Below, in pieces: positions 1 to 64,000 of a stretch of DNA of 64,000 nucleotides. Below the pieces are notes generated by a model. It was not told the origin of the DNA, did not search any database, and was given only the letters and a program-made list of their open reading frames with translations. Source of the stretch: Vandammella animalimorsus (GTDB lineage Bacteria; Pseudomonadota; Gammaproteobacteria; Burkholderiales; Burkholderiaceae_C); assembly GCF_002285285.1 (NCBI RefSeq), contig NZ_NSJF01000002.1:62001-126000 (forward strand), read 5' to 3'. Within the stretch, counting starts at the first letter, position 1. The number at the start of each line of letters is the position of its first letter. The position numbers and the translations under genes were made by a program.

Positions 1-1
1 G

Positions 2-637
2 CCCACGCGCTGCGGCGGCTTTGGCGGGGCCGAGGGGCTGGCGCAATTCATCCGCGCCCAGGGCATCAGCCACGTGGTCGATGCCACGCACCCGTTCGCT
101 GCGCAGATGAGCCGCAATGCCTGCGCGGCCTGCGCGGCCACGGGCACGCCGCTGCTGGCACTGGAGCGCGCGCCCTGGCGGCCGCAGCCGGGCGATGCCT
201 GGATTGAGGTGCCGGACATGGCTGCCGCTGTGCAGGCCCTGCCCGTCGCTGCTGCGCGGGTCTTCCTGGCCATTGGCCGCAAGCCGCTGGCGGCCTTTGC
301 GGCCAAACCACAGCATTTTTATTTGCTGCGCCTGGTCGATGCTCCGCAGCCGGACAGCCTGCCGCTGCCGCATGCCCAGGTGGTGCTGGGGCGCGGGCCG
401 TTCAGCGCCGAGCAGGATTTGCAGCTGCTGCGCGCGCACGGCATCGGCTGGGTGGTGGCCAAGAACGCCGGCGGCGATGCCGCGCGCGGCAAGCTGGATG
501 CGGCGCGCGCGCTGGGCCTGCCGGTGGTGATGGTGCAGCGCCCGGCACTGCCCGAGCGCGCGCGCACCGAGCGAGTGGAAGCGGTGCTGCACTGGCTGGC
601 TCATGGCGCGCTGCCTGCGAGCGGGGCGGGGGGCTGA
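2..637 (+). CDS. cobK: Precorrin-6A reductase CobK, 5'-truncated by the window edge
   Basis: CobK/CbiJ reduces precorrin-6A to dihydro-precorrin-6A with NADPH in the cytosolic cobalamin pathway. The frame is open from base 2, and the true start lies outside the window. An RCGGFGG stretch near the edge and the following VVDATHPFA motif are typical of the family. The C-terminal half (RGPF...VVAKNAGG...KLDAAR...VVMVQRP) also matches. The last 37 bases overlap the convergent 3' end of cobJ. The GTG at 74 opens a visible frame but lies inside the conserved domain, so it is not the start. Together with cobGHIJ this supports the aerobic corrin route. Confidence 0.9.
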   Translation, partial: PTRCGGFGGAEGLAQFIRAQGISHVVDATHPFAAQMSRNACAACAATGTPLLALERAPWRPQPGDAWIEVPDMAAAVQALPVAAARVFLAIGRKPLAAFAAKPQHFYLLRLVDAPQPDSLPLPHAQVVLGRGPFSAEQDLQLLRAHGIGWVVAKNAGGDAARGKLDAARALGLPVVMVQRPALPERARTERVEAVLHWLAHGALPASGAGG

Positions 638-1524
638 TCGGCTGGCTGATTGGCGCTTTGGCCGGGCGCGCCGGGGTAGTGGCGCGGCGTGTAGATCCAG
701 TGCCGCTGCGCTGCGCCGATGCGGCGCGTGAGGCTGTTGCCCACCAGCACCACGGTGCGCATGTCGGCCATTTCCGGCTCGGCCTGCTGCAATGGGCAGC
801 ACAGCAATTGCTCATCGGGCGTGCACACGGCGCGCGCGAAGATCAGCAGGCGCTCGGGCTCGCAGTGCGTGCGCAGCAGTTGCAGCAGTCGCACAAAGCC
901 TTCGGGGCGGCTGCGTGAGCGCGGGTTGTACAGCGCCAGCGCAAAGTCCGCCTGCAATGCCAGGCGCACGCGCTGTTCGATCACGGCCCAGGGCTTGAGG
1001 TTGTCCGAGAGGTTGATGCAGCAAAAATCGTGGCCCAGCGGCGCGCCGGCGCGCGCGGCGGCGGCCAGCATGGCGGTGATGCCGGGCAGCACCTCGATGT
1101 CCAGCGCCAGCCACTGCGCGCGCTCGGGCGCGGCGGCGCATTCGATGGCTTCGAACACCGCCGAAGCCATGGCGAACACGCCTGGATCGCCTGAGGACAC
1201 CACGGCCACCTGCCGGCCCTGCGCGGCCAGCGCCAGCGCGTGGCGCGCGCGGGCCAGCTCCTCGCGGTTGTCGCTGGCGTGCCAGGCTGGGGTCTGTGCG
1301 CCGGGCTGGGCCTGCAGCAGTTGGCGCGCCCGCTCCACATAGGGCAGGTAGCCCACCACGTCGCTGGCGGCCTGCAGCGCTTGCAGCGCCGCGCCCGTGG
1401 TATGGGCCGCATCGCCCGGGCCCAGGCCAACGATGCACAGGCGGCCTGTAGCAGCCGCAGCGGCAGCGGCTGCCGCGCCGTTGTTGCAGCCGTGGTCGTT
1501 GCTGGCGTTGGCGTTGTTCAGCAT
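601..1524 (-). CDS. cobJ: Precorrin-3B C17-methyltransferase CobJ
   Basis: SAM-dependent methylation and ring contraction of precorrin-3B to precorrin-4. The protein has 307 residues. The SAM-binding GLGPGD motif is at about residues 33-38, followed by SSGDPGVFAMA, VLPGITAMLAAAAR and GHDFCCINLSDNLKPW, all hallmarks of CobJ/CbiH. The N-terminus carries a non-conserved extension with a nine-alanine run (residues 17-25). The start is the ATG at 1522-1524, which overlaps the end of cobI and implies translational coupling. The same frame stays open further upstream, but there it is only a shadow of cobI. It is the last gene of the lptFG-cobGHIJ run. Confidence 0.92.
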   Translation of the reverse strand: MLNNANASNDHGCNNGAAAAAAAAATGRLCIVGLGPGDAAHTTGAALQALQAASDVVGYLPYVERARQLLQAQPGAQTPAWHASDNREELARARHALALAAQGRQVAVVSSGDPGVFAMASAVFEAIECAAAPERAQWLALDIEVLPGITAMLAAAARAGAPLGHDFCCINLSDNLKPWAVIEQRVRLALQADFALALYNPRSRSRPEGFVRLLQLLRTHCEPERLLIFARAVCTPDEQLLCCPLQQAEPEMADMRTVVLVGNSLTRRIGAAQRHWIYTPRHYPGAPGQSANQPADQPPAPLAGSAP

Positions 1525-2285
1525 GGCGCGGCCTCCGGCCGGCGGCCCTGGCCGTGCACCAGCACGATGGCGAAGTAGGGGCAGGCGTCGCCGGGCACAT
1601 CGCTCAGCCGCGCCACCTGCTGATTGGCCATGGTGCCGTGCTGCACCAGCCAGGCATCGCTCAGGCGGCCGGCGCGCGCCAGCGCGCGGCGGATGCGCGG
1701 CAGGTTGCGGCCAACCTTCATCACCACCAGCGCCTCGGCGCTGCGCATGCGCCGCGCCAGCTCGTCTTCGGGCAGGGTGCCGGCCAGCACGGCCAGGGCG
1801 TCGTCGCCCCAGGTCATGGGCTGGCCCGTGGCGTGCCAGCAGCCCACCATGCCGGGGATGCCGGGCACGACCTGCAGCGCCACGTCGCCGCGCGCGCGCA
1901 GCCGCGTGTACAGGTGCATGAAGGAGCCGTAGAAGAACGGGTCGCCCTCGCACAGCACCACCACCTGCGCATCGCGCGCCAGCTGCGCCAGGCGCTGGCA
2001 CCAGTGGTCGTAAAAGCTGGCCAGCGCTTGCGTGTAGGCCGGGCTGTGCAGCGCAATTTCAGTGGTGACGGGGTACTCCATCGGGTACTCCTGCACGCCG
2101 GGCGCCAGCAGACCTTGAACGATCTGGCGCGCCTGGCCGGGGCGGCCCTTTTTGCGGAAGTAGGCCACGTGCTGGGCCTGGCACACCAGGCGCTGGGCCT
2201 TGACGCTCATCAGCTCCGGGTCGCCCGGGCCCAGACCGACGCAGACCACGCCCGGCGCGGCGGCAGGCAGCGGCTTACTCTGCAT
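1518..2285 (-). CDS. cobI: Precorrin-2 C20-methyltransferase CobI
   Basis: Adds the C20 methyl group to precorrin-2, giving precorrin-3A. The protein has 255 residues, with GLGPGDPEL at 17-25, CEGDPFFYGSFMHLY and VVPGIPGMVGCW, typical of the CobI/CbiL tetrapyrrole methylase family. The ATG at 2283-2285 was chosen because it overlaps the cobH stop by a few bases; a second ATG five codons upstream (2298-2300) is possible. It overlaps cobJ by 7 bases at its 3' end. It acts on the product of the uroporphyrinogen III methylase step, whose gene is not in this window. Confidence 0.92.
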   Translation of the reverse strand: MQSKPLPAAAPGVVCVGLGPGDPELMSVKAQRLVCQAQHVAYFRKKGRPGQARQIVQGLLAPGVQEYPMEYPVTTEIALHSPAYTQALASFYDHWCQRLAQLARDAQVVVLCEGDPFFYGSFMHLYTRLRARGDVALQVVPGIPGMVGCWHATGQPMTWGDDALAVLAGTLPEDELARRMRSAEALVVMKVGRNLPRIRRALARAGRLSDAWLVQHGTMANQQVARLSDVPGDACPYFAIVLVHGQGRRPEAAPC

Positions 2286-2904
2286 GGCTGGCCAGGGCAT
2301 TGATGGCGGCCACGGTGACGGCCGAGCCGCCCAGCCGGCCGCGCACCACCAGCGCGGGTGCAGGCAGCTCTTGCAGCAGCGCCTGCTTGGATTCGGCCGC
2401 GCCGACGAAGCCCACCGGGCAGCCGATGATGGCCGCCGGGCGCGGGCAGCCGGGCTGCTGCAGCATGTTCAGCAGGTGGAACAAGGCCGTGGGCGCATTG
2501 CCGATGGCCACTACCGCGCCGGCCAGCTGCGGCCGCCACAGCTCCAATGCTGCGGCGCTGCGCGTGGTGCCCAGGCGCTGGGCCAGCTCGGCCACGCCGG
2601 GCTCGTGCAGCGTGCAGACGATGCGGTTGGCCGCTGGAAGGCGTGCGCGCGTGATGCCTTCGCTGACCATGCGCGCATCGCACAGGATGGGCGCGCCAGC
2701 CTGCAGCGCCTGCCGCGCGGCGCGCGCCATGCCGGGGGAGAACTGCACCTGCTCGGCCAACTCGACCAGGCCTGCGGCATGCACCATGCGCACCACCACG
2801 GGCTCTTCGTCGGCGTCGAAGCGGCTCAGCTGCGCCTCGCTGCGGATGATGGCAAAGGACTGCCGGTAGATGGCGGCGCCGTCGGTTTCGTAGATGTGCG
2901 GCAT
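2275..2904 (-). CDS. cobH: Precorrin-8X methylmutase CobH
   Basis: Moves the C11 methyl group to C12, converting precorrin-8X to hydrogenobyrinate. The 209-residue length fits CobH/CbiC. The N-terminus ([18 protein letters not shown]...LSRF) and [21 protein letters not shown] are diagnostic, including the conserved catalytic histidine of RMVHA. The C-terminal [13 protein letters not shown] motif is present. The start ATG at 2902-2904 lies inside the 3' end of cobG (79-base overlap). The stop overlaps the cobI start. Confidence 0.94.
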
Positions 2905-4304
2905 GGGGAGCCTGAATCGGAATCTTGCTTGAAAAACAGGGCGCTATTGTCGCGCAGCGCCGCTGTATCCATCGGCTGGCCGGGCGCTTGCTTGGCCCCC
3001 TGGGGCAGCAGGGCAAAGCGGGGCTGGCCTGAGCCTTGCACGGCGCGCAGCGTGAGCGCGGCCTGCTCGGGGCGGGCGCAGTCCTTGGCGCAGCCGCTGA
3101 CGTGCAGGTGCCGGCCCGGCGGCACCTGCGGCGCCAGCGCCAGCGCCAGCGGCTGGGTGGGGGCCAGGGCCTGCCGGCAACCTGGCGCCCCGGCGCAGGC
3201 CGAGACGCGCAGGCGGGCATCGCCTGCATGGCCGATCCAGTGGCGGGCGTCATCCAGCCCGGCCAGGCGCAGCCAGTGCGCGCTGGGCGGCTGCGCCGCC
3301 TCGATCAGCAGCATGCGCCATGGCGTGATGCGCAGCATGGGCGCGCCCGCGCTGGCGGCTGTTGCCAGCAGGGGCAGGGCCTGGGCCAGGCGCGAGAGCG
3401 CCAGCGCGTCGATGCGCCCCAGCGGCGCAGCCAGCAAAAGGCCGTGGCCGGGCAGCCAGCCCGGCTCGGGCGGAGCTGCTGGCGCCGTGGTCTGTGCATG
3501 GCTCGGTGCGGTGTTCAGCGCTGAGGGCGGCGGCAATTGCATCGCCAGCGGCAGCGGCCAAGGCGGCAGGTGCTGGCCGTGGCGGGCTTGCCAGTGCGCC
3601 AGCAGGCTGGCCATGCGGCCGGGGTGCTGGCCCTGGGCGCGGCGCTGCTGGGCCTGGACCGCACACCATTGCGCCAACACCAGGGCGCTGTCCAGTGCGG
3701 CGGCGGCATTGGGCGCGGTCAGCGCCCAGGGCTGGCCGTCGATTTGCAGCTGCCAGGCGGCCTCGCGCTGGCCGGGCGCGGGCGCCAGGCGCAGCAATTG
3801 CAGGTCGCCCGGCAGCGCCGCCGAGCCGCCCTTACCGCCTGCCGGGGCATGGCCGATGGCCCAGCCGAACTTGGCTGGCAGCCCATCGAGGCCGGGGCTG
3901 TGCGCCAGCGCCTGCTGCAGGGCCTGGGCCATGGCCAGCAGGCCGTCGCCGGGCTGCCACAGCGGGTCAATGACGAGGTTGCGCAGGCGCTCCTGGCGCG
4001 CATCGGCATCGAGCAGTCCGGCTCCGGCCAGGGCGCGCAACACGGCCGGATGGCGCGCGGCCTGCAGGCCGCGCAACTGCAGGTTGGCGCGGCGCGAGAG
4101 CTCAATCACGCCCGCGCCGTGCGACTGGGCCAGACGCGCCAGGCGCAGGCCCTGGCGCGCGCTCAGGCAGCCCAGTGGCGGGCGCACGCGCAGCACCAGC
4201 CCGTCGCCACTGGCCATGGGTTGCCAGGCGCCTGGGCACCAGCCGCGCACGGCCGCAGAGCCTGGCGGCGCCAAGGTGGGGTTCAGCGCTGGCGCACCAT
4301 CCAT
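2826..4304 (-). CDS. cobG: Precorrin-3B synthase CobG
   Basis: CobG is a monooxygenase of the aerobic B12 route that hydroxylates precorrin-3A; family members bind a 4Fe-4S cluster and are related to sulfite/nitrite reductases. The protein has 492 residues. Cysteines in SACAGAPGC (near residue 371) and SGCAKDC (near 400) fit the cluster site, and [10 protein letters not shown] matches the N-terminal ferredoxin-like half. The ATG at 4302-4304 overlaps the lptG stop by 22 bases. The last 26 codons overlap cobH and read as low-complexity Ser/Thr/Pro sequence, so the natural stop may have been lost or the C-terminus may simply be unconserved. Confidence 0.85.
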
Positions 4305-5434
4305 GTGAACACCCCCAGCGCCAGCAGGGTGTAGGCCACGGCCGGGGCGGCTGCCGTGGGCAGCGGCGGCCAGCCGCGCAGATTGCCCATGTAGCCCAGC
4401 ACGTTGTTGAGCATCAAATAGCTGATGCCCACCAGGATGCCGATGAACATGTAGCCGACGATGCCGCCGGAGCGAAAGTGCAGGTAGGCAAAGGGCAGGG
4501 CCAGCACCACCATCACCAGGCAACCCAGCGGGTAGAACACTTTGCGCCACAGCTCCAGCTCGAAGCGCTGGGTGGATTGGTCGTTGGCGCGCAGGTGGCG
4601 CACGTAGTCCAGCAACTGCATGGTGGACATGCCATCGGACTTGAGGATGGCGGCATTGACCATGGCGCTGGTGATGCCGGTGGGCCAGGCCAGCTCGTCA
4701 TGCCGCTGCACTTGCATGGGGGTGAGCGAGGCATCCAGGCTGCCGTCGGCCTGCAGCGTTGGCGTGTCGGTCTGCGCGGGCAGGGTTTCCTCCTGCGCCT
4801 GCTGCAGTTGCCAGAGGCCGGGGCGCACCAGGGCGCTGCTGGCGTGGATCTGGCGGCTGAGGCGGCCATCGGTGGCGAACTCGAAGATGCGGATGCCCTG
4901 CATCTGCCGACCATCGGCCTGCAGCGCCGTGACGCTGACGATGCGCGAGCCATCGCTGTGGCGCTCGCGCAGCCAGGCGCCCGCGCCGCCGCCAGCGACG
5001 ATGCGCCCGCCCAGGTGCTGCGCGCGCAGCAGCTGCGCCGAGCGCTCGGCCCAGGGGGCGATGTAGTCGCCCATGACAAAGGTCACGGCGGTGAACAGCA
5101 GGCCCACGCCCAGCAGAATGCCCAGCGCCTGGCCCGGCCCCAGACCGCCGGTGCGCAGGATGGTGAACTGCGAGGTCTTGGCGTAGCGCGCCATCACGAA
5201 CACGGTGCCGATCAGCACGCAGATGGGCAGCAGCTCATAAACGTGCATCGGCGCGGAGAACGCCATGTGCGTGAGCGCCTGCAGCATGCCGTAGCTGCTT
5301 TGCACGCCGCTGCGACTGACAAAACGGCTTTCGCTGATCAGGTCGAAGAACAGCAACAGCGCCAGAAAGGCGGCGGTGGTCATCGCCACGGTGGCGATGA
5401 TCTCCTTTTGCAGCATGCGGGTAACGATCTTCAT
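4283..5434 (-). CDS. lptG: LPS export permease LptG
   Basis: Inner-membrane permease of the LptB2FG ABC exporter that extracts lipopolysaccharide and passes it to LptC/LptA. The protein has 383 residues. A first membrane segment lies near residues 12-32 ([19 protein letters not shown]), further segments near 60-120, a periplasmic beta-jellyroll in the middle, and three C-terminal segments. The start ATG (5432-5434) overlaps the lptF stop in an ATGA arrangement, so translation is probably coupled. An upstream in-frame start exists but lies inside lptF and lacks the family pattern. It is followed by cobG with overlap, an unusual operon partner. Confidence 0.92.
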
Positions 5435-6603
5435 GCCATGGCCTCCCGACGGCGCCACAGTTGCTGCACCGACCACTGCGCATTGCGCGCCCATAGCCAG
5501 CAAATGCCAATCAACAACACGCTGCCATGCAGCCCCAGCAGCCAGACGCCGCCGTGTATGCTGCCGCGCGCCACCCAGTTCTGCCCCAGCGTGAGCAGGT
5601 TGAAATAGACCACGAATACCAGCAGCGCCGTGACGATGTGGCCCATGCGGCCCGAGCGCGGGTTGCTGCTGGTCAGCGCCAGCGCCAGCAGCACGTAGTT
5701 GATGGCCGCCAGCACCAAGCCAGCGCGCCAGACCAGCTCAGCTGTGTAGGCGCGGCGCAGTTGCTGGGCCTCGTGCCCGCTGGGCGGCGGGGCATCGGGC
5801 CCGGCCAGTGAAACGGGCGGGGCCACGCCGCGAATGCGCGCCAGCAGCTCCAGCGTGGGGGTGGAGCGGATCGTGGCCTGCGCCGTGCCGATCGGGTCGC
5901 GTTGCAGCAGCGCTTCGTACTGTGCGAACTCGGCCACGCGCAGCGCTGGGCGCTGGCCGCGCAGCTGCTCGGTGCGTTGGCCAGTCTCCAGCACGATGCG
6001 GCTCTGGCCCTGGCCTTGCACCAGGCTGGCGTGGCGCGCCGTGGTCACGGCGCTGTGCTCCTCGCCCTGCTGGGCGAAGAAAATCTGCCGCGCCTGCTCC
6101 AGCGAGCTGCTGTCGCGATCGACGAAGAACACGCTCTCGCCGTTGGAGGAAATCTGAAACTCGCCGGGCGCAATGCGGTCAAGATCGCTGCGTTGCTGGA
6201 ACTGGTGGCGCAAATCCAGAATGCGCGCCTGCGACCAGGGCCAGCCCAGCAGCGACAGCGCGGCAATGGCCAGCAACAGCGGCCAGGCAAAACGCAGCAG
6301 CGGTGCGAGAAAACCAGCCAGCCCCTGGCCGCTGGCGAACCAGATCACCATCTCGCTGTCCTGGTACATGCGCGCCAGCGTGCCGATGATGGCCACAAAC
6401 AGGCTCAGGCTGAGCACGATGGGCATATAGCCCAAAACGGTGTAGCCCATCACCAGCATAATGTCGGACGGACTGACCGAGCCCTTGCTGGCCTGGCCCA
6501 AAGTGCGGATCAGCATCAGCGTGACGACCACGGTCAACAGCACCGTCAGCGTCCCCAGAAAAGTGCGCGACAAATCCTTGCGCAAGGCGGCATCGAACAG
6601 CAT
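5431..6603 (-). CDS. lptF: LPS export permease LptF
   Basis: Partner of LptG in the LPS exporter. The protein has 390 residues and begins MLFDAALRKDLSRTFLGTLTVLL, the standard N-terminus. It has membrane helices near 15-35, 53-75 and 100-120, a periplasmic jellyroll, then three helices from about residue 295. It is the first gene of the lptF-lptG-cobG-cobH-cobI-cobJ series, so this promoter region may control B12 genes too. Only 58 bases separate it from the divergent pepA start, and both promoters must fit there or inside the genes. Confidence 0.93.
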   Translation of the reverse strand: MLFDAALRKDLSRTFLGTLTVLLTVVVTLMLIRTLGQASKGSVSPSDIMLVMGYTVLGYMPIVLSLSLFVAIIGTLARMYQDSEMVIWFASGQGLAGFLAPLLRFAWPLLLAIAALSLLGWPWSQARILDLRHQFQQRSDLDRIAPGEFQISSNGESVFFVDRDSSSLEQARQIFFAQQGEEHSAVTTARHASLVQGQGQSRIVLETGQRTEQLRGQRPALRVAEFAQYEALLQRDPIGTAQATIRSTPTLELLARIRGVAPPVSLAGPDAPPPSGHEAQQLRRAYTAELVWRAGLVLAAINYVLLALALTSSNPRSGRMGHIVTALLVFVVYFNLLTLGQNWVARGSIHGGVWLLGLHGSVLLIGICWLWARNAQWSVQQLWRRREAMA

Positions 6604-6661
6604 GGCTCAGGACGGAATGAGAAAACTCTCGAACAAGGCAACGATTGGAGAAAGACACGCC

Positions 6662-8281
6662 ATGGCGATGACGCTGGAATTGAAGACCCTGAGCCTGCAA
6701 AGCGCAGCCCAGGAAAAGGCCGACCTGCTGCTGGTGCTGGTGCCCCAGGCCGAGGCTGGGCAGCAGCAGGAGCCAAAGACCCAGGCGGCAGAAAACGAAG
6801 GCGCTGCAGCGTTGCGGCAATTGCTGCAGCAAGCGCAGCAAAGCGGTGATTTCGAGCCGGCCAAGCTTGGCAACCAACTGGCGCTCTACAGTGTCGCACA
6901 AGTCGCTGCGCGCAAAGTCCTGCTGCTGGGCGTGGCCCAGGCCAGGCCCGCACAGCTGTGCAAGGCCATTGAAGGCGTGGCGGCGCAGCTGCGCCAAAAA
7001 GGCGTGAAGAAAGCCGTGGTGCTGGCGTTGGGCGATGCCGCGCAGGACGATGCCGCCGTGCAGGCCCTGGCGCGGGCCCTGAGCGCGGCCGCCTACTGCT
7101 ACCGCCATACCAAGCCCAGCGAGCCTGAAGTGTCGCTGCAGAAAATCGTGCTCGGCGTGGCCAGCAAGGCCCGCGCCCAAGCCGCGTTCGAGCAAGCGCT
7201 GGGCGTGGCCGCCGGCATCGCGCTGGCGCGCGAGCTGGGCAATTTGCCGGCCAATCACGCCACGCCCACGCGCCTGGCGCAGACCGCGCGCGAGTTGGCC
7301 AAGGCCAAGGGCATCAGCGTCAAAGTGCATGCGCAGCGTGAGCTCGAACGCCTGAAGATGGGTGCTTTCCTGGCCGTTGCGCAGGGCTCGGCCCAGCCGC
7401 CGCAGCTCATCGAGCTGCACTATCAGGGCGCGCCCAAGACGCAGCCGCCGGTGGTGCTGGTGGGCAAGGGCGTGACCTTCGACACCGGCGGCATCTCCAT
7501 CAAGCCCGCCGCCGGCATGGACGAAATGAAGTTCGACATGTGCGGCGCCGCCAGCGTGCTGGGCGTCTTCCAGGCCCTGGCGCGGCTGCAGCCGCGCATC
7601 AACGTCGTCGGCCTGGTGCCAGCCACGGAGAACATGCCTGGCGGCAAGGCCGTCAAGCCCGGCGACGTGGTCACCAGCATGAGTGGGCAGACCATCGAAG
7701 TGCTCAACACCGACGCCGAGGGCCGGCTGATCCTGTGCGATGCGCTGAGCTATGCGGCGCGCTTCAAGCCCAGCGCGGTGATCGACATCGCCACCCTCAC
7801 CGGCGCCTGCGTGATCGCGCTGGGCGGCGTGCGCAGCGGCGTGTTCGCCAGCGACGACGCGCTGGCCCAGGCCCTGCTGCAGGCTGGCGAGGCTGCCCAG
7901 GATCTGGGCTGGCGCATGCCGCTGGACGACGATTACGGCCAGGGCCTCAAGAGCGCCTTTGCCGACATGGCCAACGTCGCTGGGCGCGAAGCCGGGGCGG
8001 TGACAGCGGCCAAGTTCCTGCAGAAGTTCGCTGGCGACTGGCCCTGGGCGCACCTGGACATCGCCGGCACAGCCTGGAAAAGCGGCAACGCCAAGGGCGC
8101 CACAGGCCGCCCCGTGGGTTTGCTGATGCACTATCTGCTGGGCCTGGCCACCGCCCAGGCTGCCGAGGCCGCGCCGCAACGCAAGCCCGCATCGCCGGGC
8201 GGCCAGACCAGCAAGGCCGGCAAGAAACCTGCAAAGTCGCCCCCCACCAGCAAAGCCCGCACGGCGGCCAAGCGCACGTAA
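6662..8281 (+). CDS. pepA: Leucyl aminopeptidase PepA (M17)
   Basis: Cytosolic, two-metal, hexameric aminopeptidase of peptide turnover. The protein has 539 residues against about 500 for the family. The metal-binding segment (VGKGVTFDTGGISIKP) and the M17 signature NTDAEGRLILCDAL are intact. The C-terminus carries an extra Lys/Ala/Pro-rich tail of about 35 residues (SKAGKKPAKSPPTSKAR), which is not part of the catalytic domain and resembles a flexible basic tail. The start ATG at 6662 was chosen for the GGAG element 15 bases upstream and the standard beginning MTLELKT two codons in. It is divergent from lptF. Confidence 0.94.
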   Translation: MAMTLELKTLSLQSAAQEKADLLLVLVPQAEAGQQQEPKTQAAENEGAAALRQLLQQAQQSGDFEPAKLGNQLALYSVAQVAARKVLLLGVAQARPAQLCKAIEGVAAQLRQKGVKKAVVLALGDAAQDDAAVQALARALSAAAYCYRHTKPSEPEVSLQKIVLGVASKARAQAAFEQALGVAAGIALARELGNLPANHATPTRLAQTARELAKAKGISVKVHAQRELERLKMGAFLAVAQGSAQPPQLIELHYQGAPKTQPPVVLVGKGVTFDTGGISIKPAAGMDEMKFDMCGAASVLGVFQALARLQPRINVVGLVPATENMPGGKAVKPGDVVTSMSGQTIEVLNTDAEGRLILCDALSYAARFKPSAVIDIATLTGACVIALGGVRSGVFASDDALAQALLQAGEAAQDLGWRMPLDDDYGQGLKSAFADMANVAGREAGAVTAAKFLQKFAGDWPWAHLDIAGTAWKSGNAKGATGRPVGLLMHYLLGLATAQAAEAAPQRKPASPGGQTSKAGKKPAKSPPTSKARTAAKRT

Positions 8282-8427
8282 GCCTGGCGCGGCAGGTTGA
8301 ATGCCTGTCCCAATCCCGCCTTCGTGCGTCCGAGTCGGGCGGTCGAGGGCGGGCAGCTCCAAGTGTGCAGCGCTGCTCTGCACGGTTTCTGAAGGGGCAA
8401 GCCATTCTTGTCCATTGCAAAGGCAAT

Positions 8428-8457
8428 AAAAAAGGGGTTGGACTTTCGTCCAACCCC
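8428..8457 (-). terminator. Intrinsic terminator of the tRNA-Val transcript
   Basis: A 10-bp perfect stem (8434-8443 with 8448-8457, loop TTTC) is followed on the minus strand by six T residues. It sits 10 bases downstream of tRNA-Val. It could also slow plus-strand transcripts from pepA, but the T tract there is only three bases. Confidence 0.88.
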
Positions 8458-8466
8458 TTTGGGCTT

Positions 8467-8541
8467 TGGTGGGCGATACTGGGTTCGAACCAGTGACCCC
8501 TGCCGTGTGAAGGCAGTGCTCTACCGCTGAGCTAACCGCCC
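8467..8541 (-). tRNA. tRNA-Val (anticodon CAC)
   Basis: On the minus strand the sequence folds as a cloverleaf: acceptor GGGCGGT with ATCGCCC, anticodon stem CTGCC/GGCAG with loop TTCACAC, and T-loop GGTTCGAACC. The anticodon CAC reads GTG valine codons. The CCA end is encoded. A TATAGT -10-like hexamer lies upstream (minus strand, 8581-8586) without a good -35. Confidence 0.95.
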
Positions 8542-8640
8542 AAAGCATTTGAAATTCTGTGCCCCTCAAGGCAAGCGTGCACTATACCATCTTTTTCTGT
8601 GCTTGCCGGCTACAATGGGCCAAATTTCATGCGGGCCTAC

Positions 8641-8682
8641 AAAAAAACCTGCGCTGGTGCCTGGGCCAGTGCAGGTTTTTTT
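8641..8682. terminator. Bidirectional intrinsic terminator after sucD
   Basis: The arms AACCTGC and GCAGGTT flank an inner CTGG/CCAG pairing, with A7 on one side and T7 on the other, so the hairpin can act in either direction. The nearest gene end is sucD, about 50 bases away on the minus strand. Confidence 0.85.
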
Positions 8683-8729
8683 ATGTGCCATGCCGCCGGC
8701 GGGCGGCATGGCAGCTTGAGTTGTGGCTT

Positions 8730-9623
8730 TTACAGCAGGCTCTTGAGCAGCTTGCCCATTTCCGATGGGTTGCGCGTGACCTTGAAGCCGCACTCTTCCA
8801 TCACGGCCAGCTTGGCCTCGGCGGTGTCCTCGCCGCCGGAGATCAGCGCGCCTGCGTGGCCCATGCGCTTGCCCGGGGGGGCGGTCACGCCGGCGATGAA
8901 GCCGACCACGGGCTTTTTCATGTGCTCTTTGCACCAGCGGGCGGCTTCGGCCTCGTCGGGGCCGCCGATCTCGCCGATCATGATCACGGCGTCGGTGTCC
9001 GGGTCGTCGTTGAAGGCCTTCATCACGTCGATGTGCTTCAGGCCGTTGATCGGGTCGCCGCCAATGCCCACGGCGCTGGATTGGCCGATGCCCAGCTCGG
9101 TGAGCTGCGCCACGGCTTCATAGGTCAGCGTGCCCGAGCGCGAGACCACGCCCACGCGGCCTTTCTTGTGGATGTGGCCGGGCATGATGCCGATCTTGAT
9201 CTCGTCGGGCGTGATCAGGCCAGGGCAGTTGGGGCCCAGCAGCAGGGTTTTCTTGCCGCCAGCGGCTTCTTTGGCTTTCATGCGGTTGCGCACTTCCAGC
9301 ATGTCCTTGACGGGGATGCCTTCGGTGATGCAGATGGCCAGGTCCAGGTCGGCTTCCACCGCCTCCCAGATCGCGGCTGCGGCACCTGCGGGCGGCACGT
9401 AGATCACGCTCACCGTGGCGCCGGTTTCCTTGGCCGCTTCCTTGACGGAGGCGTAGATCGGCACGTCAAAAATCTTCTCGCCGGCCTTCTTGGGGTTCAC
9501 GCCGGCGACGAAGCAGTTCTTGCCGTTGGCGTATTCGATGCACTTCTCGGTGTGGAACTGGCCGGTCTTGCCGGTGATGCCTTGGGTGATGACTTTGGTG
9601 TCTTTGTTGATGTAGATCGACAT
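8730..9623 (-). CDS. sucD: Succinate-CoA ligase, alpha subunit SucD
   Basis: TCA-cycle enzyme subunit that binds CoA and carries the phospho-histidine in the interconversion of succinyl-CoA and succinate with nucleotide triphosphate formation. The 297-residue length is standard. The N-terminal [15 protein letters not shown] is the CoA-binding Rossmann start, LLGPNCPG is present, and the active histidine sits in GHAGALI at about residue 256. It lies 9 bases downstream of sucC in the same operon and is followed by a strong terminator. Confidence 0.97.
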
Positions 9624-9632
9624 GGCAATTCC

Positions 9633-10796
<1,164 letters not shown>

Positions 10797-11227
10797 GAGA
10801 GATCTCTTAGGGAGGGGAAGTGGAAAGAATGAATGCGGCCAGTGCGCAGCAGCCATGCTGCACTCCGCCGCGGCCCAGTCAGGCCCGGCCAGCAAGTGCC
10901 GCCGGAGATGGGGAAATGGCGAGAAAGCATGTGCGCTGCAGCGCGCCAATGTGCAACATGCTCATGTATCATGCCCGGCCGATGCGCAGCAGCCATTGGC
11001 TGTGCCGGCCGGGCACGAGTGCGCCGGGCGCGCGCATTGTACGCCGCCCGATGGCGGGCGCGCAACGCAGAGCCGAGGCTGTTGGCCGCGTCAGCAGACC
11101 TTCCCAATTGGGCGGCGCTGCGTTTTTGTATGCCTGGGCATTGGCCGTGCCGTGGCATGGCACCATGCCACCCCTGTTCACCCCCCTGAGGCCCTTCCAA
11201 GAGCCTGTTCACAAGAGAGGAAAGCCC
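10797..11227. other. 431-base divergent intergenic region between sucC and argC
   Basis: No gene is supported here. The plus-strand frame that runs into argC has no conserved start and an atypical composition. The only clear structure is a perfect 9-bp inverted repeat with a 2-base spacer at 11152-11171 (GTGGCATGG / CCATGCCAC), 56 bases before the argC start. It could be a protein operator or a leader hairpin. Promoters for sucCD and argC must lie here, but no convincing -35/-10 pair was found. Confidence 0.5.
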
Positions 11228-12142
11228 ATGGCGAAAATCTTCATCGATGGCGAGGCTGGCACCACCGGTCTGCAAATCCGCGAGCGCCTGCAGGGCATGG
11301 CCGGCGTGGAGCTGGTCAGCATCGACCCGGCGCTGCGCAAGGATCCGCAGGCCAAGCGCGCCATCATGGGCGGGGTGGATCTGGTCATCCTGTGCCTGCA
11401 CGACGATGCGGCGCGCGAATCCGTGGCCATGATCGACGCGCTGCCCGGCCACAAACCGCGCATCATCGACGCCAGCACCGCGCACCGCGTGGCAGAGGGC
11501 TGGACCTACGGCTTTCCCGAGCTGTCGCCGGCGCAGCGCGCCGCCGTGCAGCAGGCCCAGCGCGTGGCCAACCCTGGTTGCTACGCCACTGGCGCCATCG
11601 CGCTGCTGCGCCCGCTGGTGGAGGCTGGCGTGCTGCCGGCCGACCACCCTGTGGCCCTGCCCGCCGTCAGCGGCTACACGGGCGGCGGTCGTCAGATGAT
11701 CGAGGCCTACGAGGCCGGCCAGGCGCCCGCCTATGAGCTGTACGCGCTGGGCCTGGCGCACAAGCACATTCCGGAAATCATGCAATACGGCCGCATCACG
11801 CGCCGGCCCATCTTCATGCCCGCCGTGGCCAATTTCCCGCAGGGCATGCTGGTGGAGCTGCCGCTGCACCTGGACGTGCTGCCCGGCCAGCCCACGCCCG
11901 AGCGCCTGGCCGAAATCTACGCCGCGCACTACGCGAGCAGCGAATGGGTCACGGCCGAGCCTGCCACCGACAACGGCAAGCTCGACGCCCTGGCGCTGAA
12001 GGACACGAACCGGCTGGAAATCCGCGTGTTCGGCAACCCGCAGCACCGCCAGGCCGTGTGCGTGGCGCGGCTGGACAACCTGGGCAAGGGCGCCAGCGGC
12101 GCGGCGGTGCAAAACCTCAAGCTGATGCTGGGGCTGGCCTGA
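11228..12142 (+). CDS. argC: N-acetyl-gamma-glutamyl-phosphate reductase ArgC (short, type 2)
   Basis: NADPH-dependent third step of arginine biosynthesis. The 304-residue length fits the short type 2 family, which starts [17 protein letters not shown]. The catalytic cysteine is in [10 protein letters not shown] at residue 118, and [12 protein letters not shown] follows. The start is the ATG at 11228, preceded by AGAGG. It stands alone here, and other arginine genes are not adjacent. Downstream genes marC and arsC follow closely on the same strand and may share the transcript. Confidence 0.95.
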
Positions 12143-12194
12143 GTCGTCGGCCTCTTGCCGCTGCCACAGCCGAACGCTCCCGCACGTTTTCGCC

Positions 12195-12953
12195 ATGGAC
12201 ATCGCCAGTTATCTCGTTGCCTTTGGCACCAGCGCCCTGCTGGCGCTGGCCACGCTGCTGCCCATCGCCAACCCGACCAGCACGGCGCCGATCTTTCTGT
12301 CGCTGACCGAAGGCGCTTCCGACAAGATGCGCCAGGAACTGGCGCGCCGCATTGCCCGCAACGTCTTCTTGCTGATGGTGGGCGCCACGCTGCTGGGCTC
12401 GCTGGTGCTGGACGTGTTCGGCATCTCGCTGGACATCGTGCGCACGGCCGGCGGCCTGATCGTGACCAACATCGGCTGGCGGCTGCTGACCACCAACAGC
12501 GCCGAGTCGCCCCGCGCGGCCAAGATCGCCGAGAACTACACGCCCGAGATGGTGCGCTCGCAGGCATTCTTCCCGCTCTCGTTTCCCATCACCTGCGGGC
12601 CGGGCACCATCTCTGCGGCGATCACCGTCGGGGTCAGCCTGGCCTCGCCGTCCATTGCGCTGGCGGCCGTGCGCACGGCCGGCGCGGTGCTGGGCCTGGC
12701 GGGCATTGCCATGCTGATTTTCCTGAGCTACCGCTACGCGGAGTATTTGCTGCGCTTGCTGGGCGAGACGGGCACCGTGGTGTTCTTGCGCCTCTCGGCC
12801 TTCATCCTGCTGTGCCTGGGGGTGCAGATCTTCTGGGATGGCGCGGGCAGCCTGCTGAGCGACGCCATCCGCACCGGCGTCACGCCGCTGGGGCCGATTG
12901 CGCAGCCCGCAGCGCCTGGCAGGCCGCCCAGCGCGGTGGACTCCTTGTATTGA
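12195..12953 (+). CDS. MarC/NAAT-family inner-membrane protein
   Basis: MarC-family (UPF0056) integral membrane protein. The biochemical role is unsettled; the family was once linked to multidrug resistance and to amino-acid transport. The protein has 252 residues with about six hydrophobic segments, including LLALATLLPIANPTSTAPIFLSL at the N-terminus and the conserved FFPLSFPITCGPGTISAAI. The C-terminus ends in a proline-rich stretch. It begins 52 bases after argC and ends 8 bases before the ArsC-like gene, so cotranscription is likely. Confidence 0.85.
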   Translation: MDIASYLVAFGTSALLALATLLPIANPTSTAPIFLSLTEGASDKMRQELARRIARNVFLLMVGATLLGSLVLDVFGISLDIVRTAGGLIVTNIGWRLLTTNSAESPRAAKIAENYTPEMVRSQAFFPLSFPITCGPGTISAAITVGVSLASPSIALAAVRTAGAVLGLAGIAMLIFLSYRYAEYLLRLLGETGTVVFLRLSAFILLCLGVQIFWDGAGSLLSDAIRTGVTPLGPIAQPAAPGRPPSAVDSLY

Positions 12954-12961
12954 GCTTGCCC

Positions 12962-13336
12962 ATGACGACACCGACACCCAATGCCAGCGCCGCTGCTGCG
13001 GCCACCATTTATCACAACAGTCGTTGCAGCACCTCGCGCAAGGCGCTCGAACTGCTGCAGGCGCATGGCCTGCAGCCGCAGGTGGTGGAATACCTCAAGA
13101 CACCGCTGACGCGCCAGCAACTGGCGCAGCTGATTGCCGCCAGCGGCCTGACGGTGCGCGAGGCCGTGCGCACCAAGGAGCCGTTGTATGAAGAGCTGCA
13201 ACTGGCCCAGGCCGATGACGCGGCGTTGCTCGACGCCATGGCCGCGCACCCGGTGCTGCTCAACCGCCCCTTCGTCGTCACCGCCAAGGGCGCGCGCTTG
13301 GCCAGGCCGGTGGATGCGTTGCTCGACATTCTGTAA
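12962..13336 (+). CDS. ArsC/Spx-family reductase (arsenate reductase-like)
   Basis: Small thioredoxin-fold protein of the glutaredoxin-dependent ArsC family (124 residues). The single active cysteine is C22 in HNSRCSTSR; classical ArsC has CGTSR. LLNRPFVVTAKGARLARP is the conserved arsenate-reductase segment containing the second and third arginines. A short Ala/Thr-rich N-terminal extension is present. No arsR or arsB is nearby, so a true arsenic role is not supported by context. It starts 8 bases after the marC-type gene, but in another frame. Confidence 0.8.
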   Translation: MTTPTPNASAAAAATIYHNSRCSTSRKALELLQAHGLQPQVVEYLKTPLTRQQLAQLIAASGLTVREAVRTKEPLYEELQLAQADDAALLDAMAAHPVLLNRPFVVTAKGARLARPVDALLDIL

Positions 13337-13420
13337 GAGCCTGTCCAAAGCTGCGCCCCGGCTGCAGTGGCCGCAGTGGCCGGCGCGGGGCGCGTCCATC
13401 CAGGCGCATCTCCAAGCGCA

Positions 13421-14881
13421 TCAGTACTGCATGCGCACGGTGTAGTCCAGCACCGTCTTGCCGCCGGCGGGCACTTCCACGTTCCATTGCGCCAGGCCGC
13501 TTGCGGCCTTGCTGTGCGGGTGGCTTTCCTTTTGCATGGTCCAGTGGCCGTGGATGGGCTCGACCACCTTGATGGTGGCTGGCACTTCCTTGGCGTTGCG
13601 CAGCTCGATCTGCACGCGGATTTCATAGAGCTTTTCGCTGAGCTTGTCCACCGACAGGCGCTTCCAGGTGCCGTTCAGGTCGAAAGCGCTGCCCAGCTTC
13701 AGGCGCACCTGCTCGTCCTTGGCCTTGTGGTCGATGCGGTCCTCGCCGATGAACAGCGCGCGGCCCTTGCTGTCGGCCTTGTACACGCGCACCACGCCCT
13801 TGGGCAGGGGCACGCCCAGGTCGCCGCCCTTGTTGTCGAACTCGACGAACACATCCACCTTGCGCGGCTCGCCCAGCTCGGGGCTGTGGTTGGTGTCGGT
13901 GCCATACACCGAGTACCAATGCGGCTCGCCCTGCAGGCGGTATTCCTTGCGCAGCGGCACGTCGTTGGCCGAAAGCAGCGCCACCTGCTTGGTCTGCTGG
14001 CTGGCAATCGTCGTGGGACGCGGCAGGGTGTAGAGGTGATATTCGAACAAGGCCTCCTGCTGCATCGGCGCGGGGGCGGCCATGACTGGCGCTGCCATCA
14101 TCTCCAGGCTCTTGGCGCGGTACCGCTCGGGCGGGGCGCGGCCCACGTCGCCGGCCACCAGCTGCAGCTGCGCGTTCTCATAGGCCACGCCGCTTTGGTT
14201 GTCCAGCGTCACCCAGCCGGACAGGCCCAGGCTGTTCTCATCGTGCGCCAGCGTGGCCACGTAGTCGGCCCGCCAGCCGATGCCCTGCGTGAGGTAGGAC
14301 AGATCCAGCAGCTGCGCGCCGGCCTGGGGCGCCTGCAGCGTCAGCACCAGCGTGGGCTGGTCGCGCAGCTGCGCCGGCACGCCGTCGAAGGCCAGGCGGG
14401 CGTTGGCCGGCAGGCCGGTCTCGACCCGGTCGGCGTACTGCAGCACGGGCATGCCGTTGTTGGACAACACAGTGGCGCTCTCGCGCTGCTCCTGCCCCGT
14501 GGCCGGATGGGTTCGGATGACCTGCACGCTGCGCCCGATGTATTTGTTCAGCAGCGATTGGTCGCTGAGCAGGTCGTAGTCGAAGTTCTGCTCCAGCAGC
14601 GCCAGCGCGCTGCCATCGCTGGCGCGCAGGCTGGCCGTCTCCGGCATGATCTTGGCCGAGACCTCGCGCAGCGCCACACGGTTGCTGCCCTGGCCGAGCG
14701 TGACGCGCCGCGTGTCGCGCACCAGCGCCAGCGCATCGTTGTAGATCGTCACGGCCAGCGATTCGCGGTCTTTGGCCGTGCTCTGAATTTCATCGGCGGG
14801 CGCTGCGGTCGCGCTGGCGGCCAGGCCTAACATGCAGGCCGACAGGCCCAGCCGTTTCAGGTTCAGTGCGGGGGTAGGCAT
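13421..14881 (-). CDS. Secreted DUF4139-domain protein
   Basis: 486-residue protein of the DUF4139/MuiA-like family, whose function is unknown. A Sec signal peptide is visible: basic KRLG, hydrophobic LSACMLGLAASATA, cleavage near APA at 26-28. The body contains LSYLTQGIGWRADYVATL and LSGWVTLDNQSGVAYENAQLQLVAGD, the conserved DUF4139 core, and EVPAGGKTVLDYTVRMQY at the C-terminus. Export to the periplasm or outer membrane is likely. It is transcribed alone, divergent from the HerA-like gene. Confidence 0.82.
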   Translation of the reverse strand: MPTPALNLKRLGLSACMLGLAASATAAPADEIQSTAKDRESLAVTIYNDALALVRDTRRVTLGQGSNRVALREVSAKIMPETASLRASDGSALALLEQNFDYDLLSDQSLLNKYIGRSVQVIRTHPATGQEQRESATVLSNNGMPVLQYADRVETGLPANARLAFDGVPAQLRDQPTLVLTLQAPQAGAQLLDLSYLTQGIGWRADYVATLAHDENSLGLSGWVTLDNQSGVAYENAQLQLVAGDVGRAPPERYRAKSLEMMAAPVMAAPAPMQQEALFEYHLYTLPRPTTIASQQTKQVALLSANDVPLRKEYRLQGEPHWYSVYGTDTNHSPELGEPRKVDVFVEFDNKGGDLGVPLPKGVVRVYKADSKGRALFIGEDRIDHKAKDEQVRLKLGSAFDLNGTWKRLSVDKLSEKLYEIRVQIELRNAKEVPATIKVVEPIHGHWTMQKESHPHSKAASGLAQWNVEVPAGGKTVLDYTVRMQY

Positions 14882-15028
14882 GGTGTCTCACTCCTAGGTC
14901 TGTGGTTGGTCAAAATAAATGCATTGTGGGCAGGCGCGCCACATCCCATGACGGTCTGCCAAAGCCTGCTCGATGGAGGTTTATACGTTCAAGTGTGCGG
15001 CACAGGGTTAAGCGCAGCGTTTTTTCTA

Positions 15029-15057
15029 TTGCGTCCTGTGTCTGGCCTGCATACATA
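15029..15057 (+). promoter_or_regulatory. Candidate sigma-70 promoter for the HerA-like gene
   Basis: TTGCGT (15029-15034), a 17-base spacer and TACATA (15052-15057) lie about 39 bases upstream of the start codon at 15096. This is pattern evidence only. Confidence 0.4.
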
Positions 15058-15095
15058 CAATTGGCTGGCCCTTCCCATCCACTTTGGAGTACCGC

Positions 15096-16598
15096 ATGAG
15101 CGAGCCGCTCTTGATTGCCAAGAATGCCCAGACTGAGTGCCTGCTGCTGCCTGCGCTGGCCAACCGCCACGGCCTGATCACCGGCGCTACGGGCACGGGC
15201 AAGACCGTCACGCTGCAGGCGCTGGCCGAGCAGTTTTCGCAGATTGGCGTGCCGGTGTTCATGGCCGATGTCAAAGGTGATCTTTCGGGCATCAGCCAGC
15301 CGGGCCAGGTGGGCGAGAAAATGGCCGCCATCCTGGCGCAGCGCGGCATTGCGGCGCCCCAGCCCCAGGCCGCGCCAGTGATGTTCTGGGATGTATTTGG
15401 CCGCAACGGCCACCCGGTGCGGGCGACGATCTCGGACATGGGGCCGCTGTTGCTGGCGCGCATGTTGGGCTTGAACGAGACGCAAAGCGGCATCCTGAGT
15501 ATCGCCTTCCGCGTGGCCGACGAGGCCGGCTTGTTGCTGCTGGACTTGAAGGATTTGCGCGCCATGCTGCAGCACCTCAGCGACAACGCCGCGCAATACC
15601 GCACCACCTACGGCAACATCAGCGCCGCCAGCGTGGGCGCCATCCAGCGCGCGCTGCTGCAGGTCGAGGAGCAGGGCGCCGACCAGTTCTTCGGCGAGCC
15701 CATGCTGGACATTGCCGATTTCATGCAGACCGATGCCAACGGCCATGGCTACGTGAACATCCTGGCGGCCGAGCAGTTGATGAATGCGCCCCGCCTGTAT
15801 GCGACCTTTTTGCTGTGGATGCTCTCGGAACTGTTCGAGCACCTGCCCGAGGTGGGCGATGCCGACAAGCCCAAGCTGGTGTTCTTCTTCGATGAGGCGC
15901 ACCTGCTGTTCAACGACGCGCCCAAGGTGCTGCTCGAACGCATCGAGCTGGTGGTGCGGCTGATTCGCTCCAAAGGCGTGGGCGTGTACTTCGTGACGCA
16001 GAACCCGGCCGACATCCCCGACAGCGTGCTGGCGCAGCTGGGCAACCGCGTGCAGCATGCGCTGCGGGCCTTCACGCCGCGCGATCAAAAGGCCGTGCGC
16101 GCCACGGCACAGACCATGCGCGCCAAGCCGGGGCTGGACATCGAAAAGGCCATCACCGAGCTGGCCGTGGGCGAGGCCCTGGTGAGCCTGCTCGACGCCA
16201 AGGGCAGCCCAGGCATCACCGAGCGCGCCTTTGTCGTGCCGCCAGGCAGCCAGCTGGGCCCCATCACGCCGGCGCAGCGCCAGCAGCTCATGGCGCAATC
16301 GCTGGTCGCTGGCGTCTATGAGCAGGCCGTGGACCGCGAGTCGGCCTACGAGGTGCTCAAGCAGCGCGCCGAGCAGGCCCAACAGGCCGCCGAGGCCGCA
16401 GCGCAGCAAGGCGGCGGCGTGGCCGGCATGGTCAACGAATTCCTGTTCGGCAGCACGGGCCCGCGCGGCGGCAAAAAGGATGGCCTGGTGCAATCGGTCA
16501 TCAAGTCCTCGGTGCGCTCGCAAGCCAACCGCATGGGCCGTGAGCTGCTGCGCGGCGTGCTCGGTGGCCTGCTGGGCGGCGGCAAGGGGCGGCGATGA
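15096..16598 (+). CDS. HerA-like P-loop ATPase, DUF853 (YjgR-type)
   Basis: 500-residue ATPase of the DUF853/HerA-related family; the cellular role is not established. Walker A GATGTGKT lies at residues 30-37 and Walker B FFFDEAH around residue 266. [21 protein letters not shown] is the conserved sensor region. The C-terminus has an Ala/Gln-rich stretch and a basic GGGKGRR end. The ATG at 15096 has a GGAG element 6 bases upstream; an earlier TTG at 15084 would place that element inside the gene. It overlaps the next gene by 4 bases (ATGA). Confidence 0.88.
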
Positions 16599-17650
16599 GC
16601 CACCGCTGCCATCACCCCCCTGCCAAGGCAGCGCCACTCACGCGCCGGCGCAGCCTGGCCGCACTGGGCCTGGCGCTGGCCGGGCCGGCGATGCTGCGGC
16701 AGCCTGCCTGGGCGCATGGGCCGATTGATCAGCCAGCGCCAGTGCGCTTGCTGGTGGGCTTTCCCTCGGGCGGCGGTACCGACTTGCTGGCGCGGCTGCT
16801 GGCTGTGCATCTGGGCATGGCGCTGCAATGCCAGGTGCTGGTCGAAAACCAGCCGGGCTCTGGCGGGCAGCGCGCCGCGCTGGCCCTCAAGGCGGCCCCG
16901 GCCGATGGCCAGACGCTGCTGCTTTCGCACACCCACACCATCAACATCCTGCCCATGACCATGCCTGAGCCGGGCTTTGATCCGCAGCAGGATTTCACGC
17001 CCGTGGCCGGGCTGGCTGGCTTTGTCGAAGCGCTGGCTGTCTCTGTCAGCCACCCGGCCCGCAACTGGGCCGAATACCTCGAATGGCTGCGCGCGCAGCC
17101 GCAGCAACTGGCCGTGGGCGTGCCTGCGACGGGCTCGATCCCGGAGTTTCTCGTCCAGTGCCTGCAGCGCAACCATGGCCTGCCGCTGCAGGCCGTGCCC
17201 TTTCGCGGCAGCGCGCCCATGCTGGCCGAATTGGTGCACGGGCGCATCCAATCGGCCGTGGCCGCCATGCACGAACTCATGGAACTGCACCGCGCCCAGC
17301 GCATCCGCGTGTTGGCCGTGTTGGGTGCGCAACGCCAGGCGGTGCTGCCCGAAGTGCCGACCTTTGCCGAGCTGGGCTTGCCAGGCTTTGAGCAGGCATC
17401 GTTTTACGGTCTGTACGCCCCGCACGACCTGCCCACGGCCACGGTGGCGCAGTGGGAACAGGCCGTGCAGCAGGTGCTGGCCCTGCCAGAGGTGGCCCAG
17501 CAGTTGCGCGACTGGGGCATGAGCGTGCAGTACATGAATCGGTCCCAGCTGCAAGCACGCGAGGCCGGCCACCGAAAGGCCTGGAAGCGCCTGATCTTTT
17601 GTGAAGGGCAAAAAGAAGCCGACAGCTCAGCGGGCTGCAGCCGCTGTTGA
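16595..17650 (+). CDS. Bug-family extracytoplasmic solute-binding protein (TctC-like)
   Basis: 351-residue protein of the Bug/tripartite tricarboxylate receptor family, very abundant in Burkholderiales, which binds small carboxylates in the periplasm. The N-terminus shows a twin-arginine-like [15 protein letters not shown] followed by an AWA cleavage site. The mature part has [24 protein letters not shown] and FRGSAPML, typical ligand loops. The ATGA overlap with the HerA-like gene suggests coupled translation. No TctA/TctB membrane subunits are nearby, as is common for orphan Bug proteins. The last 20 residues (after KAWKRLIF) look non-conserved. Confidence 0.88.
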
Positions 17651-17749
17651 GGCGGCCAGCCTCCAGCCCCAGCCCAAGGCGTTGGGCGCGCCTCTGCCCC
17701 AGCTTGGGTGTTTTTCATCGCCACGCTGCGGCGGGGCGCTTGCGGGCCA

Positions 17750-18697
17750 TCAGGCGCTGGCGGATGCAGGTCGCGCTGCCCAGACCAGTTGCGCTGCGGC
17801 CAGGTCTTCAAGCGCATTGCCCACGGCCTTGAAGACGGTGCGCTCGCTGGCGTTGGCGCGGCCCGTGCGGCTGCCGCGGCAGAGCTGAAACAAATCGCCC
17901 TGCAGGGCCTCGCGCTGCCAGGCGCCGGCCTCGATGGCGCGCAGCAAATCGCCGGCTTTTTGCAGCGCCTCGTCGGTATCGACGAACACCCGCGCCTGGG
18001 CCAAGCAGCCTGGTGCGGCCTCTTGCATGGCGGGCGTGAAGCTGCCAATCAGGTCCAGGTGCGCGCCCGGCGCCAGCCATTGCGGCTCAACCAGCGCCTG
18101 TTGCGAGAGCGTGGCGCAGCTGATGATGTCGGCCGCGGGCACGGCCTGCGCCAGTTCGGTCACGGCCTGGGCGTCCCAGCCCTGCTCGCGCCACTGTGCG
18201 GCCAGGCGCTGCGCGCCCTCGGGGCGGTGGTTCCAGACGCTGACGCGGGCAATCGGGCGCACGGCGGCAAAGGCTGCCGGCAACATGCTGGCAACGCGGC
18301 CAGCGCCCAGCACCAAGAGGTGCGCTGCGTCCTCACGCGCCAGAAAGGCTGCGCCCAGCGCTGCGGCCGCTGCCGTGCGCCGCGCGGTGATGACATCGCC
18401 ATCCATCAGCGCCAGCGGCACGCCGGTATGGGCGTCGTAGAGCAGGTAATTGGCGTGCAGCCCGGGCAGGCCGCGCTGGGCGTTGCCGGCAAAGACGTTG
18501 ACGATCTTGATGCCCATGAAGCCGGCCTGCAGATCCCAGGCAGGCATGATCAGCGTCGTGCCCTGGGCTGGCTGGCCGATGGGGTGGATATGGCGCTGCG
18601 GCACGGTGATCGGTCCACAAAAGGCGGCGCGCAAGGCAGGCACCAGACGCTCAAAGGGCAGGGCGGCTGCGGTGGCTTCGGCGGTGAAGATGTGCAT
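17750..18697 (-). CDS. Ornithine cyclodeaminase / mu-crystallin family oxidoreductase
   Basis: 315-residue NAD(P)-dependent enzyme. Family members include ornithine cyclodeaminase, alanine dehydrogenase and delta-1-pyrroline-2-carboxylate reductase. MGIKIVNVFAGNAQRGLPGLHANYLLYDAHTGVPLALMDGD is the family core, broken here into visible motifs KIVNVF and LMDGD. VLGAGRVASML is the Rossmann dinucleotide loop, and LIGSFTPAMQE lies near the C-terminus. Substrate cannot be fixed from sequence; the reductase subgroup acting on cyclic imino acids is a plausible guess. It is convergent with the Bug gene and divergent from the symporter. Confidence 0.85.
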   Translation of the reverse strand: MHIFTAEATAAALPFERLVPALRAAFCGPITVPQRHIHPIGQPAQGTTLIMPAWDLQAGFMGIKIVNVFAGNAQRGLPGLHANYLLYDAHTGVPLALMDGDVITARRTAAAAALGAAFLAREDAAHLLVLGAGRVASMLPAAFAAVRPIARVSVWNHRPEGAQRLAAQWREQGWDAQAVTELAQAVPAADIISCATLSQQALVEPQWLAPGAHLDLIGSFTPAMQEAAPGCLAQARVFVDTDEALQKAGDLLRAIEAGAWQREALQGDLFQLCRGSRTGRANASERTVFKAVGNALEDLAAAQLVWAARPASASA

Positions 18698-18847
18698 GGC
18701 GTTTTTTTGGTGGTTCAGTGAAGGCTTGTCATTAGAACCGAACCCGTCTTTGTACAGGCGCTTGGCTGGGCCTTGGGCCATGCGGCTAGGCCTGACCCCC
18801 GCCAAGGTAAGGTGAATTTTTGTCTGCGCCAAATAAACAAATTGCTC

Positions 18848-19005
18848 GATAATGCCGCCCTCTGCGCACGGGCCGCAGCGGCATGGGCCGCTCGGCCCGT
18901 GCGCAGTATTCCATCCCCGCCAAGCGCGCAGGGATGGGTGGGGGATGGTCGGGGCGGCTGGGCCGGCGCCATGGGGCGCGGTCAGAGGGCGCAGCCGGCC
19001 TTTTT
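18848..19005 (+). promoter_or_regulatory. Structured leader with terminator-like hairpin upstream of the symporter
   Basis: A GATAAT -10-like box (18848-18853) is followed within 9 bases by a very stable hairpin. Its 14-bp arms are at 18862-18875 and 18893-18906, with an inner AGCGGC/GCCGCT pairing. Further on, GGCCGGC (18961-18967) pairs with GCCGGCC (18994-19000) and is followed by five Ts, 69 bases before the symporter start. This layout is that of a transcription-attenuated leader. I do not recognise it as a known riboswitch class. The rest of the 18698-19073 gap holds no supported gene. Confidence 0.45.
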
Positions 19006-19073
19006 GCTGTCTTGCGCGGCCGCCGATGGGGGCAGTCCGTGCAGATTTGTGAACCGCTTGGGAGTGCTGCACC

Positions 19074-20594
19074 ATGCTGATCACCTTCATCGTTCTGTAT
19101 CTGCTGGTCTCGGTCGGTATCGGCCTGTGGGCGGCGCGGCGCGTGAACAACACCACGGACTTTGCCCTGGCCGGGCGCCACCTGCCTTTGAGCATGGTGG
19201 CCATCGTGACTTTTGCCACCTGGTTCGGCTCGGAGCTGGTGCTGGGCGTGTCGGCCGAGTTCGTCGATGGCGGCCTGGCTGCCGTGGTGAAAGACCCGTT
19301 TGGCGCCGGCCTGTGCCTGGTGCTGGTGGGCATGTTCTTCGCCCGCAGGCTCTATCAAAAAACTCTGCTCACACTGGCTGATTACTACCGCCAGCGCTTT
19401 GGCAAGGGCATCGAGGTGATTTGCTCGCTGATCATCATCTTCAGCTATCTGGGCTGGGTGGCGGCGCAGATCACGGCGCTGGGCCTGGTGTTCAACATGC
19501 TCTCGGCGGGCGCGATCAGCTTCTTCTGGGGCATGGTGATCGGCACGGCCGTGGTGCTGATCTACACCATGTATGGCGGCATGTGGTCGGTGGCGCTGAC
19601 CGATACCATCCAGATGATCGTCATCGTGGTGGGCCTGCTGGCCGTGGCCTGGTATGCCGCCGATTTGGCCGGCGGCGCGGGGCGCGTGATCGACTATGCC
19701 GCCAGCGAGGGCAAGTTCAAGATGTTCCCAGACTTGGGCGATGGGCGCGGCTGGCTGTTTTTCATCGCCTCGCTGATCACCATGATGCTGGGCTCGATTC
19801 CGCAGCAGGACGTGTTCCAGCGCGTCATGGCGGCCAACAATGCCGATGCGGCCGTGCGCGGGCCCATCATCGGTGGCACGTTCTACATCGTCTTTGGTTT
19901 TGTGCCCATGTTCATCGCCACTGCGGCGGTGCTGATCCTGCCCAATGTGCAAGCCATCATCGACAAGGACGTGCAGTACGTGCTGCCCACGCTGGTGCTG
20001 CAGCACATGCCGATGCTGTTGCAGGTGGCGTTCTTTGGCGCGCTGCTCTCGGCCATTACCTCCACCACGGCCTCCACGCTGCTGGCGCCTTCGACCACTT
20101 TTGTGGAAAACATCCTGCGCAACATCAAGCCGGGCATGAGCGATGCGCAAACCCTCAAGGCCATGCGCTTGAGCGTGCCGGTGTTCACCGCCATGGTGCT
20201 GGTCTATGCGCTGACCATGGAGGGCAAGTCGATCTATGAGCTGGTGGCCGAGGCCTACCAACTGCCGCTGGTGGGCGCTTTCGTGCCGCTGGTTTTCGGC
20301 CTGTACTGGCAGCGCGCCACCACGCAAGGGGCGGTGCTGTCGGTGGTGTTCGGCATCCTGGTCTGGGGGGCGATTGCACTGTCGGGCCTGCTGGCGGCCA
20401 GCTACCCCGAGACTTGGGGCACCAATGCCGCGATCGCCGCCCTGGCGGCTTTTGGCGAGCTGGTGCCGCAGCAGCTGGCGGGCGTGGTCGGCGCGGCCGT
20501 GGCGATGGTCGTGGGCTCGCTGATGCCGCAGTTCATCGCCGACACCAAGGAAAAGCCGCACCATCTCGATGCGGCTAGCCCGCTGCCGGCCTGA
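19074..20594 (+). CDS. Sodium:solute symporter family transporter (SSS)
   Basis: 506-residue inner-membrane transporter with about 13 hydrophobic segments. The start MLITFIVLYLLVSVGIGLWA and TDFALAGRHLPLSMVAIVTFATWFGSE (seen as NNTTDFALAGR plus ATWFGSE) match SSS proteins that import substrates with sodium. SIPQQDVFQRVMAANNADAA and the later SAITSTTASTLLAPST carry residues of the conserved sodium-site region. Substrate is unknown; the neighbouring ornithine-cyclodeaminase-family gene would fit an amino-acid or imino-acid substrate, which is inference only. It is preceded by a structured leader. Confidence 0.9.
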   Translation: MLITFIVLYLLVSVGIGLWAARRVNNTTDFALAGRHLPLSMVAIVTFATWFGSELVLGVSAEFVDGGLAAVVKDPFGAGLCLVLVGMFFARRLYQKTLLTLADYYRQRFGKGIEVICSLIIIFSYLGWVAAQITALGLVFNMLSAGAISFFWGMVIGTAVVLIYTMYGGMWSVALTDTIQMIVIVVGLLAVAWYAADLAGGAGRVIDYAASEGKFKMFPDLGDGRGWLFFIASLITMMLGSIPQQDVFQRVMAANNADAAVRGPIIGGTFYIVFGFVPMFIATAAVLILPNVQAIIDKDVQYVLPTLVLQHMPMLLQVAFFGALLSAITSTTASTLLAPSTTFVENILRNIKPGMSDAQTLKAMRLSVPVFTAMVLVYALTMEGKSIYELVAEAYQLPLVGAFVPLVFGLYWQRATTQGAVLSVVFGILVWGAIALSGLLAASYPETWGTNAAIAALAAFGELVPQQLAGVVGAAVAMVVGSLMPQFIADTKEKPHHLDAASPLPA

Positions 20595-20716
20595 TGGCCT
20601 GGCCGGCGACCAGAAGATGCTCTCAGAGTCTGCCCTCAAAGTCGCCGTGAACAGCGCTTGCACCAGGCCGCCCGAGCGTGGGGATGAGCGCGGCGCAGGG
20701 TTTTGAGGACAGGCCC

Positions 20717-21778
20717 TCAGGGCAGGCTGGAAGCCACCGGCAACTTGGTGCCGGCAATGGCGCGCTCAAGGGTGACGCCACTGCGAAAGCGAAACAGCTT
20801 GGCCGGCCGCCCGGCATGGCCCAGGGCCATGGCGCCGGTTTCCTCAATCAGCTGCTGCTGCTCGACCAGGCGGCGGAAGTTCTGTTTGTGCAGCAAGCGA
20901 CCGGTGATGGCTTCGGCCGCTTGCTGCAACTGCAGCAGCGTGAAGTGCTCGGGCATGAGCTCGAACACCACAGGCCGATATTTGAGCTTGGCGCGCAGCC
21001 GCGCCATGCCGGTGGCCAGGATGCGCCGGTGGTCAAAGCGCATCGCCAGGCCCGGCAGCGGTGCGTTGTCGGCCCGCGACTGGCCGCTGCGCTGCGCCTC
21101 GGCCACCAGACCGGCTTCGTAGAGCAGTTCATAGCGTTGCAGCACGAAATCCTCATTCCACGGCATGGCCCCCAGGCCAAAGGCGCTGTCCGCGCGTTGC
21201 TGGCGCGCCTGCCGCACCGTGCCATCGGGTGCCTTGCCGCACCAGGCGTGCAGCGCCGCGGCGATGCGCTGCTGCAGCGCCAGCGCCCATTCGCTGCGGC
21301 AGTCTTCCCAGGGAAAGTAGTCGTACCAGTTGCGCCAGGCGGCGTGTTCGGCCGCGGTGTTGAGCGAGTCGGCCTGCGTGGCCTGCTCGCGCGTCAGCCC
21401 CAGGTAGCTGATGGCTATGTGCCTGGCTTCGGGCATGGCAGCTGCCATATCGCCGGGCGCGTGAGCTTCGTGTTGCAGCCGGCCCAGGTCGGCAAAGGTG
21501 TAGAGCTGCTCGATGTAGCCGATGGGGTGGTGGGTTTCGGATTCGATCCAGGCGCGCATGCCCTGTTGCAGCGAGCGGTGCGTGACGGTGAACGGCCCGC
21601 AGGGCAGTGACTGGCCGTGGCCCGTGGTCATGATGCGCGGCTGGCCGTTGGCCACGGCCACCAGCACCGCCACCAGCTCGACCTGCATGGCGTGCGAGGC
21701 CGCAGGCGCCGCTGGCATGCGCGGCGCGGCCGATGCCTGGCCGGGGTGCGGTGCGGGCTTGGCGCGCCCTGCTGTCAT
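20717..21778 (-). CDS. Nudix-like domain protein with C-terminal winged helix (NrtR-like regulator)
   Basis: 353-residue protein. The N-terminal part (VELVAVLVAVANGQPRIM...LPCGPF...IGYIEQLYTFAD) is Nudix-fold-like but lacks an intact Nudix catalytic box. The C-terminal part (FELMPEHFTLLQLQQAAEAI...FRRLVEQQQLIEETG) resembles the winged-helix domain of NrtR-type regulators. A transcriptional regulator that senses a nucleotide-like or sugar ligand is likely, but the ligand is unknown. The start ATG overlaps the hyi stop (ATGA, 21775-21778), so the two are coupled. An earlier in-frame ATG in the arginine-rich segment lies inside hyi. Confidence 0.7.
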   Translation of the reverse strand: MTAGRAKPAPHPGQASAAPRMPAAPAASHAMQVELVAVLVAVANGQPRIMTTGHGQSLPCGPFTVTHRSLQQGMRAWIESETHHPIGYIEQLYTFADLGRLQHEAHAPGDMAAAMPEARHIAISYLGLTREQATQADSLNTAAEHAAWRNWYDYFPWEDCRSEWALALQQRIAAALHAWCGKAPDGTVRQARQQRADSAFGLGAMPWNEDFVLQRYELLYEAGLVAEAQRSGQSRADNAPLPGLAMRFDHRRILATGMARLRAKLKYRPVVFELMPEHFTLLQLQQAAEAITGRLLHKQNFRRLVEQQQLIEETGAMALGHAGRPAKLFRFRSGVTLERAIAGTKLPVASSLP

Positions 21779-22638
21779 GGCCGCGGCCCTGCTGCGCCGC
21801 CGCCGGGCCGCAGCCATGGCGCGGCCCAGCCCAGCCCGGCGCGCGTGCTGCTGCGCGGGCGGTATTCCAGCCCGACCCAGCCGCTATAGCCAGCTGCATC
21901 GAGCTGGCGCAGCAGCGCCGGTCCATCGACTGCGCCGGCATCGGGCTCGCAGCGGCCGGGCACGGCGGCGATTTGCACATGGTGCAGCAGGCCGCTGCCC
22001 AGGCCGCGTTGCAGCTCTGCCTGCGCATGGCCCTCGGTCATCTGGCAGTGGTAGAGATCCAGCTGCAGGCCCAGCAGGGGGTGGCCGATCTCTTGCAGCG
22101 CTGCCAGCGCTTGCTGTTGGGTGTGCAGCCAGTAGCCGGGCATGTCCTGGCGGTTGATGGCCTCGATCAACAGCACGATGGGCGCGGCGCCCGGGCTGTG
22201 TCGTCTGGCGGCGCGTTCGGCGGCCCAACTCAGCCGGTGCAGCCATTGCTGGCGCAGGTTGCCGCCATGCGCCAGCTGGCCCGGGTGCGTGCCGGACATG
22301 ACGTGAATGCGGCTGCAGCCCAGCGCCTGGGCGTAATCCAGCGCCAGCTCAATGCCGTATTCGAACTCGCGCTGCGCGCCCGGCAGGCTGGCCGTGCCGC
22401 GCCAGCCCTCGGCCCAGGCGCTGCGCACCGCCGCCAGCGTGCCGCCGCCGGCCGGGGCATTGAACAGTACCTGTTGCAGCCCGTGTGCACGCAGTTGTGC
22501 GGCCAGCCAGCCGGGCTCCCACTCGTAGGGAGATAGAAACTCCACTCCGCCAAAGCCGTCCTGCGCGGCAGCGGTCAGGCGCGCTTCGAAGGGCAGCTCT
22601 TGGTACAGAAAGCTCAAATTGGCAGCCAGGCGGGGCAT
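21775..22638 (-). CDS. hyi: Hydroxypyruvate isomerase-family TIM-barrel protein
   Basis: 287 residues, beginning MPRLAANLSFLYQELPF, the characteristic Hyi/OtnI start. Metal ligands expected in this family appear in LIEAINRQDMPGY and GLQLDLYHCQM, and the final glutamate in GLEYRP. Members isomerise hydroxypyruvate to tartronate semialdehyde or act on 2-oxo-tetronates, so the exact substrate is uncertain. No gcl or glxR gene lies nearby. The C-terminus is extended by about 25 Gly/Ala/Arg residues that overlap the coupled regulator gene. Confidence 0.82.
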   Translation of the reverse strand: MPRLAANLSFLYQELPFEARLTAAAQDGFGGVEFLSPYEWEPGWLAAQLRAHGLQQVLFNAPAGGGTLAAVRSAWAEGWRGTASLPGAQREFEYGIELALDYAQALGCSRIHVMSGTHPGQLAHGGNLRQQWLHRLSWAAERAARRHSPGAAPIVLLIEAINRQDMPGYWLHTQQQALAALQEIGHPLLGLQLDLYHCQMTEGHAQAELQRGLGSGLLHHVQIAAVPGRCEPDAGAVDGPALLRQLDAAGYSGWVGLEYRPRSSTRAGLGWAAPWLRPGGGAAGPRP

Positions 22639-22687
22639 GTGGGCGTGGTGGTTTTGTCTCTTGCGCTGTGGCCCGGTGTGGGCGCGT

Positions 22688-23269
22688 TCAGCGCTCCAGG
22701 TGGAACACGGCGGTGGTGGCGCGCAGGTTGATCAGCCTGCGCACCGGCTGGCCAGCGCGCAGGCCAAAGGCGTCGCGGATGCGCAGCTGGTGTTTGCGCG
22801 CCAGGATCTCGAAATCCTTGAAAGTGCCCACGCGGATGTTGGGCGTGTCGTACCACTGGTAGGGCATGCGCCGCGTCACCGGCATGCGCCCGCGCAGCAC
22901 TGAGAGGCGGTTGGCCCAGTGCGCGAAGTTGGGGAAGGCGATGATGCCAGCGCGGCCTACGCGCACGGTCTCCTGCAGCATGGTCTCGGCATTGTGCAGG
23001 TGCTGGAAGGTGTCGATTTGCAGCACCACGTCGAAGCTGTCATCGGCGAAGATGGACAGGCCGCGGTCGAGGTTCATCTGCAGCACGTTCACGCCACGGC
23101 GTGCGCAGGCCAGCAGCTTGGCGTCGTCGAGCTCGACGCCGTAGCCACTGCAGTTGCGCTCTTTCTGCAGGTACTCGAGCAGCGCGCCGTCGCCGCAGCC
23201 CAGGTCCAGCACGCGCGAGCCAGCCGGCACCAGCGCGGCAATGGCGGCCATGGTTTGGTTGTCGCTCAT
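22688..23269 (-). CDS. metW: MetW, methionine-biosynthesis methyltransferase-like protein
   Basis: 193-residue protein with a Rossmann methyltransferase motif [32 protein letters not shown] and the [19 protein letters not shown] segment are diagnostic of MetW. It works with MetX in homoserine acylation in many proteobacteria; how it helps is still debated. Its start overlaps the metX stop by 4 bases (ATGA), and it shares the SAM-II-controlled transcript. Confidence 0.95.
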
Positions 23270-24408
23270 GGCTGCCCCTCCTGCGCGAACTCGTCCGCGA
23301 TGCGGTTGAAATAGGCCGCCACCAGGTTGTGGTAGCGCGGGTCGTCGAGCAAAAAGGCATCGTGGCCGTGTGGCGCGTTGATCTTGGCGTAGCTCACATC
23401 GCGTTGGTTGTCCAGCAGGGCCTGCACGATCTCACGACTGCGCGCAGGCGAGAAGCGCCAGTCGGTCGTGAAGCTGATGACCAGGAACTTGGCCTGCGCG
23501 CGTGCCAAGGCGGTGCTGAGCTGGCCATTGAAGGCGCGCGCCGGGTCGAAATAGTCCAGCGCGCGGGTGATGAGCAAATAGGTGTTGGCGTCGAAATATT
23601 CGCTGAACTTGTCGGCCTGGTGGCGCAGGTAGCTCTCGATCTGGAACTCGATGTCCTGCGTGCTGTAGCGCACGTCCAGCCCGCTCAGTAGCTGGCGACC
23701 GAATTTCTGGTTCATCACGTCGTCGGACAGATAGGTGATGTGCCCGACCATGCGCGCAATGCGCAGCCCGCGCCTTGGCACGACGCCGTGCTCGTAGAAG
23801 TGCCCGCCGTGGAAGTCCGGGTCGGTGACGATGGCGCGGCGCGCCACCTCATTGAAGGCGATGTTTTCGGCCGTCAGGTTCGGCGCGCTGGCGATGACCA
23901 CAGCATGGCGCATGCGCTGCGGATATTGCAGAGTCCACGACAGCGCCTGCATGCCCCCCAGGCTGCCGCCCATGACGGCGGCCAGCTGCTCGATGCCCAG
24001 CGCGTCGAGCAGGCGCGCCTGCGCATCGACCCAGTCCTCCACCGTGACGACGGGAAAATCCGCGCCCCAGGCCTTGCCCGTGGCCGGGTTGGTGTGCATT
24101 GGCCCAGTCGAGCCAAAGCACGAGCCCAGGTTGTTGATGCCGATGACGAAAAAGCGGTTGGTATCGACGGGCTTGCCCGGGCCGATCATGTTGTCCCACC
24201 AGCCTGCGCTTTTGGGCTGGCCCTCGTACATGCCCGCCACATGGTGCGAGGCATTGAGCGCGTGGCAGATCAGCACCGCATTGTTGCGTTGGGCGTTGAG
24301 TTGCCCATAGGTCTCATAAGCCAGGGTGTAGCGCTCCAGGCGCTGACCGCTTTGGAGCGGCAGCGGCCGGGCAAATGCCATGGACTGCGGCTGGGCGATG
24401 AAGGTCAT
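23266..24408 (-). CDS. metX: Homoserine O-acyltransferase MetX
   Basis: Alpha/beta-hydrolase that acylates homoserine, the first committed step to methionine. The protein has 380 residues. The nucleophilic serine is in [10 protein letters not shown], and the family segments [25 protein letters not shown] and [11 protein letters not shown] (catalytic histidine) are all present. Acyl-CoA choice (acetyl or succinyl) cannot be read by eye; betaproteobacterial enzymes are often succinyltransferases. The ATG at 24406-24408 was preferred over a TTG five codons earlier that lies in the terminator region. Control is by the SAM-II riboswitch upstream. Confidence 0.95.
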
Positions 24409-24420
24409 GGTGCAAGAAAA

Positions 24421-24452
24421 CAAAAAGCCGGCTTGCTAAAAACAAGCCGGCT
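24421..24452 (-). terminator. Intrinsic terminator in the metXW leader
   Basis: A 10-bp perfect inverted repeat (24426-24435 with 24443-24452, 7-base loop) is followed on the minus strand by TTTTTG and more Ts. It lies 18 bases before the metX start and 29 bases after the SAM-II aptamer, so it should be the expression platform that stops transcription when S-adenosylmethionine is bound. Confidence 0.85.
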
Positions 24453-24481
24453 GCCGTTGGGATGCGCTCACATTGCACGGG

Positions 24482-24536
24482 CCATGTCTTTAGCAGTATT
24501 TGTAAAGCGCCCGCAAGCGTTGCAAATCAGCGCATC
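24482..24536 (-). promoter_or_regulatory. SAM-II riboswitch aptamer upstream of metXW
   Basis: The minus strand reads GCGCTGATTT, then CTTGCGGGCGC, then ACAAAT and GCTAAAGA in the order and spacing of the SAM-II (metA motif) consensus. The P1 arms GCGC/GCGC are visible, and the downstream GCTAAA is the conserved pseudoknot and ligand region. It begins at the expected transcription start and precedes a terminator and metX. SAM-II elements classically control metX and metA. Recognition is by eye; a covariance search against Rfam RF00521 would settle it. Confidence 0.9.
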
Positions 24537-24544
24537 GAAAGGCA

Positions 24545-24550
24545 ACTATA
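24545..24550 (-). promoter_or_regulatory. Candidate -10 box of the metXW transcript
   Basis: TATAGT on the minus strand ends 9 bases before the SAM-II aptamer, so transcription would begin almost exactly at the aptamer. The -35 region (TGGCGG at 16-base spacing) is poor. Confidence 0.45.
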
Positions 24551-24726
24551 GCAGCTTTGCACCTGCCCGCCAGGCTGTGGGACGCTGTGAAATGATTGCG
24601 GATGCCCTGCACGAATCGCAGCGGCAATTGGCAATCAATTTTTAACTGACTGCGGTTGATACGCATGGTTACCAAAAAACCTGCTGCAAGTGCGAAAAAG
24701 CAGTGTTTTTACTGATTGGTGCAGTG

Positions 24727-24772
24727 CTGCGGCCAAGGTCCTTCAAGTGTTTGTCAGTGATAATGGCCGCAG
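24727..24772 (+). promoter_or_regulatory. Inverted repeat in the 5' region of the RRM gene
   Basis: CTGCGGCCA (24727-24735) is repeated as its reverse complement at 24764-24772 with a 28-base interval, about 120 bases before the RRM start codon. A long structured 5' region is usual for cold-regulated RNA-binding proteins. Whether it forms in RNA or is a protein site is unknown. The TGATAAT inside the loop could also be a -10 box. Confidence 0.35.
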
Positions 24773-24889
24773 GCTGCAAAGCCTGAATCGGTATGCGGTG
24801 TTTGATGGTTTCGTGCGCAGTTCAAGAGATGTTCGCTCATGCGGCTCCGGGGCCCCATCGCTTGAGAAAATCTTTTGAAGGAGTCCGTA

Positions 24890-25243
24890 ATGGGCAACAA
24901 ACTTTATGTTGGCAATCTGCCGTATTCTGTTCGTGATGAGGAGCTCGAACAGACTTTCAGCCCATACGGCACGGTCGTCAGTGCCAAGGTGATGATGGAG
25001 CGCGACACAGGCCGCTCCAAAGGCTTTGGCTTTGTGGAAATGGGCAGCGACGCCGAAGCCCAGGCCGCCATCAACGCCATGAATGGTCAATCCATGGGTG
25101 GCCGCAGCGTGGTCGTCAATGAGGCCCGCCCGCTGGAGCCGCGCCCGCCGCGCAATGGCTTTGGCGGCAACCGGCGTGAAGGTGGCCTGCGCAGCCCCTA
25201 CGGCAGCGGCCCGCGTGGCGGCGGCCATGACAGCGGCTACTGA
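24890..25243 (+). CDS. Single-RRM RNA-binding protein
   Basis: 117-residue cytosolic RNA-binding protein. RNP2 LYVGNL lies at residues 5-10 and RNP1 KGFGFVEM at 44-51. After the domain come about 35 Gly/Arg/Pro-rich residues (RREGGLRSPYGSGPRGGG), an RGG-like tail. Related bacterial proteins are small glycine-rich RRM proteins, some induced by cold. The start ATG has a GAAGGAG ribosome site 7 bases upstream. It is monocistronic and ends in a clear terminator. Confidence 0.93.
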   Translation: MGNKLYVGNLPYSVRDEELEQTFSPYGTVVSAKVMMERDTGRSKGFGFVEMGSDAEAQAAINAMNGQSMGGRSVVVNEARPLEPRPPRNGFGGNRREGGLRSPYGSGPRGGGHDSGY

Positions 25244-25265
25244 TCGCTTCAGCCGCTGCTGAACC

Positions 25266-25288
25266 AACCGGCCTTTGGGCCGGTTTTT
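25266..25288 (+). terminator. Intrinsic terminator of the RRM gene
   Basis: AACCGGCC, a TTTG loop and GGCCGGTT are followed by a run of Ts; it lies 22 bases after the stop codon. Confidence 0.9.
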
Positions 25289-25411
25289 CATTGGCGCTCA
25301 TGGGGCTGCGCCTGATGGCTTGGCCCGGCATCTTGCGCTAGGATGGCGGCGCTTTTTTGCTGCAATTTCCAACCACGCTGGCACGTGGCCAGTGGCGCAG
25401 GCCCTCACACC

Positions 25412-25972
25412 ATGAAGCGTTTCTTTTTCATCTTTGTTCTTTTGCAGTTGCTGCTGTTCGGCCTGAACATGCTCAACAGCGTGCAGCAATCCGTGGTTTT
25501 GCCGTGGACTTCGCTGCTGGCGCAGATGTGCGCCTATCTGGTGACGACGTTTGATGCCACCGCCATGGCCTCTGGCAAGGTGCTGTGGAACCCCAGCACA
25601 GGCTTTGGCGTCTCCATCGAACCCGGCTGCAACGGTGTTGAGGCTTGCATCGTGCTGTTCTCCGCCATCATGGCCTACCCTTCGAGCTGGCGGGCCAAGC
25701 TGGTGGGCATCGTGCTGGGCTTTGTGGCCGTTCAAGCGGTCAATGTGGTGCGCGTCATCAGCCTGTTCTACCTGGGGCAGTGGGATGAGGCGGTGTTCAA
25801 GTTTGCGCACGAATACCTGTGGCAGGCGCTGATCATGATCGACGTGCTCATCGTCTGGCTGCTGTGGGTGCGCAGCCTGCAGCGCCCGGCGGGCGATGCC
25901 AGCGATGATGTGGGCAGCACCACACCGCCCCCGGGCGGCGGTGGCAGCCCTGGTGAGCTTGTCCATGCCTGA
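25412..25972 (+). CDS. xrtH: Exosortase H (XrtH)
   Basis: 186-residue integral membrane cysteine transpeptidase-like enzyme. It processes proteins that carry a C-terminal sorting signal; for XrtH this is the IPTL-CTERM motif. The catalytic triad of exosortases is visible: C73 in EPGCNGVEA, R114 in NVVRVISL and H133 in FAHEYLWQ. There are about five hydrophobic segments. The ATG at 25412 was chosen because MKRFFFIFVLLQLLLFG is the usual first membrane helix; earlier in-frame codons are non-conserved. It overlaps its partner gene by 8 bases. Confidence 0.92.
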   Translation: MKRFFFIFVLLQLLLFGLNMLNSVQQSVVLPWTSLLAQMCAYLVTTFDATAMASGKVLWNPSTGFGVSIEPGCNGVEACIVLFSAIMAYPSSWRAKLVGIVLGFVAVQAVNVVRVISLFYLGQWDEAVFKFAHEYLWQALIMIDVLIVWLLWVRSLQRPAGDASDDVGSTTPPPGGGGSPGELVHA

Positions 25973-26780
25973 GACCACGACACCCCCGTCCTCGCCAGCT
26001 GCGCCAGCGGCTGCGCAGATTTCTACCTCCTCGGCAGCCACCTTGCCCGAGCGACCGGCGCGCCCGCCCCGGCCGCCAGCGCCTGCCGCCGCCGCAGCGC
26101 CTGCGGTTGCAACTGCGCCGCCGCCTGTGGCCCAGCCAAAGGTGGTGCACAGCAAGCCGGTGCGCATGCCCGTGTTTGCGGCCACGGCATTCGCCTGGAT
26201 GGCCGTGCTCATTGCCGTGTGGATGTTCGTCAAGCCCTGGACGTCCTACCCCGTCAGTTTCATGGCCGCCACGGCCCTGGAGCTGGGTGCGCCGGTCTGG
26301 GTGAGCAAGGCGCAGGTCATCGGCCATGCCCAGGCCGAGCAAGGCGATGGCGGAGCAGGGCATGTGCTGGTGGAGACCGGCATTGCCGTGCCTGTGCCCG
26401 AATCACAGGGCCGCCACGCGCAGGTTTTGCTGGAGGCCGACCCCTCGCGCTACGCCTATGGCCTGGCCATTTTCCTGGCCCTGCTGCTGGCTGCGCGCCA
26501 GCCTGGCTTGTGGCGCAAGGCCTTGGCGGGTTATTGCCTGCTGTTGCCGTTCCAGGCTTTCACAGTGGTTTTTTACATCCTCAAAGAGATCATCGTGGCC
26601 GCGCAGATCGACTATGCGCTGCTGCGCGTCAGCCCCTGGCAGGTCGAGGCCATCGTATACGGCTTTCAACTGGGCACCCTGATCGTGCCGACATTGGTGC
26701 CAATTCTGGTCTGGCTGTGGTTGGATCGCCGGTTCTTCAACGAAGTCATCGTGCAGCGCTTTACCGCGCGGAGATCGTGA
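25965..26780 (+). CDS. Exosortase H-associated membrane protein
   Basis: 271 residues. The first 75 or so residues are Pro/Ala-rich and probably cytoplasmic. A membrane helix follows (VFAATAFAWMAVLIAVWMF), then a roughly 90-residue outside loop, then three or four more helices ending at LGTLIVPTLVPILVWLWL. Its place directly after and overlapping xrtH fits the conserved XrtH partner gene. The role is unknown and may be to present substrates or stabilise the exosortase. Confidence 0.75.
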   Translation: MPETTTPPSSPAAPAAAQISTSSAATLPERPARPPRPPAPAAAAAPAVATAPPPVAQPKVVHSKPVRMPVFAATAFAWMAVLIAVWMFVKPWTSYPVSFMAATALELGAPVWVSKAQVIGHAQAEQGDGGAGHVLVETGIAVPVPESQGRHAQVLLEADPSRYAYGLAIFLALLLAARQPGLWRKALAGYCLLLPFQAFTVVFYILKEIIVAAQIDYALLRVSPWQVEAIVYGFQLGTLIVPTLVPILVWLWLDRRFFNEVIVQRFTARRS

Positions 26781-26842
26781 ATGGGCGCTGGCCTTCGCCA
26801 GCCAGCCTCAGTTCTTCGCCAGAGCCTAAAGGCATTAAAAAT

Positions 26843-26870
26843 GCCCGGCATTGACAATGCCGGGCTTTAA
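26843..26870. terminator. Bidirectional terminator between the xrtH pair and a convergent small gene
   Basis: GCCCGGCATT, a GAC loop and AATGCCGGGC form a perfect 10-bp stem, with TTTAAT on one side and ATTTTTAATG read from the other strand. It serves both converging transcripts. Confidence 0.88.
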
Positions 26871-26903
26871 TCTGTGCGGATGTGGCCTGCTCAGGGCCGG
26901 TTC

Positions 26904-27218
26904 TCAGCAACCAAGCTGGTTGAACATGACGCTGAACTGGTTGTTGAGCTGCTGGCAGGACTGGCGCATGTTCTCCAGCTCTTGCTTGCTCAGCTTCTTC
27001 AGCTCTTCATTGAGCTGTTTTTTCTGCTCTTCCATTTGTTGTTGCAGTTGCTTTTGCATCGCAGCCTGCTGCGGATCAGTGCCGAGTTTGCTCATGCAGG
27101 CCTGGGTTTTGTCCAGATAAGCCTGGCATTCTGCGGGCATGACATTTTTTTCGCCGCACGCGGTGGCAGCAGCGGCCCCAGCCAATGCCAGGGCGATGGA
27201 AAAAAGGCGAATGCGCAT
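26904..27218 (-). CDS. Small exported Gln/Lys-rich protein, possible lipoprotein
   Basis: 104 residues. The signal peptide MRIRLFSIALALAGAAAATAC ends at a cysteine; the bases before it (ATAC) are only a weak lipobox, so either lipidation or ordinary cleavage is possible. The mature part is helical and rich in Gln, Lys and Glu, with four more cysteines (ECQAYL, KTQACM, RQSCQQL, terminal GC) that could form two disulfides. Function unknown. It sits alone between two gene groups. Confidence 0.72.
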   Translation of the reverse strand: MRIRLFSIALALAGAAAATACGEKNVMPAECQAYLDKTQACMSKLGTDPQQAAMQKQLQQQMEEQKKQLNEELKKLSKQELENMRQSCQQLNNQFSVMFNQLGC

Positions 27219-27310
27219 GAAAAGTCCCTCAATGAAAGTGCGTTGAAATCAGCCGCTGCGATCCGAGCAGACCGCTCCCGAAGCGGCTGCTGTGCAGTGT
27301 ACGGCAGCGG

Positions 27311-28002
27311 CTACTGGAGCTGGCCTGAATCATGCCGATCCAGCAGCTTGCGCACCATGTCCATGGGAAAGCCCCGCGCCAGCATGAAGCGGGCTTGTTT
27401 GGCGCGCAGCTTCTGGCGCTGTGGCGCATCCAGTGCGCGCATATCCTGTGCGCCGAATCTGGCTTGCCAGATGGCTTGCGCGCGCTGCCATTCATCCTGC
27501 TGCAAATCCGCCAGCGTGCTTTGCACCAGCTCTCGGTCCAGCCCCTTGGCCAGCAGATCGCGCTGGATGCGGGCACTGCCATAGCGCGCCGCCTTTTGCC
27601 GCGCGATGGAGGCTGCCGCGCGGGCATCGCTGAGCAAACCCTTGGCCTGCAGCGATTGCAGCAGCGCATCCAGCTCTGCGGCGTGCTCGGCATGGGGGGC
27701 CAGCTTGCGGCGCAGCTCTTGCGTGCCGTACTCGCGCCGTGCCAAGGCACGCAAGGCGCGTGCGCCCAGTGATGGCGTGGTGCGGCGGCTGGCGCGGCTG
27801 CCTGCGGGGCTGGATTCGGCGGGTGCAGCCGGAGCCATGGCAGGTGTGGCACGGGCTGCGCCGCGCGCCGTGCGCGGCGGCGCTGTGGCCTCAGGCGATT
27901 GCAGCGAAGGAGCATCGGGCTTGGCCTGGCGCAGCCAGTCGGCCACGGATTTGGGTTGCGCCGCTTGGCCTTGCGCCGCACGCCGTGTCGTGGGCCTGGG
28001 CA

Positions 28003-28003
<1 letters not shown>
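27311..28003 (-). CDS. recX: RecX, RecA inhibitor
   Basis: Binds RecA filaments and limits recombination and co-protease activity. The protein has 230 residues, longer than the usual 150. The first 80 residues are a low-complexity Pro/Ala/Arg/Thr extension. The three-helix RecX repeats follow (LRALARREYGTQELRRKL, LQAKGLLSDARAAASIARQK, LLAKGLDRELVQSTL) and end with KQARFMLARGFPMDMVRKLL. Its ATG overlaps the recA stop (TAATG), so it is cotranscribed and coupled. Confidence 0.93.
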
Positions 28004-29070
<1,067 letters not shown>

Positions 29071-29495
29071 GGTGTGATCCCTTTGAGTCAATGGACGGAG
29101 CAACAATGCTGTGCTCAATGGAGTGCCAGTGTAGAAGAATGATCCTTTAAACGAATCAATTTTTTAGTCAGTTTGCATGCCTATAGTGCCTGGATGGAAG
29201 GATGAATAGCCCCCAATTTGAGTAAGGAAATATCAATCAAATGTTTCGCGGGCTTGCGCAGCGAAGCCTGGAAACTGCAGCACGAAAGCAACATCTGACC
29301 CTGCAAAATGTGCGCAAACCCTTATCCAGCAAGGCTTTGCAACCTATGCAAAAAGCGGAAATCGAGTAACTTCCGCTATGATGCAACCGCATGGCTGACG
29401 CCGATACCCAAGGTGAAGGCCCGGTGCAGCGGCACTCGCTTTATCCAGTGGTAGCTGCAGCTGCAATCTCCTCTCTTTGACTACGAGGCCCACGT
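29071..29495. other. 425-base divergent region between recA and the FHA gene
   Basis: No gene is supported. On the minus strand TTGATT, 17 bases and TTCTAC form a weak candidate recA promoter about 60 bases upstream of its start. The region is noticeably richer in A/T than its surroundings. I looked for CTG-N10-CAG sites on both strands and saw none. Confidence 0.45.
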
Positions 29496-30197
29496 GTGAA
29501 ACGGCTTACCTCTGCGCTCTCCCCCATGGCCTACAAGCTCATCGTCACCAAGGAAGACCAGGTGATGCGTGAGCACGCCCTGGTCGCCCCGCTGACACAC
29601 ATCGGCCGCCGCCAGCACAACGACCTGGTGCTGGAAGACTCCACCGTCAGTGGCAAGCATGCTGTCGTGCGCATCAACGGCACGCAGCTGGACATTGAGG
29701 ATGTGGGCAGCACCAACGGCACCTACGTCAATGGCGACCCTATTCCCGCCAAAGTGCGCCAGGATCTGCAGTTGGGTGACCGCATCGTCATCGGCCCCTA
29801 CCGCATCAGCGTGCAACTGCAGATGGAAGGCAGCTGGGATACCGGCCAAAGCATCACCCCTACGCTGACGGCCAGCCACTTCGAGGAAACCCAACCCGCA
29901 TCGGCCCTCATAGCGCGCAGCCTGCCTGCGGCCATCGACATCGCCACCGGCGCCAACGCAGGCCGCCGCTTGATGCTCAACAAAATCGTCACCACCATCG
30001 GCTCGCCCGCCGTGGGCGTGCTGTCTTTCACGCACCGACCCAACCACTACACCCTGACCAAGCTCGAAGGCGCGCAAGAAGCCTTCGTCAACGACCAGCC
30101 CATTGGCGCCAACAAGCCCATCCAGCTCAAGGACGGCGACCGCATCCGCATGGCCGCCATCGAGATGGTGTTCCGTTTGCTGCCTCCGGCGGCTTGA
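29496..30197 (+). CDS. FHA-domain protein
   Basis: 233-residue cytosolic protein with a forkhead-associated phosphothreonine-binding domain: HIGRRQHNDLVLEDSTVSGKHA and DVGSTNGTYVNG, in residues about 30-85, carry the conserved GR, SxxH and NG elements. A second, degenerate FHA-like half follows in residues 145-230 (RRLMLNKIVTTIG...FVNDQPI...LKDGDRIRM). The start used is GTG at 29496, with GAGG 7 bases upstream; an ATG at 29526 has no ribosome site. The partner kinase is not in the window. Confidence 0.85.
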   Translation: MKRLTSALSPMAYKLIVTKEDQVMREHALVAPLTHIGRRQHNDLVLEDSTVSGKHAVVRINGTQLDIEDVGSTNGTYVNGDPIPAKVRQDLQLGDRIVIGPYRISVQLQMEGSWDTGQSITPTLTASHFEETQPASALIARSLPAAIDIATGANAGRRLMLNKIVTTIGSPAVGVLSFTHRPNHYTLTKLEGAQEAFVNDQPIGANKPIQLKDGDRIRMAAIEMVFRLLPPAA

Positions 30198-30280
30198 GCC
30201 ATCCGCAAGGCTGCACGGGGCCTGGCAGCAAATGCCGCATCCCAGCACCACGCGCTCACCATCTCCCCCGATACCAATCA

Positions 30281-30314
30281 AAAAACGGCATGTCTGGTCA
30301 GGCATGCCGTTTTT
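30281..30314 (+). terminator. Intrinsic terminator after the FHA gene
   Basis: AAAAACGGCATG and CATGCCGTTTTT pair as a 12-bp stem around a 10-base loop, so it can work on both strands. Confidence 0.85.
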
Positions 30315-30327
30315 CTCATTCGCAAAC

Positions 30328-30425
30328 TGACAAAATTTGTCTTGCCAGCCCAAATCGTCAGCGAGCGACACAAATTGCAAGCAGCCCTTGCCACATGTGA
30401 CAATGCCCTGGCAGAAAACTGACAA
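30328..30425 (+). promoter_or_regulatory. Three TGACAA repeats, candidate PilR sites
   Basis: TGACAA occurs at 30328-30333, 30398-30403 and 30420-30425, the first as part of a GACAAA-A-TTTGTC palindrome. The last two are 22 bases apart, about two helix turns. They lie 30-127 bases upstream of a sigma-54 promoter, where an enhancer-binding protein such as PilR would bind. Confidence 0.5.
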
Positions 30426-30454
30426 ATCAGGGCTTTCCCGAGGGCGCCGAGCCC

Positions 30455-30469
30455 TGGCACGCCGCTTGC
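30455..30469 (+). promoter_or_regulatory. Sigma-54 promoter of pilA
   Basis: TGGCAC, five bases and TTGC match the -24/-12 consensus exactly. The site is 53 bases before the pilin start, and PilSR/RpoN control is the known mode for type IVa pilin genes. Confidence 0.85.
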
Positions 30470-30521
30470 ATCCTCCATCGGCGTTGAACGAGGGGTTCAA
30501 TGAATTACTAGGAGTATTGAC

Positions 30522-30956
30522 ATGAAAGCATCTCTGCAAAAAGGTTTCACCCTGATCGAACTGATGATCGTGGTGGCCATCATTGGTATTCTGGCCGCCA
30601 TCGCCCTGCCGGCTTACCAGGACTATGTGGCGCGCAGCCAAATGTCGGAAGCCTTTACGCTGGCCAGCGGCCAAAAGAGCAATATGGCTGAATACTATTC
30701 CGAAAAGGGCGCCTGGCCCGCTAACAACACCGCAGCTGGCGCTGCCAACGCCAAGGACATCAAGGGCAACTACGTGGAAAGCGTCACGATTGCCAGCGAC
30801 ACAGTGACGGCCAAGATGAAGGGCACGGGTGTCAGCAAAGGAATTGCAGGCAAGACCCTGTCCTTGAAGGGCACCGCAGGCACCACGCTGGGCTCTTTTG
30901 AATGGGCATGCTCTTCTAACGCAGACAAGAAGTTCCTGCCTGCCTCCTGCCGCTAA
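30522..30956 (+). CDS. pilA: Type IV major pilin PilA
   Basis: 144-residue prepilin. An 8-residue leader ends in glycine before [27 protein letters not shown], with the essential glutamate at mature position 5. PilD cleaves and N-methylates here. A C-terminal disulfide loop is likely between the cysteines of EWACSS and PASCR. It has its own sigma-54 promoter, a TAGGAG ribosome site and a downstream terminator. A second pilin gene follows. Confidence 0.95.
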
Positions 30957-31007
30957 ACTGTGGGGCGCCCGCTCGCAAGGGGCGGGTGCAATGCATCAAG
31001 CAAAAAG

Positions 31008-31029
31008 GCGCCCTCAAGGGCGCTTTTTT
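31008..31029 (+). terminator. Intrinsic terminator between the two pilin genes
   Basis: GCGCCCT, a CA loop and AGGGCGC are followed by six Ts. Expression of the second pilin therefore depends on readthrough or its own promoter. Confidence 0.88.
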
Positions 31030-31053
31030 AACACCTTATCCTAGGGAGCCATC

Positions 31054-31488
31054 ATGCCTCAACACAAGGGTTTCACGTTGATTGAGCTGATGATTGTGGT
31101 GGCCATCATCGGCATATTGGCCACCATTGCCCTGCCAGCGTATCAAGACTACACTGCCCGGGCGCAGATGAGCGAGGCCATGACCCTGGCCAGCGGCGCC
31201 AAGGCCACCGTGATTGAAGTGTGGTGGAGCACGGGCACGGCCCCTTCGAACAATCTTTCTGCTGGCTTGGCCGATGCCAGCAAAATCAGCGGCAAATATG
31301 TCGAGAAGGTGAGCGTTGGCGGGGTTGGCGTCATCACCGCTACTATGCGCAACGTCGGCGTGGCCACACCCATACAGGGCAAAACACTCAGCCTTACACC
31401 CAATTTCCCGGTGAATTCCGACGGTTCCGTACAATGGAAATGCACATCCACGGCAGGCGTGCAGTATTTGCCCAGCACCTGCCGCTAA
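31054..31488 (+). CDS. Second type IV pilin
   Basis: 144 residues, with a 6-residue leader MPQHKG before [27 protein letters not shown]. It shares the N-terminal helix and the C-terminal [16 protein letters not shown] end with the first pilin but diverges in the middle ([12 protein letters not shown]). It could be an alternative major pilin or a pilin under diversifying selection. The following tfpZ gene is 31 bases downstream, so the second pilin and its accessory protein are probably cotranscribed. Confidence 0.93.
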
Positions 31489-31519
31489 AGCCAACTGGAT
31501 TGTTTTCTGTTTTTTCAGC

Positions 31520-32302
31520 ATGCAGGCCAGGTTGGATTTAATAAAACAAAAAGCAAAAGCCTTTGGCTGGCATGTGCTTGCCAGTGCAGCCCTGGCCTTG
31601 GCCGCTTTGGGTTTAGTACTGGGCCTGTGGTACCCCCACCCCTATCGCGATTTGTCTGGCGGTGTTGGGCTACTGGGCCTGATCATCGGCATTGACATCA
31701 TTGCCGGGCCGCTGTTGACCTTATTGGTCTACCATCCCCAAAAAACACGCCGCGCCCTGCTGGTGGATTTTTCGGTGATAGGTCTGCTGCAACTGCTGGC
31801 CTTGGCGTATGGCCTGTCCGTAGCCGTGGCCGCACGGCCCGTGCACTTGGTGTTTGAAAAGGATCTGTTTCGTGTGGTGCACGCCAGTGACGTGTACCAC
31901 ACGGTCGGAGCCGCTCCGCACCTGCCCTTGAGCGGCCCCACGCTGCTGGCCACGCAGATGCCCCATGAGGCTGCTGCCAGCAACCAGATTCTGAAAGACG
32001 CCTTGGAGCGCGGCATTTTTGAAGCCTATCGGCCGGAGCTGTGGCGTCCTTACGCCCAAGCACACGCCCAAGTGCTCCAGGCTGCCCGACCAGCCGCTCT
32101 GCTTTTAAGCGCAAATCCCGCATTGCGCCAGCAGACCCAAAACATCCTGCAGAGCAAGCGGCTTCGGCAAGAAGATCTGCTCTATTTACCCGTGGTGGGG
32201 AGAGATTTTGTCGTTTGGACCGTTTTAATCGGCAAGCACGATGCGAAACCGCGAGCCTACCTGCCTTTCGATCCTTTCAATCATCAGGTAGCACCGCACT
32301 GA
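31520..32302 (+). CDS. tfpZ: TfpX/TfpZ-family type IV pilin accessory protein
   Basis: 260 residues. Two or three N-terminal membrane helices (VLASAALALAALGLVLGLWYP, LLGLIIGIDIIAGPLLTLLVY, LLQLLALAYGLSVAVAA; helices given by their shortened cores) are followed by a periplasmic domain starting ARPVHLVFEKDLFRVV. In Pseudomonas such genes lie directly after a particular pilin allele and modulate assembly of that pilin. The position after the second pilin matches this. The choice of the Z type over X or Y is a guess. Confidence 0.85.
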   Translation: MQARLDLIKQKAKAFGWHVLASAALALAALGLVLGLWYPHPYRDLSGGVGLLGLIIGIDIIAGPLLTLLVYHPQKTRRALLVDFSVIGLLQLLALAYGLSVAVAARPVHLVFEKDLFRVVHASDVYHTVGAAPHLPLSGPTLLATQMPHEAAASNQILKDALERGIFEAYRPELWRPYAQAHAQVLQAARPAALLLSANPALRQQTQNILQSKRLRQEDLLYLPVVGRDFVVWTVLIGKHDAKPRAYLPFDPFNHQVAPH

Positions 32303-32320
32303 CAAATAAAGGCTCAGCTC

Positions 32321-35300
32321 ATGCAAAAATCAGGACATTCCCTTGGCCAGTATCACGGGAAAAAGCTGTTGATGGGAATATTCATTCTCTCAGGCTTTGC
32401 GGGTTTGATTTATCAATCCGTCTGGTCACAGTATTTGGGTATTTTCCTGGGGCATGCAGCCTATGCACAGGCCCTGGTGCTGGCCATTTTCATGGGGGGC
32501 ATGGCGGCAGGCGCCATGTGGATTGCTCGTGCGGGTGAGCGTTGGCGCAATTTGGTGCGCAGCTATGCGCTGATTGAGGCCCTGATTGGCGTGCTGGGGC
32601 TGGTATTTCACTTCGTTTTCACGACAGTCACCAATGCCAGCTATGCCTGGATCATTCCAGCGGCCGGCTCTGCCTGGCTGGCGGATGCTTTTCGCTGGCT
32701 TATCGCAACAATACTGATCGTGCCGCAAACCATTTTGCTGGGCATGACTTTTCCATTGATGAGTGGGGGGCTGATTCGGCGCTTTCCCAGACAAGACGGC
32801 CATGTATTGGGCAGTTTGTATTTCACCAATAGCATTGGGGCTGCCATAGGCGCCCTGGCTGCCGCCTTTGTGCTGCTGCCTTGGGTAGGCTTGCCCGGCT
32901 CCATTACGGCAGCAGGTTTGCTGAATTTGCTGGTGGCCGCACTGGCATGGTGGGTGGCTCGTGACCCGGAACCTGCGCCCACCTCTGTCAATCGGGCAAC
33001 GCCCAGCCCTGACGCTAACACCTCTGCTACGGGTGCAACAGCCTCACCCGACTGGATGTTGCTGCGACTGGTACTGTTTTGCACCGCCTTGTCGGGCGCT
33101 GCCTCTTTCGTGTATGAGATCGTCTGGATACGCATGCTGGGCTTGGCTGTCGGCAGCACCTTGCATGCTTTTGAGCTGATGCTCGCGTCATTCATCGCTG
33201 GCATTGCTTTTGGCGGTTTGTGGATCCGTCAACGTGCCGATCATCACCCCGTACCTCTGCGCCTGGCAGGGTGGATGCAGATTGGAATGGGACTGGCGGC
33301 GCTTTTTTCTCTGCTGATTTATGGCAACGCCTTTGAGTGGGTAGGTTGGCTGCTGCGCGGACTGGGCAAGACCCCCAACGGGTATCACCTCTACACCCTG
33401 GGAACGGGGCTGGTTTCTATTCTCATTATGCTGCCAGCGGCCTTCTTTGCCGGCACCACTCTGCCCCTGTTCACTGTCGCCTTGCTGCGCGCGCGGCAGG
33501 GGGAACGTGTGATCGGCCAAGTCTATGCCTGGAACACCGTTGGCTCCATTGCGGGCGTTTTTCTTGCCATGCATGTGTTGATCCCAGCCATGGGACTAAA
33601 GCTGGCACTGGTGACAGCCGCGTTTGTGGATATGGGTATTGGTGTTTTCCTCTTGCGTCATCATGCCGAACGCAAAGTGGACTTTTTACACACTGCTTTG
33701 GCAGGGTTGGCTGTTACCTTGGCAACGGCATTGGTCGTCACTCAAGTGCATTTCGATCCATTGAAGCTGGCTGGCGGCGTTTTTCGTTCGGGCAACGTAG
33801 CCTTGCCCAACGATACGCAAATGCTGTATTACCGTGATGGGAAAACAGCCAGCGTGTCCGTGCGTGTCGCAGAAGGCAATGCCATCGCGATTGCCACCAA
33901 TGGCAAAGTCGATGCCGCCATCAACATGCTCGATGACACGCCCCCCAGAAGTGATGAGCCCACCATGGTATTGCTGGCTGCCTTGCCGCTCGCCACGCAT
34001 CCAGACCCTCGGGAAGTGGGTGTGATTGGCTTTGGCTCTGGCATGACGACACACACGCTGTTGGGTGACAAGCGTGTGCAGCGCGTGGACACAATAGAAA
34101 TTGAGGAAGCCATGGTTGCCGGCGCCAAGGCATTTGGCCATCGGGTGGCGCGCGCCTATGAAGACCCACGCTCACATGTCGTCATTGACGATGCGAAATC
34201 TTATTTTTCAGGTCAGCAGGCCAAATACGACATCATTATCTCAGAGCCGTCCAACCCTTGGATAAGTGGTATTGGTGCCCTGTTTGCCAAGGAATTTTAT
34301 GAGTTTGTACCACGCCACTTGAAGTCTGGTGGCCTGTTTGTGCAGTGGGTGCAACTGTATGAAATTGATGATCGGTTAGTTTCATCCATCATGAACGCCC
34401 TAACGCCGGCATTTTCAGATTACCGTGCATATCTATCCAATTCCTCGGACCTGATCATCATCGCCACGCCTGAAGGCACGTTGCCTGAGCTGGAGCCAGA
34501 GCGGGTGCTCAATGGACCGCTGGGCAAGGATTTGAAACGCCAAGAACTGGCAAGCAGCGCGCAACTCAAATTTAGGCAAGTGGCTGATGCGCGCTTACTG
34601 CGTGCGCAGGGAAGCCTCTACGGGGCCTCGGCTAACTCATATTACTACCCATATCTCAGCTTGGAGGCACCCAAAACCCGTTTCATGGGCGTGGAGGCAG
34701 TCTCTCTATCGAGCCTCGGCCATACTTCACCCATGCTGCTGGAGGCCCTTGGCATTCGAGAGCCCATGCCCGACAGTCAGAAAGCAGCGAATTTCAATCT
34801 CTTCCCGGGTGAAGTGCATGTGCGTCTGGCGCGTGCATACGTCGAGGTTCTACGAAAAAAAGAGGGTGGTTCTCAGCATGTAAAAAATGCATCCATGGAG
34901 CCTGCCTATTTACTGAAAACCCTGGGTGAACAAATATGTGAAAAAAATGTCTCGGAAACTGTGGCCGAATTGATGGCGCGCAACCTGAGGAGCCTTGCGG
35001 ACATAACCTTGCCATTTTTAACAGTGGATATGCAGGAAGGCGTTCTGATATCGCCACAATGGATTTCCTGCCCCATTCGAGACGAATCGACCGAGCTGAA
35101 TGCCGCCTTGTCGCTACTGCAAGCCATGGCAGAAAGAAAATGGTCTGCAGCCAAGAACTTAGGTGAACAATGGCTGCGCAACGATGGACGGGAAAGTTTC
35201 TGGAAAATTAATTTCGACGACCTTGCCCTTTCAGCCATCTTGCTGGCGAATGCGCGTGAAAAAAATTGGCCAGCTCTGTTGGAGGCGGAAAAATATTATG

Positions 35301-35383
35301 GCGCCAATATCGCTTCTCAAGGTGAATATCTTATATCCAGAATGCTATTGATAGCTATGGCAACCAATGAAAAAAATCGCTAA
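32321..35383 (+). CDS. Membrane protein with fused spermidine synthase-like domain
   Basis: 1,020 residues. The first 470 or so hold about 12 to 14 hydrophobic segments (GIFILSGFAGLIYQSVW, LYFTNSIGAAIGALAAAF, a second block from VLFCTALSGAASFVYEIVW). Residues about 560-720 form a class I methyltransferase/aminopropyltransferase fold: GVIGFGSGMTTH, VDTIEIEEA, DDAKSYF, DIIISEPSNPWISG. The final 250 residues are unrecognised. SEPSNP differs from the SDP of true spermidine synthases, so the substrate is uncertain. Base composition becomes AT-richer toward the 3' end. It overlaps the next gene by 17 bases. Confidence 0.8.
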   Translation: MQKSGHSLGQYHGKKLLMGIFILSGFAGLIYQSVWSQYLGIFLGHAAYAQALVLAIFMGGMAAGAMWIARAGERWRNLVRSYALIEALIGVLGLVFHFVFTTVTNASYAWIIPAAGSAWLADAFRWLIATILIVPQTILLGMTFPLMSGGLIRRFPRQDGHVLGSLYFTNSIGAAIGALAAAFVLLPWVGLPGSITAAGLLNLLVAALAWWVARDPEPAPTSVNRATPSPDANTSATGATASPDWMLLRLVLFCTALSGAASFVYEIVWIRMLGLAVGSTLHAFELMLASFIAGIAFGGLWIRQRADHHPVPLRLAGWMQIGMGLAALFSLLIYGNAFEWVGWLLRGLGKTPNGYHLYTLGTGLVSILIMLPAAFFAGTTLPLFTVALLRARQGERVIGQVYAWNTVGSIAGVFLAMHVLIPAMGLKLALVTAAFVDMGIGVFLLRHHAERKVDFLHTALAGLAVTLATALVVTQVHFDPLKLAGGVFRSGNVALPNDTQMLYYRDGKTASVSVRVAEGNAIAIATNGKVDAAINMLDDTPPRSDEPTMVLLAALPLATHPDPREVGVIGFGSGMTTHTLLGDKRVQRVDTIEIEEAMVAGAKAFGHRVARAYEDPRSHVVIDDAKSYFSGQQAKYDIIISEPSNPWISGIGALFAKEFYEFVPRHLKSGGLFVQWVQLYEIDDRLVSSIMNALTPAFSDYRAYLSNSSDLIIIATPEGTLPELEPERVLNGPLGKDLKRQELASSAQLKFRQVADARLLRAQGSLYGASANSYYYPYLSLEAPKTRFMGVEAVSLSSLGHTSPMLLEALGIREPMPDSQKAANFNLFPGEVHVRLARAYVEVLRKKEGGSQHVKNASMEPAYLLKTLGEQICEKNVSETVAELMARNLRSLADITLPFLTVDMQEGVLISPQWISCPIRDESTELNAALSLLQAMAERKWSAAKNLGEQWLRNDGRESFWKINFDDLALSAILLANAREKNWPALLEAEKYYGANIASQGEYLISRMLLIAMATNEKNR

Positions 35384-37274
35384 AAAATTTGTTCCATTCA
35401 AGACAAGGGTCTTGATTAAAGAAAAAAATAACGCAGTGGTTTCGGGTTTTTTGCTGCTTTTGATAGAGCTGCTGGTGATATTTTTGCCTGCGTTGGCTTT
35501 TTTATATTTTTATGAAAAAACTGCTAGAAACGTTCCCGAAGGTGCATTCGAGGCCCATTTGGGATTGCTGGTTACAGTATGGGCCTGCCTTTTATTAGCC
35601 AGGCTCTGGGCTTGGCGCTTCTTCAAAAGAAGTGCTTCCTGCTGGATAACCTTGGCATCCACCCTGACTTCGACCTGCCTCTGGATTTATTATGCAGCCG
35701 CCACCATAGGTCTGATCGGTTTTGGAAAAATCATTACTTGGCCCATCCTGAAGCCCTATCTCTTCAATCCTGAGCAAACCCTTGATTACGCTGGGTTTTC
35801 CGTGTTTTGGGCGCTGCTGCTACTGAGTTTTGCAGGTGGCTTGGTGATCTTATTCTGGTGGTGGCTCATTGGCTCGCGGGACTGGGTCCGGCCACTGTCC
35901 GCTGTTGGCGCAAGATTATTTTTCATCATCTCTATCGGTATGGCGTGTGCCATAGCTGTTCGTGCTTTTGACTTGTTGGATAACCCGCCCAACTATGTGG
36001 GTGAACCCCTCAGCATGACCTTCTTTCCCCCTCCGCTTGAGAGCATAAATAACAAGATATATCATCACAGGCCGCATTTGGAGCTTGTCGAAGATCAAGT
36101 ACGTAAAGAAAGACTTTCGGCGGGTAAGAAAATCAGCGATATAAATGTCATTGTGATTGTGAGCGATGCTCTCAGGGCCGATCACATGACGCCATATGGC
36201 TATGCTCGAGACACCACGCCACACCTGATGTCCCGGCTGCACAAAAATGCAGCCGCGCGCCCAATGACTGCTATGGCCGTGTGTGCCGAAACCATTTGCG
36301 GAATGCCCGGTCTGCTGTATTCAAAGCCCCCGGAGCTGATGCACGCAACAGCTATTGGACTGGCCGAAGTCCTGAAAGCCCATGGCTATAAATCATATGT
36401 CTTGCTATCGGGAGATCATAGCAATTACTTCGGCCTTGGAAGGATTTATGGGCCAGCTGATATATATATTGATGGCTCACTCCAAAAAGCCAGATTTGTC
36501 AATGATGACATGCTGCTTCTGGATGCGGCAGAGTCCCTGCCGCAACACGAGGACGGCGCCCCGGCGTATATCAAAATTCTCCTGCAGTCCAATCATGTCT
36601 TAGGTACGCGCTTGGCAGGCTCCAACTGGTATCAGCCAGCAGAAAACTATGCGTCATGGCTTGCAAAAGGTTTAAATGACATAGAAAAAGAGAAAATAGA
36701 GCTCGCCACGAATTATTATGACAATGGGGTTAGGCAAGCCGACTTAATGATAGAAAAATTGCTGGTCGAGCTGGAGAAAAAAGGCTATCTCGAAAAAGCC
36801 ATTGTATTGATAACAGGTGATCATGGGGAAATGCTAGGGGAGCACAACCTGCTCTCCCATACAGTGGGCGTTTATCAACCCGTCCTAAGCGTTCCTGCCA
36901 TTTTCCTCCAGTATGGCCATAGAGCGGAGAACATTCATTTCCGCCAGTGGACATCACAAATGGATCTGGCACCCACAATCATTGATGCACTAGGCATCGA
37001 TGCCATACCAAGCTGGGCCGGTGTCGCCTTGCAGAAGAAAGATGATCGACCATATTTTTCATTTCAACAGAAATGGGTATCTGGCTTGATGATCCTGGAC
37101 GGAGAATATCGCGGCTACAAGTATTGGTTTGATGCAAAATCTCAACAGGACTTTGTTTTTGATTTGCGCAGCGACATAATGGAAGAAAACAACATGTCTT
37201 CCAGTATTTCCAAGGATATCCTAGGTTACTGGAGAAGCATTTCATTAAAAAATATGATAGACGCAGGAGGGTGA
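35367..37274 (+). CDS. Membrane-anchored sulfatase / phosphoethanolamine transferase-like enzyme
   Basis: 635 residues. Five or six N-terminal membrane segments precede an alkaline phosphatase-superfamily domain from about residue 260. A metal-binding Asp lies in VSDALRADHMTPYGY (D267), a candidate threonine nucleophile in AETICGMPG (T309), and GDHGEMLGEH is at about 484-493. The cysteine/serine sulfatase signature is absent, so a transferase of the EptA/LTA-synthase kind is more likely than a sulfatase. The gene is clearly AT-richer than its surroundings, which suggests transfer. It may decorate pilin or surface glycans; this is inferred from position only. Confidence 0.75.
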   Translation: MKKIAKKFVPFKTRVLIKEKNNAVVSGFLLLLIELLVIFLPALAFLYFYEKTARNVPEGAFEAHLGLLVTVWACLLLARLWAWRFFKRSASCWITLASTLTSTCLWIYYAAATIGLIGFGKIITWPILKPYLFNPEQTLDYAGFSVFWALLLLSFAGGLVILFWWWLIGSRDWVRPLSAVGARLFFIISIGMACAIAVRAFDLLDNPPNYVGEPLSMTFFPPPLESINNKIYHHRPHLELVEDQVRKERLSAGKKISDINVIVIVSDALRADHMTPYGYARDTTPHLMSRLHKNAAARPMTAMAVCAETICGMPGLLYSKPPELMHATAIGLAEVLKAHGYKSYVLLSGDHSNYFGLGRIYGPADIYIDGSLQKARFVNDDMLLLDAAESLPQHEDGAPAYIKILLQSNHVLGTRLAGSNWYQPAENYASWLAKGLNDIEKEKIELATNYYDNGVRQADLMIEKLLVELEKKGYLEKAIVLITGDHGEMLGEHNLLSHTVGVYQPVLSVPAIFLQYGHRAENIHFRQWTSQMDLAPTIIDALGIDAIPSWAGVALQKKDDRPYFSFQQKWVSGLMILDGEYRGYKYWFDAKSQQDFVFDLRSDIMEENNMSSSISKDILGYWRSISLKNMIDAGG

Positions 37275-37327
37275 AAAAATTTGGGGCTTATTGACCAGAA
37301 ATCAAACAACTTGAACAAATAAATCCC

Positions 37328-37505
37328 TCAAGCCGAATATTTGACGCAGTCCTTTTGATATAACTGCTTGATCTTTTGAGGCGACTTCTGCAGGTGTCTC
37401 ATGTGGTTGATTGCGGCCAGCTTGAGCTGACCTTTGCGCCGGTTCGGCGCCTTGCGTGTCACCGTAGCCTTGAGGTTGGTGTCGTATCCCGGATGATTGC
37501 ATAGA
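37328..37505 (-). pseudogene. Fragment of an unrecognised gene next to the IS element
   Basis: The minus strand encodes an open, basic C-terminal fragment (GYDTNLKATVTRKAPNRRKG...INHMRHLQKSPQKIKQLYQ) that ends in a stop at 37328 and is cut at the left end of the IS. I do not recognise the family. Given the setting it is probably the end of a transposase or other gene broken by IS insertion or deletion. Confidence 0.4.
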
Positions 37506-37561
37506 TGTAATGACCCACTGATTTCCTGCTCAGGTGTTACCTTCACTAGAGGAGACACCCA

Positions 37562-37876
37562 ATGAGTGCAGTCATGGACGAAGAAATCAAACGTTGGACG
37601 GCGCGACGCAAGTCCGCCTTGGTGCTTGAGATCATCCAGGGCAAGACGACGGTGGCCAAGGCAAGTCGTCAATTTGACCTGACCCCGGCAGAGGTTGAGA
37701 GCTGGGTGGAGGACGGCAAGCGCGGCATGGAGAATGCCTTGCGCGCCAAGCCCGAGGACGTTCGCCAGCAGTACGAGCGCCAGCTCAAGGAGCTGCAAGA
37801 GGCCTATGGCGAAGCCATGCTGGAGCTGCGCGCCCGAAAAAAGCTGGCCGCCTTGCTGAGTACGGACGAGACCTGA
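37562..37876 (+). CDS. IS3-family transposase OrfA
   Basis: 104-residue DNA-binding subunit. A helix-turn-helix lies around residues 20-50 (VLEIIQGKTTVAKASRQFDLTPAEVESWVED, recognisable by KASRQFDL), then a coiled coil (QYERQLKELQEAYGEAMLELRARKKL). The stop overlaps the orfB start (TGATG). Many IS3 elements join OrfA and OrfB by -1 frameshifting; here a start codon at the junction would also allow coupled reinitiation. Confidence 0.9.
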   Translation: MSAVMDEEIKRWTARRKSALVLEIIQGKTTVAKASRQFDLTPAEVESWVEDGKRGMENALRAKPEDVRQQYERQLKELQEAYGEAMLELRARKKLAALLSTDET

Positions 37877-38694
37877 TGGTCACGATCCAGCAGGGGCTTC
37901 GGGAAGATGGTTTTGAAGTGTCGATGGTCAAGCTGTGCCGCTGGTTCGGCGTGGCTAGGCGCAGTCTGTACTACCGGCCAACCAAGGCGGCACCGAAGGT
38001 CAATCCTGCCTTGGCCAAACCGATCAAGGCACTGATTGAGGCCGAGCCGTCGTTCGGTTATCGCACCGTGGCCGGTTTGCTTGGGATGAACAAGAACACG
38101 GTGCAACGCATCTTCCAGCTCAAGGGCTGGCAGGTGCGCAAGCGTGCAGTGGGACGACGGCCACGTATCCAGGCGCTGCCTTCGGTCGCGACTGCCCCCG
38201 ACCAGCGTTGGGCGACCGACCTGTGTCGGGTATGGGGAGGACGTGATGGCTGGCTGACGTTGGCACTTGTTATCGATTGCCATACCCGGCAACTGCTGGG
38301 CTGGCAGCTCTCGCGCAGCGGCAAGGCCAGTACCGCGGTGGCGGCATTGGAGCAGGCGCTGATTGCCCGCTATGGCACGCTCGGACGTGTGCCTGAGCCG
38401 TTCCTGCTGCGTTCGGACAACGGCCTGGTCTTCACCAGCCGCGATTACACGCGGCTGGTTCGCAGCTATGGCTTGCAGCAAGAGTTCATCACCCCGCATT
38501 GCCCGCAGCAAAACGGCATGGTGGAACGCCTCATCCGTACCCTCAAGGAGCAATGCGTACACCGTCATCGCTTTGAGAGCCAGCAGCATGCCATGCGTGT
38601 GCTGGGTGACTGGATCCAGTTCTACAATCACCGACGCCCGCATCAGGCGCTCGGCATGAAAACACCCGCTGAAGCGTATGCTTTAGCAGCATGA
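37876..38694 (+). CDS. IS3-family transposase OrfB (DDE integrase core)
   Basis: 272 residues. An HTH_21-type N-terminus (SFGYRTVAGLLGMNKNTVQRIF) precedes the rve integrase core. The catalytic residues are in WATDLCRVW (D), LRSDNGLVF (D) and NGMVERLIRTLKEQ (E). The C-terminal FYNHRRPHQALGMKTPAEAY is standard. The gene appears intact, so the element may still be active. Confidence 0.93.
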   Translation: MVTIQQGLREDGFEVSMVKLCRWFGVARRSLYYRPTKAAPKVNPALAKPIKALIEAEPSFGYRTVAGLLGMNKNTVQRIFQLKGWQVRKRAVGRRPRIQALPSVATAPDQRWATDLCRVWGGRDGWLTLALVIDCHTRQLLGWQLSRSGKASTAVAALEQALIARYGTLGRVPEPFLLRSDNGLVFTSRDYTRLVRSYGLQQEFITPHCPQQNGMVERLIRTLKEQCVHRHRFESQQHAMRVLGDWIQFYNHRRPHQALGMKTPAEAYALAA

Positions 38695-38722
38695 CCTGTG
38701 CAGAAAGGGGTGGGTCATTACA

Positions 38723-38893
38723 GCAGCCCGCCCCAACGCACCAGCCCTTCAAGCACTACGCGCCAGGCTATGTGCATGTGGACGTGAAATACCTGCCGCA
38801 AATGCAGGATGAAAGCCGGCGGCGCTACCTGTTCGTGGCCATTGACCGCGCCACCCGCTGGGTATTCGTGCAGATCAAGCCCAACACTTGCCT
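38723..38893 (+). pseudogene. IS481-family transposase remnant
   Basis: The frame entering from the IS end encodes FKHYAPGYVHVDVKYLPQM and then RRYLFVAIDRATRWVFVQI, the start of an IS481-type integrase core with two of the conserved acidic residues (HVDVK, AIDRA). It stops being recognisable after about 57 codons. Both ends of the gene are missing, the left one cut by the IS3 element. Confidence 0.75.
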
Positions 38894-38962
38894 CTTGCTA
38901 CCCGGCTGGGCTTTGTGGGGGACGACGTGTTGAGAAACTACAGCTAGGAAGCCAAGTTTGTT

Positions 38963-39685
38963 TTAGCGCGGCTGGCGCACCACGGCGGCGTCGATGCCTT
39001 GTTGGTCGAATTGGCGCTTGATGTTGGCGGCGTCCTGGCTTTTGCCGAAGGGGCCCACGCGCACGCGGTAGATGGTCTGGCCCTGGCTTTCGCGGCTGGT
39101 GATGCGCGCGTCCCAGCCGTTCATGGCCAGGCGGGCGCGCTGGGCGTCGGCGTCGGCCTGGGCACGGAATGCGCCAGCCTGTACGAAGTATTGGTAGCTG
39201 TCTGCCGCAGGGGCTGCTGTGGCAGGGGCCGGCGCGGGCTGTGCTGTGGCAGGAGTTGGGCGGCTGCCGACGCGGGCGGCCAGTTCGCCCAGGGGGTCGG
39301 CGCCGGGCTGGGCCACGGGGGCGACGGCCACGACTTCAGAGGGCGGCTCTGGCTCCACCGGGGGCTTGATTTCCTCGCGCGGTGGCGGGGGCAGGGTGCG
39401 CGATGGGGCCTGTGTTGGCGGCGTGCTGCCGCCGCTGGGGCGGCTGCCGGCCAGCGAGGCATTGGGGTTCCAGCTGCGGTTGCGTTCCTGCTCGGTCGCG
39501 TCCAGCGATGAGGGGCGGGTGTTGGCCTGGGTGTTGATGAAGGGCACCGGCATTTTCGAGACCATCAGCGCCACGGCAATGGCGATGGCAAAGCCGATGA
39601 GCAGGCCGATGAGGATCCCGGCGATGGTGCCGCCGCGCTGTGGGGTGCGGCCGCCATGCCGCAGGGGGGTGTTTGCCATAGCCAT
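38963..39685 (-). CDS. SPOR-domain membrane protein (FtsN-like)
   Basis: 240 residues. A short cytoplasmic start is followed by one membrane helix (TIAGILIGLLIGFAIAIAVAL, about residues 20-40). A long Pro/Ala-rich periplasmic linker leads to a C-terminal SPOR domain (YQYFVQAGAFRAQADADAQRARL...YRVRVGPF). SPOR domains bind denuded peptidoglycan at the septum, so a cell-division role like FtsN is likely. The start could be either of two ATGs six bases apart. It lies downstream of argS, as is common in Burkholderiales. Confidence 0.88.
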   Translation of the reverse strand: MAMANTPLRHGGRTPQRGGTIAGILIGLLIGFAIAIAVALMVSKMPVPFINTQANTRPSSLDATEQERNRSWNPNASLAGSRPSGGSTPPTQAPSRTLPPPPREEIKPPVEPEPPSEVVAVAPVAQPGADPLGELAARVGSRPTPATAQPAPAPATAAPAADSYQYFVQAGAFRAQADADAQRARLAMNGWDARITSRESQGQTIYRVRVGPFGKSQDAANIKRQFDQQGIDAAVVRQPR

Positions 39686-39730
39686 AGCTGTGCAAGTGGA
39701 GTTGACGCCGTTGTGTGTCCGGTGGGCCCT

Positions 39731-39781
39731 AGAGCGTGTTATGCAATTCTCGCGGTGGGCGAAAAGTGCATAACACGCTCT
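39731..39781. repeat. 15-bp perfect inverted repeat, copy 1 of a dispersed repeat
   Basis: AGAGCGTGTTATGCA and TGCATAACACGCTCT flank 21 bases, between argS and the SPOR gene. The right arm with two more bases (TGCATAACACGCTCTAA, 39767-39783) recurs exactly at 57718-57734, also at the 3' end of a minus-strand gene. It lacks a T tract, so it resembles a REP-like or mobile palindrome more than a terminator. Confidence 0.75.
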
Positions 39782-39798
39782 AAATCACATGGGTTGAA

Positions 39799-41481
39799 TC
39801 ACATGCGCTGCGGGGCGCTCACGCCCAGCATGCCCAAGCCGTTGCGCAGCACCTGGGCGGTGGCGGCGATCAGCGCCAGACGGGCCAGTTTAACTGCTTC
39901 GTCCTCGACCAGAATGCGCTCGGCGTCGTAGTAGCTGTGGTAGCTGGCGGCCAGCTCGCGCAGATAGAAGCTGACGTCGTGCGGCGCAAAGCCGCGCGCG
40001 GCGGCAGTGAGCATGTCGGGGTACTTGGCCAGCTGCAGCATCAGCGCCTGGGCGGCGGGGGTGTCCAGCGGGGCCAGATCGGCCTGGGCCAGCGTGGCCG
40101 CGTCGCCGCCCCAGGCCTGCAGCACGGAGCAGATGCGCGCGTGCGCGTACTGCACGTAGTACACCGGGTTGTCGTTGTTTTGCTGCACGGCCAGATCGAC
40201 GTCGAAGGTGTATTCGGTGTCGGGCTTGCGGCTGAGCAGGAAGAAGCGCACGGCGTCAGCACTCGTCCATTCGATGAGGTCGCGCAGCGTGACGTAGCTG
40301 CCGGCGCGCTTGCTGATCTTGACCTCCTCACCGCCGCGCACCACGCGCACCATGGTGTGCAGCACGTAGTCGGGGTAGCCTTTTGGGATGCCGGCCTCCA
40401 GCCCTTGCAGGCCGGCGCGCACGCGGGCGATGGTGCCGTGGTGGTCGGTGCCTTGGATGTTGATGGCCTTGGCAAAACCGCGCTCCCACTTGGCCTGGTG
40501 GTAGGCCACGTCGGGCACGAAGTAGGTGTAGCCACCGTCTTGCTTGCGCATGACGCGGTCTTTGTCGTCGCCGAAATCGGTGGTGCGCAGCCACAGCGCG
40601 CCGCCTTCCTCGTAGGTGTGGCCTTGGTCGATCAGGCGCTGCACGGTGCGCGCCACGCGGCCGTCGGCGTACAGGCTGCTTTCCAGGTAGTAGTTGTCGA
40701 ACTTGAGGCGGAAGGCCTGCAAGTCCTTGTCCTGCTCGTTGCGCAGATAGGCCACGGCGAACTGGCGCACGTTGTCATAGTCCTGCGGGTTGCCGTTGGC
40801 GGTGAATTCGCGGTCGTCGGCGCGGACGGTTTTTTGGGCCAGAAAGTCGTTGGCGATGTCCTGGATGTAGTCGCCGTTGTAGGCGGCCTCGGGCCAGGCG
40901 GCGTCGCCGGGCTTGATGCCCTGGGCGCGCAGTTGCACGCTTTGGGTCAGGGTGTCGATCTGCACGCCGGCGTCGTTGTAATAGAACTCGCGCGTGACGT
41001 CCCAGCCCTGGCTGGCCAGCAGGTTGCAGATGGCATCGCCCAGCGCCGCCTGGCGGCCGTGGCCCACGTGCAGCGGGCCGGTGGGGTTGGCGCTGACGAA
41101 TTCGACCACGACTTTCTCGGCCTGGCCGGCTGCTGCGGGCTGCATGCCAAAGGCATCGCCGGCCTGCAGCACTTCGCGCACGATGGCCTGCTTGGCCGCA
41201 GGCTTCAGGCGCAGGTTCAGAAAGCCCGGCCCGGCCAGTTCCAGGCTCTCGACCCATTGCTGATAGGCCGGCTGGGCCTGCAGCGCGGCCTTGAGCTGCT
41301 CGCCCAGGGCGCGCGGGTTTTGCTTCAGGGGTTTGGCCAGTTGCATGGCCGCGGTGATGGCCAGGTCGCCGTGCTCGGGCTGGCGGGGTTGCTCGAAGCT
41401 GGGTTTGACGGCTGCGTCTGGCGCCAGCTCGGCCAGTGCCTGGGCCAGGCCGGCCAGCAGTTCTTGTTTGATTTTCAGCAT
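39799..41481 (-). CDS. argS: Arginyl-tRNA synthetase ArgS
   Basis: 560-residue class I synthetase. The HIGH-like motif is HVGHGRQ in [15 protein letters not shown], the KMSKS counterpart is KISKRAG, and the C-terminal DALR anticodon-binding domain ends [15 protein letters not shown]. The N-terminal Arg-tRNA synthetase domain (Add-1) is present. The start is the ATG at 41479-41481. The SPOR gene follows on the same strand. Confidence 0.96.
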
Positions 41482-41576
41482 GGGCGAATTTTAGAACCTG
41501 TGAGGTGCCGCGCCGGGGCTGGTGCGGGGGACGTGGCGACCCCTGGCACAGGTCGGTTGGCGGGTTTGCGGGGCGG

Positions 41577-42860
41577 CTACTGGCGGATTTCGCCAGCGCC
41601 CAGCACCACGTATTTGAGCGAGGTCAGGCCCTCGACGCCGACCGGGCCACGGGCGTGGAATTTGTCGGTGCTGATGCCGATCTCGGCGCCCAGGCCGAAC
41701 TCGAAGCCATCGGCAAAGCGCGTGCTGGCGTTGACGACGACGCTGGCCGAATCGACCTCGCGCAGAAAGCGCTGCGCGTGCACATGGTCGCGCGTGAGGA
41801 TGGCGTCGGTGTGGTGGCTGCCGTATTCGTTGATGTGGGCGATGGCTTCGTCCAGCCCGGCGACGATCTTGATGCCGATGATGGGCGCCAGGTGCTCGGT
41901 GCGCCAGTCGGCCTCGCTGGCCGGTGCCACCTGGGCCGCTGGCGCGGCCTGCCGCACCAGGGGCTCGGCCTCGGGCGTGACGCGCATTTGCACGCCCTTG
42001 GCGGCATAGACGGCGGCGATGCGCGGCAGGAAGTGCTGCGCCACGCCGCGCGCCACCAGCAGGGTTTCGGTGGCGTTGCAGGGGCTGTATTTCTGCGTCT
42101 TGGCGTTGTCGGCCACGCGCACGGCCTGCTCGATGTCGCAGGGGTCATCGACGTAGGTGTGGCAGATGCCGTCCAGGTGCTTGATGACCGGCACGCGCGC
42201 CTCGGCGCTGATGCGCTCGATCAGGCCCCGGCCGCCGCGCGGGATGATGACGTCGACGAACTGCGGCATGGTAATGAGCGCGCCCACGGCGGCGCGATCC
42301 GTGGTGGGCACGAGCTGCACGCCGTCCTCGGGCAGACCGGCGGCGGCCAGGGCCTGGCGCACCAGCGCGGCCAGGGCCTTGTTGGATTCGATGGCTTCGG
42401 AGCCGCCGCGCAGAATGCAGGCGTTGCCGCTTTTGATGGCCAGGCTGGCCGCCTCGATGGTGACGTTGGGGCGGCTTTCATAAATCATGCCGAACACGCC
42501 CAGGGGCACGCGCATCTGCCCCACGCGGATGCCGCTGGGCTGCTGGCGCAGGCCGGTGATCTCGCCGATCGGATCGGGCATGGCCGCCAGTTGCTCGCAG
42601 CCTTGCGCGGCCGTGGCCGTGATTTTCTCGTTCAGCGTCAGGCGATCGAGCAGCGGCCCGGCCAGGCCATTGCCGCGCGCGCGTTGCACGTCCTTCTCGT
42701 TGGCCTCCAGCAGGGCCGGCGCCTGCTGGCGCAGCAGGTCGGCCAGGGTCTGCAGGGCCAGGGCCTTGTCGCGGGCGCTGGCGGTGGCCATGCGGGCGCT
42801 GGCGCGGCGCGCTTGGGCGCCGATGGCCTGCATGATTTCGTGCGTGCTGTGGTCGTTCAT
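41577..42860 (-). CDS. proA: Glutamate-5-semialdehyde dehydrogenase ProA
   Basis: NADPH-dependent reduction of glutamyl-5-phosphate in proline synthesis. The protein has 427 residues. [17 protein letters not shown] and [12 protein letters not shown] are the cofactor-binding part, and the catalytic cysteine is in [10 protein letters not shown]. The ATG at 42858-42860 was chosen; an earlier in-frame ATG would overlap nrdF and is unconserved. proB is not nearby. Confidence 0.95.
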
Positions 42861-42895
42861 GGCGGGGCGCGGGGTGGATGGAGAAGCGCAATGGT

Positions 42896-43984
<1,089 letters not shown>

Positions 43985-44025
43985 CTACCCGCTTGGCCTG
44001 GCGCGCGGCGCTGCCGGTGGCGCCA

Positions 44026-45006
44026 TCAAGGCTTAGGGCCCGGCGGCGGGCGCAGGCGATCGAGGTGCAGCGGATGTTGGCGAAAGCTGCCCAACTCGGC
44101 GGGCGGCTCTTCATGCGCGTGGCGGTGGCCGGCGTGATCGTGCCCGCCATGTGCGCCGTGCTCGTGCCCGGCATGCAGCACGTGGCTGACCACGGCCACC
44201 AGCAGCATGCCTGCCAGCAGCCAACTGACCTGCAGCGCCGTCTGCCGCGCCGTCAGCTGCAGCTGCAATTGCGGCACCAGATCGGCCAGGGCCACGTAAA
44301 TAAAGCTGCTGGCTGCTACCACAAGCAAATAGGGCAGCCATTGCGCATCGAGCAGCCCCAGCAGCCCATAGCCCATCAGGCCGCCCAGTGCAGTCATGGA
44401 GCCAGCGACGGACACCTTGATGCGCGCGGCCCGATGGCGCTGCGCCGCCGGGCCTTCGCTGTGCTCGGCCAGCACGATCAAATCGCCAATGTGGTGCGGC
44501 ACCTCGTGCGCCAGCACCGAAAAGGCCGCCAGCAGGCCCACGCGCCAATCGACGAGAAAGGCCGAAGCGATCAGCACCCCATCGCCAAAGCAATGCACGC
44601 TGTCGCCAGCCAGGATCGACCAGCCGCCAGGCTGGCGCTGACGTGCTGCCCCAGGCAGGTGTGGATGCGAATGTGAATGGGGGGATGGGGCCACATGCCC
44701 AGCGTGGGCGTGGTGTTCGTGCCCGTGATGCCAGAGCTCAGCCTTGTCCAGCAGGAAGAAAGCCACCAGTCCGGCCAACAGCACCGTGAACAAGGTGTGC
44801 AGATCGGCGGATGGGCTTTCCATGGCCTCGGGCAGCAGGTGCACGAAGGCCGTGGCCAGCAGGGAGCCTGCGGCAAAACTCAGCAAATGGTGGCCTTGTA
44901 CGCGCGCGCCCTGGGCCATGACACCCAGCCGGATCAACAGGGCCGCAAGCCATACGCTGCCCACGCCAGCCAACAGCGTGGCCAGCAAAATCTGTCCCAA
45001 TGTCAT
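44026..45006 (-). CDS. ZIP-family divalent metal transporter
   Basis: 326-residue inner-membrane transporter for zinc, iron or manganese. About eight helices are visible, with a histidine-rich cytoplasmic loop (HHGHEHHAHAGH) after helix 3. The ZIP core motifs HCFGDGVLIASAF and HEVPHHIGDLIVL carry the metal-site histidines. The C-terminus has a second His cluster (HAGHEHGAHGGHDHAGHRHAH). The ATG at 45006 opens the first helix; another at 45045 is possible and neither has a clear ribosome site. A palindromic operator lies upstream. Confidence 0.88.
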   Translation of the reverse strand: MTLGQILLATLLAGVGSVWLAALLIRLGVMAQGARVQGHHLLSFAAGSLLATAFVHLLPEAMESPSADLHTLFTVLLAGLVAFFLLDKAELWHHGHEHHAHAGHVAPSPHSHSHPHLPGAARQRQPGGWSILAGDSVHCFGDGVLIASAFLVDWRVGLLAAFSVLAHEVPHHIGDLIVLAEHSEGPAAQRHRAARIKVSVAGSMTALGGLMGYGLLGLLDAQWLPYLLVVAASSFIYVALADLVPQLQLQLTARQTALQVSWLLAGMLLVAVVSHVLHAGHEHGAHGGHDHAGHRHAHEEPPAELGSFRQHPLHLDRLRPPPGPKP

Positions 45007-45092
45007 AGCAGGCCAGGCTGAGAGTGTGTCGCTGCGCGCGGCCATGGCATGAGCAGGCGGTATTCAGCCTGCATTCTGGCCAGCAACAGAAG

Positions 45093-45118
45093 GTTATCAA
45101 TAACAACCAATCATTATA
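45093..45118 (-). promoter_or_regulatory. Promoter and candidate metal-regulator operator of the ZIP gene
   Basis: On the minus strand a perfect TATAAT (45113-45118) is followed 8 bases later by GTTATTGATAAC (45093-45104), an imperfect palindrome close to the core of Zur/Fur-type boxes. The palindrome would cover bases +2 to +13, a typical repressor position. The -35 is poor. Confidence 0.5.
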
Positions 45119-45290
45119 TTCGGCCTGCCCCGCGCAGATGCTGGCACAGGCAGTGCCGCGCGCCAGTCGTGCCATAATCGCCCGCTTTGCAGAGAAGCGC
45201 TTTCGACCTCCCGGGATGCTTTTGTCAAAAGAGCATCTCAACCCCTCGCAGGAGGAGAAGCACAAGCGTGGCATTGTCAAAAATGCCCGT

Positions 45291-45366
45291 GCGGCTGTAG
45301 CTCAGTGGATAGAGTATTGGCCTCCGAAGCCAAGGGTCGTGGGTTCGATCCCCGCCAGCCGCGCCA
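45291..45366 (+). tRNA. tRNA-Arg (anticodon CCG)
   Basis: Cloverleaf with acceptor GCGGCTG/CAGCCGC, anticodon stem TTGGC/GCCAA, loop CTCCGAA and T-loop GGTTCGATCC. It reads CGG codons, and the CCA end is encoded. A strong terminator follows 10 bases later. Confidence 0.96.
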
Positions 45367-45376
45367 GCCATGGTGC

Positions 45377-45409
45377 AGCCCACCGCATTCATTGCGGTGG
45401 GCTTTTTTT
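45377..45409 (+). terminator. Intrinsic terminator of tRNA-Arg
   Basis: AGCCCACCGCA and TGCGGTGGGCT form an 11-bp stem with a TTCAT loop, followed by a run of Ts. Confidence 0.93.
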
Positions 45410-45531
45410 GTGGGTTGCTGCGCGGTGGGCGCGGCGCGCGCACCGTGTACATTCAGCGCCCAGGCGCGGCCTGATCGCTGCCGCCCTGCACTCGGGCAAT
45501 GCCCGGGGCCACAGCCTTTGCCGAAACTGCC

Positions 45532-45948
45532 ATGACCGACACCCCCTCGCCCCGCTTGTCCCATTTGCCCGGCGGCCTTGACGCTGCCGAGCTCAGCGCG
45601 CTACAGGCGCGCATCGACCAGGCGCAAGCGCTGTTTCGTGAATGGACCCAGCTGCTGCCGCGTCTGCAAGAGGCGCAGGCCGATTGGCAGCGCGGCGAGC
45701 AGATCATGCGGGCGCTGGCGGATTTTTATTTCAACGGCGATTACATGCGCGGCGTCAACGCCATGGAGGGCGGCGCCAGCTTCCGGCTGGAAACGCCGGG
45801 CGAGCACAGCGTGATGGCTGAGGACACGCTGTGGAACGCCTTCCATGAGCAGCAAGCCCTGGCCTGGCAGCGCCTGCGCGCGGCCATCGATGTGCTGGAT
45901 CGGCAGGACGGTGGCGCGGCGGCGGCCGATGCCCCTGACCTGCCCTAG
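45532..45948 (+). CDS. DUF4298-domain protein
   Basis: 138-residue, mostly helical cytosolic protein of unknown function. The family features LQARIDQAQALFREWTQLLPRLQEA and a conserved aromatic/acid patch (DFYFNGDYMRG, then MAEDTLWNAFHEQQ) are seen. The ATG at 45532 follows an upstream in-frame extension that lacks similarity. It lies 122 bases after the tRNA-Arg terminator and is followed by the convergent Nudix gene. Confidence 0.72.
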   Translation: MTDTPSPRLSHLPGGLDAAELSALQARIDQAQALFREWTQLLPRLQEAQADWQRGEQIMRALADFYFNGDYMRGVNAMEGGASFRLETPGEHSVMAEDTLWNAFHEQQALAWQRLRAAIDVLDRQDGGAAAADAPDLP

Positions 45949-46003
45949 CCTGGCGGCACAGGCCAGGTCGAAGAACCACTGTGCGCCGCAAGGGCTGTGC
46001 GGC

Positions 46004-46900
46004 TCAGGCCGCGTCGAATTCGCTCAGCGGCTCAAAATGCCGGCCCCGCAGCACCAGGCGGGTGGTGCCGGGCATTTGGCGTTGCGGCTGGGGGTGCAGC
46101 GGATCGCCCGGCAGGCAGATCATGCGCTGGCCGGCGTCGTCCACGCTGACGGGGGCAATGCAATAAGGCGTTTGCGCCCGCGCATAGGCCAGCAGCTCGG
46201 CCGCGCTGGCAAAGCGGCCCAGGTGAGCCAGGGTCATGATCTGCGGCGGGGCCAGCAGGATTTCACGCTGCTGGTGGCGCTGCAGAAAATCGCCTGGCGT
46301 GGCCCAGTGCAGGCTCTGGGCCTCATGGCCATCGGCTTCGGGGCGTTGGCCGGGCATCAGCTCGGCAATGAAGAACCAGGTGTCAAAGCGCTTGAGGCTC
46401 ATGTTGGGCGTGGTGGGGGTGATCCAGCGCGAGAACGGTTGCAGATCCCGCACGCAGGCCTGCAGGCCGTGCTGCGCCAGCGCCTCGCACCAGGCCATGC
46501 CTTGGGCCAGGGCCTGGCGAGCGCTGGCCACAGCCTGTGCGCTGGCAGGCTGGGCTGCAGGGGTGTGCAGCAGGCCGACTTCCTCCAGCGTCTCGCGCAG
46601 TGCCGCGCCGTACAGCCGGGCGATGTGCGTGGCATCGCGGTCGTCGTCAGGCAAGCGCGGCGCCAGATTGGGCCAGTGCGCGGCAAAGCCGCTGTGCTCG
46701 GCAATGGCCTCGTCGCCCGGCTCCACCTTGCCGCCAGGGAACACCAGCGCGCCAGCAAAGTTGCGCACACCGGCGGCGCGTTCGGTCAACAGCACCTCGA
46801 AGCCGCCGCCAGGCCCAGGCCGCAGCACGATCATGCTGGCCGCAGGCAGGATGGCGGCAGGGGTGTCTTCGGGCAGGGGCGCAGCAGCGTGTTCGGACAT
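46004..46900 (-). CDS. Nudix hydrolase with split Nudix box (NUDT19-like)
   Basis: 298 residues. The Nudix signature is interrupted: GALVFPGGKVEPGD and then, after about 30 residues, YGAALRETLEEVGLL, which carries the REXXEE glutamates that bind metal. This insertion is typical of the NUDT19/RP2 group, some members of which cleave CoA. LKRFDTWFFIAEL and the later PTTPNMSLKR loop fit that group. It is divergent from the SDR gene across a region with phased repeats. Confidence 0.82.
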   Translation of the reverse strand: MSEHAAAPLPEDTPAAILPAASMIVLRPGPGGGFEVLLTERAAGVRNFAGALVFPGGKVEPGDEAIAEHSGFAAHWPNLAPRLPDDDRDATHIARLYGAALRETLEEVGLLHTPAAQPASAQAVASARQALAQGMAWCEALAQHGLQACVRDLQPFSRWITPTTPNMSLKRFDTWFFIAELMPGQRPEADGHEAQSLHWATPGDFLQRHQQREILLAPPQIMTLAHLGRFASAAELLAYARAQTPYCIAPVSVDDAGQRMICLPGDPLHPQPQRQMPGTTRLVLRGRHFEPLSEFDAA

Positions 46901-46940
46901 GGCAATGGCAGTGGTTGTGGGTATGATCGCGCCCGTTTTG

Positions 46941-46996
46941 ATTCAGGGCCTTGAACAGGTACTCAGACACTGAATCCCGGCACTCAGGCGCTGAAT
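46941..46996. promoter_or_regulatory. Three phased palindromic repeats in a divergent promoter
   Basis: ATTCAGGGCCTTGAA (46941-46955), ACTCAGACACTGAAT (46961-46975) and ACTCAGGCGCTGAAT (46982-46996) begin 20 and 21 bases apart. Each is a CAG/CTG or TTCA/TGAA half-site palindrome. Phasing of two helix turns points to cooperative binding of a dimeric repressor between the Nudix and SDR genes. Confidence 0.5.
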
Positions 46997-47024
46997 GATA
47001 CGGACGACGGACGAAGGAACAGCA

Positions 47025-47942
47025 ATGGCATTGGATTTTGCAGGGCGCGTGGCGATTGTGACGGGCGCGGGCGGCGGCCTGGGGCGCGCGCATGCGCTGG
47101 CGCTGGCGCGGCGTGGCGCCAAGGTGCTGGTCAACGACCTGGGCGGTGATGTGCATGGCGTGGGCGGCAGCGGCTCGGCCGCGCAGCAGGTGGTCGATGA
47201 GATCGTCGCCGCAGGCGGGCAGGCGCTGGCCAATGGCGCCTCCGTGACGGATTTCGAGGCCGTGCAGGCCATGGTGGAGCAGGCCATGCAGGCCTGGGGC
47301 CGTGTCGATGTGCTGGTCAACAACGCCGGGATTTTGCGCGACAAGACCTTTGCCAAGATGGATCTGGCCGACTTTCGGCTGGTGCTGGACGTGCATCTGA
47401 TGGGCGCGGTGCACTGTGCCAAGGCCGTCTGGCCGCACATGGTGGCGCAGCAATACGGCCGCATCGTGATGACGACCTCCTCCACCGGGCTGTATGGCAA
47501 CTTCGGCCAGTCCAACTACGGCGCGGCCAAGCTGGCGCAGGTGGGGCTGATGCAGACCCTGGCGCTGGAAGGGGCCAAGCACGGCATCCGCGTCAATGCG
47601 CTGGCGCCCACGGCGGCCACGCGCATGACGGCTGGCCTGCTGCCCGAGGACGTGTTGGCCCAGCTCAGCCCCGAGGCGGTGGTGCCGGCCATGCTGGTGC
47701 TGGCGCACGAGGACGCGCCCACGCGCACCATCCTGTGCGCCGGCGCAGGCAGCTTCGAGGCGGCGCACATCACCCTCACGCAGGGCATCCACCTCGGCCT
47801 GGGCGAGGACGTGGACAGCCAGTTGGCCCAGCGCCTGGAGCAGGTGCTCGAGCGCGCTGGCGAGCGCGTGCCCAGCGGCGGCCATGAGCAGGGCGAGGTG
47901 GAAGTGCAAAAGGCCCTGGCGGCCCGCTCGGCGCGGCGCTGA
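47025..47942 (+). CDS. Short-chain dehydrogenase/reductase (HSD17B4-type)
   Basis: 305 residues. The NAD(P) loop is TGAGGGLGRAHA, NNAG is in LVNNAGILRDKTF, and the catalytic set is S in MTTSSTGLYGNFGQ with YGAAK. The extended LVNDLGGDVHGVGGSGSAAQ segment and the DKTFAKM loop are typical of the dehydrogenase half of peroxisomal-type multifunctional (3R)-hydroxyacyl-CoA enzymes, so fatty-acid beta-oxidation is likely. The ATG at 47025 has GAAGGA upstream. Regulation by the phased repeats just upstream is plausible. Confidence 0.85.
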   Translation: MALDFAGRVAIVTGAGGGLGRAHALALARRGAKVLVNDLGGDVHGVGGSGSAAQQVVDEIVAAGGQALANGASVTDFEAVQAMVEQAMQAWGRVDVLVNNAGILRDKTFAKMDLADFRLVLDVHLMGAVHCAKAVWPHMVAQQYGRIVMTTSSTGLYGNFGQSNYGAAKLAQVGLMQTLALEGAKHGIRVNALAPTAATRMTAGLLPEDVLAQLSPEAVVPAMLVLAHEDAPTRTILCAGAGSFEAAHITLTQGIHLGLGEDVDSQLAQRLEQVLERAGERVPSGGHEQGEVEVQKALAARSARR

Positions 47943-47990
47943 GCACACGCGCCGCCCATCCCACACCACCTGTTGCAGCAGCGAGCGCCC

Positions 47991-48938
47991 ATGAGCATCC
48001 AATGGTTTCCCGGCCACATGCACCTGACCCGCAAGGCCATTGGCGAGCGGGTCAAGACCATCGACGTGGTCATCGAGATGGTCGATGCGCGGCTGCCGGC
48101 CTCCAGCGCCAACCCCATGCTTCGCGAGCTGCTGCAGCACAAGCCCAATCTGAAAGTGCTCAACAAGGCCGACCTGGCCGATCCTGAGCGCACGCAGCAA
48201 TGGCTTCAGTGGTACGGCCAGCAACAGCAGACCCGCGCCGTGGCCATGGACAGCCACCACAGCGCCCCGGCGCGCGCACTCGTCGAGGCCTGCCAGGCGC
48301 TGGCGCCCGGGCGCGGCAGCATGGACAAGCCCATGCGCGTGCTGATCTGCGGCATCCCCAACGTGGGCAAATCCACGCTCATCAACACCATGGTGGGCAA
48401 GCGCGCGGCCAAGGCCGCCAACGAGCCGGGCGTGACGCGGCGCGAGCAGCGCTTTGCTTTGCAGGATGGCTTTTACCTGTTCGACACCCCCGGCGTGCTG
48501 TGGCCGCGCATCATCGTGGCGCAAAGCGGCTACAACCTGGCGGCGGCCGGCTCCATCGGGCGCAACGCCTTTGACGACGAGCTGGTGGCGCTGGAGCTGC
48601 TGGCCTACCTGCAGCGCCATTACGCTGCGCTGCTGCTGGCGCGCTACGCCGTCGCGCCCAGCGCAGATGCGCTGGCCCAGCTGCCCGACCACGCGCTGTT
48701 TGAGGCCATCGGCCGCCAGCGCGGCGCCTTGCTGCCAGGCGGGCGCATCAACGCGCAGAAAACGGCCGAAATCATCTTGCAGGACTTTCGCAGCGGCGCC
48801 ATCGGCCGCGTGACGATCGAGACGCCCGCCGAATTCGAAGCCTGGCAGGCCACGGGCGAGCGCTTGGATGCCGAGCGCCAGCTGCGCAAGGAGCAGGCCG
48901 AGCAGCAACGCCAGCAAAGCAAACGCCGCCGGCGCTGA
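47991..48938 (+). CDS. ylqF: Ribosome biogenesis GTPase YlqF/RbgA family
   Basis: Circularly permuted GTPase that helps late assembly of the large ribosomal subunit. The 315 residues start MSIQWFPGHMHLTRKAI, the family hallmark. G4 NKAD comes first, then G1 CGIPNVGKST and G3 LFDTPGVLWP, the permuted order. The C-terminus is an Arg/Gln-rich basic tail. It starts 48 bases after the SDR and ends 62 bases before tRNA-Thr. Confidence 0.92.
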   Translation: MSIQWFPGHMHLTRKAIGERVKTIDVVIEMVDARLPASSANPMLRELLQHKPNLKVLNKADLADPERTQQWLQWYGQQQQTRAVAMDSHHSAPARALVEACQALAPGRGSMDKPMRVLICGIPNVGKSTLINTMVGKRAAKAANEPGVTRREQRFALQDGFYLFDTPGVLWPRIIVAQSGYNLAAAGSIGRNAFDDELVALELLAYLQRHYAALLLARYAVAPSADALAQLPDHALFEAIGRQRGALLPGGRINAQKTAEIILQDFRSGAIGRVTIETPAEFEAWQATGERLDAERQLRKEQAEQQRQQSKRRRR

Positions 48939-48985
48939 AACCAACCGGTGCCAATGGCAGCAGCCTGAAGCGGTAAAAAGCACGC

Positions 48986-48991
48986 TACAAT
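48986..48991 (+). promoter_or_regulatory. Candidate -10 box of tRNA-Thr
   Basis: TACAAT ends 9 bases before the tRNA 5' end. No good -35 was seen. Transcripts from it would run on into the integrase gene because the tRNA's own terminator has been moved 6.6 kb away. Confidence 0.4.
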
Positions 48992-49000
48992 GCGCGCTTG

Positions 49001-49076
49001 GCCGGTTTAGCTCAGCTGGTAGAGCACCCGCCTTGTAAGCGGTAGGTCGTCAGTTCGAATCCGACAACCGGCACCA
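49001..49076 (+). tRNA. tRNA-Thr (anticodon TGT), integration target
   Basis: Cloverleaf with acceptor GCCGGTT/AACCGGC, anticodon loop CTTGTAA, T-loop AGTTCGAATC and an encoded CCA. Positions 27 and 43 (C and T) do not pair, a small oddity in the anticodon stem. The last 16 bases are duplicated at 55654-55669 and serve as the attachment core of the inserted element. The gene itself remains complete. Confidence 0.96.
49061..49076 (+). repeat. attL core (3' end of tRNA-Thr)
   Basis: CCGACAACCGGCACCA, identical to 55654-55669. It forms part of the T-stem, the acceptor stem and the CCA end of the intact tRNA. Confidence 0.92.
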
Positions 49077-49180
49077 CATAGCACAGGGCCAGACACTAGA
49101 AAACACTGATAAATCAATAGGTTATTCGTCCAGAACGACGGTAATTTGTCCAGGTTTGCAGTTTTCTGTCTGGCTCTCAT

Positions 49181-49240
49181 TTACGGTACTGTTACGGTAC
49201 CGTTAGCGCGGCATCCTAGGAACGGTTTTCTGTACCGTAA
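49181..49240 (+). repeat. Candidate integrase arm-type sites, left end
   Basis: TTACGGTA starts at 49181 and at 49192, exactly 11 bases apart, and its inverse TACCGTAA is at 49233-49240, just before the integrase start. The second copy extends to TTACGGTACCGTT, also found near the right end. The rest of 49077-49252 holds no gene. Confidence 0.65.
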
Positions 49241-49252
49241 CTAGGAGTTCCC

Positions 49253-50677
49253 ATGTTGACCGATCAACAATGCCGCGCCGCCGTCTGCCCAGACGGACGT
49301 AAACGAATCAAACTGATGGATTCAGGGGAGAGAGGCGCAGGTGGTCTGTACCTGTCTGTTGGCCCACAGTCCCGCGTTTTCCGTTTTGATTACATGCGCC
49401 ACGGCAAACGCCGTACGCTGACACTGGGCGCATATCCATCTGAGTACTCACTGTCTAGCGCACGCGCGGAGGTGCGCGGCTACCGGGCGCGTATGCGCTC
49501 TGACCCTACCTACGACCCGTCGCTGGAACGTGCAGCGATCCGTGCAGCCGCTATCGAGGCTCAGCAACCCGTGGACGTAGGGGAGACGTTCCGCGAGGCT
49601 GCTGAGCATTATTTTGTCCATCGCTCGGACTGGCAGCAGATGCCTGACCATCTCCGTGAACTCTGGCGTACTGGACAGCCTCTCCCTAGCGGCACGCGAC
49701 ACCCTCACACGACCGAGCATAGGGCGCGTGACAGGGTTAAACGGCATCTATTCCCAGCCCTGGGGCACGTGCCGATGCAGGAGTTGACCCCCCAACTGCT
49801 GGCGTCTGTGGTTGACCGTGTGGGCGCGTCTGACGAGCGGGGGCGTGTGCGCGGTTTGCTGTGCGGGATCGTTCGTCTCTGGCACCAGAAAAACCAGCAC
49901 CTACCAGACCCCCTATACGCGCTCCCGGCGTATACGACGGGGAAACCTCACGTCCGCAGAAATTTCCCCTCAATCGTCGAGCCTGCACGGTTTGGTTTGA
50001 TGATTCGTGACGTTCGTTTGGTTAGTGGGTATGCCAATTTGAACCCTCTCGGGTGCTATTTCATGGCGCAGATTTACCTCTGGCAGCGTCCTGGCGCACT
50101 GGCGCAGATGCGGTGGTCTGAGGTTGATTTCAATCGTGAGATTTGGTTGTGCCCGCTGACGATTCTGAAAATTTCCACGGAAATGAAACGTCGGGCTGAG
50201 CTGGATATTCGGGACGGTTTGGAGGAGGGTTATTACAAAATACCGCTACCTAAACAGGTTCTCGAATTATTGGAGAAATTGAGGCAATTCAAAAACTCTG
50301 AATTTGTTTTTGCCAGCAGTCGGGGAAATCCATTCTCGGACGGAGCCATGCGCCAGGCGTTTAGCCGCGCTGGTTATTTGGGGCGGCAAACAATGCACGG
50401 TATTCGGGCTACTGCCAAAACGGTTTTGGAGGGGTATTTTGAAATCCCTGACAGGCTCGTTGTTGAGGCTCAATTGGGGCACGGTCTGGATCGGTACGGT
50501 ACAGCGTACCAGCGCGGAGCATTTATTCTGAAACGCAGACGTCTGACACAGGGCTGGGCTGATTTGGTGGACTGGCTGGCTGACGGGAAATCGATCAGAG
50601 ATTTCCGATCTGAATTTTTGGTTTCAACCCCCGGACTGTCTGAACTATCTGACGCAGAATTGGTTGATGTTACGTAA
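49253..50677 (+). CDS. int: P4-type tyrosine recombinase (integrase)
   Basis: 474 residues. The N-terminus (RAAVCPDGRKRIKLMDSGERGAGGLYLSV) resembles the DUF4102 arm-binding domain of tRNA-targeting integrases. Catalytic residues: R279 in RPGALAQMRW, H382 and R385 in MHGIRATAK, H410 in QLGHG and the likely nucleophile Y419 in GTAYQRG. The ATG has TAGGAG 8 bases upstream. It is placed directly after attL, the usual layout. It could be transcribed from the tRNA promoter. Confidence 0.93.
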   Translation: MLTDQQCRAAVCPDGRKRIKLMDSGERGAGGLYLSVGPQSRVFRFDYMRHGKRRTLTLGAYPSEYSLSSARAEVRGYRARMRSDPTYDPSLERAAIRAAAIEAQQPVDVGETFREAAEHYFVHRSDWQQMPDHLRELWRTGQPLPSGTRHPHTTEHRARDRVKRHLFPALGHVPMQELTPQLLASVVDRVGASDERGRVRGLLCGIVRLWHQKNQHLPDPLYALPAYTTGKPHVRRNFPSIVEPARFGLMIRDVRLVSGYANLNPLGCYFMAQIYLWQRPGALAQMRWSEVDFNREIWLCPLTILKISTEMKRRAELDIRDGLEEGYYKIPLPKQVLELLEKLRQFKNSEFVFASSRGNPFSDGAMRQAFSRAGYLGRQTMHGIRATAKTVLEGYFEIPDRLVVEAQLGHGLDRYGTAYQRGAFILKRRRLTQGWADLVDWLADGKSIRDFRSEFLVSTPGLSELSDAELVDVT

Positions 50678-50786
50678 ATAGGAGGGTAACTGTGTGTAAA
50701 TCAGACGGGATTCGGTTGAATCCCGTTGTTTTTTGTTCTAGATTGTCTGTCAACACCATTCACCATTTCACTGCGAGGTTTTGACG

Positions 50787-51002
50787 ATGGAGCAATTTAC
50801 TGATTCTGATTTGTTGTGTGTCAAACGGCTGTCCGCCTATATTGGTTTGTCTCGGGCATCAATCTATGAATCGCTGCGGGACGGGAAACTGCCACAGCCG
50901 ACGATGCTGGTTCGAAATAGTCCTAGATGGGAAAAATCCGAGATTGATGCGTTTCTGCGTGCTCGTGCGCAGGAGAGATTCGGAGGGCGTAAAAATGTTT
51001 AA
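50787..51002 (+). CDS. AlpA-like helix-turn-helix protein, probable excisionase
   Basis: 71 residues with a MerR/AlpA-type HTH: LLCVKRLSAYIGLSRASIYESLRDGKLPQP and a recognition segment PRWEKSEIDAFLRAR. AlpA proteins act as excision factors or activators of a neighbouring P4-type integrase. The ATG at 50787 was chosen over the TTG at 50781. The next gene starts 8 bases before its stop. The 109-base gap from int contains no other gene. Confidence 0.82.
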   Translation: MEQFTDSDLLCVKRLSAYIGLSRASIYESLRDGKLPQPTMLVRNSPRWEKSEIDAFLRARAQERFGGRKNV

Positions 51003-51183
51003 TTTCGATAAACCTGATTATTCGCACGTTATGCACTCTGCCACTGTGACAATCGATATAACGGCAGAGGAATCGTCTATGATTTTTCACGTTTTTGACT
51101 ACGGAGTTGAATACCTCGACGACGATGAAATGGATTTGCTGAATATATTATTCGCCAAATTAAAAACCGAGTTATGGCCGTGA
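50995..51183 (+). CDS. Small acidic protein of unknown function
   Basis: 62 residues, MFNFDKPDYSHVMHSATV onward, rich in Asp/Glu (EYLDDDEMDLL) and aromatic residues, ending KLKTELWP. It has a GGAGGG ribosome site 8 bases upstream and overlaps the AlpA-like gene by 8 bases, so it is probably translated. A terminator follows directly. No family was recognised; an antirepressor or a control protein for excision or copy number are guesses. Confidence 0.6.
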   Translation: MFNFDKPDYSHVMHSATVTIDITAEESSMIFHVFDYGVEYLDDDEMDLLNILFAKLKTELWP

Positions 51184-51192
51184 TATTCAAAT

Positions 51193-51224
51193 AAACGCCC
51201 CCATTTTTTGCGGGCGTTTTTTTT
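51193..51224 (+). terminator. Intrinsic terminator of the int-alpA segment
   Basis: AAACGCCC and GGGCGTTT pair around an 11-base loop and are followed by eight Ts. It separates the integration genes from the mobilization genes. Confidence 0.88.
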
Positions 51225-51327
51225 CGCCTGCTGTATTGGGGCGTGCTGGTAGCCGCCCCCGTGCCCGGCTCGCTCAGCGGGTTCCAGCCCTGAACGGGCT
51301 GATCCCCGACCTCGCATTGCCTGGCGC

Positions 51328-51435
51328 ATCAGGCCCGCCTGCGGGCCTGATAGACCCACTCCATCTAACCCCGCTGACGCTGGTTAGATTCCGTGGGCGA
51401 GGGGATGCCCCTCGACCCCAGGGGGCAGGCCCCCT
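51328..51435 (+). other. Inverted-repeat cluster upstream of the relaxase, candidate oriT
   Basis: Four inverted repeats lie within 110 bases: ATCAGGCCCGC/GCGGGCCTGAT (51328-51351), TCTAACC/GGTTAGA (51364-51388), CGAGGGG/CCCCTCG (51398-51414) and AGGGGG/CCCCCT (51420-51435). MobV oriT sites lie just upstream of mob and contain such hairpins next to the nick. The nick position cannot be read. The frame of mob is open through here, but the start at 51485 is better. Confidence 0.5.
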
Positions 51436-51484
51436 ACTCGCTGCGCATCGTACCCCCCATTTTAAATTAAACGGAGTTTCGATT

Positions 51485-53125
51485 ATGAAAAAATTTATTA
51501 TGCACAGAATAAAAAAATACGACTCCAGCGAGATTGGGAGTACCCTGTCTCACAATCTGCGGACGCGCGTATCTAATAACGTCGATACGTCCCGCATACA
51601 ACTGAACCAAAATCTCGGCGGTGTTTCCCTGGACGCAGCAGGTCGTGCCCAGGCGTTAAAACGAATCGATTTTCTATTGGAACAGCATCGCCAGGTCGCT
51701 GGTCGCAGTGCCCGCAGCGACGCTATTCTGCTGAACGAAGCGATTTTTTCCGCATCGCCCAAATTTATCAAACAAATGCCGAAAAAACAGATCGAGGATT
51801 TTTTTAGGGATTGCGTGGATTTCACGATCAAATATTACGCGAACAATGATCGCAGCAATCTGATTTCTGCTGTGATCCATAACGACGAGGAAACGCCCCA
51901 TTTGCACGTTTTGATAACGCCTGTAATAAACGGAAAATTCAATTCAACATTAATCAGTGGGGATATTGATTATTTGAGCCGCATGCAAACCGTTGTCCAT
52001 GAGGAGGTTGGAATCAAATATGGTATGGATCGAGGAATACCCAAAAAAATTACCAAAAATAAACACGTTAAAAACCGAGAATTGCAGGCGTTGCGCGGGC
52101 AGGTCAAACAGATTCCAACCCCTGATGATGTTGAGATTGCCGATACGAGTAGGGTTCATTACCCGGACGACCCAACGAAAATTGATTTTTTTACAGGTCG
52201 CGCCCCCGGTATTCTGAATCAACAGCGTCAGATTTTTGACGCGGTTTTTAGAGAGTTGGAGGGGGCAAACGCGGTGATAACACAGCTAGATTCCGAGCGT
52301 GAAAAATTAATCAAATTGGTTAATTGCCAGGCTGCACAGTTGGCGGTGCCACTGGAGTTCGTCAGGCGGCAGTTGCAGGAGGAGAATAAACAGACGTTGG
52401 ATGAGGAACGCCAACGTCAGCGCTCCCGTCGACGTGAGGCCGTGCGCAAATGGGAGAAAAAAATCAGGGGCGCACAGGAACGGGCGGAGGCTGCCCAGGC
52501 GACAGCCCAGCAAAAACAGGTTCAGCTCGACGCGGCACTGAGCCGGGTGCCTGAGTTGGTGCGGCAGGAAACCCAGGTGGAACGAGAAAAACTCCAACAG
52601 GAGCGGGAGCGCATCCGGGTTGACCGTCGGCGGGTTGATCGAGAGCTGGAGCTGGCTCGCCAGGCCCTGAAACGGCTGGAGGAGGAGCGGCGCGAGGCGA
52701 CGCGTGAACGCCAGCGCTACGCCCAGCTATCGGCGGGTATCGACGCCCAGGTTGAGGAGAGGTTGGCAGAGAGGCGGGCGGAGCTGGACGCCAGCCTGGC
52801 AGAGGCTGAAATCAATGAGCGCAATTTGAGGGCGCAGCGGGCTGCGTTGGACGCTGCTGAGGACGCGTTCAACACCAAATGGGAGGCGTTTCAGGACGAA
52901 CGCCAGCGGCACGGGCAGCAGATGGAGAGCTGGGAGGCTCAATATCAGGCGAAATTTATCGACATTCGCACCAGGGAAAAAATCGAGAGGGTTCCACACG
53001 CAGACTGGATTCCTGAACCCCCAGCCGCCCCTGTTGTGGAGCGCCAACCTAACCCACTACCGCCCCGGCGTTCTGGTGGTGGTCGTGGCCCCAGTCCGTT
53101 CAAGGTGCGCAAACCCCGTCCCTGA
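51485..53125 (+). CDS. mobV: MobV-family relaxase (Pre/Mob)
   Basis: 546 residues. The N-terminal 220 form a Mob_Pre HUH endonuclease: MHRIKKYDSSEIGSTLSHNLRTR, then the metal-binding HNDEETPHLHVLITPV with H139 and H141. It would nick oriT and lead one strand during conjugative mobilization by a helper plasmid. Residues about 270-500 are a long Glu/Arg/Gln coiled coil, and the C-terminus is Pro/Arg-rich. The AT-rich first 600 bases contrast with the GC-richer coiled coil. The ATG at 51485 was chosen for the family start. Confidence 0.9.
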   Translation: MKKFIMHRIKKYDSSEIGSTLSHNLRTRVSNNVDTSRIQLNQNLGGVSLDAAGRAQALKRIDFLLEQHRQVAGRSARSDAILLNEAIFSASPKFIKQMPKKQIEDFFRDCVDFTIKYYANNDRSNLISAVIHNDEETPHLHVLITPVINGKFNSTLISGDIDYLSRMQTVVHEEVGIKYGMDRGIPKKITKNKHVKNRELQALRGQVKQIPTPDDVEIADTSRVHYPDDPTKIDFFTGRAPGILNQQRQIFDAVFRELEGANAVITQLDSEREKLIKLVNCQAAQLAVPLEFVRRQLQEENKQTLDEERQRQRSRRREAVRKWEKKIRGAQERAEAAQATAQQKQVQLDAALSRVPELVRQETQVEREKLQQERERIRVDRRRVDRELELARQALKRLEEERREATRERQRYAQLSAGIDAQVEERLAERRAELDASLAEAEINERNLRAQRAALDAAEDAFNTKWEAFQDERQRHGQQMESWEAQYQAKFIDIRTREKIERVPHADWIPEPPAAPVVERQPNPLPPRRSGGGRGPSPFKVRKPRP

Positions 53126-53433
53126 TCGGGGCGGGGCCTGGGACGGCCCCCAGGGGCGGAGCCCCGCCCCCGCCACTACGGCAGGGGCATTGTGGGGCGA
53201 ACGCGTAGGTTTTCCCGGCCTCCGTGGCACCCCCACCCTGATAGAGATTCAGTTCGTTATTCAGTCCAGCTAACCCCTGCTGGACAACCTATGGACTGCG
53301 CCTACGGCTCAGCCCACAGGTTGACCACAGGGCGGAAGGCGAAAAAAAACCGGCGATGAGGGAACTATTCAGCGCCGCGTGGATCGCCCAAAAAAATAGG
53401 GGCCACGGAGGCCCCATAAATACACGTTAAAAC
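53126..53433 (+). other. 308-base gap upstream of rep, candidate replication origin region
   Basis: No gene is supported. Visible structure: a 10-bp inverted repeat GGGGCGGGGC/GCCCCGCCCC (53128-53170) with inner CCTGGG/CCCAGG, probably the mob terminator; a direct repeat CCACAGG twice, 11 bases apart, near 53320; and a hairpin GGGGCC/GGCCCC (53399-53415) 18 bases before the rep start. Rolling-circle double-strand origins often lie beside rep, but no nick consensus could be identified. Confidence 0.4.
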
Positions 53434-55785
53434 ATGGACATTGTATCACAGCCGCAATCGCGGCAAAAACTGGCGTTTCGCATGACGTCGGCAGCAGAGC
53501 GTCGGTTGCTGCTGAACAGGCGTCCAGTCGGGCAGTTGGTTCAACACCTGTTCGATGCGCATGAGGTTGCTGGCAGGGCTGCGTCGGCTGCCTTGGGTGA
53601 GGATGGGGATTTTTCGGAATTCCATCGTGCGTGCGCCCTACGCGATCTGGCAGCCTGCCCTCCTAATCGAAATTTGGGCGATTACGTCGCAGATCGCGTT
53701 CGCTGCCTGTCTGGGGCTGATTACCCGTTGCGAGAGCCACTGCGTTCTGGTGTGGACGTGGTTCAGGAATTATCGTCGGACGTTGAGCACTCGTTGGCTG
53801 CTGGTCGATCCGTGTCGCTGCTGGAGCTGCTGGTTTCGCGGGGGAATCGGCGGGCGCTGGCGCACCACAGGTACGCGGACGCGAAAAAACGTTCTGACGA
53901 CCTGGCGCGAGGGCTGGACGACGTTGCTGCTCGGGCAGACGGTTCCTGGTCGAGCGTTGCGGCGAGTTTGTCCGCGACGCTGCGTGAGTGTAGAGCGGAG
54001 TTGACGTTTACAGGGCGGCGAGGGTGGCGTCCCAGCACGCTGCGCCCGCTATCGTCGTGCCGGGGGTCGTTTTGTCCGTGTTGCGAGCTATCGCGGGTTC
54101 GGCGTACCGTTCACGCGTGCGGTCAGTTTTTCAACAGCCGTGAGAATCAGCGTTCAGGCGGTGAGAGGGACGTTTCTGTCGTTTTGACAGTCGGGCGTCC
54201 GGTTGGGGCTGGGGACGTTCAGTTGGTTGTGCAGGACGTTTATGAGCGTCTACGACGTGTGCGGCGTCGGCGTGCGTGGGGTGGTGTGGTGGGTTACGTG
54301 TCGGCGTTACACGTCGCCCGCACGGCTGATCGGCGTTGGCATGTTCACCTGCATTTATTTTTGCGCCTGCGCCCAGGCGTTGACGCGGATGAGATTTTTT
54401 CAGGCTGGCGAAACGTTGAAAACGAAATTATTCGAATCAAAACGGTAGGAGGGCATGGGGTTGGTTTGCTGGCATACATGCTGACGGACAGTGCCGATGA
54501 TGAGCAGGATTGGCTGCCGTTTGGCGGTAATGCTGGCGGGCATTTCATCGATACGGTTGCGGACGATTCGGTGGCGCGGGCGCTGCTGTTTGCGACGCAG
54601 TTGCGGGGCGTTCGTCGATTTTCCAGCGGTGGTGCGTTTCGCGGGTGTTTTGAGTTGCAGAAACAGGCAGTTCCAGTGAGTGACGTTCGGGGGCAGGGGC
54701 GTGAATGGACTACGCGTCAGACGCAGTTCGAGTGGCAGCCTGCGCGTGTCGGTTACTGGAGTACGGGTTCTCGGGTAATTGCGAGTGTGGGGCGGGCGCG
54801 TCCTACTCCTGCCGTTGGTGTGGGGGGGTATGTTTCGTTGCGGACAGTGTTTTACGCCGTTCCATCGCTGCGCGTTGGTGGGGGTGCCGGGGTGGCGGCC
54901 CCTCTGACTGTTCAGGATATAGGAATCAAAAGGTCATCCCCTCCGGCTGTCCTGCTGGAGGGATATCGTCCCCTGTCGCTGCCTGGGGTGACGGCGCAGA
55001 GCGTTGCAGATCGCGCTAGGTTTTTGCAGGAGTTCGAGGACGACTGCTACGTGCCAGACGTTGTTCATCCTGACGACTGGATGAGGGTGAAAATTCGTCG
55101 TTACGCTGCAAAACGTTGGCAGGATTTTTGTCGTCGTGTGCCGAAAATCTCGTACCAGGCGCGGGTTGTTGGCGATTTGTCGAGGTTTTCTGTTCGCCCT
55201 CAACCGCTGGTCGCTGAGGCGTCGGCTGCCGTCGTTCTGGTGCAGTTGCCGTTCGCAGCGCCACAGGTGCCGCGCAGGTTGATTCCCCATCCTGTCGTTT
55301 ACGGACAGCCTGGCGTGATGCTGGTGCCGTCGCTGGTTGGTGGGATTCGCGTCGATGCTGCTGGTTGGCGATATCGACCGTTGCAGTTGTCCACAACGTC
55401 AGAAAAAATCCGGGTTTATCGGCGGTTGATGGGGGGTGATTTGTCGGGTTTTTCGGCTACGCTAGCGCGGCTGATGCATGAGCGTGTGGCGCAGCGTCGA
55501 GAGGTGTTGCGTCGGGCGACGTATGATGTTGAGGTTGCAGCAGCCCGCTGGGTGGGTGTCAGTGGTGCTGGTTACGGTATCATTACGGTACCGTTGCCTA
55601 GTTTGCCTGCTGGCGGGGCGGTTTCTCCTATGAGGATCGCTCAGTTTGCGGAGCCGACAACCGGCACCAAACCACAAGCCCACATGCCAAGCATGTGGGC
55701 TTTTTTTTGCCTGCGCGATGCCAAAGCGCTGAATGCGGCTGCCGTGCGGTATGTCCAAGGTCAGCCCAGCCCCTGGCATGGGTAG
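53434..55785 (+). CDS. Rolling-circle replication initiator Rep, reading through attR
   Basis: 783 residues as integrated. A Cys cluster SSCRGSFCPCCELSR (from C209) and motif 1 VSVVLTVGRP precede the HUH motif WHVHLHLFL (H303, H305, H307). A motif 3 tyrosine is in LLAYMLT (Y348). These match Rep_1-type initiators, which nick the origin through tyrosine. The C-terminal 400 residues are unrecognised. Codons 740-745 lie in attR; the last 39 codons are host sequence. In the circle the frame would end TAG two codons past the core. The start lacks a clear ribosome site. Codon use is T-rich, unlike the host. Confidence 0.82.
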   Translation: MDIVSQPQSRQKLAFRMTSAAERRLLLNRRPVGQLVQHLFDAHEVAGRAASAALGEDGDFSEFHRACALRDLAACPPNRNLGDYVADRVRCLSGADYPLREPLRSGVDVVQELSSDVEHSLAAGRSVSLLELLVSRGNRRALAHHRYADAKKRSDDLARGLDDVAARADGSWSSVAASLSATLRECRAELTFTGRRGWRPSTLRPLSSCRGSFCPCCELSRVRRTVHACGQFFNSRENQRSGGERDVSVVLTVGRPVGAGDVQLVVQDVYERLRRVRRRRAWGGVVGYVSALHVARTADRRWHVHLHLFLRLRPGVDADEIFSGWRNVENEIIRIKTVGGHGVGLLAYMLTDSADDEQDWLPFGGNAGGHFIDTVADDSVARALLFATQLRGVRRFSSGGAFRGCFELQKQAVPVSDVRGQGREWTTRQTQFEWQPARVGYWSTGSRVIASVGRARPTPAVGVGGYVSLRTVFYAVPSLRVGGGAGVAAPLTVQDIGIKRSSPPAVLLEGYRPLSLPGVTAQSVADRARFLQEFEDDCYVPDVVHPDDWMRVKIRRYAAKRWQDFCRRVPKISYQARVVGDLSRFSVRPQPLVAEASAAVVLVQLPFAAPQVPRRLIPHPVVYGQPGVMLVPSLVGGIRVDAAGWRYRPLQLSTTSEKIRVYRRLMGGDLSGFSATLARLMHERVAQRREVLRRATYDVEVAAARWVGVSGAGYGIITVPLPSLPAGGAVSPMRIAQFAEPTTGTKPQAHMPSMWAFFCLRDAKALNAAAVRYVQGQPSPWHG
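55572..55595 (+). repeat. Candidate integrase arm-type sites, right end (inside rep)
   Basis: TTACGGTA at 55572-55579 and TTACGGTACCGTT at 55583-55595, again exactly 11 bases apart as at the left end, 59 bases before attR. They lie within the rep coding sequence. Confidence 0.65.
55654..55669 (+). repeat. attR core
   Basis: CCGACAACCGGCACCA, identical to the tRNA-Thr 3' end. It lies within the rep reading frame, encoding P-T-T-G-T plus the first base of the next codon. Confidence 0.92.
55677..55708 (+). terminator. Displaced tRNA-Thr terminator
   Basis: AGCCCACATGC and GCATGTGGGCT form an 11-bp stem with a CAA loop, followed by eight Ts (55701-55708). It starts 8 bases after attR, where the tRNA-Thr terminator would be before insertion. 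It is now read in frame by rep. Confidence 0.9.
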
Positions 55786-55929
55786 GGCCAGCCGTGCGCA
55801 GCCACGCCAGGCCTGGCAGCGCTCCATAAAATACGCAGGTTCTGGGCGGCGCATCGTTTGCAAGCCCCGCTCATACTGCGGCGTGTGCCGCTTTGCATTT
55901 GTCCCCACGCACTTCGTTCGATTCTGGCC

Positions 55930-57252
55930 ATGACACCGGTTTCCCCGCCCGATGATGAGGACGGCCAAGGGCCTGTGTCCAAAGGGCCGACCTCCCTGCT
56001 GGAGCGTGCGATGGCCAAGCTGCAGCGCCCAGGCCCGCAGGCCTTGCTGCCGGCCTGGTTGCGCAGGGCGCAGGCGCCGCGCAGGCAGCATGCCGGCACG
56101 GCGCTGGATTCGCTCGCGTCGCAAAGCCCGTCGCTGCTGCAGGACATGCCCGATGCCACTGGCCCGGATGCGGGCCACCACATCGTGCACGGCGTGGCCG
56201 GCTCCGGCAAGACCCGTATGCTGCGCGCCCATCTGACCTATCTGGTGCAGCAGTACGCGGCGCGCGGCATCCACGGGCCGATTCTGGTGCTGTGCTACAA
56301 CGAGCCGCTGGCGGTTTGGCTGCAGTACGAGCTGATGCGCCAGGGCCTGTCGCCGCAGCAGGTGGTGGTGCGGCACTTTCACCGCTGGTGCCGCGAGCAG
56401 TTGATTGCTTACCACCTGGAGCTGCCGCCGCGCAGCATGCCGGCCTCGGCGCAGATCAAGAACATCGTCGAGCGCGTGCTGCGCGCGCTCTCCGATGGCT
56501 CCATCCCGGCCGGGCAGTATGCGGCGGTGCTGGTTGATGAGGCGCACGACTTTCCGGCCAGCTGGCTGGGCGTGCTGACACAGCTGCCCACGCCGGCGAC
56601 CAACCACCTGGTGCTGTACTTTGATGACGCGCAAAGCATCCTCAAGCGCAAGCGCACCGGGCTTGTGCAGTTGCACCAGCATGGCATTGATACGCGCCAA
56701 GTGCAGCATTTGACGCTGAACCAGCGCAACCCCGAGCCCATATTCAATGCGGCACTGCACATGGCGGGCACGCTGGCCGCGCCCATCGAGGTTGGGCCGC
56801 AAGGCATTCCGCGCCTGAAGCCGCGCAGCAGCGGTCGCTCGGGCGATTCGGTGCTGCTGTTCCCGGCCCCCAGCCTGCGCGCCCAGGGGCGCAAAGTGGC
56901 CGAGCTGCTTCTGCAGGCGCGCCGTGAGGCGGGCATCGCCTGGGGCCAGATGGCGGTGTTGTGTGACAACCGCTTCCAGCTCGATGTCTGCCACGGCGCG
57001 CTGCGCTACCAGCACATCCCCCACCAGATGCGCCGCGGCACGGGCGAGTTCGATCCAGCGGCCGATACGGTCAAGCTCATGAGCCTGCAGGCCTGCGCCG
57101 GGCTGGAGTTCGAGCTGGTGGTGATCGTCGATTCGGCTGAGGTTCCGGCCAACCAAGAAGGCATGGAGGACCGCCAACGGCGCCTCTACATTGCCGCCAC
57201 CAGGGCCAAGCGCAAGCTGTACGTCGTCAGCTTGCAGACTGCAGCGGCATGA
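55930..57252 (+). CDS. UvrD-like superfamily 1 helicase-type ATPase
   Basis: 440 residues. Walker A GVAGSGKTRM, Walker B AAVLVDEAHDF, an arginine motif LNQRNPEPI and the C-terminal RRLYIAATRAKRKLYVV (motif VI) place it with UvrD-like SF1 helicases. It lacks the long 1B/2B insertions of UvrD/Rep, so it may be a short helicase or a DNA-binding ATPase. The ATG at 55930 was chosen, since earlier codons lie near the element junction. It is the first host gene right of the insertion. Confidence 0.8.
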   Translation: MTPVSPPDDEDGQGPVSKGPTSLLERAMAKLQRPGPQALLPAWLRRAQAPRRQHAGTALDSLASQSPSLLQDMPDATGPDAGHHIVHGVAGSGKTRMLRAHLTYLVQQYAARGIHGPILVLCYNEPLAVWLQYELMRQGLSPQQVVVRHFHRWCREQLIAYHLELPPRSMPASAQIKNIVERVLRALSDGSIPAGQYAAVLVDEAHDFPASWLGVLTQLPTPATNHLVLYFDDAQSILKRKRTGLVQLHQHGIDTRQVQHLTLNQRNPEPIFNAALHMAGTLAAPIEVGPQGIPRLKPRSSGRSGDSVLLFPAPSLRAQGRKVAELLLQARREAGIAWGQMAVLCDNRFQLDVCHGALRYQHIPHQMRRGTGEFDPAADTVKLMSLQACAGLEFELVVIVDSAEVPANQEGMEDRQRRLYIAATRAKRKLYVVSLQTAAA

Positions 57253-57298
57253 GTTTGTGGATGATCCCTGCACAGCTGCAGGGATTGTCCGCAGGCGC

Positions 57299-57625
57299 TC
57301 AATGCTCCCAGATCACATCCTCTTGCGCGCTGGCGGCGGCGGCCAGCAGCTGCAGCAGCGGCAGGGCGCGGTGGCGCAGCGCCACGCGGTCTTGCGGTTG
57401 CTCGTCATCCGGCGCGGGCGTTGCCTGGTCGGCCTGGGGCGCTTCGCTGCCGGCGGTTTCCTCCTGGGCGATGGCGCGCTCAATGGCCTGCTGGGCAGCG
57501 GGGATCTGCGCCAGCGTGATGATGCCCGTGGCGGCATCGTCCTTGCCGATGATTTTCAATAGGCGCTTGGCATCTGCATCCAGATACTGCAGTGGGGCGC
57601 TGGAGCGGGCAATGAAACGGTACAT
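57299..57625 (-). CDS. DUF1840 protein
   Basis: 108-residue cytosolic protein of unknown function, common in Burkholderiales. The pattern MYRFIARSSAPLQYLDADAKRLLKIIGKD, then GIITLAQIPAAQQAIERAIAQEE, then a Pro/Gln linker and VALRHRALPLLQLLAAA with final EDVIWEH, matches DUF1840 from end to end. The ATG at 57623-57625 excludes a non-conserved 34-codon upstream extension. It is convergent with the UvrD-like gene. Confidence 0.82.
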   Translation of the reverse strand: MYRFIARSSAPLQYLDADAKRLLKIIGKDDAATGIITLAQIPAAQQAIERAIAQEETAGSEAPQADQATPAPDDEQPQDRVALRHRALPLLQLLAAAASAQEDVIWEH

Positions 57626-57717
57626 AGGGGGCGGTTCTCCGTGAATTTGAAGCCAAAGTGGCGGCCATGGCACTGCGCCATGGTTGTGGGTGGGCCAGCT
57701 TATCACTGGTCGAAGGG

Positions 57718-57734
57718 TGCATAACACGCTCTAA
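57718..57734. repeat. Copy 2 of the dispersed repeat TGCATAACACGCTCTAA
   Basis: 17 bases identical to 39767-39783. It includes the stop codon of the AEC transporter gene (minus-strand TAG at 57731-57733). Only one arm of the palindrome is present here. Confidence 0.7.
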
Positions 57735-58645
57735 CCGGGGCCTTGTAGCCAGGCCAGCCACAGCGGCAGGCTCAGCAGGGCCAACAGGGTTTGCGTGGTG
57801 ATGAGCGTGGCCATCAGGCGCGCATCGCCGCCCATTTGCCGGGCCATGATGTAGGCGTTGGGGGCCGTGGGCAGCGCCGCGTAAAAGCACGCCGCCAGTG
57901 TGCTGGCGGCGCTGGCCTGCAGGGCCTGGCAGGCCAGCCAGGTGATGGCCGGCAGCGCCAGCAGCTTGGCGATGTTGGTGCCCACCACGGCCCAGGGTTG
58001 CGCGCCCTGCAGGCGAAAGTCCAACCCGCCGCCTACACACACCAGCCCCAGCGCCATGGCGGCATTGCCCAAAAACAGCAAGGTCTGGGCCGCCGCCTGC
58101 GGCAGTGGCCAGCCGCCGGCGTTGTAGAGCAGGCCGGCCAGCGTGGCCAGGATGATGGGGTTGCGCAGCAGGCCGACGGCAATGCGCCGGGCTGTGGTGC
58201 GCTGGCCGCTCCACCAGGTCAGCGCAACGATGGCCACCACATTCACGACCGGCAGCGCAATGGCCAGCGCCAGCATCACCAGCGCCGCCACATCGGCCGG
58301 GAAGACGAAGCCCGCCACCGCCAGGCCGAAATAGGTGCTGGGCCGGATGGCGCCCTGCACCACCGAGGAGCGCGCCGCATCGGGCAGTTGCCGCGCCAGG
58401 CGCAGGCCCAGCAGGCACAGCAGCAGCACCAGCGCGCTGGGGCCCAGCACCAGCAGCGCCAGCTGCTGCACAGCCTGCCAGTGCAGCTCCAGCTGTGCGG
58501 TGCGCAATAGCAGCAGCGCCGGGAAGGCCACGTAAAAGCTGAACCATTCCAGCGCCGGAAACAGCGCCGCCGGCGTTTGCGGCAGCCGCCGCAGCAACAC
58601 GCCCAGCGCCAGGATGAGAAAGACCGGGGCAATGTGGCCGAGCAT
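57731..58645 (-). CDS. AEC-family transporter
   Basis: 304-residue inner-membrane permease of the auxin efflux carrier family, which exports or imports small carboxylates such as malate or malonate. About ten helices in two halves: the N-terminal half starts MLGHIAPVFLILALGVLLRR, and the second half contains LLRNPIILATLAGLLYNAGG and PTAPNAYIMARQMGGD, the conserved crossover region. The substrate is unknown. It lies downstream of ispDF on the same strand, 29 bases from ispF. Confidence 0.87.
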   Translation of the reverse strand: MLGHIAPVFLILALGVLLRRLPQTPAALFPALEWFSFYVAFPALLLLRTAQLELHWQAVQQLALLVLGPSALVLLLCLLGLRLARQLPDAARSSVVQGAIRPSTYFGLAVAGFVFPADVAALVMLALAIALPVVNVVAIVALTWWSGQRTTARRIAVGLLRNPIILATLAGLLYNAGGWPLPQAAAQTLLFLGNAAMALGLVCVGGGLDFRLQGAQPWAVVGTNIAKLLALPAITWLACQALQASAASTLAACFYAALPTAPNAYIMARQMGGDARLMATLITTQTLLALLSLPLWLAWLQGPG

Positions 58646-58674
58646 GGCAGAGCCTTCGGTGCCCGCTGCCTGTT

Positions 58675-59244
58675 TCAGGCCGCTGCCGCTGCCGCGGCCA
58701 GCAGCACCATCGCCTGGGCCTGCATGGCCTGGCCCTGGCCCACGGGGCCGAGCTTTTCGGCCGTCTTGGCCTTGATGTTGACCTGCGCGGCCTGCAGGCC
58801 CAGCGCGGCGGCGATGTGCTGGCGCATGGCATCGATGTGCGGCGCCAGCTTGGGGGCCTGGGCGATGATGGTGCTGTCGATATTGACGATGCGCCAGCCC
58901 TGCTGCTGCACGCGGCGGTAGGCCTCTTGCAGCAACACGGTCGAATCTGCGCCGCGGAAGGCCGGGTCGGTGTCCGGGAAGTGCCGGCCGATGTCGCCCA
59001 GGCCCGCGCCGCCCAGCAGCGCGTCGGTCAGCGCGTGCAGCAGCACGTCGGCGTCGGAGTGGCCCAGCAGGCCCTTGCTGTGGGCGATGGGCACGCCGCC
59101 GAGGATCAGCGCGCGGCCTGGCACCAGGGCGTGGGTGTCCCAGCCCTGCCCGATGCGCAAGGCAGGCAGGGCGGGCAAGGGTGCAGGCGTCGTGGCGTTG
59201 GCTGCGTTGTCGGGGTTGGCGGTGGGCGTGGATGGGGCGTTCAT
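58675..59244 (-). CDS. ispF: 2-C-methyl-D-erythritol 2,4-cyclodiphosphate synthase IspF
   Basis: Fifth step of the MEP isoprenoid pathway. The protein has 189 residues with a 28-residue Ala/Pro/Asn N-terminal extension. Metal ligands sit in GWDTHAL and [14 protein letters not shown], the latter an IspF signature; [10 protein letters not shown] and [10 protein letters not shown] are also present. It follows ispD with a 36-base gap. Together they carry two steps of the pathway. Confidence 0.95.
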
Positions 59245-59280
59245 GGGTAGGGTGCGGGGGGCTGGCTGGAGGGCGGGCGG

Positions 59281-60126
59281 CTATGGCCGCACGACGGCGG
59301 GCGTGGTGGTCGCGGCGGGGGCGACCTGACCCTGCTGGCGCGCGCGCAACAGGGCCTCGGCCAGGGCAAAGTCCTCGGGGTAGGTGATCTTGATGTTGTG
59401 CGCGCTGGAGGGCACCAGCAGCGGCTGCTGGCCCAGGGCCTCGATGGCGCTGGCCTCGTCGGTGATGGCGTCCAGATCGGGGCGCGCCAGCGCCTGGCTG
59501 AGCAGTTGCAGGCGAAACAGCTGCGGCGTCTGCGCCAGCCATTTGCCGCTGCGCGGCACGGTTTGCGCGCTGCGCGCTGCGCCGTTTTGGGCGGCAGGGG
59601 GCTGCGCCTGGGCCTGTTGCTTGAGGGTATCGGGCAGCGGCAGGGCCAGCAGGCCGCCGACGGCATCGCCCAGGCAGGCATCGAGCAGGCGCTGCACCAG
59701 CGCGGGCGTGAGCAGGCAGCGCGCCGCATCGTGCACCAGCACCCAGTCCTGCGGCTGCGCGCCGTAGGCCTGCTGCAGCACGGCCAGGCCGTTGCGCACC
59801 GATTCGGCGCGGCTGGCACCGCCCACGGCATGCGCCTGCACGCGCGGCAGGGCGTGCTCGGGCAGTTGCTCAAACTGCGTATCGCCCGGCGCGATGACCA
59901 CGGCGACGCGCTCGATGGCGGGCACCTGCAGCAGGGCCTGCAGCGTGTGCGCCAGCAGGCTCTGGCCCAGCAGGCGGCGGTATTGCTTGGCCTGTGGCGT
60001 CTGGCCCGGGGCGCCGGCGCTGGCGCGCTGGCCGATGCCGGCGCTGGGCACCAGGGCCCAGATGCGGTTGGTGCTGGTGCTTTGCGTAGCGGTGGTGGCG
60101 GGCGATGGCGGGGCGGCGGGCGGCAT
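59281..60126 (-). CDS. ispD: 2-C-methyl-D-erythritol 4-phosphate cytidylyltransferase IspD
   Basis: Third step of the MEP pathway. The protein has 281 residues. The nucleotide-binding start is ALVPSAGIGQRAS, then KQYRRLLGQSLLAHTL, VLVHDAARCLLTPALV, and the substrate region TYPEDFALAEALL. An insert of Gln/Ala/Pro residues (TLKQQAQAQPPAAQNGAARS) is unusual. The frame stays open far upstream through rep, but similarity begins only here. The start ATG is 60124-60126. Confidence 0.93.
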   Translation of the reverse strand: MPPAAPPSPATTATQSTSTNRIWALVPSAGIGQRASAGAPGQTPQAKQYRRLLGQSLLAHTLQALLQVPAIERVAVVIAPGDTQFEQLPEHALPRVQAHAVGGASRAESVRNGLAVLQQAYGAQPQDWVLVHDAARCLLTPALVQRLLDACLGDAVGGLLALPLPDTLKQQAQAQPPAAQNGAARSAQTVPRSGKWLAQTPQLFRLQLLSQALARPDLDAITDEASAIEALGQQPLLVPSSAHNIKITYPEDFALAEALLRARQQGQVAPAATTTPAVVRP

Positions 60127-60209
60127 GGGCGCGATTGTAGGAAGCGTTTGCGGTCTTTGCGCCAGGGCAGGCTGGCCGCTTATCGGTGGCCGTTCACATC
60201 GGTGGCCTT

Positions 60210-62252
60210 TTACTTGGGCGCAGCGGCTTTGCGGGCGAATTCTTCGCGCAGCGCGCGCAGTTTGGCGCGAGGGTCCTCGCGGGCGGTGCCGGGGTCCAGC
60301 TGCATTTCGGCGATGAAGCGGCTGGGCTGGGCGGGCACCCAGTCGCGCCCTTTCTTGCGTCGCCGCGCCCAGCTCACGGCCAGGGTGCGCTGCGCGCGGG
60401 TGATGCCCACGTACATCAGGCGGCGCTCCTCTTCCAGGCGGCGCGGGTCGACGGGGCTGTCCTCGCCCTGCTGGAAGGGCAGCACGCCTTCGTTGACGCC
60501 GGCCATGACCACGTGCGGCCATTCCAGGCCCTTGGCGGCGTGCAGCGTGGAGAGGGTGACGACGTTTTGTTCCTTTTCCTGCTCGGTCAGGGTCGAGAGC
60601 AGGGCGATGGTCTGGGCCACTTCGAGCAGGCTTTTGGCCGGGCTGGCCAGGCTGCCAGCGCCGCTGGCCATGTCCGGCGCGTCCAGCTCGCCGCCGGCGC
60701 GCTGGGCCATCCAGTCGCAAAATTCCTGCACATTGGCCCAGCGGCTGGCGGCAGCGGCGGGGGTGTCGGACTGGTCCAGCAGGTAGTTCTCGAAGCGGAT
60801 TTCCTCCAGCCAGTCGCGCAGGAACTGGCGCGCGGCCTCGCGCCCGATGGCGTGGCGCGCGCGGTATTGCAGCTCGCCGAGCTGACGGCCGAATTCCTGC
60901 AGGCCGCCCAGCGCGCGCGCGCTGATGCGCGCCGGCAGCATGGGGTTGAACAGCGCCTCGTGCAGGCTGGTCTTGATCTGCCCGGCGAAGTCGCCCAGCT
61001 GCGCCAGGCTTTGGTGGCCGATGCCGCGGCGCGGCGCGGTGATGGCGCGCACGAAGGCCGGGTCGTCGTCCTCGTTGCTCCAGAGCCGGAACCAGGCGCA
61101 CAGATCCTTGATTTCGGCGCGGTCGAAAAAGCTGGTGCCGCCCGAGACTTTGTAGGGGATGCTGGCCTTGCGCAGCGCCTTCTCCAGCGGCTTGGCCTGG
61201 TGGTTGGCGCGGTAGAGGATGGCGAAGTCGCGCCACTCGGGCAGGGGGTTGGCCGCGCGCAGGCTTTGCAGCCGCGCGACGATGCGCTCGGCCTCGTGCT
61301 CCTCGGAGTCGCAGTCGATCACGCGCACGGGCTCGCCCTCGCCCAGCTCGGAGTACAGCGTCTTGGGGAACAGCTTGGGGTTGGGGCCGATGACGTGGTT
61401 GGCCGCGCGCAGGATGGCGCTGGTGGAGCGGTAGTTCTGCTCCAGCTTGATGACGCACAGCGCGGGGAAGTCCACCGGCAGCTTCTTCAGATTCTCCAGC
61501 GTGGCGCCGCGCCAGCCGTAGATGGACTGGTCGTCGTCGCCCACGGCGGTGAAATGCCCGCGCTGGCCCACCAGCAGCTTGAGCAGCTCGTACTGCGTGG
61601 CGTTGGTGTCCTGGTATTCGTCCACCAGCACGTGGCCCAGGCGCGCCTGCCATTTTTCGCGCACCGCCTCGTGCTGGCGCAGCAGCGCCAGCGGCAGGCC
61701 CACCAAGTCGTCGAAGTCCACGCTCTGGTAGGCGCTCAGGCGCTCCTGGTAGCGCGCCATGACGGCTGCGGCCACTTTCTCGGTCTCGTCCTGCGCGGCC
61801 TGCAGGGCCTGCTCGGCATTCAGGCCCTCGTTCTTCCAGCGGCTGATGGTCCATTGCCACTGGCGCGCCAGCGCGCTGTCGGTGGTGCCGCCGCATTCCT
61901 TGAGAATGGACAGCACGTCGTCGCTGTCGAGGATGCTGAACTGCGGCTTGAGCCCCAGCAGCGCGCCGTCCTCGCGCACCATGCGCACGCCCAGCGCGTG
62001 GAAGGTGCAGATCAGCACCTCGCGCGCGGCCTTGCCGATCAGGCCGCGGGCGCGCTCGCGCATCTCGGCGGCGGCCTTGTTGGTGAAGGTGATGGCGGCA
62101 ATGCGGCTGGGCGCCAGCCCGCTTTGAATCAGGTGGGCGATCTTGTGCGTGATGACGCGCGTCTTGCCAGAGCCCGCGCCGGCCAGCACCAGCGAAGGGC
62201 CGTGGATGTGGTGCACGGCCTGGGTTTGGGCAAGATTGAGTCCAGCAGACAT
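60210..62252 (-). CDS. rep: ATP-dependent DNA helicase Rep
   Basis: 3'-5' SF1 helicase that clears replication forks. The protein has 680 residues. Motif I LAGAGSGKTRVIT, Ia ITFTNKAAAEMRER, II VLVDEYQDTNATQ, III AVGDDDQSIYGWRGA, IV LEQNYRS, V TLHAAKGLEWPHV and VI RRLMYVGITRAQ are all intact. The ATG at 62250-62252 gives MSAGLNLAQTQAV, the typical Rep start. It is divergent from recC. Confidence 0.96.
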   Translation of the reverse strand: MSAGLNLAQTQAVHHIHGPSLVLAGAGSGKTRVITHKIAHLIQSGLAPSRIAAITFTNKAAAEMRERARGLIGKAAREVLICTFHALGVRMVREDGALLGLKPQFSILDSDDVLSILKECGGTTDSALARQWQWTISRWKNEGLNAEQALQAAQDETEKVAAAVMARYQERLSAYQSVDFDDLVGLPLALLRQHEAVREKWQARLGHVLVDEYQDTNATQYELLKLLVGQRGHFTAVGDDDQSIYGWRGATLENLKKLPVDFPALCVIKLEQNYRSTSAILRAANHVIGPNPKLFPKTLYSELGEGEPVRVIDCDSEEHEAERIVARLQSLRAANPLPEWRDFAILYRANHQAKPLEKALRKASIPYKVSGGTSFFDRAEIKDLCAWFRLWSNEDDDPAFVRAITAPRRGIGHQSLAQLGDFAGQIKTSLHEALFNPMLPARISARALGGLQEFGRQLGELQYRARHAIGREAARQFLRDWLEEIRFENYLLDQSDTPAAAASRWANVQEFCDWMAQRAGGELDAPDMASGAGSLASPAKSLLEVAQTIALLSTLTEQEKEQNVVTLSTLHAAKGLEWPHVVMAGVNEGVLPFQQGEDSPVDPRRLEEERRLMYVGITRAQRTLAVSWARRRKKGRDWVPAQPSRFIAEMQLDPGTAREDPRAKLRALREEFARKAAAPK

Positions 62253-62440
62253 GGGGCGCTCTGAAAAAACAAAGGCGTGGCCGCAGGTGCGGCACACGCA
62301 AAGGGCCGCCATGATAGCGGCCCGCGCCGACCCCGCAGGGGGCTGCAGCGCTTGGCCTGGATGCCATGCCGCGCGGCTGGGCCGTTCCCCGATATATTCG
62401 CGCCCATTGCCCCAATGGCCCCGATCGCCCCCGCCTGCCC

Positions 62441-64000
62441 GTGCCCCAAAGCCCCGACTCCACCCCGCCCATCGCCCCCGGCATCGTCAGCCTGCACAGC
62501 AACCGCACCGAGGCGCTGGCCCAGGCCCTGGCGGCCTGGATGCGCCAGCACCCGCTGCAGGCGCTGGAGCAAGAGGTGGTGCTGGTGCAAAGCCAGGGCA
62601 TGGGCGAATGGCTGAAGATGGCGCTGGCGCGCCAGCTGGGCATCAGCGCCGCCGTGCAAATGGAGCTGCCCAGCCGCTTTGCCTGGCGCATGTACCGGCG
62701 CATCCTGGGCCCGCAGCAGGTGCCACAGCACACGCCACTGGACAAGGCCGACATGCTTTGGCGGCTGATGCGCATCCTGCCGGCGTTGCTGGGCGAGGCG
62801 TCCGCGCCGCTTGCTGCGCTGCCTGCTGAGCGCCCTGACGAACCGATCTGGCAGCCACTGCGCCAAAGCCTGCAAGCTGCGCAGCGGGCGCTGGCCGGCC
62901 AGGCGCAGGAGGGTGACGGCCCTGCCGCGCCGCCCGATCCGGAGCTGGCCCAGCACGCGCTGTACCAGCTGGCCTCGCGCATTGCCGATTTGTTCGACCA
63001 GTACCAGGTCTATCGGCCCGATTGGCTGCAGGACTGGGCCCAGGGGCGCGAGCAGCTGGCCCCCTTCCTGAGCAGCCAGGCCCAGCCGCTGCCGCCCGCG
63101 CAGCGCTGGCAAGCTGCGCTGTGGCGCGCGCTGCTGCACAGCCTGGATGCGGCCCAGCAGCAGGCCATCCGCCCGCGCCTGCACCAGCGCGCGCTGGCGC
63201 AATTGGCGCAGGGCGGCCCGGCCCAGCCGCTGCCGCGCCGCATCATGCTCTTTGGCGCATCGCACCTGCATGTGCCAGTGCTGGAATTGCTCACCGCCCT
63301 GGGCCAGCATGCGCAGGTGCTGCTGGCCGTGCCCAACCCCTGCCAGATGTACTGGAGCGATGCCGTGCCGGGGCGCGAGCTGTTTGCCCGCCTGTTGCGC
63401 CAGACTGCAGACCAGCGCAGGCCTGAGCAGCAGCTGGCGGCCATTGAGCTCAGCGCCATGCACGCCCATGCCAACCCGCTGCTGACCACCTGGGGCCGGC
63501 AGGTGCGCGATTTCGTGCGCCTGCTCGAACACTACGAACAGCAGGCCCTGGCGCAGCAGCAGGGCCAGGGCCTGCCGCGCATCGACCTCTACGACACCGA
63601 TGCCGATACCGAAGCCGACGCAGAGGCGGGTGCCGAGGCCGCGCCCAGCATGTTGCGCCAGGTGCAGCAGCACATCCGCGATCTGCTGCCATTGAGCGAG
63701 CCGCTGCGCACTGCGGCGCTGGCGCCGCAGGACCGCAGCATCTGCTTTCAGATTGCGCACAGCCCGGTGCGCGAGCTGGAGGCCCTGCACACCCATTTAC
63801 TCGAACTCATGCTGCCCGGCGGCGCGCTGGATGCCGCCGGAGCAGCCCAACAGCCCGTGGCGCCGCGCGAGATCGTCGTCATGGTGCCCGACATCGCCCA
63901 GTACGCACCCCTGATCCGCGCCGTATTCGGCCAATACGGCCCGCAGGATGCGCGCCACATCCCCTTTGCCATTGCCGACCTGGGCGCGCAGGCCGTCAGC
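62441..64000 (+). CDS. recC: Exodeoxyribonuclease V gamma subunit RecC, 3'-truncated by the window edge
   Basis: Subunit of RecBCD that recognises Chi and splits the duplex. 520 codons are visible and the frame runs off the window. The N-terminus (IVSLHSNRTEALAQALAAWM), then QSQGMGEWLKMALARQLGISAAVQMELPSRFAWRMY (recognised by GMGEWL and ELPSRF) and GASHLHVPVLELLTALGQ are RecC hallmarks. No ATG is available in frame near the start, and the GTG at 62441 is the best choice. recB and recD are expected beyond the right edge. Confidence 0.9.
   Translation, partial: MPQSPDSTPPIAPGIVSLHSNRTEALAQALAAWMRQHPLQALEQEVVLVQSQGMGEWLKMALARQLGISAAVQMELPSRFAWRMYRRILGPQQVPQHTPLDKADMLWRLMRILPALLGEASAPLAALPAERPDEPIWQPLRQSLQAAQRALAGQAQEGDGPAAPPDPELAQHALYQLASRIADLFDQYQVYRPDWLQDWAQGREQLAPFLSSQAQPLPPAQRWQAALWRALLHSLDAAQQQAIRPRLHQRALAQLAQGGPAQPLPRRIMLFGASHLHVPVLELLTALGQHAQVLLAVPNPCQMYWSDAVPGRELFARLLRQTADQRRPEQQLAAIELSAMHAHANPLLTTWGRQVRDFVRLLEHYEQQALAQQQGQGLPRIDLYDTDADTEADAEAGAEAAPSMLRQVQQHIRDLLPLSEPLRTAALAPQDRSICFQIAHSPVRELEALHTHLLELMLPGGALDAAGAAQQPVAPREIVVMVPDIAQYAPLIRAVFGQYGPQDARHIPFAIADLGAQAVS

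Follow-up and report, generated by a model that had tools for sequence, protein, structure and literature searches.

An att core inside the rep frame of a putative integrative mobilizable plasmid at tRNA-Thr in Vandammella animalimorsus

Among known systems, mycobacteriophage BPs comes closest as a precedent for an att site placed inside a controlling gene. There attP lies inside the repressor gene and immunity is integration-dependent; integration was shown by experiment to shorten the protein and to remove an ssrA-like tag (PMC4557955). Transcription across attP that depends on circularization has been described for the haloarchaeal provirus SNJ2, in which circularization is reported to join int and the replication genes, and in this archaeal virus the transcript runs from within int over attP into the replication genes, with a new ORF at attP (PMC13107129). 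In addition, a stem-loop or terminator ahead of the stop codon gives rise to functional non-stop mRNAs, handled by tmRNA, in the short genes arfA and brfA (72 codons, 72 aa) (PMC8012679).

The element described here shares features with each of these systems. Like BPs, its predicted attP lies within a key ORF and integration alters the C-terminus of the protein, whereas in this case the frame becomes longer and encodes no tag, and the change is predicted from sequence. Like SNJ2, it is an integrating element with a putative rolling-circle Rep, and its circle is predicted to join int and rep over attP, but here rep lies upstream of attP and int downstream. Its predicted terminator ahead of the stop codon recalls arfA and brfA, although in those genes the structure is built in, whereas here a 2.2-kb gene would acquire a host terminator by integration. 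Among the papers listed in a literature search with limited coverage of subscription journals, we found none that describes integration turning a rep gene into a non-stop gene.

A putative integrative mobilizable plasmid at tRNA-Thr

The window, which is the whole stretch of DNA analysed (64,000 nucleotides), carries an insertion of 6,593 bp from core to core (~6.6 kb) in a tRNA-Thr gene, with the layout of an integrated plasmid (Table 1). Its genes, all on the + strand, code for a tyrosine integrase, an AlpA-like factor, the product of a small ORF, a MobV relaxase and a Rep_1-type Rep, and the element is present in one copy in its own genome. The att core is an exact direct repeat with just these two copies in the window, and the tRNA-Thr gene stays intact after recombination. 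The boundary of the element could be fixed because another genome of the same genus, G086, carries an empty tRNA-Thr site, where the uninterrupted tRNA gene is followed directly by DNA resembling the right flank of attR (AACCACAAGCCCACATGCC...). Two features are those of an integrative mobilizable element, namely site-specific integration, seen as a core repeated directly at the 3' end of a tRNA gene and as an empty site in G086, and the coding of both an integrase (PF00589/PF13356) and a relaxase (PF01076, MobV NF041497). The best explanation is an integrative, mobilizable Rep_1-type plasmid, whose excision and mobilization are putative.

Table 1. Features of the element and of its integration site (positions in the window)
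Feature	Positions	Strand	Evidence
Host tRNA-Thr (anticodon TGT), integration target; 3' end is attL	49001..49076	+	ARAGORN; Rfam RF00005
attL core, 16 bp	49061..49076	+	exact repeat; empty site in G086
Pair of candidate arm sites for the integrase, TTACGGTA (49181 and 49192, spacing 11 bp)	49181..49199	+	pattern scan, repeat search
Tyrosine integrase, 474 aa, co-directional with the tRNA	49253..50677	+	PF13356 9.3e-14, PF00589 2.3e-9
AlpA-like excisionase/regulator, 73 aa from TTG	50781..51002	+	PF05930 29.8 bits vs cut-off 21
Small ORF, 62 aa, without family match	50995..51183	+	profile searches
MobV-type relaxase, 546 aa	51485..53125	+	PF01076 101.5 bits; NF041497 104.5 bits vs cut-off 100
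rep; the chromosomal frame codes for 783 aa, the predicted circular form for 746 aa	53434..55785	+	PF01446
Pair of candidate arm sites for the integrase, inside rep, TTACGGTA (55572 and 55583, spacing 11 bp)	55572..55590	+	pattern scan, repeat search
attR core, 16 bp, within rep, filling codons 741-745 plus the first base of 746	55654..55669	+	exact repeat
Intrinsic terminator of the host tRNA-Thr, lying in the integrated rep frame	55676..55708	+	hairpin and T-tract; 7/7 other genus sites

The AlpA-like protein also matched TIGR01764 under the cut-off, and an ATG lies two codons 3' of its TTG start. The long C-terminal half of the relaxase gave weak SMC-type matches and may be coiled-coil-like. 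The gap between mob and rep contains inverted arms 167 nt apart (53217-53231 and 53399-53413) and a 6-bp GC hairpin (53399-53415), which could possibly belong to a replication origin or to a control of the rep leader; an Rfam search of this gap gave one chance hit only, far under the gathering score.

In plasmids, the integrase matched 270 records (best 31%) and the relaxase 1314 records, at less than 60% identity and with none covering 80% of the query. None of the stretches retrieved with the integrase in the genome contigs (0/19) or viral contigs (0/15) was confirmed, nor any of those retrieved with the relaxase in viral contigs (0/18). Among 299 family genomes, a sample drawn from a larger group, three besides its own contained a related integrase at E up to 1e-40: a distant relative adjoins the tmRNA gene in G009 (L011), and those of G196 and G257 lie beside tRNA-Pro. 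A second att copy was located in G257, where the element measures 7.9 kb, and none was found within 19 kb in G196; the present Rep was absent from the stretches examined in all three genomes. Additionally, in G150 the same tRNA-Thr carries a putative island of 41 kb with two core copies, and near-copies of a hairpin follow both of them (L052, L053). In two comparisons, no convincing gene ran across the second att copy of the G150 island or of the G257 element, and an 83-aa frame crossing the latter looks spurious.

The 3' end of rep at the attachment site

The match of Rep to PF01446 is marginal, scoring 33.3 bits where the cut-off is 33.2 (residues 206-314, profile positions 7-117 of 253), and reached 35 bits in the genome-wide search. 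No NCBIfam match and no sequence match in the PDB were obtained, and a structure model of residues 1-745 made without an alignment was too poor for a fold search (mean pLDDT 33.6); in this poor model the last helix ends at residue 702. The protein also contains what we take to be an HxH motif. Searches for relatives of Rep gave none in the viral contigs collection, none in phages at E up to 1 and none in plasmids, where the 12 records at E up to 10 were chance hits at E 4-9; in the genome contigs collection 18 stretches matched the pattern and none was confirmed. In samples drawn from larger groups, Rep matched its own genome and G086 among 299 family genomes, the G086 match being the tRNA-Thr site only, its own genome only among 399 order genomes (with residues 196-739 as query), and its own genome and G1042 only among 360 class genomes. 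The G1042 match, a short stretch with a stop and with no int or mob within the 17 kb read, was judged to be due to chance. PF01446 itself occurred in four of the 299 family genomes including its own, and the other three matches lie on contigs of ~5 kb or less.

The rep frame has no stop ahead of the att core and runs across attR. An earlier note on this DNA had placed the core at codons 740-745, one codon out from the position given in Table 1, and its proposal that the circle restores a stop was borne out in the predicted junction, which reads ACC ACA TAG, with ACA as codon 746 and TAG as codon 747. In the chromosome the frame continues for 38 sense codons (746-783) to a stop at 55783-55785. 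On integration, Rep loses its last residue and its stop and gains these 38 host-derived codons. The geometry of rep and att is confirmed, the circle itself being predicted. As in an integration-dependent switch of the BPs type, the att core lies inside the coding frame of the gene that would be controlled.

Given the composition of the left flank, one of the first two codons past the core would be a stop by chance in ~5% of cases. By codon usage the rep frame was the best of the six up to the core, and its last 51 codons scored z = 3.0. Since this signal persists to the core, rep probably ends inside attP; over short stretches the test discriminates weakly, because the host-derived 38-codon extension, put to the identical test, also scored z = 2.5. 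Furthermore, in the predicted circle two pairs of TTACGGTA with equal 11-bp spacing flank the core, one in rep (55572/55583) and one before int (49181/49192), and a further copy, inverted, lies at 49233. These pairs look like integrase arm sites, which Int may bind. Because candidate arm sites also lie within rep, attP as a whole, that is the core and one candidate arm-site pair, would overlap the 3' end of rep, a new detail of this locus.

We consider these data to be probably best explained by an architecture that is compact and overlapping, which may have a partial side effect on Rep, and not by an evolved switch. The extension of Rep could matter by itself if the 783-aa protein with its 38-residue host tail were altered in activity or stability, and the full frame is indeed open to 55783. 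However, the tail would vary between genus sites, so that no particular tail can be selected, and we regard this explanation as very unlikely.

The host terminator within the integrated rep frame

The host tRNA-Thr terminator that the earlier note had seen in frame ahead of the chromosomal rep stop does lie 5' of 55783. This terminator is strong, with a 12-bp stem (55676-55702), a tract of eight T (55701-55708), a folding energy of -20.7 kcal/mol and a z of -5.1, and it sits 74 nt 5' of the new stop. The att core was found in 8/10 genus genomes, and a hairpin-T terminator starts 5-7 nt past the CCA in 7/7 genomes besides its own, a count over the genus genomes with the exact core. The terminator can be assigned to the host tRNA-Thr because all of these other genus sites carry one.

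In a wider set that includes the genus sites, 50 core matches were listed, 18 of them without a locus. The 33 sites examined comprise 31 at tRNA-Thr and two that are not; one site (L043, G150) precedes a putative island and not plain host DNA. A stricter terminator finder, run after a looser one, identified a strong terminator within 20 nt at 18/31 tRNA-Thr sites (the seven genus sites included). The other 13/31 had no strong terminator, and a non-stop layout would therefore not arise in every host. At the 18 strong-terminator sites the register used by Rep was open through the T-tract in 15, and the other two registers in 13 and 14; with the looser finder, which gave 24/33 sites, the registers were open in 18, 17 and 20 of 24. 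Since an open frame is common in every register, it is a generic property with no sign of selection on Rep, and in any of the registers an ORF crossing the tRNA end at such a site will in most cases reach the terminator first and a stop only afterwards. Among the genus sites alone (n=7, including near-identical copies) the Rep register was open through the terminator in 7/7 and the others in 4/7 and 4/7, a trend that leans towards the switch described in the following paragraph.

In that switch, put forward in the earlier note, the integrated rep mRNA would end at the terminator, tmRNA would rescue the ribosomes, Rep would be degraded and excision would restore the gene, so that replication is silenced in the chromosome. 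The geometry of the in-frame terminator, the weak start context of rep, which has no evident Shine-Dalgarno, and the open Rep register at the other genus sites are all in agreement with it. The host does have a tmRNA, and the note's premise that rolling-circle firing from the chromosome is harmful holds in another system, ICEBs1, where replication from the integrated element can be lethal (PMC9956884). Regulation through non-stop mRNAs is also known from arfA and brfA (PMC8012679). However, the claim that rep transcripts mostly end at the terminator was not supported. An in-frame hairpin with a T-tract is present before the rep stop, but published data predict its repression under translation: in E. 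coli, the ribosome that follows RNA polymerase represses terminators situated late in the coding sequence, the efficiency falling to 40% of the control in one late-ORF construct and being abolished in an earlier study cited there (PMC4824070). Because translation represses late-gene terminators, any non-stop message of rep should be partial, and along the 2.2 kb of this gene ribosomes should have caught up with RNA polymerase. On the other hand, rep is without a clear ribosome-binding site, so the coupling may loosen and termination may exceed that reported for the E. coli constructs. We expect partial termination, with a mix of non-stop product and 783-aa Rep, and Rep left by leaky termination would perhaps still work. 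Silencing of integrated Rep also lacked support because in the family as a whole the Rep register does not stand out (15 vs 13 and 14 of 18), and the searched collections held no Rep relatives that would show conservation. We saw no evidence of selection shaping the register as an off-switch, and consider such a switch unlikely; the same low probability applies to the wider proposal that rep is complete in the circle only, with integration turning it into a non-stop gene through the host terminator in many hosts and damping replication without a repressor.

According to the compact architecture that we favour, recombination into tRNA-Thr would swap the sequence 3' of the core, and the host terminator, which otherwise follows the tRNA, would come to lie within the rep frame of the integrated element. 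Chromosomal Rep would then consist of the extended 783-aa form mixed with some non-stop product, the latter as a partial by-product. int would end up behind the tRNA, and no strong terminator separates the two.

Predicted connection of rep and int in the circle and in the chromosome

The stretch from the attL core to int contained a single weak terminator match, of 5 pairs, and the fold of 49077-49140 had a z of 0.13. No strong terminator follows tRNA-Thr on the element side (49077-49252). Since this side is without one, tRNA-Thr would lose its terminator on integration, and transcription from it may continue into int, which is preceded by AGGAG and co-directional with the tRNA. Thus rep and int would be continuous in the circle, where rep would read into int, and would be separated on integration, which would expose int to tRNA-Thr read-through. 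Unlike the present element, the G150 island and the G257 element both carry a hairpin-T stretch immediately next to the tRNA on the side of the element (by eye in G257).

In ICEclc, the promoter Pcirc serves int in the circular form. The intB13 transcript of that element has been assigned to Pcirc, an outward-facing promoter at one element end, which is a dedicated and mapped promoter (PMC2892462, PMC9286271), whereas here we found a weak promoter match only. This outward match (9/12) at 55556-55583 overlaps the arm-type repeats inside rep and in the circle would face int; six promoter-like matches were found against a shuffle mean of 2.7. The topology could then be a function in its own right: transcription in the circle, from rep or from a promoter at about 55556-55583, would cross attP into int, integration would cut this link, and the integrated int would get tRNA-Thr read-through, with the terminator acting to separate rep from int and not to make non-stop messages. 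The near absence of terminators from the core to int, the direction of int and the AGGAG ahead of it are consistent with such a role, as are the precedents of SNJ2 (PMC13107129) and ICEclc. Against it, the promoter match is weak and int may own a promoter missed by the scan. It also overlaps with the compact architecture, in which the same topology is a consequence and not a function. We regard a functional role as possible, although somewhat doubtful, and the compact overlapping architecture remains our preferred explanation.

How integrating rolling-circle elements avoid firing in the chromosome is a real problem, as the lethality in ICEBs1 illustrates (PMC9956884). An att site embedded in rep would make the integrity of the replication gene depend on topology, without a regulator. 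Should the effect be small, the locus would still provide a clean natural case in which to study how host terminators affect element genes running across att sites.
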